Shown one piece after another: positions 1 to 64,000 of a DNA stretch of 64,000 nucleotides. Where the stretch lies: NCBI GenBank assembly GCA_023667045.1, contig JAMPAU010000001.1, positions 62,001 through 126,000 on the forward strand, written 5' to 3'. The DNA is from Ruminococcus flavefaciens. Lineage in GTDB: Bacteria > Bacillota > Clostridia > Oscillospirales > Ruminococcaceae. The notes below the pieces were generated by a model. That model worked only from the letters and a program-made list of their open reading frames with translations. It did not search any database and was not told the DNA's origin. Each line of letters begins with the position of its first letter. Position 1 is the stretch's first letter. The position numbers and the translations under genes are program-made.

Positions 1-702
1 ATAACTGCTTGAATAACCGCCTAACATTTCATTATTGATTTCAACAGTGCCGTCTTCCTTTAACTCGTACTGATACATTGCATAAACAGGCATATCCATG
101 TATTCAGTGTATGATTCGCCGTCCACTACAAGACTATAGCCCTGCCACTTGCCTGTAAAATACTCCTGTAATTTGCTGATATTTTCCTTTTCATCATACT
201 GATACGGTCTGAACTCGTCAACCCTTTCAAGATAAACCGTATCATTTGAACCTTCATATATAAGGTAATCGCCGTCAAGTTTCAATATGGAACTATTTTC
301 GTCATCTTCACTTTCAAAAAATTCAATTTCATTACCGGCTGACGTGCGATTCCATTTCAATGAATTTTCATCTCCGACAATTTCAGCGGTAGTCTCGCCG
401 AGTTTAACAGAGCCGTCTTCACAGAGTTCAATCTGATAATACGCATATACCGGAATTCCTTCATATATGTCCAATTCCTGTCCGTACTCAATTATCTTAA
501 CGCCCTGCCACTTTCCGACAAAAGCTGAAACTTCGTCCTGTTCTGTTGTAGGTTCAGCAGTTTCTTCTTCAGTGGCGGATTCTGTATTTTCTTCTGTGCT
601 TGACTCGGAAACAGATATTTCCATGCCCTCATCATCTCCGCATGAGACAAAAGCACAGGTGACAGTTGCACAGGCAACTAAAAGTGCAAGCAGTTTTTTC
701 AT
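1..702 (-). CDS. Repeat-module lipoprotein, 3' end beyond window (partial)
   Basis: Predicted surface lipoprotein of unknown function, open to the left edge of the window (234 codons visible). It starts with MKKLLALLVACATVTCAFVS followed by CGDD, a lipoprotein-type signal with the probable lipidated Cys at residue 21. A Glu/Thr/Ser-rich linker follows. Then come modules that begin FVGKWQG and run through a YYQIELCEDGSVKLGET-like strand to a LDGDYLIYE strand and a VYLERVDEF strand, as in small lipocalin-like beta-barrel domains. A second module starts near residue 182 (FTGKWQG). The start is supported by AAAGGAG 8 bases upstream, and this site overlaps the stop codon of the paralogous upstream gene, so the two are probably co-translated. 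Ligand and role are unknown. Confidence 0.8.
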   Translation of the reverse strand, partial: MKKLLALLVACATVTCAFVSCGDDEGMEISVSESSTEENTESATEEETAEPTTEQDEVSAFVGKWQGVKIIEYGQELDIYEGIPVYAYYQIELCEDGSVKLGETTAEIVGDENSLKWNRTSAGNEIEFFESEDDENSSILKLDGDYLIYEGSNDTVYLERVDEFRPYQYDEKENISKLQEYFTGKWQGYSLVVDGESYTEYMDMPVYAMYQYELKEDGTVEINNEMLGGYSSSY

Positions 703-714
703 AAATATACTCCT

Positions 715-2265
715 TTAATAGTCGGTGGTGGCTAAGGCTTTCAAGTCCTGATATGTCGTATCAAATTCGTCAACTTTTTCAAGGATCCTTTTATCTCCGT
801 CGTGATTGTATGTGAGACGGTGTGGGTTTTCTTCGTCGGACTCAACATATCTGTAATTAAAAACTTCCTGTTCGCCGTCGGCACTGATTATGTTAACGTC
901 GTTTCCAGATATTTCCCATTTATATATACCGTCACCCTCGTGGTACTCCGCAAGCACTTCACCGAATGACACAGTACCGTCTTCATTAAATTCAAACTGA
1001 TAAATCATAGCTGAAGCGTCAGTGTACATTCCCTGCCACTTTCCTATAAGCATTTCGGGCGTAAGGTCATTAACAACAACATTCGTTTTTTCTTCGTGGT
1101 CTTCTTCTTCGTACTCATACGGCATGAACTCGTCAACCCTTTCAAGATACAGAAAGTCGCCGGAATCTTCAAATACAAGATATTCGCCGTCAAGTCTAAA
1201 TACCTCAACATATTCAATATCTTCTTCTCTGTACAACTCAATTTCCGTACTGCTTATTTCATGCCAGCCCATTGTAATGTTATTTTCGATAAGGCTTGAA
1301 ATATTTTCGCCGAACTTAACAGAACCGTCCTCACAAAGTTCAAACTGATACATTGCGTATACAGGCATATCTATAATTTCTGTACATTCTTCGCCGTCTG
1401 TTACAATCTTCATGCCCTGCCACTTTCCGACAAAATCGTTTTCCGTAACGTCCGCAACTGATTCATTTGTTTTCATAAACGAAATCTTAATGTCTTTGTT
1501 TTCAAAAGTAAGATAATCACCGTCAAGAGTAAGTGGGATAATACTTCCGTTGTCGCCGGTAAGTTCCATTTCGTTTCCGCTTACCATACCCCATGTACAG
1601 TTTACAGGGTTTTCGTCGCCTGTCACCTCAACGCCTAATATAACCGCCGTGCCGTCGTCGTATATTTCAAGACTGCACACGTCTGTAAACGGTTCACTCA
1701 TAAGATACTGTTTTTTACCGTTGACTGTAAGTTTTTTAATCTCCCACTGTCCTATAAATGCGGTCGGGTCTGCTTCGATATAATCGTGGGACGTTCTTTC
1801 AGTAGTCTCTTCTTCATACGGCGTGAACTCTTCAACTTTTTCAAAATACAATACGTTGCCGTACTGTTCAAATACAAGATATTCGCCGTCAAGTGTCATT
1901 ACTGAAATATCGTCGTAGTTGTCGCAAACCTCAATTTCCGTACTGCTTATTTCATGCCATTTCCATTCAGAAGTAACAAGTCGGGAAGTAGTTTCGCCGA
2001 ACTTAATAAAACCGTCTTCACAAAGTTCAAACTGATAATACGCATACATCGGAATATCCATAAATTCAGTATATTCCACGTCGTCCTCAATTATCTTAAC
2101 GCCCTGCCACTTTCCGACAAACTCTGAAATTTCTTCCTGCTCCGTTGCGGATTCGGTTGTTGTTTCCGTAGTACTTTCTGAAATTTCGTCTGCCGGAGTA
2201 TCCTGTCCGCACGAAAAGCACGTAAGACTTACGCAAGCCAGTAATAAAGCTAATAATTTTTTCAT
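715..2265 (-). CDS. Repeat-module lipoprotein (four lipocalin-like modules)
   Basis: Paralog of the neighbouring gene at 1-702, complete at 516 residues. The start is MKKLLALLLACVSLTCFSCG with AAAGGAG upstream; an in-frame start 23 codons earlier has no ribosome binding site and would bury the signal peptide. After a Thr/Glu-rich linker there are four modules of about 100 residues, opening with FVGKWQGVKI, FIGQWEIKKL, FVGKWQGMKI and LIGKWQGMYT. Most carry a LDGEYLVFE-type strand and some end in EKVDEF or ERVDEF. Modules 1 and 3 are the closest to each other, which suggests internal duplication. Expected to be anchored to the outer face of the membrane. Lipocalin-like is inferred from the pattern of the opening GxW motif; no ligand or partner can be named. 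Confidence 0.85.
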   Translation of the reverse strand: MKKLLALLLACVSLTCFSCGQDTPADEISESTTETTTESATEQEEISEFVGKWQGVKIIEDDVEYTEFMDIPMYAYYQFELCEDGFIKFGETTSRLVTSEWKWHEISSTEIEVCDNYDDISVMTLDGEYLVFEQYGNVLYFEKVEEFTPYEEETTERTSHDYIEADPTAFIGQWEIKKLTVNGKKQYLMSEPFTDVCSLEIYDDGTAVILGVEVTGDENPVNCTWGMVSGNEMELTGDNGSIIPLTLDGDYLTFENKDIKISFMKTNESVADVTENDFVGKWQGMKIVTDGEECTEIIDMPVYAMYQFELCEDGSVKFGENISSLIENNITMGWHEISSTEIELYREEDIEYVEVFRLDGEYLVFEDSGDFLYLERVDEFMPYEYEEEDHEEKTNVVVNDLTPEMLIGKWQGMYTDASAMIYQFEFNEDGTVSFGEVLAEYHEGDGIYKWEISGNDVNIISADGEQEVFNYRYVESDEENPHRLTYNHDGDKRILEKVDEFDTTYQDLKALATTDY

Positions 2266-2311
2266 ATAACGCTCCTTTCGTCCGAATGCAGAAATTCTTG
2301 TATTGTTATAT

Positions 2312-2340
2312 ATTATACCACTATTAATAGCCAAAGTAAA
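2312..2340 (-). promoter_or_regulatory. Sigma-A promoter of the tandem lipoprotein genes
   Basis: On the minus strand, TTTACT (2335-2340), a 17-base spacer and TATAAT (2312-2317), with a TGG directly before the -10 giving an extended -10. It lies about 45 bases upstream of the start at 2265. Confidence 0.6.
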
Positions 2341-2426
2341 TTGATATTTCGGAAACTTTTAGAGTAAATTCAAAGATTTTATTATATAACCTGCACAAAA
2401 AATAACCACGAAAACTGTCACAAACG

Positions 2427-3338
2427 CTACATTACAATCCCCGAATGCTCTATACCCTCCGTGAAGTGTTTCTGCAAACACACGTACATGACAAGCAATG
2501 GTGCTATTGAAATAAGACAGCCTGCCTCTTTCCACACAATCTGCTCACGGGGACTTATCTGTATTTCTGCTGAACCAAAAAGGTGCTTTTTCAGTTCGTT
2601 GTCGATATTTTCAAGGACAAGTGCTAGGGTTTTTGTGTTCCGGAAAAATACTGAACTCGTGTAATAGTCGTTCCAGTATATCACGACGGAAAACAGAAAA
2701 ACAGTCAGTACTGCCGGCATGGCGTTCGGGAGCATGACTGAAATAAAAGTCCTCAAAGGAGTGCAACCGTCGATGTATGAAGCGTCTTCAATTTCTTTCG
2801 GCAGACCCGCAAAAAACTGTCTGAAAATAAGAATCATAAGCCCCGATTTAAGACCGTTTGCTGTCAGTGCCGGAAGATACATTGTAAACATACTGTCAAT
2901 AAGATTTATCCGGAGCGAGCCTATCCCGAAATGCATGAACTGCGTATACTGCGGAAGTGAAATCACCTGCGGAGGAACAAGTATCATCATTATGACTATA
3001 GCAAAAAGAATTTTCTTTCCTCTGAAGTCAAACCTTGCAAAACCATATCCGGTTACTGCACACGATATAACCTGAACCACTGAACAGCCTACATTTAAAA
3101 AGAACGTATTTTTAAGGGTATTCCCTAAATCCATAGCCTTTACAGTATCTTTTATCACGCTTAAAGTGAAATGTCTCGGAATCCACATAACAGAGGGGTC
3201 ATTCATGTCCGCACTGTCACGGAATGCACAGCTTAACATATACAGCACCGGATATACTATTATAAATCCAACCCCTGTTAGTATAACTGCTCTGAAAAAA
3301 GACCATATTCTTTCTGAAAATTTATTTATATCAATCAC
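2427..3338 (-). CDS. Carbohydrate ABC transporter permease (MalG/UgpE type)
   Basis: Inner-membrane permease subunit of a CUT1-type sugar importer, 303 residues with about six hydrophobic segments. The cytoplasmic EAA loop, which docks on the ATPase, is seen around residues 185-205 as EIEDASYIDGCTPLRTFISV, with the conserved G after the acidic stretch. Last gene of the eight-gene operon that begins at 13115. It starts with GTG and overlaps the 3' end of the MalF-type permease by 8 bases, so the two should be made as a pair. No ATPase is encoded nearby; a shared MsmK-type ATPase elsewhere in the genome would be needed. The substrate is not evident. Confidence 0.88.
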   Translation of the reverse strand: MIDINKFSERIWSFFRAVILTGVGFIIVYPVLYMLSCAFRDSADMNDPSVMWIPRHFTLSVIKDTVKAMDLGNTLKNTFFLNVGCSVVQVISCAVTGYGFARFDFRGKKILFAIVIMMILVPPQVISLPQYTQFMHFGIGSLRINLIDSMFTMYLPALTANGLKSGLMILIFRQFFAGLPKEIEDASYIDGCTPLRTFISVMLPNAMPAVLTVFLFSVVIYWNDYYTSSVFFRNTKTLALVLENIDNELKKHLFGSAEIQISPREQIVWKEAGCLISIAPLLVMYVCLQKHFTEGIEHSGIVM

Positions 3339-4224
3339 TTCCCTTGCTGAATATAACAGTGACTATTCCCGTTATAAGCATAATTACTCCAAAATATATC
3401 CACGCCATTGCGGCGGCTTCACCGAATGCCCACTGGTTACGCATAACCGCTATACGTTCCATGACAGAATTAAGCGGATTAGTAAATGTATCTATAACAG
3501 TAAATATGATGTTTGCCAGAATAAAAGGCTTTATATACGGGACGGTTATTTTCCAGAAATATTCCCATGCCGTTGCACCATCAATAAGTGACGCTTCACG
3601 GACAGAAATCGGTATACCCTGCAACGCTGAAAGAAATAAAACAATCTGTATACCGCTGTTCCATACTATGCCGAAAATATTATCCGCAACTGCTGAAATA
3701 AAATCGTCTGCCTTGTCGCTTATTCCGTATACTCCTATAAATTCAAAAAACTCTCCTATCAAGTTGGTGGAAAATACTGTTGAAAAACTCTCAACATTAT
3801 TACTGCCCGAAGAACTCATATCTCCGGTGATAATCTTATATACAGGACCTGTCACAATAATAACAGGCAGAAAAAATACTGCTCTTGCCAGTGTACGACC
3901 TTTGAACTTCTGATTAAGCACGACCGCAATAAAAAGCGAAAATATAATTATAACAGGAGTTTTCCAGAGAGTTTCAATAAGCATATCTGTAAGATATTCA
4001 GTGTATTTTTCGTCCTCAGTAAGAACTTTTACATACTTTTCAAATCCTACCCATTCAGTGACAGTTTTTCCGGAATCTATTGTTACCTCGCTAAAAGAAT
4101 AAACCAGTGACTTCACAAGGGGTATCAGAAAAAATATAACCGTCCCTGTCAGCCACAGCGATATAAAACCATAACCGTAAAGCGATTTTTTGCGGGAATA
4201 TGACATTTTTCTTTTTTCTTTCAA
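3331..4224 (-). CDS. Sugar ABC transporter permease (MalF/UgpA type)
   Basis: Partner permease to the MalG-type gene downstream, about 297 residues with six predicted membrane segments. An EAA-type loop is visible as REASLIDGATAWEYFWKITV near the C-terminal third. A large extracytoplasmic loop around residues 140-175 is rich in Ser/Asn. Start choice: TTG at 4224 lies 6 bases after GAGGTG, which overlaps the DUF5696 stop codon; an in-frame GTG at 4233 lies inside the binding site and the first ATG (4206) is too far from it. This is the second permease pair of the operon; the first is at 8454-10234. Having two pairs but one binding protein is unusual. Confidence 0.87.
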   Translation of the reverse strand: MKEKRKMSYSRKKSLYGYGFISLWLTGTVIFFLIPLVKSLVYSFSEVTIDSGKTVTEWVGFEKYVKVLTEDEKYTEYLTDMLIETLWKTPVIIIFSLFIAVVLNQKFKGRTLARAVFFLPVIIVTGPVYKIITGDMSSSGSNNVESFSTVFSTNLIGEFFEFIGVYGISDKADDFISAVADNIFGIVWNSGIQIVLFLSALQGIPISVREASLIDGATAWEYFWKITVPYIKPFILANIIFTVIDTFTNPLNSVMERIAVMRNQWAFGEAAAMAWIYFGVIMLITGIVTVIFSKGSD

Positions 4225-4229
4225 AAAAA

Positions 4230-6404
4230 TCACCTCAGATTAATAGTTTTGCCGTTGAAGTTTATAGTTTTTTCCGTGAAATCAACTTTTATTATACTGC
4301 CGTCCGAATATTTGGTGGTTATAAGACTGCCGGAATCTTCAACTATATAATCAGTTATTGTTTCACTGCTTACTGCTTTAAGTACCGGAGAAATCTTATT
4401 ATACTGCTCTGAAACTGTCTCAATCCAGCGGTCAGCATTAGCATAGTAAAGCGTATCAAACTCAGTGTCTTTCAGTAGATTAGTTTCACATGAAATAAGG
4501 TCGTAATATAAGTTGCTTCCGGTAACTGCCGACATGAGCAGTATATCATAAGTGTCCGGACTTCCGTTTACAGCCGTAGAAGTATATGGAATAAGTCCAT
4601 GCATTACTATCTGATAAAAAGGTATCTCCTCGTCAAATATATCAAAACGGCTTGAATTAAGAGGAACGTTTATAATGTGGTTAACGTATGGCAGAGTATA
4701 GGCGTTTGCACCGTCGGCAAGTATGCTGATGTCCGTATCTGAAAGACTTTGTGTTATATTTTCCATAGCCCTGAAACGTGTCACTTTATTTCTGCCGTAG
4801 TCTCCGTAAAGGGAAGATGTCAGACTTCCGGCTGAAAAACCGTCAAGACCTGCTCCGGAGTAACTGCTGTTGAGTTTATGAATAACTTCCCCGAAACATT
4901 CCGGCGACAGCAGATAACGACTTTTACGGAAACTGTCCGGCATACCGTATGCCAAGTCATAAGAAGAAATCTTTGAATATACTCCGGAAACTCTCATTGT
5001 GCCGGAAAATATCCCGAAACTGTTTCCAGAAAAATACTCAGTATTACAGGCGGACGGGTAAAACTCATAATTATTCTCATCAATAAAATTTTTCAGTTTC
5101 CAGAAATCTCTTTTTCCGCCCAGTACAGAAGAAGGTTTGGCGGTTGTGTCGGTTTTGTTTTCTATGCTGTTGTCTGTCCAGTTGCGGTATGAAACGACAA
5201 TATCATCAGCGTTCAGTCTGTCAAGAATTTTTTCAGCGTCATTGTATGATGTAATAAGCTGTTTCCGCATGAAAGGTATTCCCAGTATGGACTTTTTCTT
5301 TTCCGTACCGCCGTAAAAGCTGACATACAAAGGTGAATAGTTTTCAGAGGTCAGTGGTTTTACATTGCAGTTGTTTACAAGGCAATTTCTGTAACGCTCC
5401 GCAACATCAATGTAGCTTATGTTCTTCTTGCAAATCGGATAATAGCATATCTCGATGTCCCCGCAGTCAATACCGCCGTTTTCAAAAACCGTCAGGCGTT
5501 CTGTGCTGTTGCCGGACATATAGTAAGTATCGGTATTACGCAATACAAATGTAAAGCTACAGGTATTGTAATTACCGGACTGCCCCGAAACTTCCGCCGA
5601 AATAAAAGCGTTGGAGTCGCCTTTTTCCGTAACCGCAAGCATTGCGTTGTCTTCACGTACTATAGCATACATCGGCAGATATACCTGTTCTTTTACCGAG
5701 TATATTCTTTCCGGAACTGCTGTCAGGTCGTCGCCGTAAATCTTCTGTCTGTACGTATCTGACTGAGTTTTTCCGTTATTGAAATTTATCAAAGCACCAC
5801 AACCGTCTGGAATGATAAAATAACCGTCTTCCGTAATGCCGGATGCTCCGAAACTTCCAAGAATGGTTATCTCTGTAGCAATATCTGAATTGTTCATTTC
5901 GACAATTTCCGACGTTTTCAGACTTGCTTTCATGTGGTCGTTTTCAAGGGTATAGTCTATATAAAAATGAAATCCGGCGTTTTTATAATTATAGTCAATC
6001 CTTACGCCGTTTTCTATATCGGAAACTCCTGTTTCACAGGCTAGACTTCCGGAACGCAGAAAATTATTATCTGTACGCTTTTCAACCTCTCCGTACCTCA
6101 GAACTGCTGAAGATTTGAGTTTTTCGGCATTAACAGGCGTTTCAGTTTCCTCATTTAAGTCTTCCGGAGAAGACCACCATATATATCCGCTTGATTTATC
6201 CTGCAAACCTAAAACAGCCGTTTCGTCATATACAAGCAGTCTATAGTTTTCGTTTTCAGCAACAGTGCGGACTTCCGTGCAGTGTGAAAATTCCGGCGGT
6301 ATGTAATCCATAACTTCATTTACATCTTCAGTGTAAATCCTGCCGGAAACCGTCATTGAAAAAACAATAACTATAATCAGAAAAAATATTTTTATTCTTT
6401 TCAT
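4230..6404 (-). CDS. DUF5696-type exported protein
   Basis: 724-residue protein that starts with an uncleaved or cleavable signal segment (MKRIKIFFLIIVIVFSMTVS). The N-terminal half reads as beta-rich (for example VLGLQDKSSGYIWWSS near residue 65). The C-terminal half, from about residue 375, alternates strands and helices in a way that suggests a TIM-barrel, glycosidase-like fold. I recognise the family as DUF5696, known to me as a neighbour of sugar ABC permeases in Firmicutes, but its activity is uncharacterised. It lies between the YIP1 gene (gap 4 bases) and the MalF-type permease. A hydrolase or lyase acting on the imported glycan is an inference from context only. The ATG at 6404 has a weak AGGG site; an earlier in-frame start would overlap the YIP1 gene. 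Confidence 0.72.
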   Translation of the reverse strand: MKRIKIFFLIIVIVFSMTVSGRIYTEDVNEVMDYIPPEFSHCTEVRTVAENENYRLLVYDETAVLGLQDKSSGYIWWSSPEDLNEETETPVNAEKLKSSAVLRYGEVEKRTDNNFLRSGSLACETGVSDIENGVRIDYNYKNAGFHFYIDYTLENDHMKASLKTSEIVEMNNSDIATEITILGSFGASGITEDGYFIIPDGCGALINFNNGKTQSDTYRQKIYGDDLTAVPERIYSVKEQVYLPMYAIVREDNAMLAVTEKGDSNAFISAEVSGQSGNYNTCSFTFVLRNTDTYYMSGNSTERLTVFENGGIDCGDIEICYYPICKKNISYIDVAERYRNCLVNNCNVKPLTSENYSPLYVSFYGGTEKKKSILGIPFMRKQLITSYNDAEKILDRLNADDIVVSYRNWTDNSIENKTDTTAKPSSVLGGKRDFWKLKNFIDENNYEFYPSACNTEYFSGNSFGIFSGTMRVSGVYSKISSYDLAYGMPDSFRKSRYLLSPECFGEVIHKLNSSYSGAGLDGFSAGSLTSSLYGDYGRNKVTRFRAMENITQSLSDTDISILADGANAYTLPYVNHIINVPLNSSRFDIFDEEIPFYQIVMHGLIPYTSTAVNGSPDTYDILLMSAVTGSNLYYDLISCETNLLKDTEFDTLYYANADRWIETVSEQYNKISPVLKAVSSETITDYIVEDSGSLITTKYSDGSIIKVDFTEKTINFNGKTINLR

Positions 6405-6408
6405 ATTA

Positions 6409-7038
6409 TCAAACCCTAAGCCTGTAAATAATTTCAGTAAAGACAGTTGAAACAAAAATCCATATCTGCTGTATCAGCACCATGAACAATATAATCAGCA
6501 CAAGCATTATCAGCATCATCACAAGCGTAAGAAATACCGCCGTAAAAGTCTTTTTCAAAGAATACTGATGTACTGCCTTTACTGCTGAAAACAAAAGCAT
6601 ACTGCTCCATACTATGCCGGAAATCTCTATGACACGCATGAAAATATATTCGTCCCTTACAAGAATGTGCGAGAGTATTACGTTCATATATATCTGAAAA
6701 ACATACGGCACAAGTGCATATGCACTGTAAATACAGATGTTTTTAAAAGTTCCCTCGCCGTCAAGAAGCGTACACACAGACCAGTTGCCGACCGTCCAGA
6801 ATGCGAAAAGAACTATACTTTTTATAATGTAGGGAATAATATTGAAAGTCCTGTCGTAATCGGCATGAAACTGAAATCCGTACAGGCGGTCACGTGCAAC
6901 CTCTCCGAAAAAGAACATTAAAATTATAACAAAGGCTATTTTCAGAGAGCCGGATTTTTTCCACCGCATATCCTCAAAACCCTCAGAAATATGCGTCACG
7001 GTATATTTCAGCCACTGCCATTCAGTAAGATTCTTCAA
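6409..7038 (-). CDS. YIP1-family membrane protein
   Basis: 209 residues, integral membrane protein with about five hydrophobic segments (roughly residues 30-45, 68-90, 103-125, 135-155 and 165-205). The layout, with a short cytoplasmic N-terminus containing GFEDMRWKKSGS and a YSAYALVPY motif in the middle, matches bacterial YIP1-domain proteins. Their function is unknown; some are thought to organise membranes or transporters. The start is TTG, overlapping the TGA stop of the NHL gene (TTGA), with GAGGTGA upstream. Being locked between the NHL and DUF5696 genes suggests a structural or assembly role for the two permease pairs, which is an inference. Confidence 0.75.
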   Translation of the reverse strand: MKNLTEWQWLKYTVTHISEGFEDMRWKKSGSLKIAFVIILMFFFGEVARDRLYGFQFHADYDRTFNIIPYIIKSIVLFAFWTVGNWSVCTLLDGEGTFKNICIYSAYALVPYVFQIYMNVILSHILVRDEYIFMRVIEISGIVWSSMLLFSAVKAVHQYSLKKTFTAVFLTLVMMLIMLVLIILFMVLIQQIWIFVSTVFTEIIYRLRV

Positions 7039-8441
7039 TGCCTTTCACCTCTTTTTTTCAGCACAAAAACAACCGCAGTTGCAGTTATCAGAACAATTAA
7101 TATCTTTCCAGAATTTTCTTTCAGAAATATTCTTCTGTACTCCTGAAAAGCCTTGTTGTAGATTTCAGAATCTTCTGCCAGACGTGCATATTTCATTGAG
7201 GATTTATAGTCGCCGTTTCTTAAAAGTGCATAAGCCATGCCGGTATATGCATAGCTGTAGTTGCCGTCATATTTAAGAACCTCATACCATAAGTCAAGAG
7301 ATTCTGAATAATATCCGGAATTATACATCTCAACCGCACTGCATACCTTTTTGCCGAAATCCGTCCGGACAAATACCGTTATATTATTTTTTTCAGAATC
7401 AAGAACATATATATTGTCGCCTGCTGTTTCTATTGCAGTGGGGCTTTCAAAACCGCCCGACTGTCCGGCTATAGTACCCACGATGAAAAGAAGTCTGAAA
7501 TCCTTGTCATACTGAAAAATGTGTCCGGTGTTTCTGTCAAGACAGTTTATATTTCCGTTTTCTGAAATATCAATATCGCATATTTCCGGAGACTTATAGG
7601 CGGAGCTGTTATTTTTCGGCTTATAGTCCCCGAAATTTATTTCCCTGTCGGCGAGAATATTCTTTCCGGCAGAATTAAGTTTTTTAACAATGTCAGCGGT
7701 TCTTTCTGAACCCTCAGTACAGATATAGACAAAATCGCCGAATATATCGAAATTGTCTATACCTGCCGGTACAGTCCGCTTACGGCGTGACTTTTTCTTG
7801 GCGGAAACAAAATGATTGCGTAATGTCTCGGCGTTGACTTCTGAACGGTTAGCACCATAAAAACCAATAAACTCTCCGTTACTGCTGAACATCGCACAGC
7901 CTGTGGTTATATTCTCCATGACGGCGTATATATTCCCTGCCCTGTCAGCAAGGACTTTTTCCGGAAGAAACGTTTTATTCTGGTCGTATATTTCAGAAAC
8001 AGGATTTGTTATTTCTGTTACTACTTTCATGTCACTGTCCGCAACAAGTATTCTGTTGTTTTGTGTATCAGCTATGTATATAAAGTTCTGAGACACAAAA
8101 ACCCCCTCCGGCTGATTAAGGGCAGTTTCAGAACCGTCCGGCATAGTGAACTTATCATATATTCCGGTCACGCTGTCAAGATTGTAATTCAAAGAAACAA
8201 TGCGGTTGTTTCCGGTATCGGCTATATAGAAGCTGTCACCGCTGGAAAATATATCATTCGGTTCATTTAGTTCTATACCGATATTTTTTCCATAAAATAC
8301 ATATTTTTCCGTATAGCCCGACTGAGACGGCAATGAATCACCCCAGTAATCATAGTTATACGAAATGTACGGCGAGGCACTGACCGGAAAAGGTCTCACA
8401 AAACTTATAAGCAAAACAAACAGTATAAGAAATTTTTTCAC
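7035..8441 (-). CDS. Exported NHL-repeat/TPR protein with C-terminal membrane anchor
   Basis: 468 residues. A signal peptide (MKKFLILFVLLISFVRPFPV then SAS) is followed by a beta-propeller-like region with NHL signatures such as IADTGNNRIV (near residue 72) and IADTQNNRIL (near residue 123). Around residues 370-440 there is a tetratricopeptide-like helical stretch (YSYAYTGMAYALLRNGDYKS). The C-terminus has a membrane segment (ILIVLITATAVVFVLKK). The bulk should sit outside the cell. GTG start with AAAGGAG 7 bases upstream. Such proteins are usually interaction scaffolds; with its neighbours it may couple a surface glycan-handling complex to the permeases (inference). No catalytic motif is visible. 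Confidence 0.75.
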   Translation of the reverse strand: MKKFLILFVLLISFVRPFPVSASPYISYNYDYWGDSLPSQSGYTEKYVFYGKNIGIELNEPNDIFSSGDSFYIADTGNNRIVSLNYNLDSVTGIYDKFTMPDGSETALNQPEGVFVSQNFIYIADTQNNRILVADSDMKVVTEITNPVSEIYDQNKTFLPEKVLADRAGNIYAVMENITTGCAMFSSNGEFIGFYGANRSEVNAETLRNHFVSAKKKSRRKRTVPAGIDNFDIFGDFVYICTEGSERTADIVKKLNSAGKNILADREINFGDYKPKNNSSAYKSPEICDIDISENGNINCLDRNTGHIFQYDKDFRLLFIVGTIAGQSGGFESPTAIETAGDNIYVLDSEKNNITVFVRTDFGKKVCSAVEMYNSGYYSESLDLWYEVLKYDGNYSYAYTGMAYALLRNGDYKSSMKYARLAEDSEIYNKAFQEYRRIFLKENSGKILIVLITATAVVFVLKKRGERH

Positions 8442-8453
8442 TGCAAATCTCCT

Positions 8454-9326
8454 TTAGTCCTTTATGCCGGAATAAGCCATAGTCTCAATTATATGCTCCT
8501 GTGCAAGCGTGAAAACAATCACAGGCGGTACAAGCATGAAAACCGCTACAGCCATTGAAACTCCTGCCCGTGCCATGCCGGCTGACGAAATCTGATTCAC
8601 AACAGTAGGCAGAGTTTTATATTCCTCATGAAATATAAATGCTCCTGACTGCATATTCCATGAAGACTGAAAGGCAAATATAATAAGGGTCATGAGAGCG
8701 GGTTTCTGATTTGGCATTACTATCTGCCAGCATATCCGGAAAAGCCCTGCACCGTCCACCTTTGCGGAATCTATTATTGAATCCGGTATCTGACTTATTG
8801 ACTGTTTCATAAGAAAAAGCCCCACCGGAGATGCAACAGACGGCAGTATAAGTGCATACAGACTGTCCATTATGCCGAGCTTGTTTATTACCATATACTG
8901 CATTATGTAAATAACATTGCTCTGATACAGCATTGCAATCACTATTATGTTATTTATTATTTTACTTCCGGCAAAACTGCACTTTGCAAGCACAAATCCT
9001 GCCATTGATATAATCACGCTCTGAAGAAACGTCACTGCCACTGTAACGGTAACACTATTGAATACATACCTCGAAAAAGGCACTCTGTTCTGTCTCATAG
9101 CTTCAAACATATCGCTGAAATTTTTCAGAGTGGGTCGCATTGTGTAGATTTTCGGGGGAAATATAAACAGCTCCTCAACAGGCTTTACCGACATAATCAG
9201 CGTAAGATATACCGGAAAAAACATAAATATTCCCAGTAATGCAAGAAACACAAATACAATGACATTGCCGGACTTCTTACGCCCTGCCATTCCGGACGTG
9301 ATTTTTATTTTCTTTCTGCCAGACAC
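8454..9326 (-). CDS. Carbohydrate ABC transporter permease (MalG type), first pair
   Basis: 290 residues, six predicted membrane segments, EAA-type loop seen as DSIIDSAKVDGAGLFRICWQ. CUT1-type inner-membrane subunit forming a pair with the gene at 9341-10234. GTG start with GAGGTGA 9 bases upstream, the site overlapping the stop of the preceding permease. It belongs to the same operon as the second permease pair at 2427-4224, and differs from it strongly in sequence, so this is not a recent duplication. It needs an ATPase from elsewhere. Confidence 0.88.
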   Translation of the reverse strand: MSGRKKIKITSGMAGRKKSGNVIVFVFLALLGIFMFFPVYLTLIMSVKPVEELFIFPPKIYTMRPTLKNFSDMFEAMRQNRVPFSRYVFNSVTVTVAVTFLQSVIISMAGFVLAKCSFAGSKIINNIIVIAMLYQSNVIYIMQYMVINKLGIMDSLYALILPSVASPVGLFLMKQSISQIPDSIIDSAKVDGAGLFRICWQIVMPNQKPALMTLIIFAFQSSWNMQSGAFIFHEEYKTLPTVVNQISSAGMARAGVSMAVAVFMLVPPVIVFTLAQEHIIETMAYSGIKD

Positions 9327-9340
9327 TTTATTATATCACC

Positions 9341-10234
9341 TCAGTCGTTGTCTTTTCCTAAAAACCTGCTCACCAGTCTGTTTACAGCGTACATTACCGC
9401 AAACAATATCATACATATAGCCGAAGAATAACCCATTTCATAACGCACCCAGCCGTAGTCGTAGGCGTGTGTCATGACGGTATGGGCGTTATAGTCGGTA
9501 CTCGGAAAACCTACAACGTTCTGTATGACTGTTCCGGCAGTAAATGAGCTTACTATCTGCATGACTGACGCAAACATCAAGTGAGGTTTCATAGAGGGAA
9601 TGACTATATATACAAGTTCCTGCCACCTACTGCTTATGCCGTCTATCGCTCCGGCTTCATACATGGAATGGTCTATACCCTGCAACCCTGCACGCATTGC
9701 AAGAAATCCCGACCCTAACGACATCCACAACTGCACGACTATTGCAGTGCCGAGTACATAGTTTCCGTCGGTAAGCCACTGTATCGGAGATGTTATAAAT
9801 CCGGCACTTATCAGCAGAGAGTTTATATAGCCGTTCATGTCACCGCTGAAAATAACCCTCCATACGCTGTAGACATTAGCCATAGACGGTATATAGAATA
9901 TCAGTGTCAGAAATGTTCCCAGACGGCGAGGCAGAGAGTTTATCAGCCACGCCACAAGAAAACACATAATAAAACCCACAAGTCCAGTAATAACCGCAAA
10001 AACAAGCGTTATTCTTACGGACTTCATGAAAATCTTATCCGACAGAAAAAGTGCTGTGTAATTTGAAAGTCCCACAAACTTAGGTTTCTGAACCATATTA
10101 AAATCCGTAAAGCTCACCGGAACAGACATCACAACCGGCACAACCGTAAATATCACAAACAACACCATAAAAGGTGCTATCATAAGATAACATTCCCTGT
10201 TTTTTTTCAGTCCGGACAATATTTTCTTCAGCAC
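9341..10234 (-). CDS. Sugar ABC transporter permease (MalF type), first pair
   Basis: 297 residues with six predicted membrane segments and an EAA-type loop seen as HSMYEAGAIDGISSRWQELV. It sits directly downstream of the solute-binding protein, the usual order of a CUT1 importer. Start choice: GTG at 10234 follows AGGAAGG at good spacing. An earlier in-frame start at 10288 would overlap the binding-protein gene by 38 bases and has no visible site. The N-terminus is basic (LKKILSGLKKNRE), as expected for a cytoplasmic start. Confidence 0.87.
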   Translation of the reverse strand: MLKKILSGLKKNRECYLMIAPFMVLFVIFTVVPVVMSVPVSFTDFNMVQKPKFVGLSNYTALFLSDKIFMKSVRITLVFAVITGLVGFIMCFLVAWLINSLPRRLGTFLTLIFYIPSMANVYSVWRVIFSGDMNGYINSLLISAGFITSPIQWLTDGNYVLGTAIVVQLWMSLGSGFLAMRAGLQGIDHSMYEAGAIDGISSRWQELVYIVIPSMKPHLMFASVMQIVSSFTAGTVIQNVVGFPSTDYNAHTVMTHAYDYGWVRYEMGYSSAICMILFAVMYAVNRLVSRFLGKDND

Positions 10235-10250
10235 ACAAAACACCTTCCTG

Positions 10251-13115
10251 TCAGTTAAGATTTTCGTTTTTCCGTAAAATTTCGTCATTTATGTCACGGT
10301 TATACCACAGCAGAGTGTCACGTGGATTTGCCTTTTCGTTCACGACCTCACGGAATGCATTCATGATATTTCTTGTAACAGAATACGATGACGGAATAAC
10401 AGGTATCTCCACAAGTTCCTCACGCTGTGCGAAAAGTCTTGAAAGTTCGTTTTCCGACCATGACAGCTTTTTCAGTGCCTCAGTGTTTGCGGTGCTTAAA
10501 CGCCCCATAGTTCCCAGCATACCCTCTGTCTGACTGCCTAAACGCACTTGAGTGTCCGCACTGGTAAACCACTTTATATACTCCCATGCATTGTCAATAT
10601 TTTCTGCTTTATTGAAAATCACAGCACCAGATACGTTAGAGTTTGCAGAGTGCGAAACGTTGCCGTCGGTTACGGTTGCCGGAACTGGACAGAAATTCCA
10701 TAGTCCTTTTATCTCCGGAGAGACTTCAGTAAGCTGATAAAAAAATGAATAGTCTGCAATCACAAGAGGGTACTCGCCTGTCCGGAAACGGCTGAAAGCG
10801 TCATATGACTGCTCAAAACTGTATTCCGTGTAGAAGTCCGTCCACTGCTCAAAAGCCTTTACGGATTCAGCAGTATCAAACATGGACTTGTCTTTTTCCG
10901 GCGTGTAATAGTTAAGACCTCTCTGCAACATAAGCATTGCAAAGGTATGACCTGTTTCGGTTGACGGCGAAATATCCGCTGACGGTAAAACAAGTCCGGC
11001 AGACATATAGTTTCTCTGAAGTGCCGGCAACATATCAATTAAATCCTGCCATGTTTCCGGCGGTGTACTGTAGCCGAGTTCTTTCAATATATCAGTACGG
11101 TAAAAAAGCATGGGAAAATTCTGAGTTATCGGAAGTCCGTATACTCCGCCGTTGTATTCATAATGGGTCATGGCATTTTTCTGAAAACGTCCGGCGACCT
11201 CATAATAGTCCGGAAACTCTGAAACGTCCGCAAGCAGTCCACGCATTGCAAGGCTCACCGGATATTCACCGCCTAAAAACAACGCTATATCGGGAGCTTT
11301 TCCGGCAAGCGATGCCTCTACTATACCGCCTGTCACAAGACTGACAGATACTTGTATACCGGTTTCATTTATAAAACCGTCTGTGAGTTCTTTAATAACC
11401 TGTGCTTGCTCACGTCCGAGATTAACCCACACGTCAAGGGACTTTTCACCGGAAACATCAGACAATGTTGAATAGTCCTCAAAGAAAGACCCGAAAAACG
11501 ACTTTATACTGAACCATATCTTTTTAAAGAAATTTTCCTTACAGTCCGAAAACTCAACACCTGCCGTTGCAAACTCTATATAGTCTATTTCAAGTGGCTG
11601 GTTGCGGTATTCCCTCGACCACGCCGAAACAGACGTTATACTTTCCTTTATCTGTGAAAGATACTGTGGTATCTTCAAAGGCTTTTTAACGCACTTGTCA
11701 AGAATTACTGCCATATTTTCAATTATGTATGCTTCCGAGCCGGAACTTTCTGAAAGACTTTCAATACCCTGTTGAATTTCTTTCAGTTCCGCCGAAATAT
11801 CACACAGACTGTCAAGCAGTTCCGGAATTTTTTCATGTACGTAATAGTCCGTGTACTTGTCGGGGGGAGTGCCTGTAATCATGAGAATTTTTCTGTAATA
11901 TGTGTTGAGTTCGGAAACAGTATCGTCAAGCCGTCGTATGTAACTGCCAGTTTCTCCGGCGACGCACTCCATAGTAAAAGTATGGTCACGGTCAGCGGTA
12001 AGCCATATATATATACTTTCACCATCAGACTGTGGCGTGACAATATCCCATTTTTTATTATATCTGAAACTCACCTGACTGAGTTCTTCACAGGGTACTT
12101 TTCCGTCAACGTATATACGGCGGTTTGAACTGAATCCCCTCATCTGATTCTGACGGTACTTTATGCCGATTTTATACCAGCCGTCATTTTTTATATCTTC
12201 TTTTTTTATTGTCCACGTCGCTGACTGCAAGGATTTTTTCCAGTTGTCCGCCCCGAAAGTATTATACACTATTTTAACAGGGTCGGACGGCGAAACAAGA
12301 TAGTTTGAATTATCACAGGTGGGAAAAAGAGTTCTGTCGGATTTGTAAACCGCACTTTCGCCCTCTATTCTGAAAATATTTTCCGGCGTGGAGTAAATGT
12401 CAGCACCCGAAACGTACTCGCTGTATGAGGGCGGTTTTTCCGGATTGTACAGCCGGAAACTCTCCAGTGCAAATCCGGCACGCTCTGAACTGAACGTTAT
12501 TTCATGGCGACCTTTTTCAAGATAAAAAATAAGCGGTTCGCTGAAAAGCCCGTCAACGTCCATGAAGTCAACACTCTGCCACATACCCTGCTGAACCTGT
12601 GCCGGACGTATCTGATTACCGTGTGAATCATTATGTATATCGGTTTCGTTTACCCATACTTTATTCAGAGTTATGCGTGAAGCTGTATCATAAGGTATTT
12701 CGCCGTCAATGCTTACCGAAAACTCAATCAGTGAGCTGTCATTTTCGAGCGGAAAGTATGTCATATTAATGCAGTATATACCTGTTTCTGCAATGTCTGC
12801 ATTGTATGAGACATTGCCGTTACTGCTCTCCCATATGAGAACGTTTTCCATGCCGTCGCATTCAACCACCAAAAAAGTACCGTCTTCTGCTGATACGTAC
12901 TCACTGCCGGAAACTTCAATTATATCTGCCGGACGTTCTTCACCGGAATAAATGTCATAATACTCACTGTATGAAACGTCAGTGATATTTTCCTCAATGG
13001 GATAGTAGCTGTCATAAAGAAGACCGTCCGCATATGCCGGAAACTTAACGCTCCCCGACAAAAAAACAACTGCCATAAAGCACAGTGCAAGCCTTAAAAA
13101 AAGATTTTTTTTCAA
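10251..13115 (-). CDS. Extracellular sugar-binding protein fused to N-terminal CBM-like domains
   Basis: About 955 residues, roughly twice the usual length of a family-1 solute-binding protein. A signal peptide (MKKNLFLRLALCFMAVVFLS, ending near AYA) has no lipobox Cys. Two beta-sandwich regions (about residues 45-225 and 245-405), with motifs such as GIYCINMTYFPLE, KGRHEITF and DGWYKIGIKY, resemble galactose-binding or CBM6/35-type modules. A helical stretch follows (about 410-560). The solute-binding domain fills residues 580-955: KSLDVWVNLGREQ, GKAPDIALFLGGEYPVS, GGVYGLPITQNFPMLFYRTD. TTG start with AGGTGA 7 bases upstream. First gene of the operon. Without a lipid anchor it must be held by a partner or by the glycan itself; the ligand is unknown. 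Confidence 0.83.
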   Translation of the reverse strand: MKKNLFLRLALCFMAVVFLSGSVKFPAYADGLLYDSYYPIEENITDVSYSEYYDIYSGEERPADIIEVSGSEYVSAEDGTFLVVECDGMENVLIWESSNGNVSYNADIAETGIYCINMTYFPLENDSSLIEFSVSIDGEIPYDTASRITLNKVWVNETDIHNDSHGNQIRPAQVQQGMWQSVDFMDVDGLFSEPLIFYLEKGRHEITFSSERAGFALESFRLYNPEKPPSYSEYVSGADIYSTPENIFRIEGESAVYKSDRTLFPTCDNSNYLVSPSDPVKIVYNTFGADNWKKSLQSATWTIKKEDIKNDGWYKIGIKYRQNQMRGFSSNRRIYVDGKVPCEELSQVSFRYNKKWDIVTPQSDGESIYIWLTADRDHTFTMECVAGETGSYIRRLDDTVSELNTYYRKILMITGTPPDKYTDYYVHEKIPELLDSLCDISAELKEIQQGIESLSESSGSEAYIIENMAVILDKCVKKPLKIPQYLSQIKESITSVSAWSREYRNQPLEIDYIEFATAGVEFSDCKENFFKKIWFSIKSFFGSFFEDYSTLSDVSGEKSLDVWVNLGREQAQVIKELTDGFINETGIQVSVSLVTGGIVEASLAGKAPDIALFLGGEYPVSLAMRGLLADVSEFPDYYEVAGRFQKNAMTHYEYNGGVYGLPITQNFPMLFYRTDILKELGYSTPPETWQDLIDMLPALQRNYMSAGLVLPSADISPSTETGHTFAMLMLQRGLNYYTPEKDKSMFDTAESVKAFEQWTDFYTEYSFEQSYDAFSRFRTGEYPLVIADYSFFYQLTEVSPEIKGLWNFCPVPATVTDGNVSHSANSNVSGAVIFNKAENIDNAWEYIKWFTSADTQVRLGSQTEGMLGTMGRLSTANTEALKKLSWSENELSRLFAQREELVEIPVIPSSYSVTRNIMNAFREVVNEKANPRDTLLWYNRDINDEILRKNENLN

Positions 13116-13149
13116 GATAAAATCACCTGTATTTTTCTGTAATAAAATA

Positions 13150-13178
13150 ATTATATCAATTATATTAAAAGCTGTCAA
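13150..13178 (-). promoter_or_regulatory. Consensus sigma-A promoter of the double-permease operon
   Basis: On the minus strand TTGACA (13173-13178), 17-base spacer, TATAAT (13150-13155); a full consensus match. It lies just past the xre terminator and leaves a leader of about 28 bases before the TTG start at 13115. Confidence 0.8.
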
Positions 13179-13179
13179 C

Positions 13180-13208
13180 AAAAAAAGACGGTTTTCTGCA
13201 AACCGCCT
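13180..13208 (-). terminator. Rho-independent terminator of the xre gene
   Basis: On the minus strand a 9-bp stem (AGGCGGTTT paired with AAACCGTCT, one G-T pair), a 5-base loop and seven T. It separates xre from the operon promoter 2-7 bases further on, so the two are transcribed independently. Confidence 0.75.
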
Positions 13209-13215
13209 GTTAAGA

Positions 13216-13542
13216 TTATTCCGCTGAAAATTTTTTTATTTCTTCCTGTACAATACGTTCCATGTCGCATATTACCTTATATTTTGCACGGTCGGGAGTA
13301 AGCCTGTAAAGCTCAATGAGCTTTTTTTCATCACTGTTAAGGTTGCTCCGGTACTCGCCGAGAAGTATATAATCAATTGAAGTATTCAGATAACCTGCAA
13401 TTTTAATGAGAACATCGCCTTTAGGAAGGTTGCCTTTTTTCCAGTTGCCAGTACAGCCAGTACTTATGCCAAGACTGCTGAGCATATTTGTCACAGATGT
13501 TCCTTTTTCTTTGCAAAGTTCGTGAAGCCGTTCATAAAACAT
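13216..13542 (-). CDS. XRE-family (Cro/CI-type) transcriptional regulator
   Basis: 108 residues. The N-terminal helix-turn-helix (about residues 5-62) reads LHELCKEKGTSVTNMLSSLG then NWKKGNLPKGDVLIKIAGYL and NTSIDYILLGE, a classic Cro/CI layout. The C-terminal 45 residues are helical and charged and may serve dimerisation. AGGAGGG lies 8 bases before the ATG. Its promoter is back-to-back with a promoter reading the other way and the region holds two matched inverted repeats, so autoregulation and control of the divergent micro-ORF transcript are likely. Whether it also controls the ABC operon behind it is open; that promoter has no copy of the inverted repeat that I can see. Confidence 0.88.
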   Translation of the reverse strand: MFYERLHELCKEKGTSVTNMLSSLGISTGCTGNWKKGNLPKGDVLIKIAGYLNTSIDYILLGEYRSNLNSDEKKLIELYRLTPDRAKYKVICDMERIVQEEIKKFSAE

Positions 13543-13578
13543 ACAAAAAACCCTCCTTATTTTGTGGAAAACATAGAA

Positions 13579-13610
13579 AACTTATTAAAATAAGTTTAGT
13601 TGCTTGACAA
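13579..13610 (-). promoter_or_regulatory. xre promoter with inverted-repeat operator 1
   Basis: Minus-strand TTGTCA (13605-13610), 17-base spacer, TAATAA (13582-13587). The inverted repeat AACTTATTAAAATAAGTT (13579-13596) covers the -10 box. The -35 box overlaps by five bases the -35 box of the divergent forward promoter. This arrangement fits autorepression by the XRE protein (inference). Confidence 0.6.
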
Positions 13611-13631
13611 ACTCATAAAAATGAGTATAAT
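13604..13631 (+). promoter_or_regulatory. Forward promoter with inverted-repeat operator 2
   Basis: TTGACA (13604-13609), 16-base spacer, TATAAT (13626-13631). The spacer is almost filled by ACTCATAAAAATGAGT (13611-13626), which matches operator 1 in the form ACTYATWAAAATRAGT. The centres of the two repeats are 31 bp apart, about three helical turns, so two dimers could bind on one DNA face. Confidence 0.7.
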
Positions 13632-13774
13632 ATAATTATAGACAGAAAACAAAAAAATATTACAGCTTAACTATATATTATATCATATTCGGGCGTTTTT
13701 TTCAATAAAATTGTCGATATTTGTATAATTAATGTAAAAGAAATATGTTTTTTCAAAACAGAGGGAGTTATAAA

Positions 13775-13837
13775 ATGATAAAGTTATTATTTTTTGCAAT
13801 GCCCTTACTGGCATTTTATGTGCCTATGTTTAAGTAA
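13775..13837 (+). CDS. Micro-ORF 1, 20-residue hydrophobic peptide
   Basis: Reads MIKLLFFAMPLLAFYVPMFK with GAGGGAG 7-8 bases before the ATG. It would be one membrane-spanning segment with a Lys near each end. It is the first reading frame on the transcript from the operator-controlled promoter at 13604. Possible roles are a small membrane toxin, a signalling peptide or a membrane-protein regulator. No family recognised; the ribosome binding site and promoter context are the only support. Confidence 0.45.
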   Translation: MIKLLFFAMPLLAFYVPMFK

Positions 13838-13889
13838 AATACGCTTTAACGGCGTGTTTATAGAGTTTATATGAAAGGGGGACGTAAAA

Positions 13890-13958
13890 ATGTGGTGGCT
13901 TCTTGCTGTTGGTTGTGCAACCAGTGTAGGTTCAATTATATTATCATGCTGTAAGTAA
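13890..13958 (+). CDS. Micro-ORF 2, 22-residue Cys-containing peptide
   Basis: Reads MWWLLAVGCATSVGSIILSC followed by CK and a stop. AAAGGGGG lies 8 bases before the ATG. Hydrophobic, with two Trp at the start and three Cys. It is 52 bases after micro-ORF 1 on the same transcript and is followed by a strong terminator. An overlapping frame starting at 13871 has no ribosome binding site of its own. Function unknown; it could be a small toxin, a secreted signal or an antimicrobial precursor. Confidence 0.45.
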   Translation: MWWLLAVGCATSVGSIILSCCK

Positions 13959-13982
13959 TAATATAAAAACCTTAATAACAAA

Positions 13983-14024
13983 AAAACGGCTATCATGAAT
14001 TATTCATGACGGCTGTTTTCTTTT
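13983..14024 (+). terminator. Rho-independent terminator of the micro-ORF transcript
   Basis: A 17-bp stem with two G-T pairs and one A-C mismatch, built on TCATGAA-TTA-TTCATGA, with a TTTTCTTTT tail. It closes a transcript of about 380 bases that contains nothing but the two micro-ORFs. Confidence 0.8.
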
Positions 14025-14251
14025 ATACAGATTTGTGCATTGATACAGTTATTAAATTTAAGACCAGTATTTTTAGGGCATTTTAAATAAAGTTTCAAAA
14101 TAAAATTACGTTTTCAGTTAAATCTGATATAATATTTTAACCAATTATATATGTACAATATTTCCGGCATACAACGAATTATGCACTATCCACAACTTAC
14201 ATCATATCGTGACAGCAGGTTGTTTGCATATTGCTGAATACAGTAAGACTA
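14025..14251. other. Intergenic AT-rich stretch, no gene seen
   Basis: Between the micro-ORF terminator and the ABC exporter promoter. I find no reading frame with a ribosome binding site, no RNA motif and no clear repeat. Confidence 0.6.
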
Positions 14252-14280
14252 TTGACAAATTCTGAAAAATGTGATATTAT
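14252..14280 (+). promoter_or_regulatory. Sigma-A promoter of the ABC-2 exporter operon
   Basis: TTGACA (14252-14257), 17-base spacer, TATTAT (14275-14280). About 45 bases of leader precede the start at 14329. Confidence 0.75.
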
Positions 14281-14328
14281 TATGATATTATTTTGATAAT
14301 AAAATTTTTCAAAAAAGGAGTAACAAAC

Positions 14329-15069
14329 ATGGAAAAAGTCCTTGAAGTAAACGGACTTACTAAGCAGTACACCAAAGTGCTTGCGGTAAACAATGTGTCG
14401 TTTGATATAGGCAAGGGGGAAATATTCGCCTTTATAGGTCCTAACGGTGCAGGAAAAACTACCACTATACGCATGATTTCCACACTGCTGAAAACTACCT
14501 CCGGAGACGCTATAGTAGGCGGTTACAGTGTAAATAAAGAACCCGAAAAAGTCCGTGAGTGCATAACATACTTGCCCGACGAGGCTGGTGCTTACAAGAA
14601 TATGACCGGAATAAATTATCTCAAATTTATGGCTGGGCTTTTCTGTACAGACCCCAAACAGATTATTGACTGCGTAAACCGTGCTAAAGATATATGCGGT
14701 CTCGGCGACAGACTCAACGACAAGATAGGCAGTTACAGTCGTGGCATGATTAGAAAACTTCTTCTTTCCCGTGCCGTAATGACAAAGCCGAAACTCGCCA
14801 TTCTCGATGAGCCAACCAGTGGTCTTGATGTTCTGAACGCTATAGAAATCCGCAAGATGATTAAAAGGCTTGCACGTGAAGAAGGAATGTCATTTCTTTT
14901 GTCGTCGCATAATATGCTTGAAATAGAGTTCGTCTCAGACCGTGTGGGCATTATCGCCAAAGGACATTTAATGGTTACAGGTACGGGCGAGGAACTCAAA
15001 AAGCGTTACAATGCCGAAAACCTCGAAGAAGTATTTGAAAGGGTGGTGGTTGAGAATGAAATTCATTAA
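14329..15069 (+). CDS. ABC transporter ATP-binding protein (NatA/CcmA type)
   Basis: 246 residues, ATPase of an ABC-2 exporter. Walker A GPNGAGKTT (about residues 39-47), Walker B LAILDEPTSG, H-loop SSHNMLE. The signature motif reads YSRGMIRK instead of LSGGQ, a variation met in this exporter class. Start at 14329 has AAAAAAGGAG 8 bases upstream; an earlier in-frame ATG at 14293 lies in the leader with no site. The gene overlaps the permease gene by 14 bases. NatAB-type systems export Na+ or small molecules, and others export antimicrobials; the substrate here cannot be read. Confidence 0.9.
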   Translation: MEKVLEVNGLTKQYTKVLAVNNVSFDIGKGEIFAFIGPNGAGKTTTIRMISTLLKTTSGDAIVGGYSVNKEPEKVRECITYLPDEAGAYKNMTGINYLKFMAGLFCTDPKQIIDCVNRAKDICGLGDRLNDKIGSYSRGMIRKLLLSRAVMTKPKLAILDEPTSGLDVLNAIEIRKMIKRLAREEGMSFLLSSHNMLEIEFVSDRVGIIAKGHLMVTGTGEELKKRYNAENLEEVFERVVVENEIH

Positions 15070-16390
15070 CCTGCTCCAGAAAGAACTAAAAGAACTGATA
15101 AACGGTCAGATGATAGCAAGCCTTGTGATTATTCTTGTTGTTTTTATGGCTGTAGGAAATGTCACAAAGTCCGCTATGAACGAAGTTGTAAAGGACAGCA
15201 CAAATCCTGAAATAAACATCAGCGACCTTGATAATACTGATTTCACAAAAGGAATCGTTGAGGCACTCAAAACCGCCGGTGCTAAAGTAACGGAATTTCC
15301 TATTGACAGCGACGATTATGCATTTGTCCTTGAAAAAAACAACATAAAAAATATCGTAATTATTCCGGAGGGATTCACGGCTGACATCGAAAACCACGAA
15401 AAGCCGGAAATAATTACAGCCTCAAAAATGACTTCCGCCGCCACAATGTCCAATATGTCAACAGGCACTGACGGTGCAGTTACTCTTATAAGTAATATAA
15501 TAGCAAGCCGGATAGCTACTGAATATGGTATGTCGCCGGAAGATTTCGAGATGATAGAAAGTCCGATAGTACTTAATGAAAATACAGTAGTAGATGACAA
15601 ATCTGCTGAAGTATCAGTCAATACAATATTAAACCGTGTAATGAACCAGAATATGATACTGCCTATTGTAGTAATTCTGCTTATCATGATGACTTCACAA
15701 TCTCTTATAAGTTCAATATCAAACGAAAAAATAGATAAAACCCTTGAAACTCTCCTTTCAGCACCTGTTTCACGTACATCAATAATAACTGCAAAAATGC
15801 TTGCTGCTGCTGTGGTTGCACTTTTAAACGCCGTTGTATATATGATAGGTTTTTCGTCAGCCATAAAAAACGCAACCATGCACGTGGGGGATGTCGTTAT
15901 CGAAATGGCTGGAGATGTTCTTTCAGCAGACGACGCAATAAAACAGTTAGGACTTTCGCTTTCTGCCGGCGATTATGTGCTTGTCGGAATACAGCTTTTC
16001 TTAACTATCATGATATGTCTTTCAGTATCAATAATGCTTGGTGCTTTAGTGAACGATACAAAATCCTCACAGACAGTCATCATGCCTATCATGATAATGG
16101 CAATGATACCATATGTTATCTCAATGCTTGCCGATATAAACTCACTCCCCATGATTGCAAAAATATTTGTCTATGCTATACCTTTTACGCATACATTCTC
16201 CGCAATGTCTAATCTCATGTTCGGAAATATGACTGTATTCTATGGCGGTCTTGCATATCAGGTAGTTGTGTTTGCTGTATGTATGTTCTTTGCACTTAGG
16301 CTTTTCAAGTCTGACAAGATACTCACAATATCGCTTAACTTCGGTCAGAAGTCCAAATATAAGAAGTCAAAAAAATCCGTTGATGATTAA
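15056..16390 (+). CDS. ABC-2 family permease (NatB-like)
   Basis: 444 residues. One membrane segment near residues 20-40, a long extracytoplasmic domain (about 45-200), then a block of five or more membrane segments, the layout of NatB/YhaP-type permeases. The loop NEKIDKTLETLLSAPVSRTS is the coupling region usual for ABC-2 subunits. ATG at 15056 follows a GGTGGTGG site inside the end of the ATPase gene, indicating translational coupling. The C-terminus is very basic (KSKYKKSKKS). Works with the ATPase at 14329. Confidence 0.88.
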   Translation: MKFINLLQKELKELINGQMIASLVIILVVFMAVGNVTKSAMNEVVKDSTNPEINISDLDNTDFTKGIVEALKTAGAKVTEFPIDSDDYAFVLEKNNIKNIVIIPEGFTADIENHEKPEIITASKMTSAATMSNMSTGTDGAVTLISNIIASRIATEYGMSPEDFEMIESPIVLNENTVVDDKSAEVSVNTILNRVMNQNMILPIVVILLIMMTSQSLISSISNEKIDKTLETLLSAPVSRTSIITAKMLAAAVVALLNAVVYMIGFSSAIKNATMHVGDVVIEMAGDVLSADDAIKQLGLSLSAGDYVLVGIQLFLTIMICLSVSIMLGALVNDTKSSQTVIMPIMIMAMIPYVISMLADINSLPMIAKIFVYAIPFTHTFSAMSNLMFGNMTVFYGGLAYQVVVFAVCMFFALRLFKSDKILTISLNFGQKSKYKKSKKSVDD

Positions 16391-16404
16391 AGGAGACTGA
16401 CACT

Positions 16405-17586
16405 ATGAAAAAGTTTACAGCCATTCTTGTTATGACTGCTATGCTGTGTTCGCTTGTGTCGTGCGGACAAGATACAGCAGATGAAATTGAATCTTCCGTG
16501 ACATCAGTTGCGGAAGAATCTACAGAAGAAATCACAGAAGAAATTACCGAATCCGAAACGGCAGAAGTTGAGGAAGAACCTACAGAGGAAACAACGGAAG
16601 AAATCACTGAACCAGAAACAGAAGAAATATCAAAGGCTTCAGTCGTGGGAACAGAAGAATATGCAGAAGTCATTGAAAAATTACTTGAATACCAAAATAA
16701 TTACAGTTATGATGTAATAGATTTACTCTTTCCGGACAAATACTGCGATACAATAAAAGTACTTCATAAAGCAGACCTTTTCTCCTTATACGGTACTCTG
16801 GGTAGTGGTACAGTTCCAGTTGACTTAGGACTTATGAGTATTGATTCAGTAGAACCGGTAGCAGAAGAATATATGCCGTATTTTAACTTATATTATGGTT
16901 GTTATCAGCCTTTGTACGAATATATCGAGGAAAACGGCACGGAAAATCCCGATATAGATAAACTGTCTGAACTTATGTCAACGCCCTTAACTGAAGAACC
17001 TGATACATATTTCAATATCGAAAAAGCCGTGATTGTCAGCACTACAATATCCCGTGAGTTCAATAACGGTGAAGATGACCCCGATTATTTAAAAGTTGTA
17101 GAGCAAGAATACGTCCTATACTACATTGACGGCGAGGGCTGGAAAGTTGATACCATTACAATATGGAATCTATATGAAGAAGAACGAAAAATTGTACTTG
17201 AAGAACTGAGAACCCTTTACAGTGCCTCCGAAACAGTACTTTCCGAACTTCAAGAAACAGGTACGGAAATTCCAGAAAACTGCATTATCTGTTCCGACAT
17301 CAGCAGAAATTACAATGTAAGCGAGGAATTTTTAAATACGTTTGACAACGCACTTGACGGCTGTTATCAGAAAAAAGACGGTTTTGATTATTTTATCATG
17401 ATAAATGACGATGAGCTTGCCTGCGTGACAGGACAGTATGCCAGAAACCCAAGATCCTATCAGTCATTTCCGATGTTATACTGGTATGATGAAGACGGCT
17501 ATGTAATAGGTTCGTATGATGAACGCTACAATCTTTGTCTTGAAAGAATGAAAAACAATCAGCCACAATCCTACATGAAAGATTAA
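16405..17586 (+). CDS. Lipoprotein with acidic linker, unknown function
   Basis: 393 residues starting MKKFTAILVMTAMLCSLVSC then GQD, a lipoprotein signal with the lipidated Cys at residue 20. Residues 25-75 are nearly all Glu, Thr, Ser and Val (TEEITEEITESE-like repeats), a low-complexity spacer. The remaining 310 residues look globular, acidic and Tyr-rich, with no family I recognise. The leader resembles those of the lipoproteins at 1-2265. Third gene of the exporter operon, 14 bases after the permease, with AAAGGAG before the start. It might serve as a substrate or sensor partner of the exporter, an inference from position only. Confidence 0.8.
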   Translation: MKKFTAILVMTAMLCSLVSCGQDTADEIESSVTSVAEESTEEITEEITESETAEVEEEPTEETTEEITEPETEEISKASVVGTEEYAEVIEKLLEYQNNYSYDVIDLLFPDKYCDTIKVLHKADLFSLYGTLGSGTVPVDLGLMSIDSVEPVAEEYMPYFNLYYGCYQPLYEYIEENGTENPDIDKLSELMSTPLTEEPDTYFNIEKAVIVSTTISREFNNGEDDPDYLKVVEQEYVLYYIDGEGWKVDTITIWNLYEEERKIVLEELRTLYSASETVLSELQETGTEIPENCIICSDISRNYNVSEEFLNTFDNALDGCYQKKDGFDYFIMINDDELACVTGQYARNPRSYQSFPMLYWYDEDGYVIGSYDERYNLCLERMKNNQPQSYMKD

Positions 17587-17594
17587 TGATTAAC

Positions 17595-17626
17595 AAAACG
17601 GACATTCATTTCTGAGTGTCCGTTTT
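17595..17626. terminator. Bidirectional rho-independent terminator
   Basis: 14-bp stem (AAAACGGACATTCA with TGAGTGTCCGTTTT, one G-T pair), 4-base loop and T run on the plus strand; A run on the other side serves the minus strand. It ends the exporter operon. The stop codon of the convergent gene at 17606 lies inside the stem. Confidence 0.85.
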
Positions 17627-17968
17627 TATTTCGATTATTCTGTATGTGCCGTTTTCAAGCGTAAGACGGATTTTATTTCTGTCAGTCTGTACTGCACTAT
17701 CAACCCACATGACAGGCTCATTTCTGCCGAACTCGTCCCACTGTGATTTTTTAATATGATAGTGATATTCCTCATAAGCCGGAAGATAATATATTATCAC
17801 TCCGCAACCATACATCACTACAAAACGTTCTTCTGTATCTATCACCGCACCGTCGGGGTCGTCGTAGAAGTCGCCTATTGTTATTTCTGAATCGTCCGAT
17901 TTTTTCTTTAATACAACCGTTTCATATTCATTGTATACTATATAATTAAGACTTTCAGCTAAAATCAT
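17606..17968 (-). CDS. Small protein of unknown function after the glycosyltransferase
   Basis: 120 residues, soluble, rich in Tyr, Asp and Glu, mostly beta by pattern. No domain, signal or metal motif recognised. It overlaps the glycosyltransferase stop by 4 bases (ATGA), so it is translated from the same message. Its last codons run into the shared terminator stem. Confidence 0.7.
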   Translation of the reverse strand: MILAESLNYIVYNEYETVVLKKKSDDSEITIGDFYDDPDGAVIDTEERFVVMYGCGVIIYYLPAYEEYHYHIKKSQWDEFGRNEPVMWVDSAVQTDRNKIRLTLENGTYRIIEIKTDTQK

Positions 17969-18954
17969 TTTTCTTCGTCGCCGACAGTTTCAGTACCGGC
18001 TTCATTGATAAAGTCCGCTACTATAAAGCGTGGTCTCTGCTTTACTTCGGCATAAATCTTACCGACGTACTCGCCTATTATTCCGAGACAAAGCAACTGC
18101 AAACCGCCGATAAGCCATATTGAACACATTGTACTTGACCAGCCACCTATCGACAAATCGGCTATCTTGACAATAAGTCCCCATATAAACATTATTATAC
18201 TTACTATAAACATAATAAAGCCCAGTGATGTTATCATCTTGAGGGGTTTAGTGCTGAATGAAGTTATACCGTTTATGGCGAACGCAAGCATTTTTTTGAG
18301 GGGATATTTACTTTCTCCGGCGAAACGTTCATGACGTTCATAGTAGACGTTACAGCTCTGAAAGCCAATAGTTGGTATCATACCACGCAGAAAAAGGTTT
18401 ACTTCCTTAAAATTGGCAAGCTCCTGCAAAACACGACTGCTCATAAGTCTGAAGTCTGCATGGTTGTAAACAACGTCCGCACCCATGACTTTCATGAACT
18501 TATAAAAGCCCTCTGCCGTGAATCTCTTGAAAAAAGTATCAGTTTTTCTTGCACTTCTTACACCGTAAACAACCTGATTGCCGTTATAGTATTCTTTAAC
18601 CATAGCGTCAATAGTGTTTATATCGTCCTGTAAATCAGCGTCCATAGTGATAGCCATATCGCATATATCCTTGACAGTCATAAGTCCGGCAAGTACGGCA
18701 TTCTGGTGACCGCTGTTGTGTGCGAGGTTTATACCGGAAAAAAACTCCGGACTTTCTTCATGAAGTTCCTGAATAATTTTCCATGTAGTATCCTTTGAGC
18801 CGTCATTTACGAATACTACTCTGCTTTTTTCGGAAATAAGTTTCTGCTGAATAAGTGCAGTATATTTTTCTTTTAACTGTCGTGCTGTTTCATGCAGAAC
18901 TTCCTGCTCATTATAGCATGGCACTACCATGTATAAAATTTGTGGTTTGTTCAT
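17965..18954 (-). CDS. Family 2 glycosyltransferase (GtrB/polyprenyl-phosphate type)
   Basis: 329 residues. The N-terminal GT-A domain holds VVPCYNEQEVL (about residue 10), VFVNDGSKDTTW (about 48) and the metal-binding MDADLQDD (about 102-109). Two membrane segments follow (about 235-260 and 270-295), the layout of GtrB-like enzymes that load a sugar onto undecaprenyl phosphate at the cytoplasmic face. The final 35 residues are a soluble tail. AAAGGG lies 9 bases before ATG. It has its own consensus promoter at 18989-19017. The sugar donor is not predictable from sequence. Confidence 0.9.
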   Translation of the reverse strand: MNKPQILYMVVPCYNEQEVLHETARQLKEKYTALIQQKLISEKSRVVFVNDGSKDTTWKIIQELHEESPEFFSGINLAHNSGHQNAVLAGLMTVKDICDMAITMDADLQDDINTIDAMVKEYYNGNQVVYGVRSARKTDTFFKRFTAEGFYKFMKVMGADVVYNHADFRLMSSRVLQELANFKEVNLFLRGMIPTIGFQSCNVYYERHERFAGESKYPLKKMLAFAINGITSFSTKPLKMITSLGFIMFIVSIIMFIWGLIVKIADLSIGGWSSTMCSIWLIGGLQLLCLGIIGEYVGKIYAEVKQRPRFIVADFINEAGTETVGDEEK

Positions 18955-18988
18955 GTTTTTTTACCCTTTCATTTTTAATTTATGTTAT

Positions 18989-19017
18989 ATTATAACATAC
19001 AAATGACCATATGTCAA
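18989..19017 (-). promoter_or_regulatory. Consensus promoter of the glycosyltransferase gene
   Basis: Minus strand TTGACA (19012-19017), 17-base spacer, TATAAT (18989-18994). Full match to the sigma-A consensus, about 35 bases before the start codon. Confidence 0.78.
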
Positions 19018-19130
19018 GATTCATGAGAAAATTTGCTGAAAAGAAAATACAAATATATGAAAATCTTATACATTATTAAAGATAATCAATTATTTATCAT
19101 CTTTTTCTAATAAAATTTATTAAATAGCTA

Positions 19131-19159
19131 TTGACAAATCCATGATTTTGTGGTATTAT
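19131..19159 (+). promoter_or_regulatory. Promoter of the SRP RNA and dnaX
   Basis: TTGACA (19131-19136), 17-base spacer, TATTAT (19154-19159) preceded by TGG, an extended -10. Transcription would start near 19166, just before a 7-bp hairpin (CAGAGCA ... TGCTCTG, 19166-19186). Confidence 0.75.
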
Positions 19160-19197
19160 ATTATACAGAGCATCATGTCTGCTCTGATTCAGGAATA

Positions 19198-19329
19198 AAT
19201 TCCGGAATATAGATGTGTGGGCCCTGTGCAACAAGACCCCGTGAACCATGTCAGGCGGGAGACCGAGCAGCATTAAGCGGATTGTTTTGTGTGCCGCAGC
19301 AAGCCTGCACATCTATGCTCCGGAATTTT
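19198..19329 (+). ncRNA. ffs: Signal recognition particle RNA (small bacterial type)
   Basis: The RNA core of the signal recognition particle, which binds Ffh. The conserved apical part is present: GAACCATGTCAGGCGGGAGA then CCGAGCAGCA, i.e. the GTCAGG/AGCAGC internal-loop signature with a GGAG-type tetraloop. The outer ends pair over about 20 bases (AATTCCGGAATATAGATGTG with CACATCTATGCTCCGGAATT). A TTTTTT follows the outer helix. Position just before dnaX is the Firmicute arrangement (scr in Bacillus). The 5' boundary is uncertain: the transcript should begin near 19166 with an extra hairpin, which may be a processed leader or a remnant of an Alu-type domain. Confidence 0.85.
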
Positions 19330-19365
19330 TTGTAGAAAACCGCAAAACAGAAAGGAATGTACCAG

Positions 19366-20979
19366 ATGTATAAGGCTCTTTACCGCAAGTGGCGACCTAT
19401 GACTTTTGATGATGTCATATCACAACAGCATATAACTGATACCCTTAAAAATCAGATTACAAGCGGTAAAACTGCTCACGCTTATCTCTTTACTGGCTCA
19501 AGAGGTACAGGTAAAACAACGTGTGCGAGAATCCTCGCAAAAGCTGTGAACTGTCCCAACATGAAAAACGGCAACCCCTGCCTTGTATGCGATATATGCC
19601 GTGACGCTGACAGCAATTCACTTACAGATATTGTTGAAATAGACGCTGCCTCAAATAACGGCGTTGACGATATTCGTGACCTCCGTGACGGTGCTGTTTA
19701 TACTCCGGAGCGTGTCTCGCATAAAATATACATTATAGATGAAGTGCATATGCTATCTACAAGTGCATTCAATGCCCTGCTAAAAATAATGGAAGAACCG
19801 CCGGAGTACGTCATGTTTATACTGGCAACTACCGAGATACACAAAGTGCCGGCTACTATTGCTTCACGCTGTCAGAGATATGACTTCAGGCGTATACGTC
19901 CGCAAGATATAGCAACACGCCTTGAATATATCGCCGGACAGGAAGAACTAAATCTTACCCCCGACGGTGCTTCACTTATTGCTAAACTCGCCGACGGCGG
20001 TATGCGTGACGCTGTGTCACTGCTCGACCAGTGTTCAGTGTGTGCGGAAGTGATAAACGCCGAGACAGTTTCCAATGCTTCGGGTATTGCAGGGCGTGAC
20101 TATCTGTATGAAATCCTTGACGCTGTAGCTGTAAAAGACACTGCAAAGGCTCTTTCCATTACAGGCAATCTATACGATATGTCAAAAGATCTTACACGTC
20201 TCTGTGAGGAACTTATAAACCAACTAAGAAATATCATGCTTATTCAGGTGTCACCGCAGACCGCTCCCGACCTTATCGTTTGTATGCCCGACGAAATGGA
20301 AAAACTCAGCGGACTTGCAAAACAGATTACGCCGGAAGATGTCATGAATCATCTTTCAGTACTTCAGAAATGCCGTGAAAATATGTCACGTGTGATGAAC
20401 AGGCGTGTAGAATTTGAAATGACTTTGATAAAACTTTGCGGAAATAAAAATAATTCGCATGAAACTATTGACAATTCTGAAATTTATGATAAAATAAAAC
20501 AGTTGGAGAATAAATTAAGCTCAGTTTCTGCCGGAAACTTTTCACCTCAGTCCGCACCCAGACAGCCGGAAATACTTACAGCTAATAGTCCGGTGCGTGA
20601 ATCTGAACCTGTCGCAAATGTCGATATACGCAAGCTCAGACAGGAAGATATGATTTCATGCTCACGCTGGGACGAAATAGTTGAAGAACTCAAAAAGGTC
20701 AAGCCCGACCTCGCAGGTTCTCTGGACGGCTCTTACGCCCTTACCGCCGGAAACGTTATATTCATTACCGCCATAAACCGCTTTTTTATTCATATCTTTA
20801 AGAATAACAAGGAAAATGCATCTATACTCGGCGATACTATAAATAAGGTTCTCGGACAGCGGTATGTTATCAAGGCACGCTGTGCAACAAGTGTTGAAGA
20901 ACAGAAAAGCATGGCAGAGCAGATTATACAAAAAGCTAAGGACTACAGCATTGAAACAGCTGTTGACAATAATCAATAA
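19366..20979 (+). CDS. dnaX: DNA polymerase III subunit gamma/tau
   Basis: 537 residues, clamp-loader ATPase. Walker A GSRGTGKTT (44-52), zinc-binding Cys cluster CPNMKNGNPCLVCDIC (about 64-79), Walker B IIDEVHML, sensor-1 region ILATTEIHKVPATIASRCQR. The C-terminal third is a shorter tau-like tail with low-complexity linker (about 380-420). The ATG at 19366 is preferred over the one three codons earlier (19357), which lies inside the AAAGGA binding site. Directly downstream of the SRP RNA and 24 bases before ybaB. Confidence 0.96.
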   Translation: MYKALYRKWRPMTFDDVISQQHITDTLKNQITSGKTAHAYLFTGSRGTGKTTCARILAKAVNCPNMKNGNPCLVCDICRDADSNSLTDIVEIDAASNNGVDDIRDLRDGAVYTPERVSHKIYIIDEVHMLSTSAFNALLKIMEEPPEYVMFILATTEIHKVPATIASRCQRYDFRRIRPQDIATRLEYIAGQEELNLTPDGASLIAKLADGGMRDAVSLLDQCSVCAEVINAETVSNASGIAGRDYLYEILDAVAVKDTAKALSITGNLYDMSKDLTRLCEELINQLRNIMLIQVSPQTAPDLIVCMPDEMEKLSGLAKQITPEDVMNHLSVLQKCRENMSRVMNRRVEFEMTLIKLCGNKNNSHETIDNSEIYDKIKQLENKLSSVSAGNFSPQSAPRQPEILTANSPVRESEPVANVDIRKLRQEDMISCSRWDEIVEELKKVKPDLAGSLDGSYALTAGNVIFITAINRFFIHIFKNNKENASILGDTINKVLGQRYVIKARCATSVEEQKSMAEQIIQKAKDYSIETAVDNNQ

Positions 20980-21003
20980 TTTTTATCTAAAGGAGATTAA
21001 AAG

Positions 21004-21351
21004 ATGAAAGCAAGAATCCCAAGAAATGCAGGCGGTAACGCCCAGAACATGAATCAGATGATTAGACAGGCTCAGAAAATGCAGGACCAGATTACTGAAC
21101 TTCAGGAAAATATTGAAGAAAGGGAATTTTCCGCTACTGCCGGAGGTGGTGCTGTTGAAGTCGTTATCACAGGTAAAAAGACCATAAAGGCTCTCAATAT
21201 CAAGCCGGAAGTCGTTGACCCCGAAGATATTGATATGTTACAGGACTTAATCATCAGTGCTGTAAATGAGGCTATCAACAACGTTGAATCCACTACAGAA
21301 GCCGAAATGAGCAAGATTACCGGCGGTGTTTCTATTCCGGGACTTTTCTGA
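21004..21351 (+). CDS. YbaB/EbfC-family nucleoid-associated protein
   Basis: 115 residues, dimeric DNA-binding protein that acts with RecR and DnaX in conserved Firmicute operons. Family marks: the N-terminal coiled helix MNQMIRQAQKMQDQITELQ, then the strand-rich core EFSATAGGGAVEVVITGKKT, and KITGGVSIPGLF at the C-terminus. AAAGGAG lies upstream. Its stop overlaps the recR start by one base (TGATG), so translation is coupled. Confidence 0.93.
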   Translation: MKARIPRNAGGNAQNMNQMIRQAQKMQDQITELQENIEEREFSATAGGGAVEVVITGKKTIKALNIKPEVVDPEDIDMLQDLIISAVNEAINNVESTTEAEMSKITGGVSIPGLF

Positions 21352-21953
21352 TGGCTGACCACAACGCTTTACCGCTTATTATACTTGCCGAAAAGTTCGC
21401 ATCTCTGCCCGGCATAGGCATGAAAACTGCTCACAAACTCGCATACTATGTCATGTCAATGAAAACAGACGACGTTGAAGACTTTGCAAAGGCTCTTGTA
21501 AACGCTAAAAAGAATGTTCATAAGTGCAAGTGCTGTATGAACTTGACAGAGCGTGAAATATGCCCTATATGTTCTTCTGACGGACGTGACAAAAATATTA
21601 TCTGTGTTGTCGAGACCCCTAAGGACGTGACAGCCTTTGAACGCACAAGGGAATATCACGGAGTATATCATGTACTGCACGGACTTCTTTCACCCATTGA
21701 CGGAATAAATCCGGACAGCATTCACATAAAAGAACTGCTGGCGAGAATCTCAAAGGGCAATGTAAAGGAAGTAATAATGGCTACCAACCCGAACGTTGAG
21801 GGCGACGCAACAGCTATGTATATTGCTAACCTGCTCAAACCTCTTGGCGTAAAGGTCACAAGGCTTGCATTTGGTCTTCCGGTCGGCAGTATACTTGAAT
21901 ACGCTGACGAAATAACGCTTTACAAGGCACTCGAAAACAGAAACGATATGTAA
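21351..21953 (+). CDS. recR: Recombination mediator RecR
   Basis: 200 residues, ring-forming recombination mediator that helps RecA load at gaps. Helix-hairpin-helix LPGIGMKTAHKLAYY (about residues 18-32), four-Cys zinc finger CKCCMNLTEREICPIC (about 58-73), Toprim domain starting ICVVETPKDV, and Walker-like C-terminus GLPVGSILEYADEITL. Normal family length. Last gene of the SRP-dnaX-ybaB-recR unit. Confidence 0.96.
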   Translation: MADHNALPLIILAEKFASLPGIGMKTAHKLAYYVMSMKTDDVEDFAKALVNAKKNVHKCKCCMNLTEREICPICSSDGRDKNIICVVETPKDVTAFERTREYHGVYHVLHGLLSPIDGINPDSIHIKELLARISKGNVKEVIMATNPNVEGDATAMYIANLLKPLGVKVTRLAFGLPVGSILEYADEITLYKALENRNDM

Positions 21954-21957
21954 CTAC

Positions 21958-21987
21958 AAAAGGACGGTTAAAAGACCGTCCTTTTTT
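21958..21987 (+). terminator. Rho-independent terminator after recR
   Basis: 11-bp perfect stem (AAAAGGACGGT with ACCGTCCTTTT), 6-base loop, T run. It ends the dnaX-recR operon. Confidence 0.85.
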
Positions 21988-22022
21988 ATATCCCTAACTG
22001 TACGTCTCGGCGGTATACAGGC

Positions 22023-22051
22023 AAAAAAAGAACCGGAGTAAATCCGGTTCT
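22023..22051 (-). terminator. Rho-independent terminator of the citrate synthase-recA-pgsA series
   Basis: Minus strand AGAACCGGA, 5-base loop, TCCGGTTCT followed by seven T. It lies just beyond the stop of the DtxR-like gene. Confidence 0.85.
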
Positions 22052-22055
22052 GAGA

Positions 22056-22439
22056 TTAAACTTTTTTCTTTATTGTACGTTTCACAATGCCTTTAAGACG
22101 TTCACAGGTATCCTGCGGAAACTCCGTCACGAACTTAATAGCGTGTTCGTGTGCGTCTTCTTGAGGAAGTTTAAGGAAATTATGGAAAAACATATACACT
22201 TCATGAAAATTTGAAAATATCTCGTTTACAGCCTTTTCGCCCTCAGCGGTAAGCACAACGCTGTTGCAGAAGTCCTCATACACCAGACCGCAGTTAGCCA
22301 TACAGCGAAGCATTTTGCTTACACTCGGACGTGATACACCTAAATGTCTTGCAATGCTGACACTTCTCACGTACTCGTCAACTTCAGAAAGTTCTTTTAT
22401 AGCAATAAGATATTTTATATGTCCTGCACAGTGTTTCAT
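22056..22439 (-). CDS. DtxR/MntR-like regulator with altered metal site
   Basis: 127 residues. An N-terminal winged helix (VSIARHLGVSRPSVSKMLRC, about residues 27-46, then VVLTAEGEKAV) and a helical dimerisation part match the DtxR/MntR family. Compared by eye with Bacillus MntR, the N-terminal Asp and Glu ligands fall on Lys and Ile here, and the EH pair of the second domain falls on other residues; only the His of FHEVYMFF (about residue 78) seems kept. Metal control is therefore doubtful. AAAGGAGG precedes the start. Last gene of the pgsA series, 14 bases after pgsA. Confidence 0.78.
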   Translation of the reverse strand: MKHCAGHIKYLIAIKELSEVDEYVRSVSIARHLGVSRPSVSKMLRCMANCGLVYEDFCNSVVLTAEGEKAVNEIFSNFHEVYMFFHNFLKLPQEDAHEHAIKFVTEFPQDTCERLKGIVKRTIKKKV

Positions 22440-22453
22440 GGAAAACCTCCTTT

Positions 22454-23038
22454 TTATTTATCCGAATCAATAAGATGCCAGTAGCCTTTAAGATAAACAC
22501 CGCCGGAAATTACCGTAAGTGCGGTAGAAATCCATATAAGCACCGGAATAACTATATTGTCTACTGCATTTTTTACATTCTCGGCAATGCTGAAATCAAA
22601 GTCACCGCATACACTCAGCCATATGAGAGCCACAACTATTGATACCATTGTAAAAGCCGTTTTGAGCTTTCCCCACATTCCAGCGGCTACTACTACACCG
22701 CTGTCCGCCGCAAGAAGTCGCAAGCCAGAAACCATAAATTCCCTTGCACTTATTATGATAAGAGGTACTGCACCCATATTTATTTCCGGAATTTCTACAA
22801 AGACTGTAAGTGCCGAAATTACAAGCACCTTATCGGCGAGAGGGTCAAGAAACTTTCCGAAATTAGTAACAAGATTGCGTTTTCTTGCTATTTTTCCGTC
22901 AAGAGCGTCTGTTATTGAGGCAACCGCAAAAATAACCAATGCTGTCAGATAGTGAAAAGGAATATTCCAGTACACAAACAACAGAAAAAACGGAATCAGA
23001 CAGACCCTCAGCAATGTAAGCTTATTTGGCAGGTTCAT
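22454..23038 (-). CDS. pgsA: CDP-diacylglycerol-glycerol-3-phosphate 3-phosphatidyltransferase
   Basis: 194 residues, membrane enzyme of phosphatidylglycerol synthesis. The CDP-alcohol phosphotransferase motif D(x)2DG(x)2AR(x)8G(x)3D(x)3D is complete, read as DALDGKIARKRNLVTNFGKF then LDPLADK (about residues 43-69). About five membrane segments. Start overlaps the rimO stop by one base (TAATG). The start MNLPNKLTLLRV is typical of the family. Confidence 0.95.
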   Translation of the reverse strand: MNLPNKLTLLRVCLIPFFLLFVYWNIPFHYLTALVIFAVASITDALDGKIARKRNLVTNFGKFLDPLADKVLVISALTVFVEIPEINMGAVPLIIISAREFMVSGLRLLAADSGVVVAAGMWGKLKTAFTMVSIVVALIWLSVCGDFDFSIAENVKNAVDNIVIPVLIWISTALTVISGGVYLKGYWHLIDSDK

Positions 23039-24366
23039 TAAACAATCACCTCTCCGATTAAATCATAATCAAGCGTATCAGTAATCTTTATTTTCACGTA
23101 TTCGCCGACTGAAAGTCTTTTTTCAGATGTAAAGAAAATTTTTCCGTCTATGTCGGGAGCGTCCATTGTGGTACGTCCGAACCAGCATTCAGCGAGACGG
23201 TCGAATCCCTCAACAACTGTCTCAAACTCTTTTCCCATAAGTCTTTCATTGTTTTCAGCACTTATAAGCATCTGCTGTTCCATGATGATGTCGGCACGGT
23301 GATTTTTAACTTCTTCGTCAAGCTGTCCGTCAAAACTTCCTGCCTTTGTTCCGTCTTCCTGCGAGTATGCAAAACAGCCCAGTCTGTCAAAACGCACTTT
23401 CTGTACAAATTCAGAAAGCTCTGTAAACTGTTCGTCTGTTTCAGCCGGAAAACCTGTTATAAGAGTAGTGCGGAGAATAACATTCGGGACTTTTTCCCTG
23501 ATATGTGCAAAGAGGTTTTCAAGCTTTTCACGGTCGCCCCACCTGTTCATGCGGTTGAGGATTTCGCCGTTGCAGTGCTGTATCGGAATTTCAAGGTATT
23601 TGACAAGCTTTTCCTCACTGGCTATAGTATCAAGAAGTTCGTCGGTTATTCTCTCCGGATAGCAGTATAATGTACGAATCCAGTGAATACCGTCAATCTT
23701 GCACAGACGGCGGAGGAGTTCCGGAAGCTTTGATTCTCCGTACAAATCTTCACCATAGCGTGATGTATCCTGTGCTATAACGATAAGTTCAGTAACGCCG
23801 TTTGAGGCAAGCCATTCAGCCTCTTTGATAACTTCCTCCATAGGCACACTGCGGAATTTCCCCCTTATCTGCGGAATAGCACAGTAAGTACAGCAGTTTG
23901 AACAGCCCTCAGCGACTTTGAGGTATGCAAAAAACGGCAATGTAGAAATAATTCTGTCGCCTGTGATTTCAGCGTCAAGCTTAGGTGCAAAGTTTACATA
24001 TCTTTCGTCTTTCATTACGTGGTCAAGCACGTCAACAATATCCTTGTTGTTTCCTATACCTATAACAGCGTCTGCCTCCGGAAAGAGTTCAGCAGTTTCT
24101 TCCTTGTATCTTTCCACCAAACAGCCTGTGATAACGATTTTCTTTAAAGTACCGTCTGCTTTTAGTTTAGCCAGTTCGAGAATAGTCTCGATAGCTTCTT
24201 CTTTTGCAGACTGTATAAATCCGCAGGTATTGACAACCGCAATATCTGCAAGTCCCGGCTCTGTAACAAGTTTATATCCGTGACTTTTCAGCTTATATAA
24301 CATTCTCTCGGAATCAACTAAATTTTTTGAACAGCCGAGCGATACCATTCCAACTTTAACCGGCAT
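23038..24366 (-). CDS. rimO: Ribosomal protein S12 methylthiotransferase RimO
   Basis: 442 residues, radical-SAM enzyme adding a methylthio group to an Asp of S12. N-terminal MTTase domain with Cys 12, 48 and 82 for one Fe-S cluster; radical-SAM CxxxCxxC at Cys 155, 159 and 162 (GCSNCCTYCAIP); C-terminal TRAM domain (EFETVVEGFDRLAECWFGRT). The MVSLGCSKNLVDSE opening is the RimO signature and separates it from MiaB. AGGAGG precedes the start. Confidence 0.95.
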   Translation of the reverse strand: MPVKVGMVSLGCSKNLVDSERMLYKLKSHGYKLVTEPGLADIAVVNTCGFIQSAKEEAIETILELAKLKADGTLKKIVITGCLVERYKEETAELFPEADAVIGIGNNKDIVDVLDHVMKDERYVNFAPKLDAEITGDRIISTLPFFAYLKVAEGCSNCCTYCAIPQIRGKFRSVPMEEVIKEAEWLASNGVTELIVIAQDTSRYGEDLYGESKLPELLRRLCKIDGIHWIRTLYCYPERITDELLDTIASEEKLVKYLEIPIQHCNGEILNRMNRWGDREKLENLFAHIREKVPNVILRTTLITGFPAETDEQFTELSEFVQKVRFDRLGCFAYSQEDGTKAGSFDGQLDEEVKNHRADIIMEQQMLISAENNERLMGKEFETVVEGFDRLAECWFGRTTMDAPDIDGKIFFTSEKRLSVGEYVKIKITDTLDYDLIGEVIV

Positions 24367-24369
24367 ATA

Positions 24370-24996
24370 TTAATCCTCCTGACAGTCAAGATAATCCGCT
24401 ACAGCACGGTTGATTTCGTCATATCCGTAACCGTACCTTACAAGCGAATTTTTGACTTTTTCTATTGATTTTCTGTCATCTCTGTCTGTAAGCAGACGGG
24501 CGTATTTTTTTTCTATAAGAAAGGCGAGGTTTTCCGCAATCTTCTCAGCATACGGCTGTAGCGAATCTTCCGCAAGGTACTCGCCTATACCTTTCAGCAT
24601 TATTTCACGCTTTGCACGCCGGAAACCATACTTTCTACCCTCAACATACCGCATTGCGAGTTTTTCGGCATAGCGTTCATCGCTTATTATTCCGCACTCC
24701 TCCAGCTTTTTCACAACCGCACTGCATAAGCTTTCATTCTTGTATGTCTTCACAAGTTTTTCAAGCATTTCTGCTGAAGAATAGTCACGGTAGTCCAAGC
24801 AGTAAAGTGCATACTGATAGGCACGGCGGAAATTTGAGGCGTATATTATTCGGCGGAGTTCGGGGCGGTCAATCTCCATGCCCTCGCATATCCCGAAATC
24901 CGCTATTATATCGGCATGGAGATAGAATTTTCTTTCTTCGTCTGTTTCCACCTCAAAGGTAGTGCCTTTGTAAATCCGTACAGAAGTTATTTTCAT
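24370..24996 (-). CDS. recX: Regulatory protein RecX
   Basis: 208 residues, built of three-helix repeats that bind RecA filaments and modulate them. Typical RecX segments: YALYCLDYRDYSSAEMLEKL, ECGIISDERYAEKLAMRYVE and RRAKREIMLKGI. Lies two bases after recA, so co-expressed with its target. Confidence 0.92.
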   Translation of the reverse strand: MKITSVRIYKGTTFEVETDEERKFYLHADIIADFGICEGMEIDRPELRRIIYASNFRRAYQYALYCLDYRDYSSAEMLEKLVKTYKNESLCSAVVKKLEECGIISDERYAEKLAMRYVEGRKYGFRRAKREIMLKGIGEYLAEDSLQPYAEKIAENLAFLIEKKYARLLTDRDDRKSIEKVKNSLVRYGYGYDEINRAVADYLDCQED

Positions 24997-24998
24997 TA

Positions 24999-26150
24999 TT
25001 ATTCTGCCGGAGTAAATTCTTCAAAATCCTCGTCAATATCGTCAAGAATGCCGTCATTCTCCGACACTTCCGGAAGACTTTCTGTTTTTTCTTCCTGCTT
25101 GTTCAGAGGATTCATTATTTCTGCCTGACGTGCAAGTATCTTGTCTTCAACTTCTTTCATAAGTTCAGGGTTGTTTTTAAGGATTTCCTTTACATTGTCA
25201 CGTCCCTGTCCTAACTTCTGGTCGTTGTAGCTGAACCACGAACCGCCTTTCTTGATTATGTCAAGCTCAACAGCCATATCAAGAACCTCTCCGGTGCGTG
25301 AAATACCCTGACCGTACATCATGTCAAAAGTTGCTTCCTTGAAAGGCGGAGCAACCTTATTCTTTACAACCTTACAGCGTGTCGATGCACCTATAATCTC
25401 GCCGTTATTCTTGATAACCTCGCCTTTTCTTACCTCAATACGAACAGACGCATAGAACTTCAATGCACGACCGCCGGGAGTAGTTTCGGGGTTGCCGTAC
25501 ATAACACCGATTTTTTCACGTATCTGATTTATGAAGATTGCAACACAGTTGGACTTTGAGATAGCACCGGTAAGCTTACGCATAGCCTGAGACATAAGTC
25601 TTGCAAGCTGTCCCACGTGCAAATCACCCATATCGCCGTCGATTTCGGCACGGGTAGTCATGGCAGCTATAGAGTCGATTACAATAACATCAATAGCTCC
25701 GGAACGTATAAGAGCTTCTGCAATTTCAAGAGCCTGCTCGCCACTGTCTGGCTGTGAAACAAGAAGGTCGTCGGTATTTACGCCGAGAGCTTTGGCATAA
25801 TTCGGGTCGAGAGCGTGTTCAACGTCAATAAATGCAGCGTCACCGCCGAGTTTCTGAGCCTGTGCAATAACCGAAAGTGCAACGGTTGTTTTACCGGAAC
25901 TTTCAGGACCATAGATTTCCACGATACGACCCTTAGGCACACCGCCTATACCGAGTGCCATATCAAGTCGCATAGAGCCGGTCGGGATAGCGTCAACGTT
26001 GAGGGTTTCTGTCTGTCCGAGACGCATTACAGCACCTGCTCCGTATTTCTTTTCAATCATTTTCAATGCACCTTCAAGTGCAATTTTCTTGTCGTCTTTT
26101 GTCGTAACACGCACAACAGATGCCTTTTTAGCAAGTTCCTTTTTAGCCAT
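24999..26150 (-). CDS. recA: Recombinase RecA
   Basis: 383 residues, strand-exchange ATPase. Walker [10 protein letters not shown] (81-89), Walker [13 protein letters not shown]2-loop region [20 protein letters not shown], acidic C-terminus. AGGAGG lies 7 bases before the ATG. The start codon lies within the last 8 bases of prmC, so recA has no classic free-standing promoter region. I see no GAAC-N4-GTTC LexA box in the 110 bases before the start; a TATAAT is present there without a good -35. Confidence 0.97.
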
Positions 26151-26961
26151 TACATATCCTCCTGTTTTGAGCCGAGACGTTTCTTATTATATGATTCAAG
26201 TCACGGCTGAATGTTATATTGTAAAAATTATTCTTACCTAAAATATTTTTAATGTCCTCGTGCTGACCGTCGCCAGATTCGTAAATAATCCAGCCATCAT
26301 TGCAGAGGGAATTTTTCCATATTTCCGTGACCGCCCTGTAGAAGTCAAGACCGTCTGCACCGCCAAAAAGTGCAAGAGACGGCTCAAAAGTAACTTCCTT
26401 TTGCAGTTCGTCCATTTCTTTCTGTGTGAGATAAGGCGGATTGCATACTATAATATCAAACTCCGGCAGTCCTACGGCAGTCTCTGTATCAAGAACATCA
26501 GCATTTATGATATTTATTTCCACATTGTTAAGCACGGAATTTTCATGGATTACTTCAACCGCCTTTTCCGAAATCTCCACAGAATACACATCAGCGGACG
26601 GTATCTGTTTTTTTAGGGTTATCCCAATACAACCGCTTCCGGAACACAAGTCGGCTATTTTCGGGGATTGCAGATTATTTTTCCGGCATATGTCAAGGAC
26701 GTTTTCAATAATCAGCTCCGTATCAGCACGTGGTATCAGAACATTCTCGTTTACCTTAAATGTATAGCCGTAAAACTCCCACTGTCCGAGAAGATACTGC
26801 AAAGGATAACCCTCTGAACGTCTTTTCACAAGCGACAGGATTTCATCACGGCTTTTGTCTGGAAAATCTTCAAAGATACATTTAGTATCAAAATAAGCCG
26901 AATCTATGCCGTTTTCTTCCAGAACGGAAACACATTCACGGAAAAATTCACGGCTTACCAT
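26143..26961 (-). CDS. prmC: Peptide chain release factor glutamine methyltransferase PrmC
   Basis: 272 residues, methylates the Gln of the GGQ motif in RF1/RF2. SAM-binding motif [10 protein letters not shown] (104-113) and the catalytic NPPY (174-177) are intact; the N-terminal helical domain ends with the typical [14 protein letters not shown]. The ATG at 26961 follows AGAGGA and overlaps the end of the DUF1385 gene; an upstream in-frame start is not supported. prfB, one of its substrates, is in the same window at 56992. Confidence 0.94.
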
Positions 26962-27875
26962 TTGTCGTCCTCTTTGTCTTCCGGAATGCATTCTTTGAGG
27001 GCGGTTATGGCTATTTCAATCATGCTGTCGTCGGGTTCACGGGTGGTTATTCTCTGCATTGCAAGACCAGGAGCAGACAATATCCTTGTAAATAAATTAT
27101 CGTGATTTCCGGCAAGTCTTATGCACTCATATGATATTCCCACTATAAGCGGAAGAAGTACCAGTGATGATACTATTCTCTGCCATGTAACTGTAAATGG
27201 CACAAAGCACATGACAAATATTCCTACTATCAGAACGATAAATATAAAGCTTGTTCCGCACCTCTTGTGAAAACGTGACTGCTTGCGGACGTTCTCGACG
27301 GTAAGCGGTAACTCTGCTTCATGACAGGCTATAGTTTTGTGTTCTGCACCGTGATATTCGTATTGCCGGCGAATGTCTTTCATAAGGCTCACCAGTGCCA
27401 TATATCCCACAAAAATTACTATCTTTACAATACCCTCCAGTATAGAGCGTATTATTCTTTTTTCTGCAATACCCGAAAAAAGCCCCACTATCCATTTAGG
27501 CAGAAACATAAAAAGTCCCATTGCAAGAACTATACCAAGAAACATTCCTATATACATGACAATATCAAATATTCCGGATTTTTCTTCTTCTGCCTTTTCT
27601 TCCTCAGTAAGCTGTTTTTCGGCGGATTTCATCATATATTTATAGCCTCTTATGAGAGATGATACAAAGCTAACGCAACCTCTTACAAGAGGAGTTTTCT
27701 TGTACCAAGGTGCATTTTTGCCGTTGTTTTCTTCCCATGTTTCAAGGTCTATAGAGCCGTCGGGCAGTCTGCACGCCATAGCACCCTTGTCAGGACCAAG
27801 CATCATTATGCCCTCTATGAGAGCCTGACCGCCTATTTTTGATTTAAATTTTTCACCGGATTGTTTATTTCCCAT
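26955..27875 (-). CDS. DUF1385 membrane protein (YqhQ-like)
   Basis: 306 residues. The DUF1385 core is clear: IGGQALIEGIMMLGPDKGAM near the start, RRQYEYHGAEHKTIACHEA and RFHKRCGTSFIFIVLIVGIF in the middle. About four membrane segments. In many Firmicutes this gene sits directly before prmC and prfA, as here before prmC. Molecular function is not established. Confidence 0.9.
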   Translation of the reverse strand: MGNKQSGEKFKSKIGGQALIEGIMMLGPDKGAMACRLPDGSIDLETWEENNGKNAPWYKKTPLVRGCVSFVSSLIRGYKYMMKSAEKQLTEEEKAEEEKSGIFDIVMYIGMFLGIVLAMGLFMFLPKWIVGLFSGIAEKRIIRSILEGIVKIVIFVGYMALVSLMKDIRRQYEYHGAEHKTIACHEAELPLTVENVRKQSRFHKRCGTSFIFIVLIVGIFVMCFVPFTVTWQRIVSSLVLLPLIVGISYECIRLAGNHDNLFTRILSAPGLAMQRITTREPDDSMIEIAITALKECIPEDKEDDKW

Positions 27876-27887
27876 AAAATTTATCTC

Positions 27888-29291
27888 CTATTGTGTTTTA
27901 GCAGGAAGTACAATAGTAACTGTAGTACCCTTGCCTTCTCCCTCGCTTGAAATTTCCATAGTTCCCTCATGCATGGCGATAATCTCATCTGCCACCGCAA
28001 GACCTATGCCCGACCCTCTGCGTGTATGGTTGGCTTTATAAAACTTTGTCTTTACTTTGGAAAGGTCGGATTCCTTTATACCGCACCCCGTATCAGATAC
28101 AGTGACTATCACATTGCCGTCTGTCTCAGAGGCGTTTACAGTGACAGTATCTCCGGCAGACGAATACTTCACGGCATTGTCAATGACATTTATAAAAACC
28201 TGCCGTATGCGGTTTTTGTCGCCGAAAACAAACGGCAACATTTCGGGGTCGTTATAAATTATCTTTATATTCTCACGCCGAGCCTTGTCACTGTAAATAA
28301 GCACAGCGTCGCCGAGTTCAGCGAGTATGTCCATATTTGAAGCCTGCAAAGTAAAATGACCGCTCTGCATACGTGAAAAGTCAAGCAGTTCCTCAACCAT
28401 CTGCGAGAGCCTTTCAGTCTCGTTGACTATAACGCCCACGCCTTTGCGGACAGTATCGGGATTTGATTCGCTGTCAATCATGAGAGTTTCCGCCCAGCCT
28501 TTTATAGCAGTGAGAGGAGTTCTCAGTTCGTGAGATACAGACGATATAAACTCATTCTTCATAGCTTCAGCGTTTGAAAGTTCGTCTGCCATGTGATTTA
28601 TAGCCATGCACAAATCACCTATTTCGTCATTGCTGTTGTTGCTTATGCGGACGGAAAAATCACCGATAGCAAACTTTCTTGCAATACCGCTTATCTGCCG
28701 TATGGGTTTTACAATAGACCCTGCAAAATAAAGTCCGGTAATTATGACAACAAGTATAATCGCAAAGCACACAGCCGTTATAGCTATAGCACTTGTTCTT
28801 ATATTTGAATCAATATCAGTGAGAGAAGTAACCATACGCACAGAACTATACTCACTGCTGAATGACGACACAGGCACAGACACGGCAAGAATCTTTTCAC
28901 CGCTCGGCATTTTCCCGACATAAAAACCCTCGCCGGATTCCATAGCCTGCTCATAGTCGGGCATGAGAATATTTTCGTCCGGCGAAAATCCCGAAGACGT
29001 TAAAACAACTCTGCCCTTTGAATTTATCGCCATGAGTTCAATTTTGTCCTTTTCGTTAAAAGTTTCAAGCATATTACGCATTTCAGCGGAAAAGTTCGCC
29101 GCACTGTCCTGAGAGTGTACGCTCAGAACACTTGTAACGGCGTTTATCTTTGAAACAAGATACTGTTTTGCTGAACTGTAAAAATAACTCTGTATAGAAT
29201 ATATAAATATAAGGTCAAGCATAAGCATAACCAGCACTACAACTCCCAGATTATTCACAATCCAGCGTTTTGTGATACTTTTTTTAGCCAT
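27888..29291 (-). CDS. Sensor histidine kinase (HAMP, HisKA, HATPase_c)
   Basis: 467 residues. Membrane segments near residues 12-33 and 165-190 flank an extracytoplasmic sensor domain. HAMP follows (FAGSIVKPIRQISGIARKFA), then the phospho-acceptor box SSVSHELRTPLTAIKGWAET (about residue 250) and the ATPase boxes NVIDNAVKYSS, DTGCGIKESD and GSGIGLAVADEI. PhoR/WalK-like layout without a PAS domain. The start overlaps the response-regulator stop by one base. The signal is unknown. Confidence 0.94.
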   Translation of the reverse strand: MAKKSITKRWIVNNLGVVVLVMLMLDLIFIYSIQSYFYSSAKQYLVSKINAVTSVLSVHSQDSAANFSAEMRNMLETFNEKDKIELMAINSKGRVVLTSSGFSPDENILMPDYEQAMESGEGFYVGKMPSGEKILAVSVPVSSFSSEYSSVRMVTSLTDIDSNIRTSAIAITAVCFAIILVVIITGLYFAGSIVKPIRQISGIARKFAIGDFSVRISNNSNDEIGDLCMAINHMADELSNAEAMKNEFISSVSHELRTPLTAIKGWAETLMIDSESNPDTVRKGVGVIVNETERLSQMVEELLDFSRMQSGHFTLQASNMDILAELGDAVLIYSDKARRENIKIIYNDPEMLPFVFGDKNRIRQVFINVIDNAVKYSSAGDTVTVNASETDGNVIVTVSDTGCGIKESDLSKVKTKFYKANHTRRGSGIGLAVADEIIAMHEGTMEISSEGEGKGTTVTIVLPAKTQ

Positions 29292-29992
29292 TACTGTGTA
29301 TCATTCCATTTGTAGCCATAGCCCCATATAGTGATTATATACTTAGGGCTTGACGGTTCTTCTTCAATTTTCATGCGTATTCTTCTTATATTTACGTCAA
29401 CTATCTTGTCGTCACCATAATAGCTTTCGCCCCATATGTGATTTAGAATGCTCGCACGGTCAAGGGCAGTGTTCTTGTTGTTCATGAAAAACTCAAGAAT
29501 CTGATACTCCACTTGAGTGAGTTCAATCGGAATGCCGTTTTTAGTTACAGTACGGCTTTTAAGGTTGAGTGAAAAAGGTCCGGATTCTAAGACGGACTGT
29601 TTTTCATTTTTTATGAAACTCATGCACACACGTCTGTAAATAGCGTCAACCCTTGCAGTAAGCTCAGACGGCGAAAAAGGTTTTGTTATATAGTCGTCCG
29701 CACCAATCATCAGACCGCTTACCTTGTCCATTTCCTGAGTACGTGCGGTAAGCATTATTATGCCGATTGTAGAACTTTTTTCACGGATTTTCTTACAGAC
29801 CGTAAAACCGTCAATACCAGGCATCATTATGTCAAGGAGAACAATATCAAAGTTGCCGTGTTCCATTTCAAAGGTTTTAAGAGCGGATTCACCGCAATCA
29901 ACGTCAACAACATCATAGCCGGCACGTTTGAGATTTATGACAACAAACTCACGTATAGTTGCCTCGTCCTCGCAAATAAGTATACGTTTCAA
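29291..29992 (-). CDS. OmpR/PhoB-family response regulator
   Basis: 233 residues. Receiver domain with acidic pair ED (residues 8-9), phospho-accepting Asp in IVLLDIMMPG (about residue 54) and Lys in YITKPFSPSEL (about 105). C-terminal winged helix includes RASILNHIWGESYYGDDKIV and VNIRRIRMKIEEEPSSPKYI. Partner of the kinase 3' of it. Promoter shared with the citrate synthase series. Confidence 0.95.
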   Translation of the reverse strand: MKRILICEDEATIREFVVINLKRAGYDVVDVDCGESALKTFEMEHGNFDIVLLDIMMPGIDGFTVCKKIREKSSTIGIIMLTARTQEMDKVSGLMIGADDYITKPFSPSELTARVDAIYRRVCMSFIKNEKQSVLESGPFSLNLKSRTVTKNGIPIELTQVEYQILEFFMNNKNTALDRASILNHIWGESYYGDDKIVDVNIRRIRMKIEEEPSSPKYIITIWGYGYKWNDTQ

Positions 29993-30016
29993 ATATTTTC
30001 AGCTCCTTTTTATAAA

Positions 30017-31330
30017 TCATTGTCTGCACCTAAAACCTACAGCAACGTCGCCCTCTGTGACTGAAAGACCGTCGTTGTTATCATTCTGTATGGGTATATA
30101 GGCAAGATATGCCGAATCACCTTTAGTTTGCAGTAGCATATAGCCGTTTGATATTCTGTCATCTATGGAAGGCTCATCGGCTGAGAAGTAAATCCTTAAA
30201 AGTTCCCGTCCTGCCGTGCCGTCCTCATATGAACAGAAAACTATTTCGTCATTTATAAAATCACGCTTTACTGTAACATGATTTTCCCATTTTTCTGGAA
30301 ATACAAATATATAGTTGTCATTTATGCTGTAATATGAAGAATATTTCTTTTCGAGGGAGTTATTCACGCCCACAAAATACCAGTCTGTAAGCTTAATCTG
30401 TTCGCTTTCAGAAACATCTTCATAGCCTAAGGAAATAGTCTGCACTGGGATTTCAAGAATGCCATCGCCGTCAATGTCAAAGGAAGTACAGCCAGCAGGT
30501 CTTACGGTAAATATAGATTCGTCGGGCGTGGAAAAGACTTTTTTTAGACCGGTATCGTCCATATATATTATATCCGTCTGAATAAGTCCAGTACCCATTA
30601 CAGCGTCTATATACAGACCTGTTCTTTCATTGTCGATTTTTCCATAGTTGAGACTGTCAAACTCTGTGAAACTACCGCTGAGTTTACGGCTGTATTTGTA
30701 GTATATGCCGTCTTTGTCGAGCTTGTAAGCCTCAGCGGTTGCCGTACCGCCCGACGAAGCCCCCGACAATAACAAAAACTCATTTTCCTCATCTTTGTCG
30801 AGGTCGGTAACGTCTATAAAGGAATACGCCTCTGAAAAAGTTTCTTCTATATTCCCGTCAATATAGCTGTATATTGAGACATTTTTTTCAGAGCGGTTTA
30901 TAAGACTGCTACCGATGATAAGGTTGGTGCGGTCATTAGAGCCGAGTTTTGAAATCATGACTTTTTCAATTTCCGCACCTTTGGCGGGGGTGTCACAGAC
31001 AGAACGCCATTTACCGTTATCCGAGCGGTCGAGAACGTTTATACGCAGTGTATTTTCTTCAAGGGCTATGCTGTTTTTTTCATAAAATACAACCGCCTCG
31101 TTGCCGTTATCTCCGTCAATATCCTCTATTATAAAAGCTGAGAGGTATTTTCCGGATTTGGGATATTTTAGGCTTATGGAAGTACCGGTTGCATCAGTAA
31201 GAGCCTTATAAATCTGCTCCTGCTCAACGCTGAGTTTAGGCGGAGACATGAGACTATCTATATTTGAACTGAAAGCACACCCCGTCAGCAACATAACAAG
31301 CGGAAAAATCAGTAGTTTTAAAATTTTCAT
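30017..31330 (-). CDS. Lipoprotein with FG-GAP/VCBS-like acidic repeats
   Basis: 437 residues. Lipoprotein signal MKILKLLIFPLVMLLTGC, Cys at residue 18. Three or more repeats of the type EDIDGDNGNEAVVF, TDLDKDEENEFLLL and FDIDGDGILEIPVQ suggest a calcium-binding beta-propeller exposed outside. It overlaps citrate synthase by 4 bases (ATGA) and sits 24 bases before the response regulator, so it could be the external sensor partner of the two-component system (inference). Confidence 0.8.
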   Translation of the reverse strand: MKILKLLIFPLVMLLTGCAFSSNIDSLMSPPKLSVEQEQIYKALTDATGTSISLKYPKSGKYLSAFIIEDIDGDNGNEAVVFYEKNSIALEENTLRINVLDRSDNGKWRSVCDTPAKGAEIEKVMISKLGSNDRTNLIIGSSLINRSEKNVSIYSYIDGNIEETFSEAYSFIDVTDLDKDEENEFLLLSGASSGGTATAEAYKLDKDGIYYKYSRKLSGSFTEFDSLNYGKIDNERTGLYIDAVMGTGLIQTDIIYMDDTGLKKVFSTPDESIFTVRPAGCTSFDIDGDGILEIPVQTISLGYEDVSESEQIKLTDWYFVGVNNSLEKKYSSYYSINDNYIFVFPEKWENHVTVKRDFINDEIVFCSYEDGTAGRELLRIYFSADEPSIDDRISNGYMLLQTKGDSAYLAYIPIQNDNNDGLSVTEGDVAVGFRCRQ

Positions 31331-32706
31331 TTATCCTGTGAATTTCCGGTCTCTCTTTCAGATAATCTTACATACTGCTTTTCTTTTGCGACTGCCTTGT
31401 ATGCCGGACGGATAATTCTGTTGCCTGTAAGGATTTCTTCCATACGGTGAGCCGACCAGCCTGCCATTCTTGCAACTGCAAAAAGCGGTGTAAAGAGTTC
31501 GTCCGGAATGCCGAGCATCCTGTAAACCAATCCAGAATACATATCAACATTTGCACACATAGCCTTTGTACTGCCCTTTACTTCAGCGAAAATCTCCGGA
31601 GTGAGACGCTCTACAGTTTCAAGAAGACGGAACTCTGCTTCTATTTCCCTGCCCTTTGCGAGTTCAAAGGCTTTTTTCTTGAGAATAACTGCACGTGGGT
31701 CTGAAACAGTATACACGGCATGACCCATACCATAGATAAGACCAGAGCCGTCATTGGCTTCCTTGCGGATAACCTTACGCATATAGTCGGCAACTTCGCC
31801 CTCGTCTTCCCAGTTTTTAATATTTGCCTTGAAATTATCAAGCATATTGATAACCTGTATATTAGCACCGCCATGTCGTGGACCTTTAAGCGAACATATA
31901 GCAGAAGAATATGCTGAATAGGGGTCTGTACCAGAAGAAGTAAGCACACGGCACGTAAATGTAGAGTTGTTACCGCCACCGTGTTCAGCCTGCAACATAA
32001 GCAGACGGTCAAGCATTTTTGCTTCATCGTCGGTATACTGTCTGTCGGGACGGAGCAGTGAAAGTATACACTGGGCGGTATTTTCCTCATAGTTGATAGG
32101 GTGCATAATCATGCTCTGGTTATCAAAGACACGTCTTTTCACCTGATATGCAGATGCCATGATAACCGGAAGTTTTGCGATAAGGCTTATTGCTGTACGC
32201 ATTTCATTTTCAAGACCCTTGTTTTCGCATTCGTCGTCATACGAATACAGAGCAAGCACAGAACGTGAGAGCTTATTCATGATATTCTTAGACGGTGCTT
32301 TAAGAATCATATCCTCAACAAATCCGCTGGGCAGGTCACGCTTTAATGAAATATATGAAGTAAAATGTGAAAGTTCCTTTTCAGTCGGAAGATGTCCGAA
32401 AAGCAGAAGAAAAACAGTTTCTTCATAGCCGAAACGGTTTTCAGTCTCAACATTTGAAACAAGGTCGTTTATGTTATATCCCCTGTAAATAAGCTGTCCG
32501 GGAATAGCCTCAACCTCGCCCTCGTTAAGCACATAGCCGTGAACGTTACAGATATTTGTTATTCCGGCAACAACACCAGTACCGTCGCTGTTTCGCAGAC
32601 CTCTCTTTACGTGGTATTTATCGTACAGCGAAGAATCAATACTGGTATTTTCAGCAAGCTCACTGCATAAGTTTTTAATATTAGAACCTGAAATCAAAGA
32701 TGGCAT
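31327..32706 (-). CDS. gltA: Citrate synthase
   Basis: 459 residues, condenses acetyl-CoA and oxaloacetate. Catalytic regions are visible: MLQAEHGGGNNSTFTCRV (first His), LKGPRHGGANIQVI (second His) and GHAVYTVSDPRA (third region). The N-terminal 45 residues before GTGVVAGITNI are longer than in compact citrate synthases. First gene of the series leading to the two-component system and recA; AAGGAG lies upstream of the ATG. A 2-methylcitrate synthase activity cannot be excluded. Confidence 0.92.
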   Translation of the reverse strand: MPSLISGSNIKNLCSELAENTSIDSSLYDKYHVKRGLRNSDGTGVVAGITNICNVHGYVLNEGEVEAIPGQLIYRGYNINDLVSNVETENRFGYEETVFLLLFGHLPTEKELSHFTSYISLKRDLPSGFVEDMILKAPSKNIMNKLSRSVLALYSYDDECENKGLENEMRTAISLIAKLPVIMASAYQVKRRVFDNQSMIMHPINYEENTAQCILSLLRPDRQYTDDEAKMLDRLLMLQAEHGGGNNSTFTCRVLTSSGTDPYSAYSSAICSLKGPRHGGANIQVINMLDNFKANIKNWEDEGEVADYMRKVIRKEANDGSGLIYGMGHAVYTVSDPRAVILKKKAFELAKGREIEAEFRLLETVERLTPEIFAEVKGSTKAMCANVDMYSGLVYRMLGIPDELFTPLFAVARMAGWSAHRMEEILTGNRIIRPAYKAVAKEKQYVRLSERETGNSQDK

Positions 32707-32739
32707 ATTAACAACACTCCTTAAATATAATTATAATTA

Positions 32740-32768
32740 ATTATACACCAAATCCGCCATTATGTCAA
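32740..32768 (-). promoter_or_regulatory. Consensus promoter of the citrate synthase series
   Basis: Minus strand TTGACA (32763-32768), 17-base spacer, TATAAT (32740-32745), a full consensus match 34 bases before the start. The next genes down to 22056 are separated by at most 25 bases, so this may drive all eleven, though internal promoters are possible. Confidence 0.78.
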
Positions 32769-32789
32769 ATACTTTAGTGTGAGGTAACA

Positions 32790-33797
32790 GTGAAAATGAA
32801 AAGATATTTTTCAGCCCTTATTCTTATTGCAGTTTCAATAACAGTACTTCCGGCAGTGCCTGTTTTCTTTTCCAGAAACGCCGATGCAGTTACGGAAAAA
32901 AATGACCGTGCGGAAGTTTCAGAAGAAAAAACCGCTCCGTCATATATCGGAGAACCGTATAAGGTGCTGGACGTTTCAACCGGAGAAGTTATTGAAGTAG
33001 ATGAAAAAACTTATGTAGTCGGGGCGGTCTGTGCTGAAATGCCGGCAACTTTCGGGGCAGAGGCTTTAAAGGCTCAGGCGGTCACGGCACATACATATGC
33101 TGAACGTCAGCGTATAAAGGAGCGTTCAGACCCTACCCCAGAACTATGCGGAGCGGATTTTTCAAATGATACTTCAAAGTATCAAGGGTATTTCACTAAA
33201 AATCAAGCCATGCAGTACTATGGCGAAAACTTTGATGTATATTACGATAAAATAGATAACATAGTGGACGAAGTACTGCCGTACATAATAACGTATGAGG
33301 ACGAGCCGATTATTTCAGCTTTTCATTCAATGTCTTCCGGAAAAACCGAAAGTGCTGAAAATGCATGGGGTACAGCCGTTGACTATCTTGTGCCAGTTGA
33401 CAGCAGTTATGATACTTCTGCTCCGAAATACCTTGATGAAGTCCGCTATGAAAAAGAACAGTTACGGCAGATACTCTGTGAAAAATTTTCCGGAATAACT
33501 CTCGGCGAAGACTTTACAACGTGGATTTCAGTAAATTCCATATCCGATTCCGGCACTGTGCTGTCTGCAATGGTCGGAGACTTCAAAGTAAGCGGAAATG
33601 ACATTCGTGAGTCTCTCGGACTGCGTTCGGCGTGCTTTGATATTGCATACGACGGTGAAACGCTGATTATCACAACAAAAGGTTTCGGGCATGGCGTGGG
33701 TATGAGCCAGTACGGTGCAAACTCTATGGCTTCTGAGGGAAAAACATGGCGTGAAATCCTTGAACACTACTACCCTAACTGCAAAATAGAAAAATAA
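32790..33797 (+). CDS. spoIID: Stage II sporulation protein D (SpoIID)
   Basis: 335 residues, membrane-anchored lytic transglycosylase acting on septal peptidoglycan in engulfment. N-terminal membrane anchor (residues 5-28), SpoIID core from VVGAVCAEMPATFGAEALKA through AFHSMSSGKTESAENAWG to the signature KGFGHGVGMSQYGANSMA near residue 305. Normal family length. Two possible starts: GTG at 32790 with GAGGT close upstream, or ATG at 32796. Evidence that the organism makes endospores. Confidence 0.93.
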   Translation: MKMKRYFSALILIAVSITVLPAVPVFFSRNADAVTEKNDRAEVSEEKTAPSYIGEPYKVLDVSTGEVIEVDEKTYVVGAVCAEMPATFGAEALKAQAVTAHTYAERQRIKERSDPTPELCGADFSNDTSKYQGYFTKNQAMQYYGENFDVYYDKIDNIVDEVLPYIITYEDEPIISAFHSMSSGKTESAENAWGTAVDYLVPVDSSYDTSAPKYLDEVRYEKEQLRQILCEKFSGITLGEDFTTWISVNSISDSGTVLSAMVGDFKVSGNDIRESLGLRSACFDIAYDGETLIITTKGFGHGVGMSQYGANSMASEGKTWREILEHYYPNCKIEK

Positions 33798-33878
33798 ATA
33801 ATCCTTGAATAATCGAGAGTTTCAGAGATAATAATATTATTACAGACAACTGGATTTCAAAGTGAAAGGAGTATAAAA

Positions 33879-34109
33879 ATGATTGAAGTATATTTTTCTG
33901 AAAAATGCATATGGTGCAGACGTATGAAATGCTATCTTGACGAAAAAGGCGTTTCTTTTCGTACAATAAACGCCTGTGAGCCTTTCAATTCACGTCGGGT
34001 TATGGCACTTACCGGACAGTCTTCACTGCCTGTTACCGTAATCGGCTCGGCTACTGTGGTGGGCTTTGACAAAAACGCCATTGATGTGGCGTTGCAGAAT
34101 ATGCAGTAA
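33879..34109 (+). CDS. Glutaredoxin-like thioredoxin-fold protein
   Basis: 76 residues, the length of a minimal glutaredoxin. Active-site CIWC near residue 10 (SEKCIWCRRMKCYLDEKGVS), cis-Pro region SLPVTVIG, then a VVGFDKNAID segment like the glutathione-side loop of NrdH-type proteins. AAAGGAG before the ATG. Cytoplasmic dithiol redox role is probable; partner unknown. Confidence 0.85.
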   Translation: MIEVYFSEKCIWCRRMKCYLDEKGVSFRTINACEPFNSRRVMALTGQSSLPVTVIGSATVVGFDKNAIDVALQNMQ

Positions 34110-34143
34110 AAAGGGGAACAATATTGTTCCCCTGTTGTTTTTA
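34106..34143. terminator. Bidirectional terminator between convergent genes
   Basis: Perfect 22-base palindrome, each arm AGGGGAACAAT (34112-34133), flanked by an A run on the left and a T-rich tract on the right, so it can act on both strands. Confidence 0.8.
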
Positions 34144-34145
34144 TA

Positions 34146-34844
34146 TCATTCAACTGTTATTGAACCAGCCTGCATATTTTCAAAGGCATATTTTTCTAAA
34201 GAAAGGTCTTTTGCTGTATTTCTGAACATATCTGTATCTTTGAAATAGAAACCTACAGGATATACTGTACCCGATTCAGCGTCCTCCGGAATTTTAAGGT
34301 ACAGCGTGATAATATCACCGTCAAAACCATCATTTCCGTTAAACATAACAGTAAAAAACATTGAACCAAGATGCTGGTCTGTGAGTTCTTTAGGTGGTAG
34401 ATTTTCCTTTTTCCACTCCATAGCCACAATGCCGGTACTCTTTTCAGCGGCTTTACCCTTTTCATATTCAAGGTTTCTGTCATCGTCGATTTGATAAACG
34501 CATTCCAGTTCTTCCGGATAAGTCAGATGTATACCACACATATTCCAGTTGCGTTCTGCACCTTTCACTGAAACAGTCACTTCAGCTATTTCTCCGGCTT
34601 TAGCTTTTGAGTTTCCAACGCTTATCAGAGGACCTTTTTCAGCAGATTCAACATCTTTATATTTTTCCTTAAAAGCCTCTTTACTGTCTTGAATTGCCAT
34701 TACCTCGTCCTGAGAATCTTCAATATTTACAGAGATACTTTCCTTTGAAGTTTCCGGACTTGAATAAGAGTTGCCCTCTTTACTGCTACATGAAACAGCA
34801 CTCATGCACAATATGACAGCAAGAGCGATTAATCTGCACTTCAT
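34146..34844 (-). CDS. Lipoprotein with cohesin-like domain
   Basis: 232 residues. Lipoprotein signal with Cys 19 (VILCMSAVSC), a charged linker to about residue 72, then a beta-sandwich that reads like a cohesin: ISVGNSKAKAGEIAEVTVSV, CGIHLTYPEELE, ITLYLKIPEDAESGTVYPVG and a final MQAGSITVE strand. Cohesins bind dockerins, and a dockerin protein is encoded at 44829-46217. The domain is more divergent than classic type I cohesins, so the call is by pattern. It lies 3 bases after the Clp ATPase gene. Confidence 0.65.
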   Translation of the reverse strand: MKCRLIALAVILCMSAVSCSSKEGNSYSSPETSKESISVNIEDSQDEVMAIQDSKEAFKEKYKDVESAEKGPLISVGNSKAKAGEIAEVTVSVKGAERNWNMCGIHLTYPEELECVYQIDDDRNLEYEKGKAAEKSTGIVAMEWKKENLPPKELTDQHLGSMFFTVMFNGNDGFDGDIITLYLKIPEDAESGTVYPVGFYFKDTDMFRNTAKDLSLEKYAFENMQAGSITVE

Positions 34845-34847
34845 TTC

Positions 34848-37163
34848 TTACTGCTCCTTTTTTTCTCTTGCGGTTACAGTAATATTTTCACCGTCTGCTG
34901 AAACGTCGATACCGCTTATTCCGGAAACGTTTTCAATTATTATCTCTGCGATTCTGTCTTCAATTTCCTGACGTATAACACGCCTTATATCTCTTGCACC
35001 ATAGGGCTTGCCGTAAGATTTTTCAGCAATAAGTGAAAGTGCCTTGCTGTCGTAGCTTATGCTGAGATTCTTTTCTGAAAGAGGTTCTATCATTTCGTCA
35101 AGCATAAGAGAAGCAATGCTTGCAAAATCTTTCTTGTCAAGCTGTCTGAATACAACAACCTCATCTATACGGCTGATAAATTCGGGTCTGAGGAACTCAC
35201 GGAGACCTTTCATAGCCTTGTCACGAGAGATTTCATTTTCAGTCCTGTTGAATCCCACGCCAAGAGACTTATCAGTAGAGCCGGCATTGGAAGTCATGCA
35301 GATTATAGTATTTTCAAAGTTTATAGTTCTGCCGTGAGCGTCGTCAACCTTTCCTTCGTCAAGAATCTGCATAAGAATATTCATAACGTCGGGGTGAGCC
35401 TTTTCTATCTCGTCAAAAAGTATTACTGAATACGGACGACGGCGTACTTTTTCAGTAAGCTGTCCAGCCTCGTCATATCCGACGTATCCGGGAGGAGAGC
35501 CTATCATTCTTGCAACAGAGTGCTTTTCCATATATTCAGTCATATCAAGACGTATAAGCGGTTCTGTGGAGTCAAACATTTCTTCTGCCAGAGCCTTTAC
35601 AAGTTCAGTTTTTCCCACACCGGTAGGTCCTACAAAAATAAATGAAGCAGGTCTGCGACGTTTATTGAGATGTACTCTTGTACGCTTTATAGCCTTTGAG
35701 AGAGTTTCAACAGCCTCGTCCTGTCCGAGAACACGCTTTTTTAAAGCACCCTCAAGACGTGCTATTTTAAGAAATTCCGTCTCAGCAATCTTGCTTGCCG
35801 GAATACCAGTCCACAGCTCAACGACCTTTGTAATATCTTCTTCCATAACCTGAACGTTTTCAGCCTTTTCTTTCAGAGACTTTTCAGCTTCATGTGCATG
35901 GATAAGTTTTCCCTTTACTTCAGCGAGTGCCTGATAGTCCGGTTCAGTCTGTTCTGAAATATTCTTTTCCATGCCCTCAAGTACAGATATTTCCTTTTTC
36001 AGCTTGTCATATTCAGCAATTTCGGGTGAACGTATACAAGCCCTTGCACAGCCTTCATCAAGCAGGTCTATAGCCTTGTCGGGCAGGAAACGGTCTGTTA
36101 TATATCTTTCTGAGAGAACAGCACATACTCTTACAAGATAGTCCGAAATATGCACTCTGTGATAGTTTTCGTAATATTTCTTGATTCCAAGAAGTACGTC
36201 AACAGTTTCTTCAATGGTAGGCTCTGCAACGGTTACAGGCTGGAAACGTCTTTCAAGTGCCGAATCCTTTTCAATGTACTTTCTGTACTCGCTGAAAGTA
36301 GTAGCACCGATAACCTGTATTTCGCCCCTTGAAAGTGCCGGTTTGAGAATATTTGCGGCATTCATTGAACCCTCTGAATCGCCTGCACCAACAAGGTTAT
36401 GAACCTCATCAATAAAGAGAATAATATTTCCCTCACGCTTTACTTCGTCAACAAGACCTTTCACACGGCTTTCAAACTGTCCTCTGAACTGTGTACCGGC
36501 AACAAGTGCGGTAAGGTCAAGCAGATAAACTTTCTTGTCGGCAAGGTTAAAGGGTACATTTCCCTCATTTATATGTTGTGCGATACCCTCAGCAATGGCG
36601 GTTTTTCCCACACCCGGCTCACCGATAAGACACGGGTTATTTTTAGTACGCCTTGAAAGTATCTGTATTACACGTGCAATTTCCTTGTCACGACCTATAA
36701 TATTATCAAGTTCGCCGTTTTCAGCTTTCTTTGAAAGATTGGTACAGTAGCTTCCAAGAAATTTAAGCTCTTTTTGTTTCTTTTCACGCTTGCTGTTTCC
36801 GAAAAGACCACGCTTTTCTTTTTCCGGCTTGCCGTCGCTCTGACTTTTAGGCTCTATAAGTTCAGAAAATGAATCATTTTTATCTAATCCGTTAAATCCG
36901 AACATATTTGAAATGAAATCGGGCATAAGACCCGAACCGCCCATCTCAAAGCTGTCGCCGTCAAGCATACTCATCATCTGGTCTGAAAGCTGGTCAATCT
37001 CCTCGTTTGTTATACCAAGTTTGTCCATGTACTCCGACACCTGCGGAATTTTCTGCTCTCTTGCACACGAAAGACAAAGTCCCTCGTTTTTCTTTTCATT
37101 TCCCTGCATGGAAGTAATAAATACAACCGCTGGTCTTTTCTTACATTTACTGCACATCATCAT
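34848..37163 (-). CDS. clpE: Clp protease ATP-binding subunit with N-terminal zinc finger (ClpE-like)
   Basis: 771 residues, HSP100 unfoldase that feeds ClpP. N-terminal zinc finger with Cys 4, 7, 30 and 33 (CSKCKK ... CLSCAREQ), as in ClpE rather than ClpC. Two AAA+ modules: Walker A GEPGVGKTAI with LFIDEVHNL, and GPTGVGKTEL with LFDEIEKAHP; a coiled middle domain lies between them. A VGF tripeptide after the second module fits ClpP docking. GGGGG 9 bases before the first of three ATG codons. No CtsR-type operator was recognised upstream. Confidence 0.88.
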   Translation of the reverse strand: MMMCSKCKKRPAVVFITSMQGNEKKNEGLCLSCAREQKIPQVSEYMDKLGITNEEIDQLSDQMMSMLDGDSFEMGGSGLMPDFISNMFGFNGLDKNDSFSELIEPKSQSDGKPEKEKRGLFGNSKREKKQKELKFLGSYCTNLSKKAENGELDNIIGRDKEIARVIQILSRRTKNNPCLIGEPGVGKTAIAEGIAQHINEGNVPFNLADKKVYLLDLTALVAGTQFRGQFESRVKGLVDEVKREGNIILFIDEVHNLVGAGDSEGSMNAANILKPALSRGEIQVIGATTFSEYRKYIEKDSALERRFQPVTVAEPTIEETVDVLLGIKKYYENYHRVHISDYLVRVCAVLSERYITDRFLPDKAIDLLDEGCARACIRSPEIAEYDKLKKEISVLEGMEKNISEQTEPDYQALAEVKGKLIHAHEAEKSLKEKAENVQVMEEDITKVVELWTGIPASKIAETEFLKIARLEGALKKRVLGQDEAVETLSKAIKRTRVHLNKRRRPASFIFVGPTGVGKTELVKALAEEMFDSTEPLIRLDMTEYMEKHSVARMIGSPPGYVGYDEAGQLTEKVRRRPYSVILFDEIEKAHPDVMNILMQILDEGKVDDAHGRTINFENTIICMTSNAGSTDKSLGVGFNRTENEISRDKAMKGLREFLRPEFISRIDEVVVFRQLDKKDFASIASLMLDEMIEPLSEKNLSISYDSKALSLIAEKSYGKPYGARDIRRVIRQEIEDRIAEIIIENVSGISGIDVSADGENITVTAREKKEQ

Positions 37164-37235
37164 CAGGCATTTCCCCCTGTTATTATTTTTTCTTTATTTC
37201 CGTAAAATATTCCTGCGGAAAAACTGTAATATATC

Positions 37236-38135
37236 TTACATTTTACAAGCAATATCATAAGCATACTTGAAAATGTAAGTTTTGTCAATAGCATCGTTGT
37301 TAAAAAATAACATTTCGTTGCTTCCCATGACCACATAAAGACGAACCGCAACAGCTACTATAAATACAACTGCCACGCCGATAAAAAGTCCGCATATACC
37401 TCCGGCAACGTGCGACCCCGTACTTTCGTTGACTTCACGCTGACTTCCGGACAGTGACTTTGATGTCATAAGACCTATGATAAATATAACGGCAAAAAGT
37501 ATAACGCATACAAGCAGTCTGATAATATCCATATAAGCCTCTGCGATATAATCATCTGCTATAATTTCGGCTACTTCTCTGCGTTGCTCTCCGGTTTTTA
37601 TCATTTTGAGCAGATTTCCGAAATCCGCCTTGCCGTCTGTTATTTTCTGTGCGGCTGTCTCAACGGCATACTTGCTGAAATCACTGGAAATAAGCTGTTT
37701 CATTACTTCCGCATATGCTTTATTGAGATTTTCATAAAAGAACTCCTCCTTATCAACAACCTTGCCGTTTATGCTGTTGAGATAGTTATAAAGCTGTTCA
37801 TCAAGGTCTTTTTCAGAGTCCAGAATATTTTCAATCTTATCCCTTTTGACAAACACTCCGTACTCCATGTTTTCAAGCGAATCTCCCAGATATGAGGATA
37901 TTTCAATGTCAATAAGCGACTTCTCTGTTTTTTTGATATTGCTGTCACGCACTGCCGTCTTGTAAACACTTTCTGAAACAGCCTGACTTACAGGCACTGC
38001 AATGACAATACCCACTATACAGCCGATAATCGCAACCACTGACCTAAATATACCCTTTTTTCCGAAAAGATACAGGCATACCAGCAAAACGGCAACGGCT
38101 ATCACATCATAAAACCAACCAAATTGTGTTCCCAT
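37236..38135 (-). CDS. CvpA-like membrane protein
   Basis: 299 residues. Two N-terminal membrane segments (FYDVIAVAVLLVCLYLFGKK then SVVAIIGCIVGIVIAVPVSQ), a long charged extracellular or cytoplasmic middle part (about 60-200) and two or three C-terminal membrane segments. The GxxRG-like KKGIFRSVV after the first segment fits the CvpA/colicin-V-production family, whose role in Firmicutes is unclear. Confidence 0.75.
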   Translation of the reverse strand: MGTQFGWFYDVIAVAVLLVCLYLFGKKGIFRSVVAIIGCIVGIVIAVPVSQAVSESVYKTAVRDSNIKKTEKSLIDIEISSYLGDSLENMEYGVFVKRDKIENILDSEKDLDEQLYNYLNSINGKVVDKEEFFYENLNKAYAEVMKQLISSDFSKYAVETAAQKITDGKADFGNLLKMIKTGEQRREVAEIIADDYIAEAYMDIIRLLVCVILFAVIFIIGLMTSKSLSGSQREVNESTGSHVAGGICGLFIGVAVVFIVAVAVRLYVVMGSNEMLFFNNDAIDKTYIFKYAYDIACKM

Positions 38136-38192
38136 TCAATATGCACGTACAGTTATTCAACCGACGTACTTTCCCCCTTTCTTAAAAAAATA

Positions 38193-39359
38193 TCAGCTCT
38201 CATAGTCAATTCTGTCAATCTTATTATAGCCTTTCAGAAAAACATACTCACTGCTTCTTACGAATCCGGAATATGAATCGGCTACTGAGGCTTTTGAACG
38301 AATCTCACCGCTGAAATCATATGCACGGATTTCTTCCTTGCACATGACATAGGCGAGACCGTCATATACTTCCACATCAACAGCCTTTTGTCCGAGGTCA
38401 ATTATAAGAGGCTCGGCAGAATTTCCGTTAAAAAGTACCATAATATATTTACGTCTGTCATCGTTGTTTATGATAACGGCAGATTTACCGTTTATACTTG
38501 CACCGCCTTTCAGTTCTCCGTCATAGCGGTAGTATGAACTTATCTGACCGTTTTCGTTTATATAGCCACAAGCGTCAAAACCAAGAACAAATGCACCGCT
38601 GTCATAGCCGAAAACATCAAGTCCGGCGGTATTAAGACCGGGAGAAGTCCACCTTTCAGCACTTTCAGTAAAGATTACCTGCTGGACGGACGTTACAAGA
38701 GAACCGTTTTCGGCTTTCAGAAAGCTTATCACACAGCCACTGCTTTGGTTGGTAAAGCTTATGTCGCTTACATACTCCATACACTTACGCTCATAGATTG
38801 TATTACCCTTTTTGTCATATACAAATATCTCGCATTCGTAATTATCCGACGATGTGACGACCGCCGAATAGCCCTCCGGACTTATCCTTGCAAACCTTAT
38901 ATTATTCTTGAATTTATTCTTGTATATAATACCTTCTTCATTTTCAATGCAGAAATCGTCACCGCCGTTTTCATAAATCAAAGCCCTGCCGTTATCAGCC
39001 CGAAGCACTGCATTAGTATATGCGTGCTGACGCTTTCTCATTAACGTACCGTCTGTATTATAGAAAAAAATATGTACATCGCTAAGTAATATCAGCTTGT
39101 CCTGAGTTTGCTTTAACTGATAGCTGTATTCTCCGGTTACTTCAATAGGGAAATTTCCCTCCGCAAGCGTACCGGAATTTATTATAGTATTATACTGCCT
39201 GCCTATTCCACGCATTTTACTGAGCCATGTTTCCCTTGTAAAGTAAAGTCCACCGGCTATGCCTGCAACAAGCACGAATACAAGGAATTTCGCAATCTTT
39301 TTCTTTCTCTGCTGACGTTTTTTTACTTCAACTATGTCATCTTTATCATAAAGCGACAC
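38193..39359 (-). CDS. DUF5711-type membrane-anchored beta-propeller protein
   Basis: 388 residues. A basic N-terminus (VKKRQQRKKKIAK), one membrane anchor (residues 24-41), then an extracytoplasmic region of repeated strands (for example VHIFFYNTDGTLM, ECEIFVYDKKGNTI, DVFGYDSGAFVLGFDACGY) typical of WD40-like propellers. I recognise it as DUF5711, function unknown. GTG start with GGGAG upstream. 35 bases before truA stops on the same strand, so part of the same series. Confidence 0.75.
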   Translation of the reverse strand: MSLYDKDDIVEVKKRQQRKKKIAKFLVFVLVAGIAGGLYFTRETWLSKMRGIGRQYNTIINSGTLAEGNFPIEVTGEYSYQLKQTQDKLILLSDVHIFFYNTDGTLMRKRQHAYTNAVLRADNGRALIYENGGDDFCIENEEGIIYKNKFKNNIRFARISPEGYSAVVTSSDNYECEIFVYDKKGNTIYERKCMEYVSDISFTNQSSGCVISFLKAENGSLVTSVQQVIFTESAERWTSPGLNTAGLDVFGYDSGAFVLGFDACGYINENGQISSYYRYDGELKGGASINGKSAVIINNDDRRKYIMVLFNGNSAEPLIIDLGQKAVDVEVYDGLAYVMCKEEIRAYDFSGEIRSKASVADSYSGFVRSSEYVFLKGYNKIDRIDYES

Positions 39360-39394
39360 TCCGTATCACTCCCTGCCGTAAAATTCTTCTGTTC

Positions 39395-40150
39395 TCACAT
39401 AAATAAATCTTTTTCGCTGTAAAAAACCCTGTTAAGATAAAGACCATGTGCCATTGCTGTTCTGCCTGCTCTGAGACGGTTTTTTGCAGAAATTATTTCC
39501 GGAATATCATCAGCGGAAATTCTTTTCTCGCTCACATCAAGCAAAGTGCCGACAATAATCCTAATCATATTATACAGAAAACCGTTGCCTTTTACAAGTA
39601 TTATCACCGTATCACCATAATTTTCCATGTCAAGCGAATAAATAGTACGCACAGTTGTTGAAACATTTGTACAGTCCGCACAGAAAGAAGCAAAGTCATG
39701 AGTACCTACAAAGTAACTTCCGGCTTTTTTTACAGCGTCAATATCAAGTTTCCGCCGATAATGAAACATCAAATCAGATGCAAATGGATTTTTGGATTCA
39801 CTGCAATGTATCTTGTAGACGTATTCTTTTCCTACACAGTCAAACCTTGCATGAAAGTCCGGCTGTACTTCTTCGCATGAAAGAATAGATATATCGTCCG
39901 GCAGATGACCGTTTACGCCACGCACAAATCCAAGCGTACTGATTTTACTTTCCGTGCGGACGTTAAAGCAGAACTGGTTAGCGTGTACTCCGGTATCTGT
40001 ACGGGAACAGCCTGTTATTGATACTTTTTCATTAAGTACCTTTGAAACGTTTTTTTCAAGCACTTCCTGTACCGTAAGGGCGTTGCTCTGTATCTGAAAA
40101 CCATGATAATTAGTCCCCCTGTAAGCTGTCATCACTTTGAGATTTCGCAT
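39395..40150 (-). CDS. truA: tRNA pseudouridine(38-40) synthase TruA
   Basis: 251 residues. Catalytic Asp 52 in SITGCSRTDTGVHA; other family motifs are RGTNYHGFQIQ, the FNVRTESK strand and GNGFLYNMIRIIVGTLLDV. ATG at 40150 has a perfect AGGAGG 6 bases upstream, which places the start 41 bases inside the YfhO-type gene in another frame; a later Met (40132) is possible but without a site. Confidence 0.95.
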   Translation of the reverse strand: MRNLKVMTAYRGTNYHGFQIQSNALTVQEVLEKNVSKVLNEKVSITGCSRTDTGVHANQFCFNVRTESKISTLGFVRGVNGHLPDDISILSCEEVQPDFHARFDCVGKEYVYKIHCSESKNPFASDLMFHYRRKLDIDAVKKAGSYFVGTHDFASFCADCTNVSTTVRTIYSLDMENYGDTVIILVKGNGFLYNMIRIIVGTLLDVSEKRISADDIPEIISAKNRLRAGRTAMAHGLYLNRVFYSEKDLFM

Positions 40151-43127
40151 TTTCAACCTCCTGTCCGGAATCTTCTGTTTCTTCTTCTATGGCAGTCTCC
40201 GGCACTTCTTCCATAATTTCATTTTCTTTCTCAACTGAATCTTCCTTTTTTCTTTTACGGCGTTTCACATCAAGGAACGCAATAACTCCGCATAATACCA
40301 AAGCCGTACCCGATACTGCAACGCCTGTCACGAGACCCTCCGGCATATATTTAAGAATTATAGTATGATGTCCGGCTGAGACTTCCGCACCGAGCATTGA
40401 GTGAAGTACCTTTGTTGTTTCGGTTTTTACGCCGTCCACATAGACTGACCAGCCTTTTTCATAGGGTATGGAAAGAAAAAGTATTCCGTCATTGATAACG
40501 TCTATGTCTCCAGTTATTTCTGTGTCGCTGAAAGAGGTTATATTAAGCTGTTCGTCTGCCAGTTTATTGTATGCTTCTTCAAAGGCTGATTTTTTAAGTG
40601 CATAAATCATAAGATTGTAACTTCCAGAATCTTTATCGCTTTTTGCAAAAATTTCAACGTCTGTCGTGCTTCCTGCCTGAGCGTTGCCCATAGGAAACAC
40701 TATCGGGTAATCTTCAACTGATACTTCGCTTTCGATAATATTTCCGTCACACTTTACTGAAAGCTTATCACAACCGCCGTTATTTGCATAGCCGTACAGG
40801 TAGCCGTCTTCAACGCCGTCAAAGCTATACACTGTACTTGCCGAAAGGTTTTTATTGTCCTTTGTAAAGGAATATTTTCCGTAACCGTTTTTTGTTACTG
40901 TCATATTCTTATAGTCAACCAATGCAACAGGCTGTGCCGTAAAACATGGGTTTTCACTGCCTGTAGCAAGTTTCATGACATTATTCTGATACTCAAACGG
41001 ATTAACAGCGTTTTTGTCTTCGAGTTCAAGAATATCATCATTCATCATGAATCCGAGCGACAGCGGATAATTATTTTTGTACAGGTAAACGCTGTCTTCT
41101 ATTTTCTGCATTTCAAGGGACATTTCTTCGCTTTTCATAGGTTTTCCTTTGGAAATAATATACTTTATTCCCAAAAGCGAATTGACTACTGGAGTAGAAG
41201 TTCTGTAATAGTATCTGTTTCCGGCTTCAGAGGCATAAAGTCCTAAACGCCTCATAAGTCTAGTGACTGAAACGTTAGCGGAAGATGAAAACTGTGAAAC
41301 TCCATAATATCCATAAAGCGAACTATCATTCAAAGTATACGTACCTGTCATTTCTGTCCTGTAAAAAAGGTCACTGTCATTTTCACGGGCATTTGAAAGC
41401 AGTGTCTGTACCTGTTCATTTCTGTCCGGATATGATGTATAGCTTGATGTGTCAACAGTCTGTACACCTATTACGGCATTTGCGACAAGCTCAAAGCCCA
41501 TTACGCATGAAACTGTTACACCCACCAAAGAGTTTCTTAAAACTTGATTTTTTATATTTAGGGTCTTTATCAGTGCAAATATTATGAAAAATGCAACCAC
41601 AACTACAAGCGACATTATTACAGGCTTTATTCTGACAGAATTAAAGAAATCCTCAAATTTAATAGTCTTGTCCGAATCTGTAAGAAACATGAAGAATACG
41701 CCCCACACTGCCAAAAGTATCGGCACAAAGACAATACTATACTTTATGTTCTTTAATACAGACGACAATATCACAATAGCTATAGTTACGGCAACTGCTA
41801 TAGTCAGTACTGTCATATTTGTTTTGCTTAACGGAAAATCTTTCGGTTCTGCACGGTAATGCAAATAAAACACAACCGCTGGTGCTATGAGCGTGAGAAT
41901 AAACTGATATGCAGTTATGCCCTTTTTCATCATAACGTCATACGCTCTGAATGCCGATACGACAAGCACAAAGCTGAATATAAATGCAAATCTATATGGT
42001 ATCTGATTAGTGAAGTGAAATCCGTGCCATATATAGTTAAGCTTGTTCATGTTACAGCTTACGACTATTACGGCAAGCATGACAAGAGACGATATTTTTT
42101 CACGTATTTTTATACCATTAGAAAGCACAAACACTCCAAACAAAAACACAGCAAGCATTCCGCACGCAAAATTAGGCAGTCCCTCAACCTTTACGGGTTT
42201 GCTGAAAGAAAGCAGATTCTTTAAAATATCTGTCCATTTTTCATAGAAAGTAGTATCTTTCGGGAAAGTATTTTCTGCACTGTAAGTGAGTTTAAGTCCG
42301 AAATACGCCGGCAGTGTCATAAAAGCCGAGAGGGCTATTCCCAGTACAGAAGAACGAATCATTATTCCAAGCTTTACAAAAAAGTCCTTGATACCTTTAG
42401 GTTCGATAATTCCGGCGGCTGCAAACATAAATATACAGAATATACAAGTAAAATATCCTATATAATAGCTCGACACAAGCGACAGGGCAAGCGATACAGT
42501 AAAGAGTTTCCATTTGCGTTCACGGCATATCGCCACAACTCCGGTCATGACAAGCGGAAACAATGCTATCGTATCAAACCACATTACATTCCAGTAATAG
42601 CCAAGCACGTAACTGCACAGTGCGAACATTGTTGAGAACATACACACTGAAAAGTTTTTCTGTCTGTAGGTATACCGCAAAAAACAACTACAAAATGCTC
42701 CGCTGAAACCTATCTTTGCAATAAGTATATATGTGAGTGCGTCCCTTACGTGTTCGCCGTCAAAGAACACTGAGAGCCAGTTCAGCGGACTCGCCGAATA
42801 ATACGATATTAAGGAAAGAAAGTTAGTTCCCATTCCGTTCTGCCACGAGTAAAGAAAAGAACCGCCGTTCATGAGCTTTTCCCTTACCACACGGAAAAAC
42901 GGATAATACTGATGCCATAAGTCCACAACAAGCATCTGCCTGTCTCCGAAAGGATGTATGCTACTTTGTGCAAACGCATAAAGCATTATTCCTGCTGGCA
43001 CTATAAATGAAATCAGGAAACATAATATTCCCTTGTCATAAATGAATCTTAAGAATCTGTTGTTTTTAATTCCGGTCAGTATTTTCACAAAACCGTTGCT
43101 TTTTGTAATCTCTCTGTTATCTTTCAT
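40110..43127 (-). CDS. YfhO-family membrane protein
   Basis: 1005 residues. About a dozen membrane segments in the first 560 residues, with PFGDRQMLVVDLWHQYYPFF and WQNGMGTNFLSLISYYSASP as the conserved YfhO opening (GT-C-like). A large extracytoplasmic domain follows (about 575-925), then one more membrane segment and an acidic cytoplasmic tail of about 50 residues. YfhO in Bacillus takes part in glycosylating lipoteichoic acid. Lies between ecfT and truA. Confidence 0.9.
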   Translation of the reverse strand: MKDNREITKSNGFVKILTGIKNNRFLRFIYDKGILCFLISFIVPAGIMLYAFAQSSIHPFGDRQMLVVDLWHQYYPFFRVVREKLMNGGSFLYSWQNGMGTNFLSLISYYSASPLNWLSVFFDGEHVRDALTYILIAKIGFSGAFCSCFLRYTYRQKNFSVCMFSTMFALCSYVLGYYWNVMWFDTIALFPLVMTGVVAICRERKWKLFTVSLALSLVSSYYIGYFTCIFCIFMFAAAGIIEPKGIKDFFVKLGIMIRSSVLGIALSAFMTLPAYFGLKLTYSAENTFPKDTTFYEKWTDILKNLLSFSKPVKVEGLPNFACGMLAVFLFGVFVLSNGIKIREKISSLVMLAVIVVSCNMNKLNYIWHGFHFTNQIPYRFAFIFSFVLVVSAFRAYDVMMKKGITAYQFILTLIAPAVVFYLHYRAEPKDFPLSKTNMTVLTIAVAVTIAIVILSSVLKNIKYSIVFVPILLAVWGVFFMFLTDSDKTIKFEDFFNSVRIKPVIMSLVVVVAFFIIFALIKTLNIKNQVLRNSLVGVTVSCVMGFELVANAVIGVQTVDTSSYTSYPDRNEQVQTLLSNARENDSDLFYRTEMTGTYTLNDSSLYGYYGVSQFSSSANVSVTRLMRRLGLYASEAGNRYYYRTSTPVVNSLLGIKYIISKGKPMKSEEMSLEMQKIEDSVYLYKNNYPLSLGFMMNDDILELEDKNAVNPFEYQNNVMKLATGSENPCFTAQPVALVDYKNMTVTKNGYGKYSFTKDNKNLSASTVYSFDGVEDGYLYGYANNGGCDKLSVKCDGNIIESEVSVEDYPIVFPMGNAQAGSTTDVEIFAKSDKDSGSYNLMIYALKKSAFEEAYNKLADEQLNITSFSDTEITGDIDVINDGILFLSIPYEKGWSVYVDGVKTETTKVLHSMLGAEVSAGHHTIILKYMPEGLVTGVAVSGTALVLCGVIAFLDVKRRKRKKEDSVEKENEIMEEVPETAIEEETEDSGQEVENAKSQSDDSLQGD

Positions 43128-43140
43128 TTGCTTTTATTCC

Positions 43141-43950
43141 TCAAATAATTATATTTACTGCAATCACGCACGCTAGAAAAAACAAAGTGACTGCAAGTGC
43201 TATATAGTCTCTCGGAGCAGATTTAAGCTGTCTCAGTCTTGTACGCCCCTCTCCGCCACAGTAACAACGGCATTCCATAGCTGTGGCGAGTTCGTCTGCC
43301 CTGCGAAACGCCGACACAAACAGCGGTATAAGTATTGATACCATATTTTTGGCTCTGTTCATAAAACTGCCTGTGTCAATTTCCGCACCTCTTGCTTTCT
43401 GTGCGGAAATGAGCTTGTCAGTTTCCTCAATCAGAGTAGGAATAAACCTAAGTGCTATTGACATCATCATGGCAAGCTCGTGTACCGGAAACTTAAACCT
43501 TTTAAGCGGTGACAGCAGTCTTTCCACAGCGTCGGTCAGAGTAATGGGCGACGTTGTGTATGTCAGCAGAGAACTTCCGGCTATGAGCAGGATTATCCTT
43601 ATCATCATGACAACACTTACATTGATTCCGTCAGAAGTTATTTTCAGAAATTTCCAGTTAAAGTAAACCGTTCCGCTGTGAACAAAAAGTATATTAAGCA
43701 ACGCCGTTATCAGCAGAAAGGGCATAAGCGGTTTTATACTTTTTGCAAACATTTTCAGCTTTATCTTTGAAAGTAATACAGCTATAACCGTATACACTGC
43801 TCCGACTGCAAGGCACACAAAAGAATCTCCGGTAAAAATCATGATGATAAAAATTAGGGTCATGACTATCTTGAAACGGGGGTCAAGCCGGTGAATAACA
43901 CTGTCCGCCGGAAAAAACTGCCCTATTGTAATATCTTTCAGCAAAATCAA
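43141..43950 (-). CDS. ecfT: ECF transporter membrane component EcfT
   Basis: 269 residues, the shared transmembrane part of energy-coupling-factor vitamin importers. Five or six membrane segments and the two coupling motifs: AQKARGAEID (first Ala-Arg-Gly) and RADELATAMECRCY (second). TTG start inside the ecfA2 stop (TTGA). Substrate is set by separate S components, none of which is in the window. Confidence 0.93.
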   Translation of the reverse strand: MILLKDITIGQFFPADSVIHRLDPRFKIVMTLIFIIMIFTGDSFVCLAVGAVYTVIAVLLSKIKLKMFAKSIKPLMPFLLITALLNILFVHSGTVYFNWKFLKITSDGINVSVVMMIRIILLIAGSSLLTYTTSPITLTDAVERLLSPLKRFKFPVHELAMMMSIALRFIPTLIEETDKLISAQKARGAEIDTGSFMNRAKNMVSILIPLFVSAFRRADELATAMECRCYCGGEGRTRLRQLKSAPRDYIALAVTLFFLACVIAVNIII

Positions 43951-44810
43951 CCGCCCTGCCTTTCTTTCAGATAATTTAAAATAAGCTCCTCCGCACGCTC
44001 AACTGTATATACTTCCCTGCCAAAGTCAATGCCACGCTTTTTCAGTTCAATAAAGACTTTAGTTATCTGCGGTACGTCAAGACCGATTTCTGCAATCTCC
44101 TCCGCACGTGAAAAGACCTTTTCCGTCTCGTCAAAACAGAATATCCTTGATTTATTCATAACAAGAATCCTGTCGGCAAATGAGGCTATATCTTCCATGC
44201 TGTGAGAAACTATAAGTATTGTATTTTTAGTTTTTCTGTGATAAGCCTTTATGCATTCAAAAATCCTGTCACGACCGGCAGGGTCAAGTCCGGCAGCCGG
44301 CTCATCAAGAATGAGTACACGGGGATTCATAGCCATAACTCCGGCAATGGCAACACGTCTTTTCTGACCGCCGGAAAGTTCAAAGGGCGACCTCTCCAGA
44401 AGTTCTTCCGGAAGTCCTAAATCATGTGCGGTCTCAATGACACGGCGTTTTATTTCAGCCTCGTCAAGTCCCATATTCTTACAGCCGAAAGCAATATCCT
44501 TGTATGCAGTTTCCTCAAAAATCTGATATTCGGGGTACTGAAAAACAAGTCCCACCTGAAAACGCACATCACGGATTTTGTTTTTGTCTTCCCATATGTC
44601 TTTGCCGTCAAGATATACTTTTCCGGAAGTGGCTTTTAAAAGACCATTGAAATGCTGTATAAGCGTGGACTTTCCTGAACCGGTATGCCCCATTACGCCG
44701 ACCATTTCTCCCTCCTCTATTTCAAGATTAACGTGGTCTACAGCGGTCTTCTCAAATGGCGTACCTTGACTGTATACGTATGTTAAATCCTCTGTTTTAA
44801 GGACTGCCAA
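43947..44810 (-). CDS. ecfA2: ECF transporter ATPase EcfA2
   Basis: 287 residues. Walker A GHTGSGKSTL (about 40-49), Q-loop VFQYPEYQIFEET, signature FELSGGQKRRVAI, Walker B VLILDEPAAGLD, H-loop SHSMEDI. The PEYQIFEE stretch marks the EcfA2 type. TTG start with AGGAG 10 bases upstream. Normally next to ecfA1; here a dockerin gene lies between them. Confidence 0.93.
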   Translation of the reverse strand: MAVLKTEDLTYVYSQGTPFEKTAVDHVNLEIEEGEMVGVMGHTGSGKSTLIQHFNGLLKATSGKVYLDGKDIWEDKNKIRDVRFQVGLVFQYPEYQIFEETAYKDIAFGCKNMGLDEAEIKRRVIETAHDLGLPEELLERSPFELSGGQKRRVAIAGVMAMNPRVLILDEPAAGLDPAGRDRIFECIKAYHRKTKNTILIVSHSMEDIASFADRILVMNKSRIFCFDETEKVFSRAEEIAEIGLDVPQITKVFIELKKRGIDFGREVYTVERAEELILNYLKERQGG

Positions 44811-44828
44811 ATCTTTATCTCTCCTTTT

Positions 44829-46217
44829 TTACACGTCAAGCGACTGTATAAATTTTTCTATCGGGTCTGTTCCGTCTGTGGAAACGTATGCATAATACTG
44901 TGAAATTATTGTAGCGTCAACGGCATTTACTTCACCGTCACCATTAACATCGGCTGATTTTTTCTGATTTTCAGTAAGAGTTGACGGATTATCTGTTGAA
45001 AGTTCAGCATACTCAATAAGTGCCATTGTAGCGTCTACTGCATTTACAAAGCCGTCGTCGTTTATGTCACCTAATGATATTTCTTTTTCGGGTACTTTAT
45101 CAAGCGTTTCAAAGTTATAACCGTATTTTTCGGCATAAGCCTGTACGGCAGAACCCTCGCCACTATAAATAGTACCGTTAAAATAATAACTGGAATCATA
45201 GCCGTTTGAAATTGTCGAATTATAGTAATCAATATTACATTGAGGATTTAAAATTATCATTTCAGTTAAATCTGAACAATTACAAAATGCATTATATTTT
45301 ATGCTTTTTACATTTTCCGGAATTTCCACTGATTTCAAAGCAGAACAATTAAAGAATGTTTTTTCGTCTATAACGCTCAAGCTATCAGAAATCTCTACTG
45401 ACTTTAAATCAGTACAGTTATAAAAAGCATTTACCCCGATAGTATTCACGCTGTCGGGAAGTCTTATTGATGTTAAGCCAGAATAACCAAATGCACTGTC
45501 TCCGATACTTATTAAGCTATCCGGAATAACTATTGATGTCAGACTTTGACAACCCCAGAATGCATTATATCCGATACTTGTTACACTATTTGGAATAACT
45601 GCCGATGTTAAACCGGAACAATCACGGAATGCGTCATTACCAATGCTTATTACACTATCAGAAATGGCTACATCACCTGTACAGGTTGCACCGTCAATCA
45701 GAATACCGTTTACAATAACAAGCGGATTCTCATTTCTTTTTTCTTCAAGCCATAGCGTATCATGAAATACCTGTCCGCCGAAATCCGTCAAGCTATCCGG
45801 AATTTTTATTGACACTAAGCTGGTACAGTTATAAAATGCACCATATTCAATGCTTGTCACACTGTCTGGAATTTCTATTGAGGTTAAACTTGTACAACCA
45901 AAAAATGCACGTTCCCCGATAACTTTAACACTGTCCGGAATCACTACTGATTCTAAATAAGAACAGTTACAGAATGCATTAAATTTTATGTTTGTTACCG
46001 GCACGCCCTCTATATCAGACGGAATGATAACTTCCGTTGCAGAATCATCACATCTTACAATTTCAATATAATCTCCATAATTGTTATATGTAAGCAGTTC
46101 ATATATATCCTCTGCACTCGCTGTTATTGATTTATCCATAAACCCACTGACATACGGCACACTGAAACCCATAACGCACACTGCCATGATACCTGCAATA
46201 ATCTTGTTTACTTTCAT
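44829..46217 (-). CDS. BspA-type leucine-rich-repeat protein with C-terminal dockerin
   Basis: 462 residues, secreted. Signal peptide (MKVNKIIAGIMAVCVMGFSV). About residues 60-340 hold ten or more BspA-like LRR units of about 23 residues of the form IPDSVTSIGxxAFxxCxxLTS. A dockerin ends the protein (about 382-450) with two calcium loops, GDINDDGFVNAVDATMAL and ADVNGDGEVNAVDATIIS. It should bind a cohesin-bearing scaffold at the cell surface. AAAGGAGG 8 bases before ATG at 46217; an earlier in-frame start lies inside ecfA1. Placed between ecfA1 and ecfA2, with 14 and 18 bases on either side. Confidence 0.93.
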   Translation of the reverse strand: MKVNKIIAGIMAVCVMGFSVPYVSGFMDKSITASAEDIYELLTYNNYGDYIEIVRCDDSATEVIIPSDIEGVPVTNIKFNAFCNCSYLESVVIPDSVKVIGERAFFGCTSLTSIEIPDSVTSIEYGAFYNCTSLVSIKIPDSLTDFGGQVFHDTLWLEEKRNENPLVIVNGILIDGATCTGDVAISDSVISIGNDAFRDCSGLTSAVIPNSVTSIGYNAFWGCQSLTSIVIPDSLISIGDSAFGYSGLTSIRLPDSVNTIGVNAFYNCTDLKSVEISDSLSVIDEKTFFNCSALKSVEIPENVKSIKYNAFCNCSDLTEMIILNPQCNIDYYNSTISNGYDSSYYFNGTIYSGEGSAVQAYAEKYGYNFETLDKVPEKEISLGDINDDGFVNAVDATMALIEYAELSTDNPSTLTENQKKSADVNGDGEVNAVDATIISQYYAYVSTDGTDPIEKFIQSLDV

Positions 46218-46231
46218 AAGTAAATCCTCCT

Positions 46232-47077
46232 TTAATTTAATAATTTCAACAATGCATTCACGCATTCTTTTTCTGATATTATTTCCGGCGGTATGTCAAG
46301 ACCGGACTTTTTCAGTCTCCATGCAAGCTCCGTCACCTGCGGAACGTCAAGACCTATTTTCCTCAGCGTTTCCACCTGTGAAAAGACTTTTTCGGGTACG
46401 TTATCCATAATAATTCTGCCATTGTCCATTACAACCACACGGTCGCACTGTGAAGCCTCGTCCATGTAGTGAGTTATCAGTACTATCGTTATGCCGTATT
46501 CACGGTTCATTTTCCGGACGGCTGAAAGTACTTCCTTACGACCCTGTGGGTCAAGCATGGCGGTTGGTTCGTCAAGGATTATGCATTTCGGTCTCATGGC
46601 AATAATTCCGGCTATAGCAATACGTTGTTTCTGACCGCCGGAAAGCTGTGCAGGAGAGTGCAGTCTGTATTCATACATATTCACGGCTTTTAGTGCGTCG
46701 TCAACACGCTTACGCATTTCCTCATAGGGAACGCCTAAATTTTCCAGTGCAAAGGCTACGTCTTCCTCTACTACTGACGAAACAATCTGATTATCGGGAT
46801 TCTGAAAGACCATTCCGGCACACTGACGGAGTTCAAAAAGACGTGATTCGTCGGAAGCGTCTATACCGTCAACGATAACCTTTCCTTCGTCAGCCACGAG
46901 TATGGCATTGAGGTGTTTGGCAAGCGTTGATTTTCCCGAACCATTATGTCCCAGTACCGCTACAAACTCGCCTTTTTTTATATCAAGGTCTATGCCTTTC
47001 AGTACTTCTTCAGAATTATTTCCGCCGTCCTGTTCATAGCGGAAGTGCAGATTTCTTATTTCAATAATATTTTCCAT
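46232..47077 (-). CDS. ecfA1: ECF transporter ATPase EcfA1
   Basis: 281 residues. Walker A GHNGSGKSTL (about 43-52), Q-loop VFQNPDNQIVSSVVEED (the EcfA1 mark), signature AQLSGGQKQRIAIAG, Walker B CIILDEPTAMLD, H-loop THYMDEAS. Forms a heterodimer with EcfA2 to power EcfT. First ecf gene of the series; ATG with GAGAGGG upstream. Confidence 0.94.
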   Translation of the reverse strand: MENIIEIRNLHFRYEQDGGNNSEEVLKGIDLDIKKGEFVAVLGHNGSGKSTLAKHLNAILVADEGKVIVDGIDASDESRLFELRQCAGMVFQNPDNQIVSSVVEEDVAFALENLGVPYEEMRKRVDDALKAVNMYEYRLHSPAQLSGGQKQRIAIAGIIAMRPKCIILDEPTAMLDPQGRKEVLSAVRKMNREYGITIVLITHYMDEASQCDRVVVMDNGRIIMDNVPEKVFSQVETLRKIGLDVPQVTELAWRLKKSGLDIPPEIISEKECVNALLKLLN

Positions 47078-47095
47078 TTGTACCCTCTCAAAATA

Positions 47096-47476
47096 TCAGG
47101 AGTTTTCTGCTATAAAATCTTTTATGTTGCCGTTGCGTATATCGGTAAAGTTTCCGCTGTCTGATTCAAGATGAAAGTAACCAGCCACCAGACCGTCGTT
47201 ATAAGTGCCTGCTCCGCCGATACACATTGAAAACTTTTCATTTATCTCATAAACACGTATGTACAGTCCGCAACCTGTCTCATAGTATGAGTACCCGTCA
47301 AAATCAGACCATTTCAGATTACTGCCCTTTTCAGAAAGATTTACCACATCATCAAGTGTGAGTTTTATTCCGTCCGAATAAGGCAAGGCTACATTGTCTT
47401 TTTTTGTATAGGAACAGCCGACAAGTGAAATCCCTGCAATAACTATAAATAATATTTTCTTAATATTTATCATCAC
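47096..47476 (-). CDS. Small lipoprotein, unknown function
   Basis: 126 residues with a lipoprotein signal (MMINIKKILFIVIAGISLVG then Cys 21). The rest is a compact, acidic, Tyr/Gly-rich domain with no recognised family. Its ATG lies 17 bases inside the end of the 67-residue gene and has no ribosome binding site, so it is probably translated by re-initiation. 18 bases before ecfA1. Confidence 0.72.
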   Translation of the reverse strand: MMINIKKILFIVIAGISLVGCSYTKKDNVALPYSDGIKLTLDDVVNLSEKGSNLKWSDFDGYSYYETGCGLYIRVYEINEKFSMCIGGAGTYNDGLVAGYFHLESDSGNFTDIRNGNIKDFIAENS

Positions 47477-47663
47477 AGCACGATATACGACCTATTACGT
47501 CAATCTTTACAATCCTTATTACTGATTCGCCGTTGTTAGCCTCACAACGCATTTTTATCCAGTTATCATCGGTAGCAAGAACAATCCCACCGCCTAAAAA
47601 TCTTTCCTGCGTGTTATATATTTCAACGAAATTACCAACAAGGCTTTTTATAATATCAGACAT
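47460..47663 (-). CDS. 67-residue protein, possibly Sm/SH3-like fold
   Basis: Short cytoplasmic protein; alternating strands (LVGNFVEIYNTQERFLGGGI, then NWIKMRC and VIRIVKIDVIGRI) suggest a small beta barrel of the Sm or SH3 type, an inference from pattern. Four bases after the methyltransferase stop. The C-terminus CCDDKY overlaps the next gene. No family name assigned. Confidence 0.65.
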   Translation of the reverse strand: MSDIIKSLVGNFVEIYNTQERFLGGGIVLATDDNWIKMRCEANNGESVIRIVKIDVIGRISCCDDKY

Positions 47664-47667
47664 AAAA

Positions 47668-48531
47668 TTATCTCTGCCATATAGCCGTTGAACCGCATGG
47701 CAGTGTCATTCCGGTTGACTGTACAGGCAGTCCGATTTCGTCAAATGAAACACTACCGCCGAATTTTTCAGTAAGGACAGTACCGAGAATATAGCCCATT
47801 ACTGACGGCGAAAGACCTGTGGTATAGCTGTTGAGCAGGAAGAAAAGAGGATTGTCCGAAAGAACCCCCGCACAGAGCTGTACAAGATTATATATTGAGT
47901 TTTCGAGTTTCCATATTTCGCCGGAAGGTCCTCTGCCATAGCTTGGGGGGTCCATTATAATAGCGTCGTAACGTCTGCCACGCCTTATCTCACGTGCTAT
48001 GAATTTTTCACAGTCGTCAACTATCCAGCGTATCGGTTTGTCAGAAAGCCCCGACACTCCGGCGTTTTCCCTTGCCCACTGCACCATGCCTTTTGATGCG
48101 TCAACATGGCACACGGAAGCTCCTGCGTCTGCACAGGCAAGAGTAGCTCCGCCTGTATAGGCAAAAAGATTAAGCACGCTGATTTCACGTCCGGCATTTT
48201 TTATTTTATCTGACATGAAATCCCAGTTTACAGCCTGCTCCGGAAAAAGTCCGGTGTGCTTGAAACCTGTAGGTTTTATATTAAATTTAAGATTTTTATA
48301 TTCAATATTCCATACTTCCGGAATTGTCTTTCTGAAAATCCATTTACCACCTCCAGAAGATGAACGGTGATAATGACCGTCCGCTGTATTCCAGAGGGGG
48401 CTTTTCTTATCGGTTTTCCATATTATCTGAGGGTCGGGGCGTACAAGGCTTATATTACCCCATGTTTCAAGTTTTTCGCCATCCGACGTGTCAATTATTT
48501 TATAGTCTGTCCAGTTTTGTGCTGTTCTCAA
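47668..48531 (-). CDS. Class I SAM-dependent methyltransferase (RlmI/RlmK-like catalytic domain)
   Basis: 287 residues. SAM motif VLNLFAYTGGATLACADAGA (about 118-137), VDASKGMVQWARENA, and a DPPSYGRGPSGE catalytic loop, as in the methyltransferase domain of 23S rRNA cytosine or guanine methylases. The PUA domain of RlmI is absent. TTG start 8 bases after AGGAG; this start overlaps the preceding phosphohexomutase-like gene by 32 bases. RNA is the likely substrate (inference). Confidence 0.85.
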   Translation of the reverse strand: MRTAQNWTDYKIIDTSDGEKLETWGNISLVRPDPQIIWKTDKKSPLWNTADGHYHRSSSGGGKWIFRKTIPEVWNIEYKNLKFNIKPTGFKHTGLFPEQAVNWDFMSDKIKNAGREISVLNLFAYTGGATLACADAGASVCHVDASKGMVQWARENAGVSGLSDKPIRWIVDDCEKFIAREIRRGRRYDAIIMDPPSYGRGPSGEIWKLENSIYNLVQLCAGVLSDNPLFFLLNSYTTGLSPSVMGYILGTVLTEKFGGSVSFDEIGLPVQSTGMTLPCGSTAIWQR

Positions 48532-49825
48532 AGTTCAGACTCCTTTCTGATATTCTTTCCCTTATTTTTTCTGCAATGCTGTTTACAGCGTCATTTATAT
48601 CAACAAAATCCATACCCTCCGCCGTAATATTTATAGACGGCTTGAATGGATTTTCATGTACAAAAAGTCTGCCACGATTTCCGAGCAGATGTATATAGCG
48701 TGCTATGTGTTCGGTTATAACACAGTCGTTTTTCCATATTTCACGGAAACGCTGAGGAATATCCACATCAAGCGACATCTGCGGATAGTGTTTCATATCT
48801 GCAAGCACACTGAGCGGAAGTCCTGTCTTCTTCATTACTGACAAAAGCTTTACCGCCGTAAAAAAACCGTCTCCGGCTGGTATTTCTTCACTGAAGATAA
48901 TTCTTCCGCTTTTGTCTGCACCTATGCTGTAGCCGTCTTCAAGCATACGTGCAGAAACACTTTTTTCGTCAAAACCTGCCGTAACTGCCTTAATGCCGTT
49001 TTCCTCTGCAAATTTCATAAAGCCGTAACTTGTGCCATATGTCACAACAAAAGCATTATCTTTAAGCAGATTATTTTTTTTGAAAAATCCGGCAAAGACT
49101 GAAACAAGCCTGTCATTTTCAATTACTGTGCCGTTTTCGTCAACCGCCGTACAGCTTTCGCCGTCGTTATCAAAAATAAAACCGCATTTGCAGTTATTTT
49201 CCGGAACAAAATGCATATTGTTTTCCGGCATAACGTATACTTCTGTGCCAAGCTGACCGAAAAGTTTAACGGCAATGTCATTGTATTTTCCGCCGGAACA
49301 TCTGACGGCAATTTTCATTCTGGAAAAATCCTGTCCGGCTGATTTTTTTATAAAGTCAATATATTCATCAAAGGCGTTTTCACATATGATAGCACCGCCT
49401 TTTTTTATTCTGATACGCTTTTCGAGTTCTTCCGGAGCTTTAAAGATGATTCTTTTTATTTCCTCGTATATTTCGTGAGCGAGTTTATAGCCCCCTCCAG
49501 AATAAATGCGTATTCCGCAGTATATGCCGTCTTCTGACGAAGTAATCATTATACCAGAATCAGCGTCATGAATATCCGTAAGGCATGAAACGGCAGGAGG
49601 CGATAATACACCGAGTTTTTCTGCTATCACGCCGGCAGAACATACTCCACGACATACTGAATCATAAATACTTCCGGCAGATATTCCGCCGTCATATCCG
49701 ACAGCAACAAGCGGATTCTTTCTGTTTTTCGGCGAAAGAACACCTGCAACAGTCATGCCCGTCTTTTCCGCAAGCTCGTGGTCGGAGCATTCAACAGTAA
49801 TATATTCGCCGTAAAAATTTTCCAT
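48500..49825 (-). CDS. Phosphohexomutase-like protein with altered active site
   Basis: 441 residues, the fold and length of phosphoglucosamine/phosphomannomutase (AlgC/GlmM superfamily). The catalytic motifs are changed: the phosphoserine loop, usually SASHNP, reads TSSEDG (95-100, Ser kept); the metal loop DGDGDR reads DNDGES (219-224); the sugar loop GGEQSGH reads GADKSGR. The N-terminal FGTDGIRG segment is missing. Clear relics remain (YGEYITVE, GIRIYSGGGYKLAHEIYEEI, CTAVDENG). It may be an inactive or neofunctionalised paralog. GAGGAG before the ATG. It lies between the C39-like gene and the methyltransferase. Confidence 0.7.
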   Translation of the reverse strand: MENFYGEYITVECSDHELAEKTGMTVAGVLSPKNRKNPLVAVGYDGGISAGSIYDSVCRGVCSAGVIAEKLGVLSPPAVSCLTDIHDADSGIMITSSEDGIYCGIRIYSGGGYKLAHEIYEEIKRIIFKAPEELEKRIRIKKGGAIICENAFDEYIDFIKKSAGQDFSRMKIAVRCSGGKYNDIAVKLFGQLGTEVYVMPENNMHFVPENNCKCGFIFDNDGESCTAVDENGTVIENDRLVSVFAGFFKKNNLLKDNAFVVTYGTSYGFMKFAEENGIKAVTAGFDEKSVSARMLEDGYSIGADKSGRIIFSEEIPAGDGFFTAVKLLSVMKKTGLPLSVLADMKHYPQMSLDVDIPQRFREIWKNDCVITEHIARYIHLLGNRGRLFVHENPFKPSINITAEGMDFVDINDAVNSIAEKIRERISERSLNFENSTKLDRL

Positions 49826-49828
49826 TAA

Positions 49829-50350
49829 TTATACTCCTCTGATAGTGTACACGGCTATGATTTTTTCCGGTATGGCAATTTCAGAAATATTCCGGTATAT
49901 CCTCGCATAAGGACAGTTGTTATATCTGTTATAAACCGTTATGCCTTTTTTCGTACGGACACAGAAAACAGTGTGTATTGAAGAAAAAAAGCATTTTCCT
50001 GTCCAGAATGACATGATGAAGACTTCCGGATTTAAAATAGTTCTGTCACTTATGCACTTTATCCCGAAATATTCCAGTGCCTTTCCGATTTTAAAAGGAT
50101 TGCACCCGAAAATTCCGGCAAGCATTCTGAAACTTTCCATATAGTGTGATACTTCATACATCGGAACTGTCTTTTTTAGATAAACAAGTGCATTGTGAAC
50201 CGCTATTACCTCACAGCCGTTGAAACTCATACGGCATAAACCATAACGCATTTCTGAAACATAATCAACTGCCTGTCCGTTAATCATTCTGCCGTACTGT
50301 AATTTGTCATATATCTGAATATTATGTCTGTAGTTATTTTCACTAATCAT
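49829..50350 (-). CDS. C39-like (papain-fold) protein
   Basis: 173 residues without a signal peptide. [17 protein letters not shown] (Cys 46) resembles the catalytic-Cys helix of C39 peptidases, and [20 protein letters not shown] (His 126, then Asn 141 or 144) the His strand. Between them a helical part ([20 protein letters not shown]) fits the family. Peptidase or transglutaminase-like activity is an inference. It overlaps ruvB by 4 bases (ATGA). Confidence 0.62.
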
Positions 50351-51390
50351 AAAGTAAGCTGTCCGTCATCGTCCTGAGATTTAAAGCCAAGATGTTCATA
50401 GGCAAGCTTAGTGGCACAGCGACCACGTGGAGTACGTCCAAGAAATCCCAACTGCATAAGAAACGGCTCGCAAACGTCCTCAATAGTAACGGCTTCCTCA
50501 CCGATTGCAGAAGCGAGAGTTTCAAGACCTACAGGACCACCGCCGTAGCCTTTTATAATCATTTCAAGCATACGCCTGTCGAGACTGTCAAGACCTAATT
50601 CGTCAATTTCAAGACGGGTCAGTGCCATCGAGGCTATCTGCTGATTTATCTCGCCGTCGCCCATAACGTCAGCAAAGTCACGCACACGTTTCAGAAGTCT
50701 GTTGGCTATACGTGGCGTACCCCTTGCCCTGCCGGCGACTTCCCCCGCACCGTCTGCCGTACACGGAATACCCAGTATCATGGCACTACGGCGTACTATA
50801 TCTGTAAGCTGTTCCTTTGAATAGAGTTCAAGACGCTGTATTACTCCGAATCTGTCACGCAAAGGGGCAGAAAGCTGTCCGGCACGAGTAGTAGCACCGA
50901 TAAGCGTGAAAGGTTTCAAATCCATGCGTATAGAACGTGCCGACGGTCCTTTGCCTATGATTATGTCAATAACTCTGTCTTCAAGTGCCGGATATAAAAT
51001 TTCCTCGACTGCTCTTGAAAGGCGGTGTATCTCATCAATGAAAAGCACATCATTGTCGGAAAGGCTCGTAAGCAGTGAAACCAAATCCCCCGGTTTTTCG
51101 ATTGCCGGACCAGTAGTAACACGCAAATTAACGCCGAGTTCATGGGCGATTATAGCCGAGAGTGTAGTCTTGCCCAGTCCGGGAGGACCATATAACAAAA
51201 CATGGTCAAGCGGTTCGCCACGCAACTTAGCGGCTTTTATATAAATAGCAAGATTTTCCTTTACTTTGTCTTGACCTATATATTCATGGAGAGTCTGCGG
51301 TCTGAGAGTTATTTCTATGTCATTGTCTTCTGTAGTATTTTCCGGTGAAATCACTCTGGGAGCAAATTCCATATCATCTGTCTGTATCAA
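50347..51390 (-). CDS. ruvB: Holliday junction branch migration helicase RuvB
   Basis: 347 residues, hexameric motor of branch migration. Walker [10 protein letters not shown] (68-76), Walker [11 protein letters not shown], sensor [20 protein letters not shown]-terminal winged helix with [20 protein letters not shown] start with GGAGGTG 5 bases upstream; ATG six codons later is the alternative. Its partners ruvA and ruvC lie upstream in the same series. Confidence 0.96.
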
Positions 51391-51405
51391 TTCAGCACCT
51401 CCGTT

Positions 51406-52125
51406 TTATTTTTCAAAATAGCGTTTTTTGCGTATGTAGAAAGGTTCTGTGACAGCAGAGGCTTTTTTTCCCATATCCTGCTCATAGCTGATAAAGCAGA
51501 GCTGTTCATTTGATTTGACAATCCTTGAAAGATACTTTGAGAGAGGTACAAAAAGCTTTCTGGTATTTCCAATCATATCAAGAACTATGAGAATCTGAGG
51601 TTTTTCACAGCCCTGTATCATTTCCACAATAAAAGCCCTGTCAACATTCGGCTGTTTTGCAAGGAACTTTGAAGAAGCACGTGTAAGATGAGTAACGTCA
51701 TGTTTTGGTGGACGGTATGAAAACGTTTCTTCTTCATTGTATGAAATAGCCTTTATATTGAATTTTCGTGCAATCATGAGAATGCTTTTTATTTCGTCCG
51801 AAGAAAATTCCTTGCCGTATGAATTTGGATTAAGAACCGCCGAAACAGTCTGTATAAGGTCAAAAAGTCTGAGACAGTTTATTTTGTAGTACTCGACATA
51901 CCGCTTTGCAAACTGTTGTAATAAGCGTTTGCTTGTAAAAAAAGGTATAAACATTTCTTTTTTAGGATTCTGAATAGTAATCAGTTCAAGCCTTATTCCG
52001 TCGGAACTTTCAGTTACAGGATTTTTGCAGATTACATATACATTGCTTTTTATGAGGGTCTGCAAAAACAATGACCGCTTTGAAGAATCTGTAATGGCTT
52101 CTCTGAGCAGTTCGTCAAGATTCAT
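51406..52125 (-). CDS. SseB-family protein
   Basis: 239 residues. The N-terminal part (FLQTLIKSNVYVICKNPVTE, then MFIPFFTSKRLLQQFAKRYV) resembles the SseB domain; the C-terminal part (DRAFIVEMIQGCEKPQILIV) resembles the SseB C-terminal domain. SseB overproduction changes serine sensitivity in E. coli but the biochemical role is unknown. ATG at 52125 has AAGGAAG 9 bases upstream. It separates ruvA from ruvB. Confidence 0.72.
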   Translation of the reverse strand: MNLDELLREAITDSSKRSLFLQTLIKSNVYVICKNPVTESSDGIRLELITIQNPKKEMFIPFFTSKRLLQQFAKRYVEYYKINCLRLFDLIQTVSAVLNPNSYGKEFSSDEIKSILMIARKFNIKAISYNEEETFSYRPPKHDVTHLTRASSKFLAKQPNVDRAFIVEMIQGCEKPQILIVLDMIGNTRKLFVPLSKYLSRIVKSNEQLCFISYEQDMGKKASAVTEPFYIRKKRYFEK

Positions 52126-52147
52126 ATAAAAAATCTTCCTTTCTGTA

Positions 52148-52756
52148 TCAAATATTTCCCGACGCAATAAGTCTGAGTACTTCCCTTATAAGTTCCTGTG
52201 TACTGAGCGAAGAATCACATTTGCGGAGCAGAGGGGCAATCTCTCCCTGAGAATAACCAAGCACCATGAGAGCTTCCATAGCCTCAGAAACGGCAGAAGA
52301 CGAAATATCGGTGGTATTGACACTGGCAGAAATATTTTGTGCCGTAAATGATTCTGAAGATATTTTATCTTTAAGTTCAAGTACTATACGCTGTGCAGTC
52401 TTAGCACCTATGCCCTTAGTACGTGTAAAAGCCTTGCTGTCTCCGGAGGCAACAAGAAAAGCGAAATTTTCGGGTGTAATATCAGAAAGTATAGCTATGC
52501 CTGCCTTTCCTCCCACACCGGAAACAGATATTAAAAGCTGGAAACAATTAAGCTCCTGACTTGTCGCAAATCCGAAAAGTTCAATATTATCATCTCTTAC
52601 GCTCATATGCGTGTAAAGCGTTACCTCGTCGCCGACCTTGCCGAGCTGTGAAACGGTATTGTAGGAAGTTCTGCACCCATAGCCTACTCCGGCACATTCC
52701 ACAACAACAAAATTCATATCCTTTACTGTGAGTTTTCCTCTCAGACTGTATATCAT
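52148..52756 (-). CDS. ruvA: Holliday junction DNA-binding protein RuvA
   Basis: 202 residues. OB fold at the N-terminus (MIYSLRGKLTVKDMNFVVVE), tandem helix-hairpin-helix (SVSGVGGKAGIAILS and TKGIGAKTAQRIVLELKDKI), and a C-terminal RuvB-binding helix bundle (EAMEALMVLGYSQGEIAPLL). AAAAGGAAG before ATG. Confidence 0.96.
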   Translation of the reverse strand: MIYSLRGKLTVKDMNFVVVECAGVGYGCRTSYNTVSQLGKVGDEVTLYTHMSVRDDNIELFGFATSQELNCFQLLISVSGVGGKAGIAILSDITPENFAFLVASGDSKAFTRTKGIGAKTAQRIVLELKDKISSESFTAQNISASVNTTDISSSAVSEAMEALMVLGYSQGEIAPLLRKCDSSLSTQELIREVLRLIASGNI

Positions 52757-52782
52757 AAAAAAATCTTCCTTTTTATATTAAA

Positions 52783-53268
52783 TTATCTCCACCGCACTGT
52801 ATGACCGTGACATATTGCAACTGCCAAAGCGTCGGCGGCATCGTCGGGTTTTGGAATGCGTGCAAGTCCCAGCAGACTGCGTGTCATTTCCATCATCTGA
52901 CGTTTTTCGGCTTTTCCGTATCCTGTCACCGACATCTTGACCTGCAAAGGCGTATATTCGGCAACCGGAATAAATCTTTTTGCGGCGGAAAGAATCGTCA
53001 CGCCCCTTGCCTGTGCAACGTCTATAGCAGTTTTCTGATTGGTAGTAAAATAAAGCTTTTCAACCGCCATGCAGTCGGGCTTGAATTTATCAAATATATA
53101 TTCTATATCCTCGCTTATTGCCCTAAGGCGTTCTGTAAATATAGTTCCTGCCTCTGTAGTAACAGCACCGTATTCTACCGGACTGAAATTTATTCCGTCA
53201 TAATCAAGTATTCCAAAACCCACTATAGCATATCCGGGGTCTATTCCCAGTATTCTTATTTTTTCCAC
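52783..53268 (-). CDS. ruvC: Holliday junction resolvase RuvC
   Basis: 161 residues, cuts Holliday junctions. The four acidic catalytic residues are present: Asp 10 (ILGIDPGYA), Glu 70 (MAVEKLYF), and Asp 142/143 with Asp 146 (PDDAADALAVAICH). GTG start after AGGTAAAATAAT. First gene of the ruv series, with an extended -10 promoter at 53332-53361. Confidence 0.96.
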   Translation of the reverse strand: MEKIRILGIDPGYAIVGFGILDYDGINFSPVEYGAVTTEAGTIFTERLRAISEDIEYIFDKFKPDCMAVEKLYFTTNQKTAIDVAQARGVTILSAAKRFIPVAEYTPLQVKMSVTGYGKAEKRQMMEMTRSLLGLARIPKPDDAADALAVAICHGHTVRWR

Positions 53269-53298
53269 ATTATTTTACCTGTTCTGTTGAAAATGTCC

Positions 53299-53323
53299 GT
53301 ATAATAACGTATACTTATTATAC
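53299..53323. promoter_or_regulatory. Palindrome in the ruvC leader, operator candidate
   Basis: Perfect 9-bp inverted arms GTATAATAA and TTATTATAC around a 7-base centre. It lies directly downstream of the ruvC promoter, at about +2 to +26. It is not the GAAC-N4-GTTC LexA box of Bacillus. Might bind a regulator; a chance AT-rich palindrome is possible. Confidence 0.45.
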
Positions 53324-53331
53324 ACCCTACT

Positions 53332-53361
53332 ATTATACCACACTGAAACGGCTGTTTGCAA
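53332..53361 (-). promoter_or_regulatory. Promoter of the ruvC-led series
   Basis: Minus strand TTGCAA (53356-53361), 18-base spacer, TATAAT (53332-53337) with TGG in front (extended -10). Confidence 0.65.
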
Positions 53362-53380
53362 TATATTTATATCTTTTTTA

Positions 53381-53409
53381 TTGATTTTTACAAAAAAATC
53401 TGATATAAT
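53381..53409 (+). promoter_or_regulatory. Promoter of pheA
   Basis: TTGATT (53381-53386), 17-base spacer, TATAAT (53404-53409). About 35 bases of leader, too short for a T-box or riboswitch. Confidence 0.7.
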
Positions 53410-53450
53410 GTATGTTATGCTATCAGTTAAATTTTCCGGAGGTAAAAAAT

Positions 53451-54566
53451 ATGGACTTACAGGAACTTCGCAACGAAATTGACATTACAGACAAGGAAAT
53501 ACTCTCGCTTTTCATGAAACGTATGGAACTGTGCAAGGGTGTTGCCGACTATAAAAAACAAAACAATATGCCTGTTTTTCAGGGAGGACGTGAAAAACAG
53601 GTTATTGACAGAATAAAAAGCCTTACCAATGACACATCTCTCGAAAACGGCACGGCGGCACTTTTCACTACAATAATGGACATAAGCAAACTATTGCAAA
53701 ACAGAAAACTCCTCTCAGCCAATCATGAATACAATTTCAGCGTGCCAGACTTTGAAAAGGCTGAAAAAATAGGCTGTCAGGGTACTTCCGGTGCAAACTC
53801 CGAAACTGCCTCACGAATGATTTTCGGGGATAAAAAACCAGTCTTCTATAATTCTTTTGAAGACGTTTTCAGAGCAGTGCAGTCCGGCGAAATAGACTAC
53901 GGTGTTATACCGCTCAAAAACTCAACCGCCGGAATGATTGACAGTGCATACGACCTTATGGCAAAGTACAGCGTATATATTGCAAAACAAGTATGTGTTG
54001 AAATAAGTCATTGTCTTGTCGCAAAGAAAGGCACTGCAATAAAAGATATAGAATGCGTATATTCTCACCCACAGGCACTTGCACAGTGCAGTGCATTCCT
54101 TACAGAAAATAATCTTGCAACTTCTCCATACAGCAATACGGCGACTTCCGCTGAAATGGTAAGCAACAGCGACGAAAAAATAGCCTCAATATGCTCCGCT
54201 GACTGTGCTGAACGTCTCGGACTTGAGATTCTCGCCGAAAATATCGCCGACTGTTCCGTAAACAGAACTCAGTTTGTGTGTATCGCACGTGATTTACAGG
54301 TGTCGCCGGAAGCTGACACGATTTCCGTCATGATACAGATTCCGCATACAGAGGGAAGTTTATACCGTCTGCTTACAAAATTCTACGTAAACGGCATGAA
54401 TCTCATCAGAATAGAAAACCGTCCGGTACGTGATGGAAGTTTTGATGTGATGTTTTATCTTGATTTCAGCGGAAAACTTACCGACCCAGCAGTAAGGGCA
54501 TTAATGAACGACCTTTCCGAAAATATGGAATACTTCCGCTGTCTCGGAACGTTCAGAAACGAGTAA
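53451..54566 (+). CDS. pheA: Bifunctional chorismate mutase/prephenate dehydratase
   Basis: 371 residues, two steps of phenylalanine synthesis. N-terminal chorismate mutase (MDLQELRNEIDITDKEILSL to about residue 90), prephenate dehydratase in the middle (GCQGTSGANSETASRMIFGD, YGVIPLKNSTAGMI, SHPQALAQC, TRFVCIAR-like QFVCIARD) and a C-terminal ACT domain (SVMIQIPHTEGSLYRLLTKF) with the GxxxL feedback layout. GGAGG lies 8 bases before the ATG at 53451. Confidence 0.94.
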   Translation: MDLQELRNEIDITDKEILSLFMKRMELCKGVADYKKQNNMPVFQGGREKQVIDRIKSLTNDTSLENGTAALFTTIMDISKLLQNRKLLSANHEYNFSVPDFEKAEKIGCQGTSGANSETASRMIFGDKKPVFYNSFEDVFRAVQSGEIDYGVIPLKNSTAGMIDSAYDLMAKYSVYIAKQVCVEISHCLVAKKGTAIKDIECVYSHPQALAQCSAFLTENNLATSPYSNTATSAEMVSNSDEKIASICSADCAERLGLEILAENIADCSVNRTQFVCIARDLQVSPEADTISVMIQIPHTEGSLYRLLTKFYVNGMNLIRIENRPVRDGSFDVMFYLDFSGKLTDPAVRALMNDLSENMEYFRCLGTFRNE

Positions 54567-54597
54567 AATCATAAACGGATAAAAGGAGTGATATATT

Positions 54598-56967
54598 ATG
54601 TCCCATAAACTGAGTTCCCTGCTTGAAAAGAAATTCGTGTTTCTTGACGGTGGTATGGGAACTATGTTACAGGCACACGGCATACAGACAGAACACGTCC
54701 CCGAACTTCTCAATATCACAAACCCCGAAGCTATCATGAAAATTCACAGTATGTATGCGGAAGCCGGTGCTGATATTGTCTATGCCAATACATTCGGTGC
54801 TAATCGTTTCAAGCTCGAAAACTCCGGCTACAGTGTCGAGGAAGTTATAAAAGCAGGAATATCCAACGCTAAAAAAGCAGTTGCCGGAAAGTCTCTCGTT
54901 GCACTCGATATGGGTTCGCTCGGACAGATGCTTGAACCCTCCGGCACACTCACATTCGAGGAAGCATATGACGTATACAAGGAAATTGTCCTTGCCGGAA
55001 GTGAGGCAGACGTTATAGTTATAGAAACAATGACGGACTTATATGAAGTAAAATCCGCACTGCTTGCTGTAAAAGAAAACTCCGACAAGCCTGTGCTTGT
55101 GACAATGACATTTGAGGAGAATATGCGTACATTTACCGGAGTATCGCCGGAATGCATGGTAGCAGTATTAGAGGGTCTTGGTGCTGACGCTATCGGTGTA
55201 AACTGCTCTCTCGGTCCGGAAGAACTTTTTCCGGTGCTTGATAAAATATGTTCGCTTACTTCACTGCCGGTTATTGCAAAGCCAAACGCCGGACTTCCCG
55301 ACCCTGTAACAAATATGTTTAACGTAAATCCGGAGGAGTTCGCCGAAAGTGCTATGAAACTTGCCGGAGCAGGCGTTAAGATATTCGGGGGCTGTTGCGG
55401 AACTACTCCGGAACATATCCGACAGATGATTGAAAAGCTTGAAAATGCCGAAAATATAAAAAGATCTATAAAGCGTGTAAGTCTGGCGTGTTCTGCCGTG
55501 AACTGCGTTACAATAAACCAGCCCCGCATTATCGGCGAACGCATTAACCCTACCGGTAAAAAACGTTTCAAGGAAGCACTCATAAATCACGACATTGACT
55601 ATATTTTAGGTCAGGCTGTGGAGCAGATTCATGCAGGTGCGGAAATACTTGATGTAAACGTGGGACTTCCGGACATCGACGAAAAAGAAATGATGATTAC
55701 AGCAGTAAAGGCTATTCAAGGCATATGCGACACGCCTTTACAGCTTGATTCTACCATTCCGGCAGTACTTGAAGCCGGTCTGCGTATCTACAACGGCAAA
55801 CCCATTGTAAACTCTGTAAACGGCGAGGACGAATCACTTGACAGTATTCTTCCGCTTGTAAAAAAATACGGTGCGTCTGTTGTAGGGCTTACTCTCGACA
55901 AGGGCGGTATACCCAAAACCGCTGAGGGACGTTTTGCAATAGCTGAAAAAATCCTCCGACGTGCTGAAAGTTACGGCATACCTAAAGAGGACGTTTTTAT
56001 TGACTGTCTCACGCTTACCGCCTCCGCTGAACAGGACGGCGTAATGGAAACCCTCAATGCCCTTAATCGTGTAAAAAATGAGTTAGGACTAAGGACAGTA
56101 TTAGGCGTATCAAATATTTCATTCGGTCTGCCTAACAGAGAACTCATCACACGTACATTCTTGACTATGGCACTGCACAGCGGTCTGGATTTGCCGATTA
56201 TCAACCCCAATATTGATTCAATAACCGGTGCTGTACGTGCTTACAGACTGCTTGCCGGAATAGACCGCAATTCCGCTGAATTTATAAGCGTTTACGCCAA
56301 TAACGCCCCTGCTCCGTCCGCTCCGGCAAGTGCAGAAAAAGGCTCTCCGGATTTGGTATATGCTGTCGAAAACGGTCTTAAAAACGACGCTTTAAAGGCT
56401 GTCCGTGAACTCATGGACACTACCGACCCTATGGAACTTATAAACGGCTATCTGATTCCGGCACTCGATTCAGCAGGCGAAAAGTTTGAAAAGGGAAAAA
56501 TTTTTCTTCCTCAGTTGATACTTACGGCAGGAGCGGCACAGGCTTGCTTTGAAGTGATAAAGGAAAAACTCTCACTCAATAACGCCGGAAGTGTTTCAAA
56601 GGGAAAAGTAGTTCTTGCCACCGTAAAGGGAGATATACACGACATAGGCAAGAATATAGTAAAGGTTCTGCTTGACAGCTATGGATTTGATGTTATAGAC
56701 TTAGGCAAGGACGTTGACCCACAGCTTATAGTTGATACGGCTATAAAACATCAGGTAAAGCTTGTGGGACTTTCCGCACTCATGACTACCACTTTAGGTG
56801 CTATGGAAGAAACTATACGGCTTTTGAATGCCCAGTACCCCGAATGCAAAACGGTAGTAGGCGGTGCTGTCCTCACTGCTTCGTATGCAGAACAAATTCA
56901 CGCTGACTTCTATGCTAAAGACGCTAAACAGACCGTTGATGTGGCATCACGCATTTACGGAAAATAA
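54598..56967 (+). CDS. metH: Cobalamin-dependent methionine synthase MetH (lacking reactivation domain)
   Basis: 789 residues. Homocysteine methyltransferase domain with zinc ligands Cys 203, 266 and 267; pterin-binding domain from about residue 309 (RIIGERINPTGKKRFKEALI); cobalamin-binding domain with D679-x-H681-x-x-G684 (VKGDIHDIGKNIVKVLLDSY). The C-terminal SAM-dependent reactivation domain of E. coli MetH is absent, as often in anaerobes, which use a separate activation protein. No B12 or SAM riboswitch fits the 31-base gap after pheA. AAAAGGAG before ATG. Confidence 0.94.
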   Translation: MSHKLSSLLEKKFVFLDGGMGTMLQAHGIQTEHVPELLNITNPEAIMKIHSMYAEAGADIVYANTFGANRFKLENSGYSVEEVIKAGISNAKKAVAGKSLVALDMGSLGQMLEPSGTLTFEEAYDVYKEIVLAGSEADVIVIETMTDLYEVKSALLAVKENSDKPVLVTMTFEENMRTFTGVSPECMVAVLEGLGADAIGVNCSLGPEELFPVLDKICSLTSLPVIAKPNAGLPDPVTNMFNVNPEEFAESAMKLAGAGVKIFGGCCGTTPEHIRQMIEKLENAENIKRSIKRVSLACSAVNCVTINQPRIIGERINPTGKKRFKEALINHDIDYILGQAVEQIHAGAEILDVNVGLPDIDEKEMMITAVKAIQGICDTPLQLDSTIPAVLEAGLRIYNGKPIVNSVNGEDESLDSILPLVKKYGASVVGLTLDKGGIPKTAEGRFAIAEKILRRAESYGIPKEDVFIDCLTLTASAEQDGVMETLNALNRVKNELGLRTVLGVSNISFGLPNRELITRTFLTMALHSGLDLPIINPNIDSITGAVRAYRLLAGIDRNSAEFISVYANNAPAPSAPASAEKGSPDLVYAVENGLKNDALKAVRELMDTTDPMELINGYLIPALDSAGEKFEKGKIFLPQLILTAGAAQACFEVIKEKLSLNNAGSVSKGKVVLATVKGDIHDIGKNIVKVLLDSYGFDVIDLGKDVDPQLIVDTAIKHQVKLVGLSALMTTTLGAMEETIRLLNAQYPECKTVVGGAVLTASYAEQIHADFYAKDAKQTVDVASRIYGK

Positions 56968-56991
56968 TAAAGAAGAAAGGATATAATTTTT

Positions 56992-58110
56992 ATGATTATA
57001 CTTGACGATTTAAGAGTTGAAATGACCAACTACAGAAAGGAAATGACCGAACTCGCTGATGTTCTCAATATTCAGAAAGCTAAAGAACGCATTGCAGAAC
57101 TCAATGAGGAAACTGCTAAGGACGGTTTCTGGGACGACCTCGAAAACTCACAGAAAGTACTCCGTGAAACAAAGTCCCTTGAAAGAAAAATCGAAAAATA
57201 CAACAAGCTCAATGACAGTCTCGAAGACTTAATTACCCTCATAGAGCTTTCCATTGAAGAAGAAGACGACAGCTCGGTTGACGAAATAAAGACTGATTCT
57301 GAAACTTTTAAGCGTAAACTCGAAGAAGAAAAACTCTCTACTCTCCTTACCGGAGAATACGACAACTCAAACGCTATTCTTACATTCCATGCCGGAGCAG
57401 GCGGTACAGAGGCTCAAGACTGGGCTGAAATGCTCTACAGAATGTACAATCACTGGGCAGAACGTCATAACTATAAAGTAACTCTTATGGATTACCTTGA
57501 CGGCGACGATGCTGGCATGAAGTCCGCTTCCATACTCATTGAGGGTGACAACGCTTACGGCTACATGAAATCCGAATCCGGCGTACACAGACTTGTCCGC
57601 ATATCGCCCTTTGACGCTTCCGGCAGAAGACATACCTCTTTCGCCGCACTCGAAGTTATGCCGGAAATCGATGATTCAATAGAAGTTGACATCAGACCCG
57701 AAGACATAGAAATGGAAGTTTACCGTTCAAGCGGTGCGGGCGGTCAGAAAGTAAATAAGACAAGTTCCGCTGTACGTCTTATCCATAAGCCTACTGGTAT
57801 TGTCGTATCATGTCAGACACAGCGTAGCCAGTATCAAAACAAAGACTATGCCATGAAAATGCTCCGCTCAAAACTCGTTGAGATAAAGGAACGTGAACAC
57901 CTTGAAAAAATCGAGGACATCAAGGGCGTACAGCGTGAAATAGCATGGGGTTCACAGATACGCTCATATGTATTCATGCCCTATACTCTCGCCAAAGACC
58001 ACCGCACCGGCTTTGAAAACGGTAATATTCAGGCTGTTATGGACGGCGATATTGACGGCTTTATAAATGCATATCTGAAATCGCTTTCACACGGTACTCT
58101 CGCAAAATAA
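56992..58110 (+). CDS. prfB: Peptide chain release factor 2, no programmed frameshift
   Basis: 372 residues, terminates at UGA and UAA. GGQ at 250-252 (SSGAGGQKVNKTSSAVRL) and the codon-recognition SPF (VRISPFDASGRRHTS). The frame is continuous from ATG at 56992: no internal UGA and no CUUUGA slippery site in the region near codon 25 where most bacteria carry the autoregulatory frameshift. AAAGGA upstream. 24 bases after metH. Confidence 0.95.
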   Translation: MIILDDLRVEMTNYRKEMTELADVLNIQKAKERIAELNEETAKDGFWDDLENSQKVLRETKSLERKIEKYNKLNDSLEDLITLIELSIEEEDDSSVDEIKTDSETFKRKLEEEKLSTLLTGEYDNSNAILTFHAGAGGTEAQDWAEMLYRMYNHWAERHNYKVTLMDYLDGDDAGMKSASILIEGDNAYGYMKSESGVHRLVRISPFDASGRRHTSFAALEVMPEIDDSIEVDIRPEDIEMEVYRSSGAGGQKVNKTSSAVRLIHKPTGIVVSCQTQRSQYQNKDYAMKMLRSKLVEIKEREHLEKIEDIKGVQREIAWGSQIRSYVFMPYTLAKDHRTGFENGNIQAVMDGDIDGFINAYLKSLSHGTLAK

Positions 58111-58131
58111 TAATAAAGGAGGTTATTTCCT

Positions 58132-58533
58132 ATGGGTGACTTTGTTATATGGATATTGATGTTTGCTATTGTATATATGGTTCTGAACAGTCTAAAACCA
58201 AAGGAAAAACCCTCTGAACCCGAAAAAAAGCCGTCTCCGCCTAAATCTGACGACACTGAATATACAAGGAATTTCAAGGATAAAATCGCCATTGAAATGA
58301 TTAAAGGCAAATCAGCAGATGATATTATCGCAGAACATTCATCTCTTACGGCAGATGAAATAAACAAGTGGAAAAATGATTTGCTTGATAATATTTCACG
58401 TCTTTCTACTGAAAACGCCGATTTGTCTATGCGTGTCGGACAGCTTTATATGAAAGTACAATGGCTTGAAAAAACCTGCAAAACCCATATAGGCGACGAC
58501 TGGAAAGAAAAAACCGGCTATAAATACCTCTGA
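58132..58533 (+). CDS. Membrane-anchored protein with IS3 OrfA-like helix-turn-helix
   Basis: 133 residues. One N-terminal membrane anchor (MGDFVIWILMFAIVYMVLNS), a Pro/Lys/Glu-rich linker (residues 22-42), then a segment resembling the OrfA part of IS3-type transposases: KIAIEMIKGKSADDIIAEHS, LTADEINKWKNDLL and, after a spacer, the leucine-zipper-like MRVGQLYMKVQWLEKTC. In OrfA the same order is helix-turn-helix with a conserved Trp, then GQLxxExxxLKK. Membrane anchor fused to such a domain suggests domestication. 21 bases after prfB with AAAGGAGG, so expressed with a housekeeping gene. Confidence 0.68.
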   Translation: MGDFVIWILMFAIVYMVLNSLKPKEKPSEPEKKPSPPKSDDTEYTRNFKDKIAIEMIKGKSADDIIAEHSSLTADEINKWKNDLLDNISRLSTENADLSMRVGQLYMKVQWLEKTCKTHIGDDWKEKTGYKYL

Positions 58534-58569
58534 GCGTGTTCACTTAATGAGCGGACACGCTCTTTTTTT
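58532..58569 (+). terminator. Rho-independent terminator after the prfB operon
   Basis: 10-bp stem GAGCGTGTTC with GGACACGCTC (one G-T pair), 11-base loop, seven T. The stop codon of the OrfA-like gene touches the stem. Confidence 0.82.
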
Positions 58570-58575
58570 ATGCAC

Positions 58576-58602
58576 ACCATTCTGCATGAAATTCATATAA
58601 TA
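58576..58602 (+). promoter_or_regulatory. Sigma-K-like promoter of dpaAB
   Basis: AC (58576-58577), 16-base spacer, CATATAATA (58594-58602), which matches the mother-cell consensus AC-N16-CATAnnnTA. In Bacillus the orthologous spoVF operon is transcribed by sigma-K. A TATAAT within the same -10 would also suit sigma-A, but no -35 is visible for it. Confidence 0.55.
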
Positions 58603-58655
58603 CAGCAGAAGATTTTTTCTTAAAGCCGTATCATTATGGCAGAATGGAGATTAAT

Positions 58656-59519
58656 ATGAAAGACAAAATCAGAATACTTGTAGCCGGCGGTGATATGCGT
58701 CAGGTATACTGTGCCGGAAAACTTTCAGCGATATATGATACTTATGTAATGGGCTTTTCCGCTGAAGCAATACCGGAAAAAATGAACCTAAAAAAAGCCG
58801 TGACAGATACTGACGGCTTTTATGATTTTGCGGTACTGCCTGTTCCGCCCCTTGACGAAAACGCTATGATTACTGCACCTTGCAGCAGTGAAAAGATAAA
58901 TCCCGAAGAAATACGCCGTTTGCTTAAACCGGACGGCATTGTATTCGTCGGAAAATACGACGGCAGACTTTCAGTGGCTTTTGACGGTCTTGAAATAATT
59001 GACTATATGGAGCGTGAAGACCTCAGTCTTAAAAACGCTGTGCCGACAGCAGAGGGTGCTGTTGAAATCGCCCTCAGCGAACTGCCGGTTACTCTTAACG
59101 GACTCAAAGTGCTGATTGTAGGGCTTGGTCGCATAGGCACAGCCCTTGCCGAAATATTAAAGGGTTTCGGTGCAGACGTTACCGCATCTGTACGCAATGC
59201 AAGAGGTACAGCTAAAGCACGTATTTTAGGCATAAAGTCAGTCTGTACCGACAAAATGAATACAGACTATGCACTTGTTTTCAATACAGTGCCGGAAATG
59301 ATTTTCAATAATGAACTGCTTGAAAAGTTCGGCGACGACACGCTTTTCATTGACCTTGCCTCAAAACCGGGAGGAATAGATTTCAAGTCTGCAACTGTTC
59401 TCGGCAAAAAAGTAGTCTGGGCGTTGGGTATTCCCGGTAAAACCGCACCTGTCACATCGGGAGAGTTCATAGCCGAAACGGTCGCCGGAATTATTGACGA
59501 AAGGGGTTTTTATAAATGA
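58656..59519 (+). CDS. dpaA: Dipicolinate synthase subunit A
   Basis: 287 residues, makes spore dipicolinic acid with subunit B. The N-terminal domain opens RILVAGGDMRQVYCAGKL, typical of DpaA/SpoVFA, and the second half is a Rossmann domain with KVLIVGLGRIGTALAEILKG. Start at 58656 has GGAG 6 bases upstream; an ATG four codons earlier lacks a site. Stop overlaps dpaB by 4 bases. Confidence 0.93.
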   Translation: MKDKIRILVAGGDMRQVYCAGKLSAIYDTYVMGFSAEAIPEKMNLKKAVTDTDGFYDFAVLPVPPLDENAMITAPCSSEKINPEEIRRLLKPDGIVFVGKYDGRLSVAFDGLEIIDYMEREDLSLKNAVPTAEGAVEIALSELPVTLNGLKVLIVGLGRIGTALAEILKGFGADVTASVRNARGTAKARILGIKSVCTDKMNTDYALVFNTVPEMIFNNELLEKFGDDTLFIDLASKPGGIDFKSATVLGKKVVWALGIPGKTAPVTSGEFIAETVAGIIDERGFYK

Positions 59520-60112
59520 GCAAAACATTCAGCGGTCTTAAAATAGGATTTGCCATGACCGGCTCTTTCTGCACATTCGGGAAATGCTTTGAGCAGGCGG
59601 AAATACTCAGAAATATGGGTGCTGAAATCATTCCTGTAATGTCTGAAAATGCTTCCGGAATATCAACACGTTTCGGGACAGCAGACGAAAATATAAAAAA
59701 ACTTGCTGAAATAGCCGGAAAGGACGTTATAACCACAATATCCGGTGCTGAACCTATAGGTCCGAAAAACATGACAGACATTATGGTGGTTGCACCGTGT
59801 ACATCAAATACCGCCTCTAAACTCGCTAACAGCATAACCGATACGGCGGTTACAATGGCTGTAAAGTCGCACCTTAGGAGCGGTAAACCTGTAGTCCTTG
59901 CGATAGCCTCTAATGATTCTCTCTTGGGGTCGGCTAAAAATATAGGAGAGTTATTTAATCGGAAAAATTATTATTTCGTCCCCATGCTACAGGACGACTG
60001 CACCAAAAAACCTGCCTCACTGGTTGCGGAGTTTTCCATGTTGCCGGAAGCAGTTTCTGCCGGACTGAAAGGAATACAGCTCAGACCAATAATATATCAC
60101 AAATCGGACTGA
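59516..60112 (+). CDS. dpaB: Dipicolinate synthase subunit B (flavoprotein)
   Basis: 198 residues, flavoprotein-fold partner of DpaA. Opening KIGFAMTGSFCTFGKCFEQA, then GPKNMTDIMVVAPCTSNTAS and LAIASNDSLLGSAKNIGELF, typical of SpoVFB. ATGA overlap with dpaA gives one-to-one translation. Endospore gene with spoIID at 32790. Confidence 0.93.
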   Translation: MSKTFSGLKIGFAMTGSFCTFGKCFEQAEILRNMGAEIIPVMSENASGISTRFGTADENIKKLAEIAGKDVITTISGAEPIGPKNMTDIMVVAPCTSNTASKLANSITDTAVTMAVKSHLRSGKPVVLAIASNDSLLGSAKNIGELFNRKNYYFVPMLQDDCTKKPASLVAEFSMLPEAVSAGLKGIQLRPIIYHKSD

Positions 60113-60146
60113 AAAAATACGGCGGTCAGAAAATCCGACCGCCTTT
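60113..60146. terminator. Terminator between dpaB and the CPBP protease gene
   Basis: 7-bp stem GGCGGTC (60121-60127) with GACCGCC (60137-60143). The longer T run is on the minus strand (GTATTTTTTC), so it mainly serves the CPBP gene. Confidence 0.65.
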
Positions 60147-60149
60147 ACG

Positions 60150-61307
60150 CTACATAAATATAAGCAAAAGTGTATATATAATCTGTACAACAGTGGCAAT
60201 AACAAACATCACTGAACTTTTTGCCACACAAAATCCACGCTTTACCTGTGCCGGAGTTGTAGAGGGTATTCTGTTTTTTTCACGGAAAAGACACAAAAGA
60301 AAGAATCCCATAACCGCCATGACAAGTATAAGCACTGATGTAAATATAAATCCGGCGTTTTCTGCAATATACGATATAGCCGTAGACATGGTATTTATAA
60401 AGACGTGTACAATAACCGCCGGAATCACAGAATTGTGTTTAAGCGTGATGTGTGCAAGGAATGTACCAAGCAGAAAAGCAAGCACAAACTGTGGTATATT
60501 ATGGTGTGAAAGTCCGAAAAAGAAAGCCGTCGCAAAAACCGCAAATCTCTGGTTTGTGCGTGAAAATACTCTAAGCAACATTCCTCTGAAAAAAATCTCC
60601 TCAGTGAGCGGTGCAACAACACACGTATATACCGTCATCACTGCAAATCCCGTGCCTGTCACTGCCATTCCGTCCGTACTCATGACATTGGTTGTATAAC
60701 CGTAATGTTCAAACATATCATTTATTCCGGACGATACAAAGAGCGATACTGTCCACAGAAAAAAAGCTGTGAGACAATACTGAAAAGCCTTTCCGGCACT
60801 GAAATCACGTGTACGTATCAACAGACTTTTCGGGATTCTCGCCATTGAAAGTCCCATGAATGCAAACCCGATATTTGCAATGACAAATGCAAGCATATTT
60901 ATTCCAGCAAATATCGACGAGCTGTTCATATAATCTGATATTGTACTTGTATCAACGCCGGCATTCCGTGACGATATAACCGTTTTTATTATATATGAAG
61001 CAAGCAGTGCAAGAACGTTGCTTATAAAAAACTGTCCGAGCAAAGCCCAACCGCCTATTGAATAGAAACGCTTTATTTTACGGCGTTCAGTAAGTTCGGG
61101 TTCAAGGGGAATCGTGCATTCGGGAGCGTCGAGTTCCGGCATTATGTCGGAGTAGTCACCGCTAAATTCTGGATATTCTGTCGGGTTATCAAAAGGATTC
61201 AGCTTGTCTGGAAGTCTGTTTTTCCTTTCCTCCTCAATCTGCCTGTTAAGCCTGTATATTTCGTTATTCAGAGCGGATATTTCAGCCCTGTAATATTCTT
61301 CACTCAT
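60150..61307 (-). CDS. CPBP-family intramembrane metalloprotease
   Basis: 385 residues. A charged N-terminal coiled stretch (residues 1-40) and acidic linker come before about eight membrane segments. The CPBP/CAAX protease motifs are present: EEIFFRGMLL (EExxxR, near residue 237), FFFGLSHHNI (FxxxH) and HVFINT (HxxxN). Family members process prenylated or peptide substrates or give bacteriocin self-immunity; the target here is unknown. Last gene of the rlmH series, 104 bases after the tandem paralogs. Confidence 0.86.
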   Translation of the reverse strand: MSEEYYRAEISALNNEIYRLNRQIEEERKNRLPDKLNPFDNPTEYPEFSGDYSDIMPELDAPECTIPLEPELTERRKIKRFYSIGGWALLGQFFISNVLALLASYIIKTVISSRNAGVDTSTISDYMNSSSIFAGINMLAFVIANIGFAFMGLSMARIPKSLLIRTRDFSAGKAFQYCLTAFFLWTVSLFVSSGINDMFEHYGYTTNVMSTDGMAVTGTGFAVMTVYTCVVAPLTEEIFFRGMLLRVFSRTNQRFAVFATAFFFGLSHHNIPQFVLAFLLGTFLAHITLKHNSVIPAVIVHVFINTMSTAISYIAENAGFIFTSVLILVMAVMGFFLLCLFREKNRIPSTTPAQVKRGFCVAKSSVMFVIATVVQIIYTLLLIFM

Positions 61308-61411
61308 TTGTGCCTCCTCTCAAGTATTTTACTTATTCACTAATTATATATGACATATGAATCTGTCTCGGATTCTTTTTTCACCTTAATGTAAACACCC
61401 ATTATACACCT

Positions 61412-61454
61412 CTAAAAAATATAAAACGGTTCGTTGCTTTTCGGGGATTCTTCC
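61412..61454 (+). repeat. Direct repeat, copy 1 (paralog A end)
   Basis: 43 bases identical to 61746-61788 except one position. It covers the stop codon and last 13 codons of paralog A. The match is tighter than the rest of the genes, pointing to local gene conversion or a slipped duplication. Confidence 0.75.
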
Positions 61455-61729
61455 GGAAGTACTTCCAGTTTGTATTTCATATAGATATAGTCTTCTCCTT
61501 TTAAATTCTGCTCACACCAGTTAATTAATGTATGTAGTTCTTCAAGTACATCATCTATCTGCTGAGGAGTGAAAACACCCCAGTCCCTTACTAAATTTAC
61601 GCCCGTTTCAACAATGGCTTTTTTCCATACTCTGTCATAAAATTTCTGATTGGCTACAGAATGCATGAAAGTCAAACTGCTGTTTTCATCATCTTTATCT
61701 CCGCTGTATCTATGCATTTCCATTGCCAT
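61412..61729 (-). CDS. Tandem paralog A, 105 residues, unknown function
   Basis: Small soluble acidic protein, with DDENSSLTFMHSVANQKFYD, then GVNLVRDWGVFTPQQIDDVL and a C-terminus ending PKSNEPFYIF. Same length and layout as its neighbour paralog B, 16 bases upstream. The last 43 bases match paralog B at 42 positions although the central parts have diverged. No family recognised. Its layout (short, acidic, tandem) is like immunity or antitoxin-type proteins, which is speculative. Confidence 0.72.
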   Translation of the reverse strand: MAMEMHRYSGDKDDENSSLTFMHSVANQKFYDRVWKKAIVETGVNLVRDWGVFTPQQIDDVLEELHTLINWCEQNLKGEDYIYMKYKLEVLPEESPKSNEPFYIF

Positions 61730-61745
61730 ATGTCACCTGTACTTC

Positions 61746-61788
61746 CTAAAAAATATAAAACGGTTCGTTGCTTTTCAGGGATTCTTCC
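61746..61788 (+). repeat. Direct repeat, copy 2 (paralog B end)
   Basis: Partner of the repeat at 61412-61454, 334 bases away, 42 of 43 bases the same. Confidence 0.75.
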
Positions 61789-62063
61789 ATAATGACTTGA
61801 ATCAATTCCTCAATCTGCATACGCATTTTACAGTGATTATTTTTGTTGCTCCATTCCATTAATTTATTCAGTTCGGCGATTACTTCATTTGTCTGATTCG
61901 GCGTGAAACTTCCCCAGTCTTTGAAAAGTTTCAGTCCTGTTTCAGCAATGCCTTTTTCCCATACACTTCTGAAATATTTTTCAGACGCTACCGGACAGCT
62001 ATAAACTATCTGACTGTTTTCGTCTTTCCAGTCGCCGTCAAACCTCACTAAATCCACTGCCAT
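61746..62063 (-). CDS. Tandem paralog B, 105 residues, unknown function
   Basis: Paralog of A with conserved DENS, a VWEKGIAETGLKLFKDWGSF core and the same KSNEPFYIF end. Starts 8 bases after rlmH, so carried in its operon. No signal peptide or membrane segment. Function unknown. Confidence 0.72.
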   Translation of the reverse strand: MAVDLVRFDGDWKDENSQIVYSCPVASEKYFRSVWEKGIAETGLKLFKDWGSFTPNQTNEVIAELNKLMEWSNKNNHCKMRMQIEELIQVIMEESLKSNEPFYIF

Positions 62064-62071
62064 ACTATCAC

Positions 62072-62545
62072 CTACTTGTGATACTTTCCGCCCTCTGCAA
62101 TCTGAAAAGCCCTGTAAATCTGTTCAAGGAGCATAACTCTTGCTAACTGGTGCGGAAAAGTCATCTCCGACATGGAGAGTTTAAAGTTACCCATTGACTT
62201 TATTTCCGGAGCAAGTCCGAAAGAACTTCCGATTATGAAAGTGACCGTACTAAAACCGTTCACGCCGGCGGACGATATTTTTTCCGAAAACTTAACACTT
62301 GTAAGCTGTTTCCCCTCAATGCACATAGGTATTATCATACCTTTTGCGTACTTCTTTATCTGGACAGCCTCTTTCTGCAATGCCGTTTCTATTTCCTTTG
62401 CTGACGGGTTATCACTAAGTCTGCACTCGTCGAGTTCATGAAGTTCAAATGTGCAGTAACGTGAAAGTCTCTTGATATATTCTGCACAGGCACTGCGGAG
62501 ATACTCCTCTTTGAGTTTTCCTATAACTATTAAATTCACTGTCAT
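62072..62545 (-). CDS. rlmH: 23S rRNA (pseudouridine1915-N3)-methyltransferase RlmH
   Basis: 157 residues, SPOUT methyltransferase acting on helix 69 of 23S rRNA. Family marks: LIVIGKLKEEYLRSACAEYI, the TFIIGSSFGL knot region and the C-terminus LEQIYRAFQIAEGGKYHK. Start overlaps the MBL-hydrolase stop by one base (TGATG). Confidence 0.95.
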   Translation of the reverse strand: MTVNLIVIGKLKEEYLRSACAEYIKRLSRYCTFELHELDECRLSDNPSAKEIETALQKEAVQIKKYAKGMIIPMCIEGKQLTSVKFSEKISSAGVNGFSTVTFIIGSSFGLAPEIKSMGNFKLSMSEMTFPHQLARVMLLEQIYRAFQIAEGGKYHK

Positions 62546-63330
62546 CAGAAAATAACCGCCCCTCCGTTAGTCTCGACACGTGCCACGCCCATAAGGTAAT
62601 CTTTATTAAATACATATCTTTCGTCAAGAAACTTTCTTGCTGTACCGAATGCGACCGACGGTTTGTTATTTTCCTGACTGATATGACCTAAAACTACATG
62701 AGTAGTGCCGTTCTGAATAAGCTTTCCGACCTGTACCGCACAGTCGTCATTGGAAAGATGACCTGTTTCAGACAATATACGCTTTTTAAGATACAAGGGA
62801 TAATTCCCCTGCCGTAACATCATCTCGTCATAATTCGACTCTATAAGAACCATTTTACAGCCTTTAAGTGCTTCATCTGTTTCGGGAGTTATACAGCCGG
62901 TATCAGTACATACGGCACAGTATTTGTCATCATAGGTATGTATTTTATAACCGCACGGCTCTACAGCGTCATGCGATATTCCAAAGGCACTTACTTCCAT
63001 ATCGGCACAGGCTATATTTTTTTTCATTTCAATAACCGGAGATTTCGGCGAAATTTTTCCGTCGTCGCATAGTTTCCGGAGAGTTTTCTTTGTGCTGTAA
63101 ACCGGAATACCTGTTTTCTGTGTGAGCACTTTAAGACCGGAAACATGGTCGCTGTGTTCGTGGGTTATAAAGACCGCCTGTACTGCTGTAAGCGGTATTC
63201 TGTTTGTTTCGAGTGCGGAGGAAAGTCTTTTAAAACTCACTCCGCAGTCTATAAGGATTCCGGCTTTTTCAGTTCCTATAAAATGAGCGTTGCCCTTGCT
63301 TGAACTGAAAAGCGGATAAAATCTTGCCAT
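62545..63330 (-). CDS. MBL-fold metallo-hydrolase (YycJ/WalJ type)
   Basis: 261 residues. The opening FYPLFSSSKGNAHFIG and the metal motif THEHSDHVSG (HxHxDH, near residue 55) are typical of YycJ/WalJ. Further ligands: CTDTGCITPE and LIESNYDEMML, GHLSNDDCA, LGHISQENN. In Firmicutes this family is often located near rlmH, as here. A role in DNA or cell-wall homeostasis has been proposed for WalJ; the substrate is unproven. Confidence 0.88.
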   Translation of the reverse strand: MARFYPLFSSSKGNAHFIGTEKAGILIDCGVSFKRLSSALETNRIPLTAVQAVFITHEHSDHVSGLKVLTQKTGIPVYSTKKTLRKLCDDGKISPKSPVIEMKKNIACADMEVSAFGISHDAVEPCGYKIHTYDDKYCAVCTDTGCITPETDEALKGCKMVLIESNYDEMMLRQGNYPLYLKKRILSETGHLSNDDCAVQVGKLIQNGTTHVVLGHISQENNKPSVAFGTARKFLDERYVFNKDYLMGVARVETNGGAVIF

Positions 63331-63331
63331 T

Positions 63332-63826
63332 TCAAACCTCTTTTCTGTCGGCGATGTACCCCATAGCTAAATATTCATGCCCAAACATACTGCACTGTCC
63401 TAAAAAATTAAATTTCAGATTTTTATATGTCTCCAGAGCCGGAATATTACTTTTTGCTACAAATAAATGCACAGAATTACAGCCTTTTTCAAAAAGCGTT
63501 TCAATAAGTTTTTCCAGCATTATTTTTGCATAGCCGTTTCCTTGATATTTAGGTGCAATAACTATTCTTGCAATTTCGCACTGTGTGCCGTCATTTATTT
63601 TCCAGAAGTCATTATTTTTAAAAACGCTGTCTGTTTCAACAGAACACGCACCTATTATTTCATTATTACTCTCGAATATATACAGATTTCCGTTTCTGAA
63701 ATCCTGCACGGCATTTTCACGTGTGGGGTAATCTTCTGTCCAGAGTGAACAGTTAATCCCTATTACACCTCTGTACATTTCAGTAACAATATCAATATCT
63801 TTCTGTTCTGCTTTTCTGAGATTCAT
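63332..63826 (-). CDS. GNAT-family N-acetyltransferase
   Basis: 164 residues. GNAT core: CEIARIVIAPKYQGNGYAKI holds the R/QxxGxG/A acetyl-CoA loop (YQGNGYA), followed by MLEKLIETLFEKGCNSVHLF and a YKNLKFNFLG end. Substrate unknown. The start overlaps the cysS stop by 4 bases (ATGA). Confidence 0.88.
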   Translation of the reverse strand: MNLRKAEQKDIDIVTEMYRGVIGINCSLWTEDYPTRENAVQDFRNGNLYIFESNNEIIGACSVETDSVFKNNDFWKINDGTQCEIARIVIAPKYQGNGYAKIMLEKLIETLFEKGCNSVHLFVAKSNIPALETYKNLKFNFLGQCSMFGHEYLAMGYIADRKEV

Positions 63827-64000
63827 ATTTTTCTGATTTCAACACCCTGTCTTGTTTCACGGACTTCATAGCCGAGTGCCGTGATTTTATTTCTGATTTC
63901 GTCGGCAAGTGCAAAGTTCTTTTCCTTGCGTGCGTTTTTTCTTTCCTCAACAAGAGCCATTACTTCTGCCGGAATTTCTTCCTTTTCACTGTCAGCGAAC
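63823..64000 (-). CDS. cysS: Cysteine-tRNA ligase, C-terminal end (partial)
   Basis: 59 codons at the right edge. The sequence VMALVEERKNARKEKNFALA, then DEIRNKITALGYEVRETRQG, matches the C-terminal DALR/anticodon-proximal helix of CysS (typical: ARxxKxFAxADxIRDxLxxxG). The body of the gene lies outside the window. Confidence 0.82.
   Translation of the reverse strand, partial: FADSEKEEIPAEVMALVEERKNARKEKNFALADEIRNKITALGYEVRETRQGVEIRKI

What the first reader, a model, noticed from the sequence alone, without database searches (positions are those of the whole stretch)
13216..14024. XRE repressor facing an operator-controlled transcript that encodes only two micro-ORFs
Divergent promoters share overlapping -35 boxes. 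Each carries one copy of ACTYATWAAAATRAGT with centres 31 bp apart. The forward transcript (about 380 bases) contains two hydrophobic peptides of 20 and 22 residues with good ribosome binding sites and ends at a strong terminator. This is a complete bistable-switch-like cassette of a kind usually seen in phage or peptide-signalling modules, but standing alone. The peptides may be toxins, signals, or effectors of the XRE protein.
Basis: partly seen in the sequence, partly recalled or inferred. Interest (0 to 1): 0.75.

Follow-up and report, generated by a model that had tools for sequence, protein, structure and literature searches.

The report
XRE switch controlling two micropeptides
A gut Ruminococcus carries a small phage-style repressor whose neighbouring transcript encodes two tiny hydrophobic peptides, at least one of them probably really made; the same switch recurs in related bacteria with other peptide genes behind it, so it looks like a reusable on/off module for small peptides.

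Summary
The XRE gene (13216-13542, -), two exact operator copies (13580-13595, 13611-13626; centres 31 bp apart), a consensus forward promoter, two micro-ORFs with ribosome sites and a terminator are present. The xre promoter, however, is probably not back-to-back: it faces the forward promoter, -10 to -10 gap 45 bp (13705-13677), and 25 of 26 homologous loci show such a face-to-face extended -10 promoter (the other is cut by a contig end). xre mRNA would then cross the forward promoter and both operators, as in coliphage 186. Micro-ORF1 changes mostly synonymously between the window and four relatives. In 15 close genus loci the pair is present in 5, decayed in 2, not seen in 6, unscorable in 2: xre and its operators outlast the cargo. 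In another family a homologous switch carries a pair of 19-21 residues without significant sequence similarity, its second ORF under coding constraint (3 of 20,000 shuffles). Elsewhere peptide-export genes or secreted proteins follow. Best reading: a stand-alone 186-like repressor switch with an exchangeable slot, here driving two membrane micropeptides. Activity and inducing signal are unknown. New variant of a known kind.

The parts
13216..13542 (-). xre: 108-aa XRE/Cro-CI-type repressor (HTH in about residues 1-65; no sensor or peptidase domain found)
   Evidence: 79-85% identical in 14 other genus genomes
13186..13208 (-). terminator-like hairpin after xre
13551..13558 (-). xre ribosome site AAGGAGGG
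   Evidence: read
13580..13595 (.). operator O1, ACTTATTAAAATAAGT, inside the predicted xre leader
13604..13631 (+). forward promoter TTGACA-16-TATAAT
   Evidence: score 11 or more in 26 of 26 loci
13611..13626 (.). operator O2, ACTCATAAAAATGAGT, in the spacer of the forward promoter
13677..13705 (-). predicted xre promoter, TTGAAA-17-TATAAT with TG before the -10, facing the forward promoter; -10 to -10 gap 45 bp
   Evidence: CAGCTTAACTATATATTAT invariant in 14 of 14 aligned close loci
13775..13837 (+). micro-ORF1 MIKLLFFAMPLLAFYVPMFK; ribosome site GAGGGAG 13761-13767
13890..13958 (+). micro-ORF2 MWWLLAVGCATSVGSIILSCCK; ribosome site AAAGGGGGA 13874-13882
13983..14019 (+). intrinsic terminator of the micro-ORF transcript, T-rich tail to about 14027

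Best explanation
A chromosomal switch outside any visible phage. XRE dimers bind O1 and O2, three helical turns apart. At O2, between -35 and -10, they shut the forward promoter. xre is transcribed from a promoter that faces the forward promoter, so its RNA polymerase must cross the forward promoter and both operators. XRE should therefore roadblock its own synthesis, while an active forward promoter should interfere with xre, as pR does with pL in coliphage 186. When XRE falls below a threshold, a transcript of about 385 nt makes two short hydrophobic peptides that insert in a membrane, most likely as membrane-active effectors (acting on the cell itself or exported against competitors). What lies behind the promoter differs between species. 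Shown by sequence: the parts, the conserved geometry, coding constraint on ORF1 and on the second ORF of a pair in another family, variable cargo. Inferred: DNA binding, interference, bistability, translation in the cell, membrane insertion, effector role. Unknown: the inducing signal.
For: Face-to-face promoter with score 10-12 in 25 of 26 loci; resampled sequence reaches 10 in about 2% of trials. O1 and O2 30-32 bp apart in 26 of 29 loci, ties resolved towards 31; the 15 loci whose O1 matches 9 or more of 12 positions (2% in resampled sequence) all lie at 30-32. ORF1: pN/pS 0.12-0.23 between the window and 4 relatives; 2 of 5000 column shuffles as conservative. f24 second ORF, whole: 16 base changes, 9 at third positions, 4 residue changes, 3 of 20,000 shuffles. 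Some homologous switches are followed by bacteriocin-type export genes: TIGR01193 607.3 vs cut-off 523.85, TIGR03794 168.5 vs 156.2; C39 peptidase domains. In 186, pR and pL converge, pR exerts 5.6-fold interference and CI repression of pR indirectly activates pL (PMC6593788, passages).
Against: No expression or binding data. The pair is absent or decayed in 8 of 13 scorable close loci although the switch stays, so micropeptides cannot be its only purpose. ORF2 shows little constraint against the window (pN/pS 0.79 and 0.99; only 3 of the 5 pair loci were comparable). Among the four relatives themselves ORF1 pN/pS is 0.27-0.59. The pairs of the two families share no significant sequence similarity, and the forward -35 of L127 is not recognisable (best 9). 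No dedicated exporter or immunity gene was recognised beside the pair; the neighbouring ABC-2 transporter is also kept where the pair is missing.
Confidence: 0.55

Rival explanations
1. The switch matters for xre itself or for the forward RNA (non-coding, or read-through into the ABC transporter), and the micro-ORFs are incidental cargo being lost.
For: Promoter and operators persist where no micro-ORF is seen. In L012, L014 and L021 only weak hairpins (-9.5, none, -11.1 kcal/mol) were found before abcA, so read-through is possible there. The forward RNA folds better than shuffles, z -3.47, 1 of 100 as good.
Against: Synonymous bias in ORF1 and in the f24 second ORF; two dissimilar pairs behind homologous switches. 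The fold score includes the terminator hairpin; no covariation test was run.
Confidence: 0.2
2. Toxin-antitoxin-like module: the peptides harm the producer and XRE silences them at the level of transcription.
For: Size and hydrophobicity (GRAVY 1.60 and 1.46) resemble type I toxins (recalled); an operator inside the promoter; decay of the pair in relatives would fit a costly gene.
Against: Minus-strand promoter matches over the ORFs reach only 9/12; xre is kept without the pair.
Confidence: 0.2
3. Peptide signalling: one micropeptide is the effector that removes XRE from DNA.
For: Small peptides encoded next to an XRE protein and under its operators.
Against: XRE is 108 aa with no further domain found; homologous repressors with quite different neighbours keep the same operators.
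Confidence: 0.07
4. Remnant of a prophage or mobile-element immunity region.
For: The HTH resembles phage repressors (phrog_8, E 1.7e-14); the cassette lies on opposite sides of one neighbour gene in two f24 genomes.
Against: No relative found in viral contigs by a search that reaches close relatives only; one exact operator-promoter pattern absent there; at most 43% identity in the 20 of 23 phage records listed. abcA lies beside xre in 9 of 9 close loci that reach that far, and the solute-binding gene follows in 12 of 13.
Confidence: 0.08

Closest known systems
Coliphage 186 CI / pR-pL switch
   Same: Convergent promoters; the repressor shuts the opposing promoter (passages of PMC6593788)
   Different: Stand-alone in a chromosome, small repressor of other type, peptide cargo instead of lytic genes; CII and Apl counterparts were not searched for
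Small Cro/CI-type repressors (RstR, DicA)
   Same: Two best NCBIfam hits
   Different: Far below both cut-offs: 33.0 vs 80 and 25.8 vs 101 bits
Leaderless multi-peptide bacteriocins
   Same: Two or more leaderless peptides (passages of PMC6131525)
   Different: Window peptides: 20 and 22 aa, GRAVY 1.60 and 1.46, charge +2 and +1; the five table rows seen give 30-31 aa where shown, GRAVY 0.37-0.69, charge +3 to +4
C39-peptidase / NHLP peptide export systems
   Same: Found behind homologous switches
   Different: Not seen beside the window's micro-ORFs
Type I toxin-antitoxin peptides, e.g. the Streptococcus mutans system of PMC3543317 (listing and start of abstract only)
   Same: Very short peptide from an intergenic transcript
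   Different: Control here would be by a protein repressor; no convincing antisense promoter found

Membership tests
186-type face-to-face repressor switch | promoters of repressor and target converge, repressor sites at the target promoter | tested here: met
   25 of 26 loci, O2 within the promoter spacer; by sequence only
186-type face-to-face repressor switch | measurable transcriptional interference relieved by the repressor | not testable with these tools
   needs reporters
Phage lysogeny module | phage genes in the neighbourhood or close relatives in phages | tested here: not met
   neighbours are transporter and other bacterial genes
RstR repressors (NF041951) | score above the curated cut-off | tested here: not met
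   33.0 vs 80 bits
DicA repressors (NF007257) | score above the curated cut-off | tested here: not met
   25.8 vs 101 bits
Leaderless bacteriocins | cationic peptides of about 30 aa or more with moderate hydrophobicity | tested here: not met
   against the five table rows seen
Leaderless bacteriocins | antibacterial activity | not testable with these tools
   needs synthetic peptides
Type I toxin-antitoxin | antisense RNA antitoxin | tested here: inconclusive
   only 9/12 minus-strand promoter matches over the ORFs
Rgg/SHP-type peptide signalling | regulator with a C-terminal peptide-binding repeat domain (recalled) | tested here: not met
   108-aa protein, HTH-type hits only apart from sub-threshold noise

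The most novel reading that the evidence does not exclude
A class of chromosomal, phage-186-like bistable switches in gut clostridia, not found described here, whose exchangeable slot carries peptide effectors, including a new kind of two-component, leaderless, roughly 20-residue membrane micropeptide pair that arose at least twice and is fired in a subpopulation. The -10 to -10 gap of the face-to-face promoters (44-47 or 55-58 bp, none between, 25 loci) would reflect a helical-phase constraint.
Probability: 0.3. Interest if true: 0.78.

Novelty: new variant of a known kind. Interest (0 to 1): 0.58.

Why it matters
It would show a phage-type transcriptional switch domesticated as a plug-in regulator for small peptides in gut bacteria, and give a handle (operator plus face-to-face promoter) for finding peptides too short for gene callers. 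Coding constraint on peptides of 20 residues is hard to demonstrate; here relatives make it testable.

Tried and rejected
Back-to-back xre promoter: candidates score 6-9 in 26 loci, over a shorter stretch than the facing promoter. Prophage origin. Known RNA: the one Rfam hit in the window at gathering threshold is SRP RNA at 19146-19347. Known families for the window's peptides: no hit in Pfam, NCBIfam or PHROGs. Homology between the window's pair and the f24 pair: not significant (shuffle p 0.17-0.48). Pattern search for face-to-face promoters: 130 of 396 genomes matched, many sites without relation to xre; the reversed-pattern control showed one match; the match list was cut, so it was not used as evidence. 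PDB sequence search of XRE: no hit up to E 0.1. Helical phasing of the two promoters is post hoc and the loci are related: a lead only. Outside the close group, of 10 XRE loci under 50% identity 3 have a facing promoter scoring 10 (L128, L002, L005; gaps 40, 42, 43) and 7 do not; L008 gave no alignment there. The f24 14-codon test (0 of 20,000) used a stretch chosen because its residues agree; the whole-ORF test replaces it. Papers: the rows listed by searches (parts of long lists for 35, 66, 68, 74, 75) showed no description of this layout; no proof of absence. PMC12565409, PMC3004801, PMC6593788, PMC7905540 and PMC6131525 were seen as passages only. Rows dropped: each genus genome was counted once; L015 and L020 were left out because their contigs end just upstream of xre (L060 stands for G083); L126 repeats L037 and L040 repeats L075; L127, L132 and L133 are not among the 26.

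Full report
What is there. The window lies in a genome of 3.64 Mb in 112 contigs; 14 of the 18 related loci in genome contigs are titled Ruminococcus sp.. xre (13216-13542, minus strand) encodes a 108-residue Cro/CI-type protein; its best Pfam hit falls just below cut-off (Phage_CI_repr 21.3 vs 22 bits). A terminator-like hairpin follows it. One sits in the spacer of a 12/12 forward promoter. The promoter-operator pattern has no second copy in the genome within two mismatches.

Promoter geometry. I scored 26 distinct homologous loci. All 26 keep the forward promoter (score 11-13 with one point for TG). In 25 a minus-strand promoter with a TG-extended -10 lies downstream of it, facing it, score 10-12; the 26th, L019, is cut by its contig end. 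Back-to-back candidates score 6-9, searched over a shorter stretch; resampled sequence reaches 10 for a TG-extended promoter in about 2% of trials. In close relatives 19 bases over this -10 are invariant in 14 of 14 rows. The -10 to -10 gap is 44-47 bp in 17 loci and 55-58 bp in 8, about one helical turn apart; the loci are related, so this is a lead only. Among 10 XRE loci under 50% identity only 3 have a facing promoter scoring 10, so the geometry belongs to this subfamily rather than to XRE genes at large. The xre message would run through the forward promoter and both operators.

Operators. Across 29 loci the two best palindromes are 30-32 bp apart in 26; the script resolved ties towards 31, and in the other three (L079, L080, L081) its choice of sites is doubtful. 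Of the 15 loci whose O1 matches at least 9 of 12 positions (2% in resampled sequence), all lie at 30-32 bp. In several close relatives O1 keeps mainly its left half.

Micro-ORFs. ORF1 was compared in five species. Window against relatives gives pN/pS 0.12-0.23, relatives among themselves 0.27-0.59; 2 of 5000 column shuffles leave as few variable residues, none of them free of stops. ORF2 is recognisable in L018 and L017 (shuffle p 0.002, and 0 of 2000), with pN/pS 0.99 and 0.79 against the window and 0.30 between the two. In L016 and L022 other short ORFs follow ORF1. Of 15 close genus loci, 5 have the pair, 2 are decayed (L013, ORF1 shortened in frame to 14 residues, and G083/L060), 6 show none (L009 and L011 are visible for only about 300 bases), and 2 are unscorable. 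A pattern search for ORF1 with 3 mismatches found 4 of 125 genus genomes, the four relatives; the window's own copy was too different to match.

Neighbourhood. abcA lies beside the slot in 9 of 9 close loci that reach that far, and the solute-binding gene follows xre in 12 of 13; L031 has about 3.8 kb after xre without it. So the slot varies at a mostly stable site.

Distribution. xre homologs: 16 of 125 genus genomes at E 1e-20, 8 of 396 family genomes at 1e-17, 7 of 394 order genomes at 1e-13, all three counts with the own genome; 3 of 22 genomes of genus g247 in family f24 and 1 of 190 of that family, with another query, both with G741. 1 of 13 and 1 of 16 in two further genera, both the starting genome. 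The distribution is patchy.

Other cargo. Behind homologous switches lie: a peptide with a double-glycine-like motif (by eye; no family hit) and a peptide-export ABC transporter (L037, copy L126; TIGR01193 607.3 bits, cut-off 523.85); a lipoprotein-like ORF, an NHLP-type HlyD (168.5 vs 156.2) and a C39-peptidase ORF that matches only the first part of its export family, below cut-off (L086); two peptides with double-glycine-like motifs and a C39 peptidase domain in an ORF cut by the locus end (L132); secreted or lipoprotein-like proteins (L075, L041, L088, by eye); a Sel1-like protein (L039, by eye); a transposase-like ORF (L087, by eye); others unnamed. L023 has one 29-residue hydrophobic ORF.

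A second pair. In genus g247, G741 (L127) and G877 (L133) have two short ORFs behind a homologous switch, of 19 and 20-21 residues; one ORF in each genome would start at ATT behind a strong ribosome site. The second ORF, compared whole, has 16 base changes (4, 3 and 9 by codon position) and 4 residue changes; 3 of 20,000 shuffles do as well, 1 without stops. The first ORF is not significant (1661 of 20,000). Similarity to the window's pair is not significant. L127 has no recognisable forward -35. The cassette lies on opposite sides of the same 378-residue gene in the two genomes, so it moved or the neighbourhood was rearranged.

How it may work. In 186, pR and pL converge, pR exerts 5.6-fold interference on pL, and CI repression of pR indirectly activates pL (passages of PMC6593788). 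The same geometry here predicts mutual antagonism; operators inside the xre leader add a roadblock. With no sensor domain found, induction may need an unknown partner or chance fluctuation; XRE-controlled population heterogeneity is reported in Photorhabdus (PMC7905540, passages). The peptides (GRAVY 1.60 and 1.46) should insert in membranes. They are shorter, more hydrophobic and less charged than the five leaderless bacteriocin peptides in the table rows seen of PMC6131525, so I do not file them there.

Loci without micro-ORFs. Of 10 close loci scanned, L001, L010, L013, L016, L018 and L022 have a terminator of -14.6 kcal/mol or better before abcA; the scan found none in L014 and L017, and only -9.5 and -11.1 in L012 and L021. 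Read-through control of the transporter is possible in L012, L014 and L021.

Verdict. A conserved switch with probably translated micropeptides; the regulatory geometry is the better-supported half, the peptides' role the weaker.

Noticed in passing
L006 1252-1327 and 972-1044 (own genome, contig C35): Facing a paralogous XRE gene, a promoter-like site is directly followed by a tRNA-Met (anticodon cat) and then an odd tRNA-like gene called with a four-base anticodon: possibly XRE-controlled tRNAs.
   Followed up: partly
L127 and L133, micro-ORFs: One micro-ORF in each genome appears to start at ATT behind a strong ribosome site.
   Followed up: no
one search matches, e.g. G128:C3:2135840-2135921, G239:C5:237157-237237, G000:C57:60256-60327: A sequence with TATAAT, then a stretch like GTATCAATATGG, then a facing extended -10 recurs in several genera; identity unknown.
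   Followed up: no
L137 and L138: The xre-micro-ORF cassette lies on opposite sides of the same 378-residue gene in two genomes of one genus; no transposase was noticed in the ORF lists.
   Followed up: partly
L070, L071, L072: A near-match to the operator-promoter precedes similar secreted-protein genes (MKAPKRN.../MKASKRK...) with no xre seen in the fetched flank: a wider regulon or chance similarity.
   Followed up: no
window 13178-13150 (-): A 12/12 promoter with TG before the -10 lies just after xre, ahead of the solute-binding protein gene.
   Followed up: no
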